Assembly (NCBI GenBank): GCA_012800135.1
Contig: JAAZJV010000194.1
Span: 1 to 12,928 of the forward strand
Origin: Clostridiaceae bacterium
GTDB taxonomy: Bacteria > Bacillota > Clostridia > Saccharofermentanales > DTU023
DNA: 12,928 nucleotides
Reading direction: 5' to 3'
The notes beneath the pieces were generated by a model. That model made no database searches. It saw only the letters and a program-made list of their open reading frames with translations, and had not been told where the DNA came from. The position numbers and the translations under genes were made by a program. Position 1 is the first letter of the stretch. The number at the start of each line of letters is the position of its first letter. This document shows positions 1 through 12,928 of this stretch, piece by piece.

Positions 1-6
1 TCACGG

Positions 7-35
7 TTGAAAAACTGAAACGCTTTTTATACAGT
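7..35 (+). promoter_or_regulatory. Candidate sigma-70/SigA promoter of tRNA-Ser
   Basis: TTGAAA at 7-12 and TACAGT at 30-35 are separated by exactly 17 bases, and the tRNA begins 8 bases after the -10 box. The -35 matches consensus at 5 of 6 positions and the -10 at 4 of 6. The geometry is what a directly expressed tRNA gene needs, although it would leave almost no 5' leader. The assignment comes from reading only; the tRNA could equally be expressed from further upstream, outside the window. Confidence 0.45.
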
Positions 36-43
36 GCTTTTAT

Positions 44-136
44 GGAGGGTTGTCCGAGCTGGCCGAAGGAGCGCGACTGGAAATCGCGTATGCCCTGAAA
101 GGGGCATCGTGGGTTCAAATCCCATGCCCTCCGCCA
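44..136 (+). tRNA. tRNA-Ser (anticodon GGA)
   Basis: This 93-nt class II tRNA has a long variable arm. The 7-bp acceptor stem pairs 44-50 with 126-132, with one U-G at the inner end, followed by discriminator G133 and an encoded CCA at 134-136. The anticodon stem is CGCGA (72-76) with TCGCG (84-88) around the loop CTGGAAA (77-83), which gives anticodon GGA at 79-81 and reads UCC and UCU serine codons. The GGGTTCAAATCCC T-arm is plain to see. It stands alone, with its own candidate promoter and terminator. Confidence 0.97.
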
Positions 137-145
137 AAATTAAGT

Positions 146-187
146 CCCAAAACGCCGTCATACCAGGCGTTTTGGGGCTTTTTGTTG
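146..187 (+). terminator. Intrinsic terminator of tRNA-Ser
   Basis: A perfect 11-bp stem pairs CCCAAAACGCC (146-156) with GGCGTTTTGGG (166-176) across a 9-nt loop. It is followed by one G, one C and a T-run at 179-183, then TTGTT. It starts nine bases after the CCA end of the tRNA, as expected for a monocistronic tRNA unit. Confidence 0.9.
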
Positions 188-321
188 TTCCGATAACTTG
201 AAATAGAATATTCAAATGCTGCCTTTCTGACAGGAATCTCTTTAGCGGATTTAATCATGACTAAGTATTATCATTTTGAAAGGTGTTTTACAGTCGGAAG
301 AAATGAAATTTGGCTAAAATG

Positions 322-355
322 AAAAAGAGGCGACGGAATATCCCGTCGTCTCTTT
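322..355 (-). terminator. Intrinsic terminator downstream of hutH
   Basis: A 13-bp stem pairs 324-336 with 343-355 around a 6-nt loop, with a single A-C mismatch on the minus strand (G-U on the plus strand). On the minus strand it ends in a T-run (complement of A322-A326), 22 bases past the hutH stop. It closes the leftward arm of the hut cluster. The stretch between this hairpin and the tRNA terminator (188-321) shows no gene or obvious site. Confidence 0.8.
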
Positions 356-376
356 AGTGGTATTTAAACCATATGT

Positions 377-1906
377 CTATCTTAAAGTGCCTGCGGCTTG
401 TTCAACAACCTGAACATATTTGCCTGCACGAATCTGGGCAGTTACTTTGTTCATATCCAAATAGATGGCTCGATCCGTCTCCATGAAGGTTACTTCGCTA
501 CGTAACAGTTCGTAAGCGGCTCGGGTACCTTTGCCTAGTTTGCTACTGTCCTTGAAGTCAATAGCTTGAGCTGCGCAAATAAGTTCGACTGCCAGCACGC
601 TTTGAACATGGCTGATGATGGTGGCAGCCTTCCTGGCAGAGATGGTTCCCATCGAGACATGGTCTTCTTGGTTGGCAGAGGTTGGGATTGAATCTACGCA
701 GGCGGGGTGGGCCAGTACTTTGTTTTCCGAGACTAAGGCCGCAGCACTGTACTGTGCAACCATGAATCCGTCGTTTAGACCCTCTACGGGAGTAAGGAAA
801 GCGGGAAGACCACTGAGCGCCGGATTGACCAGGCGTTCGATTCTCCGTTCCGATACATTGGCATACTCAGCCATTGCGATTCCCAGAGTATCCATAGCAA
901 CAGCAACGGGTTGACCGTGGAAATTGCCGCCGGAGAAAATATCTCCGTTATCCGGGAAAATCAGAGGATTGTCGGTGACGGAGTTTAATTCGGTTTCGAT
1001 GACTTTGCGCACATAGTCGTAAGCCAGGCGGCTGGCACCGTGGATTTGCGGAACACAGCGCAGCGTGTAAGCGTCTTGCACCCGGAGTTCGCCCTGCGGC
1101 ACTGTAAGACCGCTTCCGTCCAGAATTTGACGCAAATTGGACGCCACATCAATCTGGCCCTTGTGCGGACGGATGGCGTGGATACGTGGATCGAAAGCGC
1201 TTATAATCCCTTCCAGCGCATCCACGGTAAGGGATGCGGCGATGTCGGCCGTTTTTATAAGGATGCTGGCGTCGTAGACCGCCAGACTGCCTACACCCGT
1301 CATAGCGCAGGTACCGTTAATAAGAGCCAGCCCTTCCTTGGCTTTCAGGCTGATGACAGGAATGCCTGCGGCTTTCATTGCCTCTTGTCCTGACATGAGC
1401 TTGCCCTGATAGATTGCTTCACCTTCGCCGATCATCGGCATGACCATATGTGCCAAGGGACAGAGATCGCCACTGGAACCCACGGAGCCTTTTTCGGGGA
1501 TTACGGGATGTACGCCCTTGTTTAACATTTCCACAAGAGTCTCTACGGTAGATAAACGAATGCCTGAAAAGCCCTTAGCCAATGCATTTATACGCAACAG
1601 CATGATGGCGCGGGTCACATCTTCTTTGAAGGGATCACCGACACCGCAGGCGTCCGAGACGATCAGGTTGTACTGGAGCAGATCCAGGTCTTCTTCAGGA
1701 ATCGCTACATTGACAAATTTGCCGAAGCCGGTACTCAGACCGTAAACCACTTTTCCTGCAGAAACATTCTCTTCCACGATGTCCCGAGAGATCTGGACGG
1801 CTTTCTTTGCCTCTTCCGTAAGGGCTACCTTAGCACCATGACGGCAGACATCTACGACTTGTTCGATGGTGAGGCTGTTTCCGTCCAAGTAAACTAACTT
1901 TTCCAT
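377..1906 (-). CDS. hutH: Histidine ammonia-lyase (MIO family), variant active site
   Basis: The 509-aa product is full length for the aromatic amino acid lyase family. These cytoplasmic tetramers use an MIO prosthetic group to remove ammonia from histidine, giving trans-urocanate, the first step of histidine breakdown. Visible motifs are YGLSTGFG (Y55, equivalent to Tyr53 of Pseudomonas HAL), the MIO region GSVGSSGDL (S144-S145-G146), LINGT (N197), QDAYTLRC (Y280, R283), GGNFHGQP (F329) and ANQEDHVSMG (E414). Two residues are odd: the MIO triad is Ser-Ser-Gly rather than Ala-Ser-Gly, and the S-H substrate pair (His83 in Pseudomonas) reads S84-D85. The start is set by AAGGAGGG nine bases before ATG. 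A hairpin separates it from ftcD upstream, so it may have its own promoter. Family membership is certain; strict histidine specificity is inferred from the neighbours. Confidence 0.93.
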   Translation of the reverse strand: MEKLVYLDGNSLTIEQVVDVCRHGAKVALTEEAKKAVQISRDIVEENVSAGKVVYGLSTGFGKFVNVAIPEEDLDLLQYNLIVSDACGVGDPFKEDVTRAIMLLRINALAKGFSGIRLSTVETLVEMLNKGVHPVIPEKGSVGSSGDLCPLAHMVMPMIGEGEAIYQGKLMSGQEAMKAAGIPVISLKAKEGLALINGTCAMTGVGSLAVYDASILIKTADIAASLTVDALEGIISAFDPRIHAIRPHKGQIDVASNLRQILDGSGLTVPQGELRVQDAYTLRCVPQIHGASRLAYDYVRKVIETELNSVTDNPLIFPDNGDIFSGGNFHGQPVAVAMDTLGIAMAEYANVSERRIERLVNPALSGLPAFLTPVEGLNDGFMVAQYSAAALVSENKVLAHPACVDSIPTSANQEDHVSMGTISARKAATIISHVQSVLAVELICAAQAIDFKDSSKLGKGTRAAYELLRSEVTFMETDRAIYLDMNKVTAQIRAGKYVQVVEQAAGTLR

Positions 1907-2001
1907 GCTTGTCTTCCCTCCTTCAATAGTTCACGCAATTATTCATTTTATTTTACTCGATTTGATTGATTTTCTCTGCATGATTTAGTGTTTCTATGTG
2001 T

Positions 2002-2023
2002 AGCGGACTCGTTTTGTTCCGCT
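2002..2023. repeat. Short inverted repeat upstream of hutH
   Basis: AGCGGA (2002-2007) and TCCGCT (2018-2023) are perfectly inverted across 10 bases, about 100 bp upstream of the hutH start. This could be an operator or a small mRNA hairpin. I found no convincing -35/-10 pair nearby, so the role is open. Confidence 0.35.
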
Positions 2024-2077
2024 GTCCCTTGCAATATTCGTATGATGTTCATAAATTGCCGGTATAAGTCTAGAAGA

Positions 2078-2116
2078 AAGGGGCTGTCTCAAAGCAGGAC
2101 AGCCCCTTCTTTTTTA
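2078..2116. terminator. Strong hairpin/terminator in the ftcD-hutH gap
   Basis: A perfect 11-bp stem, AAGGGGCTGTC (2078-2088) with GACAGCCCCTT (2098-2108), has a 9-nt loop. The better T-run (six Ts at 2110-2115) lies on the plus-strand side. Leftward transcripts coming from ftcD meet the same stem followed by the weaker TTTCTTC. It starts 43 bases past the ftcD stop and would at least partly separate fchA-ftcD from hutH. Confidence 0.7.
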
Positions 2117-2151
2117 CTTGGCCGCCTCTGGTTGTTATGGTGAGGACGACC

Positions 2152-3030
2152 CTACATATATAGCTGTTCCGGAGTAAACCCGTGTGTACGCAGGTAGAAC
2201 TTCAGTACATCCATTAGAGCATAAACGGGAACGGGTCCGACCAAGTCGCAGTCAACCACACCAACACCATACTGCGCCGCTTCGCTTTTGATGGTCTCGA
2301 AGACGCGGTGGATAGGAGTTCTTTCGTAGTTGGTGAGATTCATGGATACTTGAACTATGCCGTCGCGGTCTTCCAGTGAAAGCGCGATTGCGCGAACATG
2401 CTGATATCCGCCGGTAGCCGCCCGAACCGCCTTTACGATTTTCTTGCCTATCTCCAGATCCTTTGTTTGAAGGTTTACATTGAACGCAATCAGAGGAAAG
2501 CGAACACCTGTGACGGTCGCTCCGCTCTTGGCATTGAAATCGGACGGCCCTTCGTCGGGGATCCATTCCGGATCCTTGAGTTTTTCTTCCAGCCCCTCAT
2601 ATTGACCTTTGCGAATTTTGGGCAGGCTCTTGCGTCCTTCGCAAGTGGCAGCGTCTTCGTAATAGTAAATTGGAACGCCGAGATCTCCCATGAACTTGCC
2701 GAACTCCCGGCAAATTTCTATAGCCTCTTCGACGGTTACTTCTTTTACAGGTATAAAAGGAACCACATCTACGGCGCCGATGCGGGGATGCGCGCCGACG
2801 TGTTTTGTCATGTCTATGAGCTCCACAGCCTTGGCGGATAGACGCTTGGCGGCCTCCAGTACTGCCTTCGGTTCTCCTTTAAAAGTAACCACAGTGCGGT
2901 TATGATCCGCATCGGTTGAAATCTCCATCAGGTCGATAGGATCTCCGTCCAGCATGGCTTCCTTTACCTGTTCGATCAATTCCTTGTCTTTACCTTCGCT
3001 GAAATTGACTTCAGCCATTAAACACTTCAT
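2152..3030 (-). CDS. ftcD: Glutamate formimidoyltransferase (FTCD N-terminal type)
   Basis: The 292-aa protein covers the two formiminotransferase subdomains without a cyclodeaminase domain, the usual size of stand-alone bacterial enzymes. It moves the formimino group of N-formimino-L-glutamate to tetrahydrofolate, releasing glutamate. The N-terminal EVNFSEGKD matches the family's NFSEG start. HVGAHPRIGAVDVVPF (77-92) carries the catalytic His (H81, equivalent to His82 of the mammalian enzyme). The segment NVNLQTKDLEIGKKI, typical of the second half, is also present. The start is supported by AAGGAG about nine bases before ATG. It lies 33 bp downstream of fchA and is almost surely co-transcribed with it. 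Unlike HutH, HutU and HutI, I see no altered key residue here. Its presence implies that the pathway ends in formiminoglutamate rather than formylglutamate. Confidence 0.93.
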   Translation of the reverse strand: MKCLMAEVNFSEGKDKELIEQVKEAMLDGDPIDLMEISTDADHNRTVVTFKGEPKAVLEAAKRLSAKAVELIDMTKHVGAHPRIGAVDVVPFIPVKEVTVEEAIEICREFGKFMGDLGVPIYYYEDAATCEGRKSLPKIRKGQYEGLEEKLKDPEWIPDEGPSDFNAKSGATVTGVRFPLIAFNVNLQTKDLEIGKKIVKAVRAATGGYQHVRAIALSLEDRDGIVQVSMNLTNYERTPIHRVFETIKSEAAQYGVGVVDCDLVGPVPVYALMDVLKFYLRTHGFTPEQLYM

Positions 3031-3063
3031 ATTATATTTCTCCTTTTAGCACTTTTCAGCATT

Positions 3064-3645
3064 TCAGTAGCAAATTACCTGAAGTAGCAGATCCAGCATA
3101 TCCTCTTTCAGCTCGGTCTTGACGGTCTCGTCTTTGATAAGCCCCAGATTTGCCTGAACATTCAGAATACAGTCTTTTACTCCGCCCTCGGAAAGATACA
3201 GAGCGCTGGCCAAGTCGGATGCACAGGCCGGATTGGAATTTCCTTTGAGCAGGACACCTAAATCGTGGACCCTTGCATTCATACGGGCGTTGTCTCTGGG
3301 AACCTCTGCCGCTCTGATGGCCGCTGCCTGGATTGCAGCACTTCGGGCTGTTTTTTCTTCTTCTGTTTTTTTGGGTAACTTAAACGCGTCCACAATCATG
3401 GAATAAGCTTCCGAATCCAGAACACAGCCTTCCTTTAATTTTTCGGCCAATTGATCGCACTCGTCAGCAATCTCATCGTATTGCTCCACGGTAAGATTGA
3501 CCGGCTTCTTTTTCGATAGTTTTGCTACCATCGAAACCATTCCTGCGGCCATAGCTCCGGATAGTGCGGAAGCGGAACCGCCGCCTGCGGTAGTATCATC
3601 GGAATCGATGATCTTCCTTACAATTTCGCTGACTTTTTGATCCAT
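3064..3645 (-). CDS. fchA: Formimidoyltetrahydrofolate cyclodeaminase
   Basis: The 193-aa all-helical protein belongs to the FTCD C-terminal/FchA family. It converts 5-formimino-THF to 5,10-methenyl-THF plus ammonia and so feeds histidine-derived carbon into the folate pool. The glycine-rich TTAGGGSASALSGAM (18-32), VPRDNARM and GNSNPACASDLASA motifs are characteristic of the family. I chose the ATG at 3645 because AAGGA lies six bases upstream and the protein then begins at the normal family N terminus. The frame stays open for 54 more codons to 3807, but that part has no family similarity, no ribosome site and overlaps regulatory repeats. It is the first gene of the leftward arm, divergent from hutU. 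Confidence 0.92.
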   Translation of the reverse strand: MDQKVSEIVRKIIDSDDTTAGGGSASALSGAMAAGMVSMVAKLSKKKPVNLTVEQYDEIADECDQLAEKLKEGCVLDSEAYSMIVDAFKLPKKTEEEKTARSAAIQAAAIRAAEVPRDNARMNARVHDLGVLLKGNSNPACASDLASALYLSEGGVKDCILNVQANLGLIKDETVKTELKEDMLDLLLQVICY

Positions 3646-3676
3646 ATCAAATCCTTGCCTCCCTTTCCGGAAAGAA

Positions 3677-3717
3677 GTTGTCCGTCCTGCATAATAACAA
3701 ATACTTCTCCGGACAAC
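3677..3717 (-). promoter_or_regulatory. fchA leader with two mutually exclusive hairpins
   Basis: On the minus strand GTTGTCCG (3717-3710) pairs perfectly with CGGACAAC (3684-3677). An alternative stem pairs CCGGA-GAAG (3712-3704) with CTTC-TT-TCCGG, which extends down to about 3667, next to the ribosome site. The two stems share bases and cannot form together. This is either a leader RNA switch or a protein-binding inverted repeat, depending on where transcription starts. Confidence 0.35.
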
Positions 3718-3725
3718 CTTGTCAA
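3697..3725 (-). promoter_or_regulatory. Weak candidate fchA promoter
   Basis: A perfect TTGACA lies on the minus strand at 3725-3720. The best -10 at 16-17 bp spacing is only TATTTG or ATTTGT, so this is either an activator-dependent promoter or a chance -35. Transcription might instead begin further upstream, near 3780-3830. Confidence 0.3.
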
Positions 3726-3789
3726 TACAAAACGCCTCCCTGCAGAGCCCTTTGTTCTCTCTGTGCGGGAGTGCTTTATGTATGTGCCG

Positions 3790-3805
3790 ATATGTACTTG
3801 TGAAC
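3790..3805. repeat. 16-bp direct repeat, copy 1 (candidate operator)
   Basis: ATATGTACTTGTGAAC here is identical to 3925-3940. Its core with flanking A (TGTACTTGTGAACA) is an imperfect dyad of the form TGTnCnnnnGnACA, as expected for a dimeric regulator. It lies on the fchA side of the divergent region. Confidence 0.6.
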
Positions 3806-3837
3806 ATGTAAAGTCAGGTTGAGGGTATCAAAGTTTT

Positions 3838-3858
3838 CGAACAAATTCAAGCTGTTCG
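3838..3858. repeat. Inverted repeat CGAACA-N9-TGTTCG
   Basis: Two perfect 6-bp half-sites lie 60-80 bp upstream of the hutU -10 box, where an activator would bind. The half-sites resemble those of the Bacillus LexA box, but the spacing is 9 instead of 2, so I do not call it LexA. Confidence 0.4.
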
Positions 3859-3870
3859 CACGAAGCAAGG

Positions 3871-3885
3871 TATGCAGATAGCATA
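3871..3885. repeat. Inverted repeat TATGC-N5-GCATA
   Basis: A perfect 5-bp dyad is centred at 3878, about 40 bp upstream of the hutU -10 box. It is a possible activator or repressor half-site pair; short enough to occur by chance. Confidence 0.3.
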
Positions 3886-3894
3886 GCGAAAATC

Positions 3895-3922
3895 CTCTTG
3901 AATTATTATTATGCAATATAAT
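3895..3922 (+). promoter_or_regulatory. Candidate hutU promoter
   Basis: A perfect TATAAT is at 3917-3922. The -35 position holds only CTCTTG (3895-3900, 16-bp spacer), so the promoter is probably regulated. Predicted transcription starts near 3929, inside repeat copy 2. That gives a leader of about 95 nt before the hutU start. Confidence 0.55.
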
Positions 3923-3924
3923 GA

Positions 3925-3940
3925 ATATGTACTTGTGAAC
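3925..3940. repeat. 16-bp direct repeat, copy 2 (candidate operator at +1)
   Basis: This is identical to 3790-3805 and begins two bases after the hutU TATAAT, so it covers the likely start point of transcription. That is the classic position for repression. The copies are 135 bp apart, about 13 helical turns, which would suit DNA looping. Confidence 0.6.
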
Positions 3941-4022
3941 CGGTATGGAATGCCAGTGGAATCATTCTAATCCGTTACTAATTTTTTGCACATCTGCAAT
4001 TTTTGGAGGGAGGAACAGATCT

Positions 4023-5795
4023 ATGTCAATGAACGGTGGAAACATGTTTGAGCCCAAGCCAGGCAAGCCGGAGGTATTATACTCCGTAAAGGCTCAGCGA
4101 GGCGGCTTCGACAAGCCGGAGAGTCTTCGTTGCAAGGGGTGGAAGCAGGAAACGATCCTGCGCATGTTAGAGAACAATATGGAAAATGCCGAGATTCCCG
4201 AGATGCTCATCATTTACGGCGGCAACGGAAAATGTGCCCGTAACTGGGAATCTTACTACGCCATTATAGAAACTCTTAAAATCTTAGAAGACGACGAGAC
4301 TCTGGTCGTTCAGTCCGGTATGCCTGTCGCTGTTTTCAAGACTCACAAACTTGCCCCTGCCGTGGTCATGGCCACTACCAACATCATGAAGGCCACATGG
4401 GAGCGTTTCTATGATCTGCAGGACAAGAACCTGACAATCTTTGCCCAATATACGGCTGCTCCTTGGGAGTACATCGGTACGCAGGGAGTTATCGAAGGTA
4501 CTTTCGAAACATTGTCCGCTATCACCCTCAAAAAGGGCTGGGAAAACGACATGCATGGTAAGATTTTCTTCACTGCAGGTGCAGGCGGCATGGGCGGAAA
4601 CCAGTCTTGGGCAGGCAAGATGCACGGTGCCGTAGTTATTCTGGTCGACGCTGACGAGCGGGTTATCGATCGTCGTATCGAGAAGAACTACATGGATATG
4701 AAGGTTGACACATTAGACGAGGCTTGGGCCATTGCTCAGGAGCATATCAAAAATGACGATCCCATCGCCATCGCCGTCATCGGCAACGCTGCCGATGTTT
4801 TCGAGGAGGCTCTGGAGAAAGGTTATATTCCCGATGTAGTCACCGAGATGTGTCCTTGCCACGATCCCATTTCCTATATTCCTTCCGGCTATACCGGCGA
4901 AGAGGCCGATGTTTATCGCGGCGAGAATCGCGAGAAATATCTGGAAGATGCCCGTGCAACCATGATTCGTCAATTGCGTGCGATGATAGCGCTCAAGAAA
5001 CGCGGTGCTGAGGTCTTCGAGTACGGTACCAGTATCCGCAAGGAGTGCATGGACGCCGGCATGCCCGAGGCCGAAGCTAAGCAGATCGAAGGTTTCGTAG
5101 CTGCTTACATTCGTCCCCTCTTCTGCGAAGGCCGCGGACCTTTCCGTTGGACATGCATTTCTGGCGATCCTGCCGATCTTGCCCGATTGGACGATCTGGC
5201 ACTCGAGATCTGTAAGGGTGATCCTCTTGTAGAACGTTGGATTAATTTGGCTCGCGTACACCTGCCCATCGAGGCTTTACCTGCCCGTATCTGCTACATG
5301 GGCTTCGGACAGCGCAAACGTTTTGCTTTGGCAGTCAACGAGCTCATCAAGAAAGGCGAGGTCAAAGGTCCCGTGGCGTTCTCTCGCGACAATCTGGACT
5401 CCGGTTCCATCGTGAATCCCACGTTTGAATCCGAGAATATGCCTGACGGCGGCGACTACATTTCCGACTGGCCTATGCTCAACGCTCTGTTGAACTGTGC
5501 CGGAATGTGCGACTTAATCGCTATCCAAGCCAACTACTCTATGGGCGAAGCCGTTCACACCGGCGTCACCATGATCGCCGACGGTACCGACGAAGCGGCG
5601 CTTCGTTTGTCCGTTTGCATGGTCACCGACTCCGGTATAGGGGTTGTCCGTCACGCTCAGTCCGGTTATCAAACCGCAAAGGATGTGTGTAACGGCAAGG
5701 GCAAGATTGCCGGCGGCGACAGCATCAAAGTACCGCTTTGGTGGGAGACCGCCGACAAGGTTACTTTCGGTCCTGAAGGGCGCTACATCCGTTAA
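4023..5795 (+). CDS. hutU: Urocanate hydratase (urocanase), divergent type
   Basis: The 590-aa protein is of the urocanase family, which uses tightly bound NAD+ to add water to urocanate, giving imidazolone propionate. It is somewhat longer than the usual 555 aa because of a C-terminal tail (about 551-590). Conserved parts are IIYGGNGKCARNW (63-75), WEYIGTQGVIEGTFET (148-163), TAGAGGMGGNQ (184-194), GNAADV, the active-site Cys in LFCEGRGPFRW (C368) and LPARICYMGFG. Altered parts are QTSAHD, which reads MCPCHD (276-281), and YGNN, which reads YGTS (334-337). The HHGGGVGMG loop reads AIQANYSMG (500-508). The start follows GGAGGGAGG; an ORF extension to 3945 lacks a ribosome site and covers the operator side. 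It is the first gene of the rightward arm. The family is sure; whether the substrate is plain urocanate is inferred. Confidence 0.9.
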   Translation: MSMNGGNMFEPKPGKPEVLYSVKAQRGGFDKPESLRCKGWKQETILRMLENNMENAEIPEMLIIYGGNGKCARNWESYYAIIETLKILEDDETLVVQSGMPVAVFKTHKLAPAVVMATTNIMKATWERFYDLQDKNLTIFAQYTAAPWEYIGTQGVIEGTFETLSAITLKKGWENDMHGKIFFTAGAGGMGGNQSWAGKMHGAVVILVDADERVIDRRIEKNYMDMKVDTLDEAWAIAQEHIKNDDPIAIAVIGNAADVFEEALEKGYIPDVVTEMCPCHDPISYIPSGYTGEEADVYRGENREKYLEDARATMIRQLRAMIALKKRGAEVFEYGTSIRKECMDAGMPEAEAKQIEGFVAAYIRPLFCEGRGPFRWTCISGDPADLARLDDLALEICKGDPLVERWINLARVHLPIEALPARICYMGFGQRKRFALAVNELIKKGEVKGPVAFSRDNLDSGSIVNPTFESENMPDGGDYISDWPMLNALLNCAGMCDLIAIQANYSMGEAVHTGVTMIADGTDEAALRLSVCMVTDSGIGVVRHAQSGYQTAKDVCNGKGKIAGGDSIKVPLWWETADKVTFGPEGRYIR

Positions 5796-5811
5796 TTTGT
5801 CAGTCTATTCA

Positions 5812-5846
5812 GTACTCTTTTCCACTTTAAAAGTGGAAAAGAGTAC
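5812..5846. repeat. Perfect 16-bp hairpin between hutU and hutI
   Basis: Bases 5812-5827 pair without a mismatch with 5831-5846 around a 3-nt loop. No T-run follows on either strand, so it is not a standard terminator. Likely roles are mRNA stabilisation, differential expression of hutU over hutI, or RNase III processing. Confidence 0.75.
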
Positions 5847-5881
5847 ACTTCTTGGAAGCAAATTATTCAGAGGTCGGCTAT

Positions 5882-7147
5882 ATGGCAGAAGTTAAGAAGA
5901 ATAAGTTGCTGATAGAAAATGCCGCACAGCTTTTAACCATGCGAGGTGAAAACAATCACGATATAGGCATGGTGGAGTCCGGATGCGTGTATATAGAAGG
6001 AGAGAATATCAAGGCGGTCGGAACTAAGGAGGAGGTTGAAAAGGCGGCAGGTTCTCTGGAAGGAGTTGCACGCCTGGATGCTTCCGGAAAAGTAGTTATG
6101 CCCGGTTTTGTCGACAGTCACACTCATGTTGTGTTCGGCGGGTCTAGAGTTGTAGAGTATTCGATCAAGCTGACCGATGACCGACCGGAAACACTTAAGA
6201 AACTTGGAATACCCACAGGGATCAATGCTTCTGTAGGGATGACACGGGGTCTTCCGGTAGAACTGCTTGCCGAACAGACGGAACGCAGAATGCGAAATAT
6301 GCTGATTACCGGTACGACAACTATAGAAAGCAAAAGCGGCTACGGTCTTACACTCCCTTCGGAGATGAAAATGCTGGAGGTCAACCGGCTTTTAAGTGCC
6401 TGTCTTCCTATGGAAATTGTCCCGACTTTTTTGGGCGCGCACGGCTGGCCGGAAGATAAAACGAAAGACTGGTATGTCGATTATCTGTGCGAGGAGATGA
6501 TTCCACAGGTAGCGGCTTTCAAGATGGCCTCATTCAATGATGTGTGGATAGAGGAAGGAATATTTACCGTTAAAGATGCCGAACGCATATTTACTCGCGG
6601 AAAAGAATACGGACTGATACCTTGTATGCATTTGGACGCTTACTCGGATATCGGCGGTGCCGCGTTGGCTGTTGAGATGAAGGTGGCAAATGCGGGGCAT
6701 ATGAACTATACACAGCCTGCCATGTTCCCTCGTCTCCGCGATGCGGGGGTAGTGGGAATAATCTTGCCCGGCACGGACTTTGCCGTTCAGCATAATCGCC
6801 CTGTTAATCCGAGACCCATGCTGGAGGCAGGAATGACTTTGGCTCTCGCTACAAACTGCAACCCAGGCAACTGGATGGAATCTATGCTGCCGGTGCTGGT
6901 GTTGGCTTGCCGGGTGCACGGCTTTACTCCGGCAGAGGCAATGCGTGCTGCTACTTACGGATCTGCACGTGCCCTCACGCTCACTGACCGCGGTGTTTTA
7001 GATGTAGACAAGGTTGCCGACATCATTGTTTTCGACATAGATACATTTGAAGACATTATATATAAATATGGCCGAAACCATGTACAAACCGTCATCAAAA
7101 AAGGCAAGGTTGTGGTGGAAAACAGACGCATATTAAATGACGACTAA
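5882..7147 (+). CDS. hutI: Imidazolonepropionase-like amidohydrolase, altered metal site
   Basis: The 421-aa amidohydrolase-superfamily protein matches HutI along its length. HutI opens the imidazolone ring to formiminoglutamate in the cytoplasm. Visible features are the HxH metal motif DSHTHVVFGGSR (H80, H82, R89), ESKSGYGL (149-156), PTFLGAH (H186), H250 in MHLDAYSD and H273 in NAGHMNYT. These line up with B. subtilis HutI at an offset of 0-1. However, Glu252 is A253, the metal ligand Asp324 is N325 (ATNCNPG), and the GGGI substrate loop reads IPTGI (110-114). I chose ATG 5882, with AGAGG eight bases upstream, over a TTG at 5852. It sits 86 bp after hutU across a hairpin. The context says imidazolonepropionase; the residues allow a different ring hydrolase or an unusual metal centre. 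Confidence 0.85.
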   Translation: MAEVKKNKLLIENAAQLLTMRGENNHDIGMVESGCVYIEGENIKAVGTKEEVEKAAGSLEGVARLDASGKVVMPGFVDSHTHVVFGGSRVVEYSIKLTDDRPETLKKLGIPTGINASVGMTRGLPVELLAEQTERRMRNMLITGTTTIESKSGYGLTLPSEMKMLEVNRLLSACLPMEIVPTFLGAHGWPEDKTKDWYVDYLCEEMIPQVAAFKMASFNDVWIEEGIFTVKDAERIFTRGKEYGLIPCMHLDAYSDIGGAALAVEMKVANAGHMNYTQPAMFPRLRDAGVVGIILPGTDFAVQHNRPVNPRPMLEAGMTLALATNCNPGNWMESMLPVLVLACRVHGFTPAEAMRAATYGSARALTLTDRGVLDVDKVADIIVFDIDTFEDIIYKYGRNHVQTVIKKGKVVVENRRILNDD

Positions 7148-7158
7148 ACAGGGGTTGT

Positions 7159-7198
7159 CACAGATTTATCTTGTGGTAAAGTGAATATAAATTCTGTG
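7159..7198. repeat. Inverted repeat after hutI
   Basis: CACAGA-TTTAT (7159-7169) pairs with ATAAA-T-TCTGTG (7187-7198) with a single bulged T across a 17-nt loop. It lies just past the hutI stop. No T-run follows, so it is a poor terminator; it could protect the 3' end of the hutU-hutI mRNA. Confidence 0.4.
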
Positions 7199-7207
7199 TA
7201 GCTGAGA

Positions 7208-7213
7208 TATAAT
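7208..7213 (+). promoter_or_regulatory. Candidate -10 box for the M20-permease unit
   Basis: A perfect TATAAT lies in an A+T-rich stretch 116 bp before the M20 start. No good -35 box stands 16-18 bp upstream. With a 181-bp gap after hutI, a separate promoter for the amidohydrolase and permease is likely but not shown. Confidence 0.35.
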
Positions 7214-7227
7214 AAACAAAATTGAAT

Positions 7228-7285
7228 ACAGTCGGTGAGGATAAATCAAATTAGTTATACAAAAACCTGACAATTTGCCGACTGT
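7228..7285 (+). repeat. Long-range inverted repeat in the M20 leader
   Basis: ACAGTCGG (7228-7235) and CCGACTGT (7278-7285) are perfectly inverted around 42 nt. In an mRNA started at the TATAAT at 7208 they would close a leader domain ending about 43 nt before the start codon. No known riboswitch or T-box signature (for example the AGGGTGG antiterminator) is present. Confidence 0.35.
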
Positions 7286-7328
7286 TTATAACCAAACGTT
7301 AAAGAAGAATAAAGAGAGGAGAGTTGTT

Positions 7329-8558
7329 ATGGGAATGAATTCTGCAGAACTGCGAATGATGGAAGTTATCGACAATAACTCCAAGAGAATCCACAATGTG
7401 GCAAAGAAAATATGGGAATTTGCCGAAATCGGATGGAAGGAGTTCAAGTCCTCCGCCTTGTTGATGGACGAATTCGAAAAAGAGGGGTTTGAGGTTCAGC
7501 GGGGATTATTGGGCAAACATCCCAAGTTCGGAAACGAAATAGATATGCCCACCGCGTTTAAGGCCGTATACAAAGGCAAAGAAGACGGTCCTGTCGTTGG
7601 ACTGTTGTTGGAATACGACGCATTACCCAACGGTCATGCCTGCGGTCATAATCTAATCGCGTCTGCCGGTTTTGCGGCAGCCTTAGGACTGAAGGAAGCC
7701 TTCAAGGATATCGGTACCGTTATCGCATACGGCACTCCGGCCGAAGAGCAGGACGGTTCCAAGCAATATATTTTGGCAGGCGGTCATTTGAAAGAAGTCG
7801 ATCTCGTCTTAATCAACCACTACGGCAGGGACTGGTGTTCCGAGGTTACGGGTAAGGCAATGGTCACTCCCACCTATGACAATTGGATCACCTTTTACGG
7901 ACAGGCGGCTCACGCCTCCGCTGCTCCCGAGGAAGGCCGTTCCGCTTTGGATGCCGTAATGCTTGCCGCTCTGGGGTTCGAGTTCATGAGAGAGCACATG
8001 GTGGAAACAAACCGTATACATTACATTATTTCCAAGGGCGGAACCGCTTCCAACACCGTGCCTGAAGAAGCAACGCTCAACCTCTGTCTGCGCTCCAACG
8101 ATTCCGGCGAACTCAACGACATGATGAGGCGTGCCGACAATATCATTCGCGGTGCCGAGCTGATGACGGATACAAAGGCTGTCTACAAATGGGATGCCCC
8201 TTGGTACTGCGCTACTCCTGTCCCGTCACTGTATCACGACGCCGCAGATTACGCTGTAGATCTGGGCCTCGACAGGAGTCGATTCTCTTTCGGCAATATG
8301 CCTAGGGCTTCTTCAGACTTAGGTTTTATCGCATATGAGATTCCCACGGTGGAAATTACCTGGCCAATCGTAAAAGACGGTGAGACCCCTCCGACCGGTC
8401 ATTCCGACGAGCTTGCCGCAATTACATGCCAGGAATTCCCGATTGAGCAGAGCATTTTAGCCGGAAAGCTCATGGCTCTTACCGCCCTGCGTGTCGCAGG
8501 CAATCCGGAGAAGCTGAGTGCTCTGAAAGAGGAGTTTGCTCGGAATTTCAGCGAGTAA
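7329..8558 (+). CDS. M20 family amidohydrolase/dipeptidase (AbgB/PM20D2-like)
   Basis: The 409-aa zinc-dependent hydrolase is of the M20D type, which cleaves amide bonds in acyl-amino acids, aminobenzoyl-glutamate or unusual dipeptides. It has no signal peptide, so it is cytoplasmic. Motifs in order: LEYDALPNGHACGHN (95-108, ligands C105/H107), PAEEQDG (E139/E140), INHYG (H164), the dimerisation-domain entry GQAAHASAAPEEGRSALDA (191-209), SKGGTASNTVPEEA (236-248) and the C-terminal ligand H358 in PTGHSDE. The EYDALP-GHACGHN block is closest to the AbgB/PM20D2 group; PM20D2 acts on beta-alanyl and similar dipeptides. ATG 7329 follows GAGGAGAG; an 18-codon extension upstream lacks support. It lies 108 bp before the permease. 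The context suggests that it releases the substrate for the hut enzymes, but the real substrate cannot be read from sequence. Confidence 0.85.
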   Translation: MGMNSAELRMMEVIDNNSKRIHNVAKKIWEFAEIGWKEFKSSALLMDEFEKEGFEVQRGLLGKHPKFGNEIDMPTAFKAVYKGKEDGPVVGLLLEYDALPNGHACGHNLIASAGFAAALGLKEAFKDIGTVIAYGTPAEEQDGSKQYILAGGHLKEVDLVLINHYGRDWCSEVTGKAMVTPTYDNWITFYGQAAHASAAPEEGRSALDAVMLAALGFEFMREHMVETNRIHYIISKGGTASNTVPEEATLNLCLRSNDSGELNDMMRRADNIIRGAELMTDTKAVYKWDAPWYCATPVPSLYHDAADYAVDLGLDRSRFSFGNMPRASSDLGFIAYEIPTVEITWPIVKDGETPPTGHSDELAAITCQEFPIEQSILAGKLMALTALRVAGNPEKLSALKEEFARNFSE

Positions 8559-8612
8559 ACTAAATTGTTGTTTGTTTCGGACTTCCGTTCGAAGCAGACC
8601 GTGAAAGAGGTG

Positions 8613-8644
8613 ATCGAGCTGCGGTTTTGCGACCGCGGCTCGGT
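8613..8644 (+). repeat. Hairpin plus poly-A directly before the permease ribosome site
   Basis: A 13-bp stem (8613-8625 with 8632-8644, two U-G pairs) has a 6-nt loop. It is followed at once by nine As (8645-8653) and GGAG (8654-8657). In the sense direction there is no U-tract, so it is not a terminator for M20. It may uncouple permease translation or mark an mRNA processing point. Confidence 0.6.
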
Positions 8645-8666
8645 AAAAAAAAAGGAGAACAATTCA

Positions 8667-10040
8667 ATGTCAGATCAGAAAACTCAATCAAAAGAGACAC
8701 TTACCTCAACCAAAGATCTTAAGCGAGTTTTAGGCTTTTGGGATCTGATGGCCGTTTCAGTCGGTTCTATTATCGGTTCCGGCATCATGTCGTTAACCGG
8801 TTACGGAATCGGTCGTACCGGTCGTTCCATCTTCATCGCATTTTTCATTGGCGCTTTCATCGTCGTGCTGGCCCGCTCTCCTCAGATTTTCCTGAACTCA
8901 GTGGCCCGCTTCAGAGGCGGTGACTACACCATGGTCGGGACCTTTTTAGGTCCGCGGTGGAGTGGCACTTATTCCATGATTGCTCTTTTGACCAGTGTTA
9001 CTTTGGGCATGTATGCTTTGTCCTTCGCCGACTATGTAATGCCCTTTGTGCCTTGGATCGGGAGAAGAGTGATCGCTTTCTTAATCTTAACCGTACTATT
9101 CATCACCAACTTTTTCGGTGTGAACGTCTTCTCCAAGGTTCAGAACATCGCTGTAATCGTGTTGGTTATTTCACTGACGATATTTACAGTTGTCGGCCTA
9201 ACGAAGGTGGAACCCGGTTACTTCAAAGCTGAAACATTTATGCCTTTCGGTCTTAAGGGTTTGTGGAGCGCTTCCGTTCTCATGAGTTACACCTGCGACG
9301 GTTGTCAGTATGTAACGCAGTTAGGCGCGGAGGCCAAGAGACCTACCCGCGACATCCCCGTCGTCATGCTGGTATCCACCTTGGGAGTAGCTCTCCTTTA
9401 CGGCTTAATGGGTATAGTTGCCGCCGGTGTACTGCCTTTGGATCAAGTAGTCGATAAGCCCTTAGGAGTAGTTGCGGAAGCAATCCTGTCCAAGCCGCTG
9501 TACTTAGTGTTTGTTATCGGCGGTGCGTGGATGGCCCTACTCACCACTCTGAACAGTTCCATCGCTACTTGTACAAGGCCTCTCATGCAGGCTTGCAATG
9601 ACGGCTGGTATCCCAACTCTCTGGCACGTCTGCATCCCAAGTTCCGTACTCCTATCATCCTGATGCTTTTCTACTATGTAATAGGACTGGTGCCGATCGT
9701 GTTCGACCTGAATTTGGGGGTCGTCGGAGATATGACAATTGCCGTAGGCTCTATCACCAAGTTCATGGTTGTTCTCAGTCTGGTCAGAATGCCCAAGGTT
9801 CTGCCCGAGGCTTGGAAGAAGTCCAGATTCCACATCAGCACACCTGCTCTTATGCTTCTGGCCTTAGTGGACGGGCTTGTCATCGTGATCTCAGGCGTTA
9901 CTTCGGCCATAAATATGCCGATTCCTCTGCTTGTAGGAAACTTGGCAGTGGTCGTTTTCGCCTTCGGCTTCGGCGCTATTCGCTATAGAACCGGGAAGGT
10001 CAAGTTGGACGATAGCTACGAGATCGTTGTTGACGAATAG
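8667..10040 (+). CDS. APC superfamily amino acid permease
   Basis: The 457-aa inner-membrane protein has about twelve hydrophobic segments. It starts with a short polar N terminus (1-20) and a first helix carrying GSIIGSGI (33-40), the unwound substrate-binding motif of the amino acid-polyamine-organocation transporters. The charged loop GAEAKRPTRDIPVV, typical of the family's TM6-7 region, is also present. It would import amino acids by cation symport or exchange. ATG 8667 follows AAAGGAG by nine bases; an upstream extension of 34 codons runs through the hairpin and poly-A and is unlikely to be translated. As the last gene of the rightward arm it is a good candidate importer for histidine, a histidine analogue or a His-containing dipeptide. 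The substrate is inferred from neighbours only. It is followed by a strong terminator. Confidence 0.9.
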   Translation: MSDQKTQSKETLTSTKDLKRVLGFWDLMAVSVGSIIGSGIMSLTGYGIGRTGRSIFIAFFIGAFIVVLARSPQIFLNSVARFRGGDYTMVGTFLGPRWSGTYSMIALLTSVTLGMYALSFADYVMPFVPWIGRRVIAFLILTVLFITNFFGVNVFSKVQNIAVIVLVISLTIFTVVGLTKVEPGYFKAETFMPFGLKGLWSASVLMSYTCDGCQYVTQLGAEAKRPTRDIPVVMLVSTLGVALLYGLMGIVAAGVLPLDQVVDKPLGVVAEAILSKPLYLVFVIGGAWMALLTTLNSSIATCTRPLMQACNDGWYPNSLARLHPKFRTPIILMLFYYVIGLVPIVFDLNLGVVGDMTIAVGSITKFMVVLSLVRMPKVLPEAWKKSRFHISTPALMLLALVDGLVIVISGVTSAINMPIPLLVGNLAVVVFAFGFGAIRYRTGKVKLDDSYEIVVDE

Positions 10041-10181
10041 TTGTTGACGGGACTAAATATTCTTCTTTCAAATATCTGTTGTTGTGCAAGGAGGGTGCGC
10101 ACTCTTCGGATAAGCAAAGTAAAGACTACTCTTTTGGTATAAAACGCCGTGGGACGTTTTGCCGAAGAAGATGGCAGAACT

Positions 10182-10224
10182 TGCCCTTGAACTCAGGACA
10201 TAAGCCTGAGTTCGAGGGCATTTT
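10182..10224 (+). terminator. Strong terminator of the permease transcript
   Basis: A 16-bp stem (10182-10197 with 10205-10220, one G-U pair) has a 7-nt loop and is followed by TTTTAATTTA. It lies 142 bases past the permease stop and ends the rightward unit. On the other strand a weaker T-run follows the stem, so it may also stop leftward read-through. Confidence 0.88.
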
Positions 10225-10327
10225 AATTTATTGAAAGTGTTTTTGAACAGCAAGAAGACCTTGAAACTTCGGAAGGAACCAAAAATAATTCGCTTTGTTT
10301 TCGTTTGAGCCTATCTAATCAGAGAAA

Positions 10328-10358
10328 AGAGGACTGCTCAATGTTATTCCTCTGAGCA
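10328..10358 (-). terminator. Possible weak terminator of the ABC transporter operon
   Basis: TGCTCA (10335-10340) and TGAGCA (10353-10358) form a 6-bp dyad about 45 bases past the ATPase stop. On the minus strand it is followed by the pyrimidine-rich CCTCTTTTCTCT. A second dyad, AGAGGA (10328-10333) with TCCTCT (10348-10353), interleaves with it. Stem length and T-run are both below a convincing terminator. Confidence 0.3.
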
Positions 10359-10403
10359 AAGATCTCTCTGAAGACATCAGATGGAACTAAATCTTCTGAT
10401 AAT

Positions 10404-11045
10404 TTAGCCTATATGGATTTTTCCTTCGCTCAGGAGGAGCACACGGTCGGCGAGATCAAATGCTTCCTGACGGTTATGGGTTACGTAGATGACGGGTTTT
10501 TTGCTGTCACGGAGGCGACTGCTGAGGTCACGGATTAAGTAGGCGCGCAGGTCTTGATCCAGTGCGCTCATCGGCTCATCGAGCATAAGCAGGCGCGGGT
10601 TTGTGACGAGCGCGCGTGCCAGCGCGACGCGTTGTTGTTCGCCTCCTGAGAGTTCGGTTACCGAACGATCAGCAAAATCCTGCATGTGAATGTTTTCCAG
10701 CGCATGTTTGACCTGACGTTTTATGTCTGCTTTGTCGTGTTTTGCTATGCGTAGACCGAAAGCAATGTTTTCTGCGACCGTTAGGTGAGGAAAGAGCGCA
10801 TAATCCTGAAACATGAGACCGAACCCGCGTTTATGAGCAGGAATACCGGTCACGTCGTCGTTTCCCCAATATACTTGTCCCGATTCAGCTTTCTCTAATC
10901 CGGCAATGATGCGTAAAAGCGTACTTTTGCCGCTTCCCGAAGGCCCTAGAAGACAGACGATCTCACCTTCTTTTACGTCAAAAGAAACGCCGGTGAGCAG
11001 CGGTTTGCCTTCGTATGTTTTCCAAATATCAAGTATACGCAGCAT
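10404..11045 (-). CDS. ABC importer ATP-binding protein (ThiQ/FbpC-like)
   Basis: The 213-aa ATPase powers the membrane importer encoded just upstream. All nucleotide-binding elements are intact: Walker A GPSGSGKST (34-42), Q-loop Q80 in MFQDYALFPHLTV, signature LSGGEQQ (132-138), Walker B LLMLDEP (152-158), D-loop SALD and switch His H190. It ends soon after the switch, with no C-terminal regulatory (TOBE) domain. This short form fits ThiQ (about 230 aa) better than the roughly 350-aa iron or polyamine ATPases. Start ATG 11045 has AAGGAG ten bases upstream. It lies 24 bp after the permease gene and is the last gene of the operon. Thiamine or a thiamine precursor is the likeliest substrate; iron(III) remains possible. 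I give no symbol because substrate is unproven. Confidence 0.88.
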   Translation of the reverse strand: MLRILDIWKTYEGKPLLTGVSFDVKEGEIVCLLGPSGSGKSTLLRIIAGLEKAESGQVYWGNDDVTGIPAHKRGFGLMFQDYALFPHLTVAENIAFGLRIAKHDKADIKRQVKHALENIHMQDFADRSVTELSGGEQQRVALARALVTNPRLLMLDEPMSALDQDLRAYLIRDLSSRLRDSKKPVIYVTHNRQEAFDLADRVLLLSEGKIHIG

Positions 11046-11069
11046 CGATTATCGTCTCCTTAGAGCGAT

Positions 11070-12806
11070 CTATTTTCCTGTCAGATATTTCCCTGAAGGA
11101 AGAGTTTCTGTTTTCCCAGGAAGTCTCATATGTTCAATGAAAAAGCTGCCGGCGACGCATGTAATCATGAGAAGAGTCGACATGGCGAGCGCTTGTCCGT
11201 AATTTAGTGCGCCGGGTTGTGACATGTAGCGGAATATCGCGATAGGAACCGTCGGCGTGGAAGCGTTGGCTAGGAAACCGGATGCACCGAATTCACCAAG
11301 TGAAATCGTAAAGCAAAAAGCCAAACTCACCATCAATGCGCGCGACAAAATAGGGAAATCAATCTCGCGTCGGACGCGCCAATGGTTAGCGCCCATGACG
11401 GCGGCGGCATCGCGCAAGTTTTGCGGAATGCTCTTTATGGCGGGTACCATCGTGCGCACGACGAACGGCAGTGCGATCAAAGCGTGCGCAATGGGCAGGA
11501 TGACGGGATATCGACCGCTTGTCCAAGGCGCGTGATTAAAGGTCAAGAGAAAGCCTAGCCCGAGAATGACCGAACCGGCACCTAAAGGCAGCATAAAGAG
11601 CAATTCCATGATGCGCGAGAAGCGCTTTCCGGTAATGACGATTGCGTAGGACGTTAATAACCCAATCCCTGTCGCGATGATCATCGTGAGGAATGAATAG
11701 AGCAGTGAATGTTGAATAGAGGCAACCGGGCTTGCATAGAAGATCGAATCTTGGCGGTTTCGAAAGAGTTCAGCGTAGTAGCGGAAGGTGAAGCCGGTGT
11801 CTATCTTGCCGCGCTCACCTCGAGCTGCTTCCAACGTTACAAATGAACGTGCTGCAAGACTGAGTAGCGGCAAGATAAAGAGCAGTACAAGAAAGATACA
11901 CATTGTGATCACGAATGCCTTCTCAGCGCCTCTTTCCGGGCGGCGTCGGAGCGAGCTCTCGTTCGCAGTTGCAGCGTTTCCGAAGCGAATACCAGTGTGT
12001 CCAACGCGATTTTGAACGATTGCGATCAGCCATGTCACCGTAAGTTGGACGATTGCAAGTACGCCTGCCATCGGAAGATTAAAGCGTTCGAAGACTTGTG
12101 AATAAATGGCCACTTCCAGCGTGGCATACCCCGGACCGCCGAGCATCAGAACGACACCGAAGCTTGTGAAATTGAAAAGAAATGCCAGCATCGCCGCGCC
12201 TGCAATCGAAGGCATCAGTAGCGGCAATGCAATCTTTCGCCAAGCCTGAAAGGGAGACGCTTGAAGCACATAAGCCGCCTCGATCATATTGGGGTTAAGA
12301 CGCTCCAAGCTTTGGCCGACAATCCGGATCACAATGGATGTGTTGTAAAAAACGTGAGCAAGCAAAATGGCAGGGAGTTTATTGAGGATCGATAATGGCG
12401 GTTCGGTAAGATTGAAAAGTTGCATCAGCAGAAGGTTGATCCAGCCGCGTGGCCCGATGAGCGTATTGAATGCGGCCGCCACAACGACTGTCGGTAATAT
12501 AAAAGGAATGAGGCTAAATGCGCGGAGCATCTTTCTTGCCGGAAAATCGTAGCGCGCGAATAAATACGCAGCGGGTAGTCCGATTAGGAGCGTCAATCCC
12601 GTGGAGAGGAACGCCTGCTGAAAGGAGAAAAGAAGGGGACGCGTGAGTTGATTCCAACTGAAAAAAGCCCATTCTTGGCTGAAGCGTGAAGAAAAAACGA
12701 TCCTGAAAATAGCCAGTAGCGGTCTGAAAAAAAAGAGAAGCATGAACGCAATCGGGATCAACCATAACAGGAATATTTTAAGTTTTGAACGCCTTGAGTC
12801 GATCAC
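11070..12806 (-). CDS. Two-domain ABC importer permease (ThiP/FbpB-like)
   Basis: The 578-aa inner-membrane protein has two fused copies of the binding-protein-dependent permease domain, about twelve membrane segments in all. The two cytoplasmic EAA loops that dock to the ATPase are at 176-200 (EAAYVLQASPFQAWRKIALP) and 466-486 (DAAAVMGANHWRVRREIDFP). A polar linker at 270-296 joins the halves. This fused arrangement is typical of ThiP (thiamine) and FbpB/SfuB (iron) transporters. I keep the GTG start at 12806 because it directly abuts the upstream stop codon, pointing to translational coupling with the binding-protein gene. Membrane topology and family are clear, the substrate is not. Confidence 0.88.
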   Translation of the reverse strand: MIDSRRSKLKIFLLWLIPIAFMLLFFFRPLLAIFRIVFSSRFSQEWAFFSWNQLTRPLLFSFQQAFLSTGLTLLIGLPAAYLFARYDFPARKMLRAFSLIPFILPTVVVAAAFNTLIGPRGWINLLLMQLFNLTEPPLSILNKLPAILLAHVFYNTSIVIRIVGQSLERLNPNMIEAAYVLQASPFQAWRKIALPLLMPSIAGAAMLAFLFNFTSFGVVLMLGGPGYATLEVAIYSQVFERFNLPMAGVLAIVQLTVTWLIAIVQNRVGHTGIRFGNAATANESSLRRRPERGAEKAFVITMCIFLVLLFILPLLSLAARSFVTLEAARGERGKIDTGFTFRYYAELFRNRQDSIFYASPVASIQHSLLYSFLTMIIATGIGLLTSYAIVITGKRFSRIMELLFMLPLGAGSVILGLGFLLTFNHAPWTSGRYPVILPIAHALIALPFVVRTMVPAIKSIPQNLRDAAAVMGANHWRVRREIDFPILSRALMVSLAFCFTISLGEFGASGFLANASTPTVPIAIFRYMSQPGALNYGQALAMSTLLMITCVAGSFFIEHMRLPGKTETLPSGKYLTGK

Positions 12807-12928
12807 TTAGTTAAGTATCCATTCTGCCCAGTCATTGACCCAGCGGTCGCGGTTTTCGGCGATTTCTGAAGGATTCATCGCGCTATACGAGTTTGAAGTC
12901 AGCGCTAATGGTATAAATTCGGGAGGCA
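12807..12928 (-). CDS. C-terminal end of an ABC substrate-binding protein (partial)
   Basis: The last 39 codons plus TAA of a leftward gene enter from the right edge of the window. The frame begins at 12926, ends at 12807 and translates to a tail finishing NRDRWVNDWAEWILN. A Trp-rich C-terminal helix of this kind closes ThiB-type periplasmic or lipoprotein binding proteins. Position agrees with the usual order of binding protein, permease, ATPase. Its stop codon is directly followed by the GTG of the permease. The N-terminal signal and binding residues are outside the window, so thiamine versus iron cannot be decided here. Confidence 0.7.
   Translation of the reverse strand, partial: PPEFIPLALTSNSYSAMNPSEIAENRDRWVNDWAEWILN

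Follow-up and report, generated by a model that had tools for sequence, protein, structure and literature searches.

A remodelled five-enzyme Hut-like set, common to scattered bacteria of several phyla, probably degrades a methylated histidine

A remodelled set of five Hut-type enzymes, common to scattered bacteria of several phyla, probably degrades a methylated histidine. Judging from sequence comparison, we put at roughly 70% the probability that the cluster encodes a dedicated N-tau-methylhistidine pathway beside the ordinary histidine pathway. The DNA studied, called the window here, comprises positions 1 to 12,928 (forward strand) of contig JAAZJV010000194.1 from a Clostridiaceae bacterium (assembly GCA_012800135.1). 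The initial annotation proposed a shift of substrate through successive enzymes, and this proposal is favored by the co-occurrence of the variants, by their trees and by the fact that the genomes concerned also carry ordinary hut genes. The three core enzymes are changed as it claimed, but the count of three was too low: FtcD and FchA are changed too, which makes five.

Gene order and changed residues

The gene calls made earlier between 377 and 7147 are correct. Three genes lie on the reverse strand and encode the ammonia-lyase HutH' (377..1906, 509 aa; primes mark the proteins of the cluster), the formimidoyltransferase FtcD' (2152..3030, 292 aa) and the cyclodeaminase/cyclohydrolase FchA' (3064..3645, 193 aa), for which we chose the ATG at 3645 as the start within a longest ORF extending to 3807. 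A divergent intergenic region (3646..4022) separates fchA'-ftcD'-hutH' from hutU'-hutI' on the forward strand. The urocanase homologue HutU' (4023..5795) was taken to start at the ATG at 4023 behind a GGAGG-type site (the longest ORF begins at 3945), and the imidazolonepropionase homologue HutI' (5852..7147) likely starts at the ATG at 5882. Two neighbors follow on the forward strand: an M20 amidohydrolase (TIGR01891; 7275..8558), distinct from the M20a hydrolase found in clusters from Bacilli, and an APC-type amino acid permease (8565..10040) that is a possible uptake gene. The amidohydrolase family occurs at 4 of 79 loci and the transporter type varies among the clusters compared; with linkage this rare, neither gene is supported as a core part of the pathway. 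MttB-like methyltransferases are found at eight loci, where the proposed pathway does not explain their role.

In HutH', the counterpart of His83 of histidine ammonia-lyase (HAL) is Asp85 (codon 1652-1654), as the initial annotation had noticed, and the canonical histidine is absent. Its QED motif retains the Glu, and the residues equivalent to Tyr53 and Arg283 are likewise conserved. Of the 58 lyases in the family, 51 reach at least 400 aa, and every one of these cluster lyases has lost the histidine (Asp in 42, Cys in 9); the QED Glu is retained in 50, the remaining row having a gap. All 32 rows with His among the 86 aligned belong to other loci. Only one changed lyase (locus L225) has no HutU' nearby, and its genome carries HutU' on another contig. 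The GkHAL mutant H82L had no histidine activity and similar Pseudomonas putida mutants had a kcat 1,000-20,930 times lower (PMC11432326). The Ser-Ser-Gly of HutH', also noted earlier, is indeed present (residues 144-146); it has little weight as a mark of the variant, since it occurs in only 6 of the 51 cluster rows and also in a lyase with His83 (L054).

The canonical urocanase motifs QTSAHD, GNN and HHGGGVG are all absent from HutU', which bears out the earlier reading. EMCPCHD (4845-4865) stands for DQTSAHD, YGTSIRKE (5022-5045) for YGNNIR and IQANYSMGEAVHTG (5523-5564) for HHGGGVG-x-GYS-x-HAG. Across all 84 HutU' sequences of at least 450 aa, which represent 76 of the 79 loci, this last loop is conserved but for a few substitutions. 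In HutI', alignment to chain 2bb0 places Ala263 (6638-6640) at the position of E252 and Asn335 (6854-6856) at that of D324; both canonical residues and GGGI are missing, as had been described. D324 is a metal-ligand Asp, and HutI' with Asn in its place could be impaired. At the E252 position, 68 of 91 deduplicated rows have Ala and three have Cys. Since D324 is still Asp in 34 of those 68 Ala rows, D324N carries little weight and was rejected as a defining mark.

The statement that FtcD and FchA look ordinary did not hold up, because the cluster proteins form clades of their own. In FtcD', the residue preceding the catalytic-type His is Ala80 where Glu is usual, and at positions 5, 113, 123 and 160 (window numbering) its residues do not overlap with those of other FtcD proteins. 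The FtcD' clade occurs only with variant clusters in the set examined. FchA' scores 110 bits against the FchA model NF045657, below the cut-off of 275.

Descent, distribution and coexistence with ordinary hut genes

HutU' and HutI' each form one clade, and the cluster lyases of at least 400 aa all carry Asp or Cys; trees and co-occurrence agree with the linked change of enzymes that had been proposed. The HutU' clade (54 thinned rows) has a support of 100, and the HutI' clade, with Ala or Cys at E252, one of 99. The free HutH tree requires five changes between His and Asp/Cys, so loss of the lyase histidine beside HutU' probably recurred. Changed lyases formed one clade in 0 of 200 bootstrap trees, and a single origin was not rejected by the AU test (p 0.062). 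An independent-pairs test gave four starred pairs, three in the same direction and one without difference, too few for significance.

HutU' was found in 3 of 398 sampled genomes of the phylum, at 73-100% identity (next best urocanase, 48%). The same changed residues recur across several phyla. For some close relatives gut sources are named, for instance the water deer abomasum for L068. A further, higher-scoring urocanase is present in 17 of the 18 HutU' carriers tested. The genome of the window also carries ordinary hut genes, a coexistence that relies on correct binning because the assembly is a draft of 348 contigs; in genome G387, ordinary hut genes and the variant cluster lie on one contig.

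The clusters have two alternative endings. Among the 79 loci, 35 have the M20a hydrolase, 33 have FtcD/FchA, none has both and in 11 neither was found, including L073 with its 21.7 kb of sequence. In the window FtcD' and FchA' are present and the M20a hydrolase was not found. A Clostridium locus (L079) has FchA' with no adjoining FtcD.

A candidate route and its rivals

In the preferred reading, HutH' would strip ammonia from N-tau-methylhistidine to give N-tau-methylurocanate, which HutU' would hydrate, and ring opening by HutI' would yield N-(N'-methylformimino)-L-glutamate. FtcD' would then transfer the methylformimino group to tetrahydrofolate, freeing glutamate, and ring closure by FchA' would give 5,10-methenyl-tetrahydrofolate and methylamine. 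The first three steps lean on the published N-tau-methylhistidine pathway of Bacillus; the last two are our own extension of it. What the sequences show is the genes with their altered residues, their shared ancestry and linkage, and the ordinary hut genes beside them, whereas the substrate and each chemical step are inferred. In known Hut chemistry the formimino group is built from C2 and N-tau, so each of the five enzymes would have to accommodate a methyl carried by N-tau. The folate ending with release of methylamine looks like the new part, and a literature search for an anaerobic variant, whose coverage omits most subscription papers, found nothing. The broader version, an anaerobic, folate-linked fermentation of N-tau-methylhistidine in several phyla, with N-methylformimino passed to tetrahydrofolate by dedicated FtcD'/FchA', methylamine released and local histidine lyases repeatedly recruited for the entry step via His to Asp/Cys, has in our estimate an even chance of being correct.

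The changes could instead be neutral drift in a divergent but true histidine pathway of an anaerobe lineage, the alternative that the initial annotation had allowed. The whole-family models are indeed passed by HutH' (685 bits, cut-off 539), HutU' (601, 375), HutI' (313, 298) and FtcD' (424, 221). The cluster FtcD is moreover the only FtcD found in the genome of the window, in G222 and in G387, and may therefore also serve ordinary histidine there. Drift is nonetheless very improbable: the same genomes hold ordinary hut genes, which rules against this being their sole histidine pathway, identical changes occur in several phyla, and the GkHAL mutation described above abolished histidine activity.

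Two other substrates are each unlikely, somewhat less so than drift. N-pi-methylhistidine (from anserine) is a natural isomer that would likewise need remodelled HutH, HutU and HutI pockets, with the methyl kept on the glutamate nitrogen and N-methylglutamate as the product. It would pass a plain formimino group to folate, leaving the changed FchA clade uncalled for (a weak objection, as co-inheritance is possible); the listed neighbor families, few of them annotated individually, included no conspicuous N-methylglutamate oxidase, and the published precedent concerns N-tau. A histidine otherwise altered at N-tau or in the ring, including 2-thio and S-methyl forms, finds some favor in that the best score of HutU' is to the S-methyl-thiourocanate hydratase model (NF058531, 629 bits) and that 7ned and 8q9u also have an altered version of this C-terminal loop. 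Yet HutU' misses the cut-off of that model (880; 8q9u scores 963) by about 250 bits and that of thiourocanate hydratase (NF058530; 579 against 930, 7ned scoring 1009) by about 350, in line with the earlier view that a histidine modified in its side chain is a likelier substrate than ergothioneine. FtcD and FchA would make no sense for a compound with sulfur at C2. Ergothionase is not known to have the QED Glu, which the cluster lyases keep; the ergothioneine and S-methyl-ergothioneine routes were rejected on these scores and this residue.

N-tau-methylhistidine is released from muscle and cell-skeleton proteins and serves widely to monitor the breakdown of muscle, and methylamine is a substrate of methanogens. 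If the N-tau-methylhistidine reading is right, anaerobes break this compound down to glutamate, a one-carbon unit on folate and methylamine, which would feed methylotrophic methanogens in guts. The genes would then be recognizable by NYSMGEA in HutU, DAYS in HutI and a lyase whose His83 is Asp/Cys, a signature with which many annotations as histidine ammonia-lyase and urocanate hydratase could be corrected. The cluster would also be a five-step case of a pathway duplicated and retuned for a methylated substrate.

Comparison with known systems

Bacterial degradation of N-tau-methylhistidine is the subject of a 2022 paper by Beliaeva, Atac and Seebeck (ACS Chem Biol 17:1989), reportedly on Bacillus terra, with glutamate and N-methylformamide as products. 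Siminovitchia terrae is probably that organism, and its locus L103 may be the cluster studied. HutU' and HutI' of the window form one clade each with the L103 genes, and L103 shares Asp for His83 in the lyase and Ala for E252 in HutI; the two lyases have the same Asp on separate tree branches. Of three lyase-family genes in S. terrae, only that of L103 lacks His83. Two extra urocanases of this species in L184 are unlikely methylhistidine genes, as no lyase turned up in their 20-kb stretch. L103 differs from the window in having an M20 hydrolase in place of FtcD'/FchA'; the M20a hydrolase is assumed to free N-methylformamide. The window HutI has Asn for D324, and its HutU' has MCPCHD where all 35 M20a loci have MTP(A/G)HD or MTLAHD.

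With canonical hutHUI plus ftcD and fchA, the cluster has in common the families of its proteins, the sequence of steps and the set of genes, but its HutH, HutU, HutI and FtcD are altered at catalytic or contact positions and its genome holds the ordinary genes separately. The ergothioneine pathway (7ned and 8q9u, which NCBIfam cut-offs name thiourocanate hydratase and S-methyl-thiourocanate hydratase) likewise has urocanase homologues with an altered HHGGGVG loop. There, however, the loop solution is another one, HutU' stays below the model cut-offs, and the cluster lyases keep their Glu.

Layout and distribution of the variant cluster

The variant cluster of the window is arranged around a divergent region (3646–4022), with fchA′-ftcD′-hutH′ on the minus strand at one side and hutU′-hutI′ on the plus strand at the other (primes denote variant versions of the histidine-utilisation genes and enzymes). 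After hutU′-hutI′ come an M20 amidohydrolase and then an APC permease (8565–10040), and on the flanks lie a tRNA-Ser and an ABC transporter encoded by two genes. All residue changes that the initial annotation named in the window enzymes are present in the sequence. The cluster-adjacent transporter differs between the window and related loci, being an APC permease, NhaC-like, YlbJ-like, ABC or TRAP (the last two named by eye).

A sample of 398 genomes from the phylum includes 70 with HutU′ matches at E up to 1e-150, and HutU′ proper was found only in the source genome (G000), G222 and G387, where identity to the window protein is 74% (G222) and 73% (G387); the next best urocanase reaches 48%. 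Both G222 and G387 encode hutU′-hutI′-fchA-ftcD-hutH′ as a single run. HutU′ is no isolated oddity: searching GTDB genomes with an alignment of the three proteins, and retaining the 80 best of 220 matching stretches, gave at least 76 loci, whose carriers by record title include Bacillaceae, Oscillospiraceae, Acidaminobacter, Synergistaceae, Desulfobacterales, Actinomycetota and other groups. In 84 HutU′ rows, substitutions are few in the loop (A)NYSMGEAVHTG and in YGTS-x-RKE; MCPCHD occurs in 43 rows, and MTPAHD, MTPGHD or MTLAHD in 41, which come from 35 Bacilli loci. In a tree for which the program issued a long-branch warning, HutU′ forms a single clade (support 100), with three other urocanases as nearest neighbours (98).

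Co-variation and origin of HutI′ and the lyase

At the HutI position E252 (2bb0 alignment), 91 rows show Ala (68), Cys (3), Glu (18), Gln (1) or a gap (1), and the Ala/Cys rows form one clade (99; 51 thinned rows). The 51 lyase rows from variant loci carry Asp (42) or Cys (9) at the position corresponding to His83 of histidine ammonia-lyase, which is Asp85 in the window; one Cys row, L077, is a paralogue without the MIO triad and was dropped from the trees. A wider set of 86 rows contains 45 Asp, 9 Cys and 32 His, and all 32 His rows, including the MIO-less L188, come from loci other than variant clusters. Mutation of the equivalent His in GkHAL (H82L) abolished activity on histidine (PMC11432326). 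The two HutH-like genes without Ala-Ser-Gly (L188:3652–5190 and L077:5542–7089) read VGY--- in the alignment, with QEDYV, and one of them shares its stretch with ordinary hutU and hutI.

The changed lyase probably arose by recruitment on several occasions, judging from a tree of 64 thinned rows built without the trait column or its two neighbouring columns on each side. This tree needs five changes between His and Asp/Cys, its supported branches force at least three changes of the His label, and none of 200 bootstrap trees had one change. Bacillaceae changed lyases adjoin Bacillaceae His lyases (100/99), and a Clostridium changed lyase is nested in a His group (100/97). A single origin gave p 0.062 in the AU test, which is no formal rejection.

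A probable second pathway with two endings

The variant cluster is probably a second pathway beside ordinary hut genes. The draft G000 (1.65 Mb, 84% complete, 348 contigs) has an ordinary HutH with FchA on contig C88 and an ordinary HutI on C76. C76 also carries the C-terminal portion of a long, ordinary HutU with 87% identity to a genus relative; the family search did not detect it, as the scored domain lies off the contig. As a draft, G000 could be misbinned. G387 carries HutU′ and a long ordinary HutU ~35 kb apart on one 174.6-kb contig, and ordinary HutU and HutI are present in G222 too. At least one further, higher-scoring urocanase occurs in 17 of 18 other carriers, which we chose from the 76 loci. 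The cluster FtcD is the sole FtcD found in each of G000, G222 and G387 and therefore may also serve ordinary histidine there. The ordinary hutH and fchA of C88 (L198) are flanked by RecN-like and RNase Y-like genes (identified by eye), apart from the hutU-hutI of C76.

The initial annotation regarded FtcD and FchA as ordinary, but both are changed. One FtcD branch (100) holds 31 rows: 28 labelled cluster genes, L150 and L151 (second copies of the L061/L062 genes) and L227, which adjoins HutU′ in genome G445. Residues 5, 113, 123 and 160, numbered as in the FtcD′ of the window, separate the 29 distinct cluster rows from 28 ordinary rows (one gene, L006/L201, counted twice) without overlap. Just before the His that we take to be catalytic, at the position aligned to 1qd1, most ordinary rows have Glu (22 of 28; otherwise Ala 2, Gln 2, Ser 1 and Asp 1), whereas the 29 cluster rows have Ser (16), Ala (6), Asp (6) or Gly (1) and never Glu. 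FchA′ also has its own branch (99), with 30 cluster rows and L227 set against only six other rows.

A PepT-like M20 hydrolase distinct from that of the window, M20a, occurs without FtcD/FchA in 35 of 79 loci, and FtcD and/or FchA without M20a in 33. None of the 79 has both and 11 have neither (five of them with >9 kb of sequence), absences whose counts are limited by the many variant loci that are short metagenome-assembly contigs. The M20a loci coincide exactly with the 35 loci whose HutU′ carries MTP(A/G)HD or MTLAHD. Corrinoid genes resembling the trimethylamine methyltransferase MttB occur in variant loci L083, L090, L091, L092, L098, L105, L113 and L132; that of L083 reaches 315 bits for the pyrrolysine type, against 525.

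Proposed substrate and comparison with known systems

Established Hut chemistry turns C2 and N-tau into the formimino group, and therefore an N-tau methyl would pass through all five enzymes. HutU′ failed both the thiourocanate and the S-methyl-thiourocanate hydratase cut-offs, which structures 7ned and 8q9u pass. This chemistry, the failed ergothioneine-type cut-offs and a cluster in Siminovitchia terrae lead us to propose N-tau-methylhistidine as the substrate, with every chemical step inferred; the FtcD′/FchA′ type would end in methylamine and methenyl-THF.

The HHGGGVG loop is changed in 7ned and 8q9u too, and the loop thus looks specificity-related. Of the three lyase-family genes in Siminovitchia terrae, one encodes an ordinary His lyase, one is MIO-less and one is the Asp lyase of L103. 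The S. terrae stretch L184, and L185 and L187 of Neobacillus mesonae and N. kokaensis, each contain an additional urocanase homologue, or two, next to acyl-CoA dehydrogenase and CoA-transferase lookalikes (and, in L184 and L185, electron-transfer-type genes). These neighbours were named by eye, and no lyase was seen in the stretches; the extra urocanases possibly provide imidazolepropionate/dihydrourocanate entry into the hut route. A Bacillus terra pathway reportedly converts N-tau-methylhistidine to glutamate and N-methylformamide. Siminovitchia terrae, presumably the same organism, carries a HutU′/HutI′/M20a/HutH′ cluster (L103), with M20a where the window type has FtcD′/FchA′.
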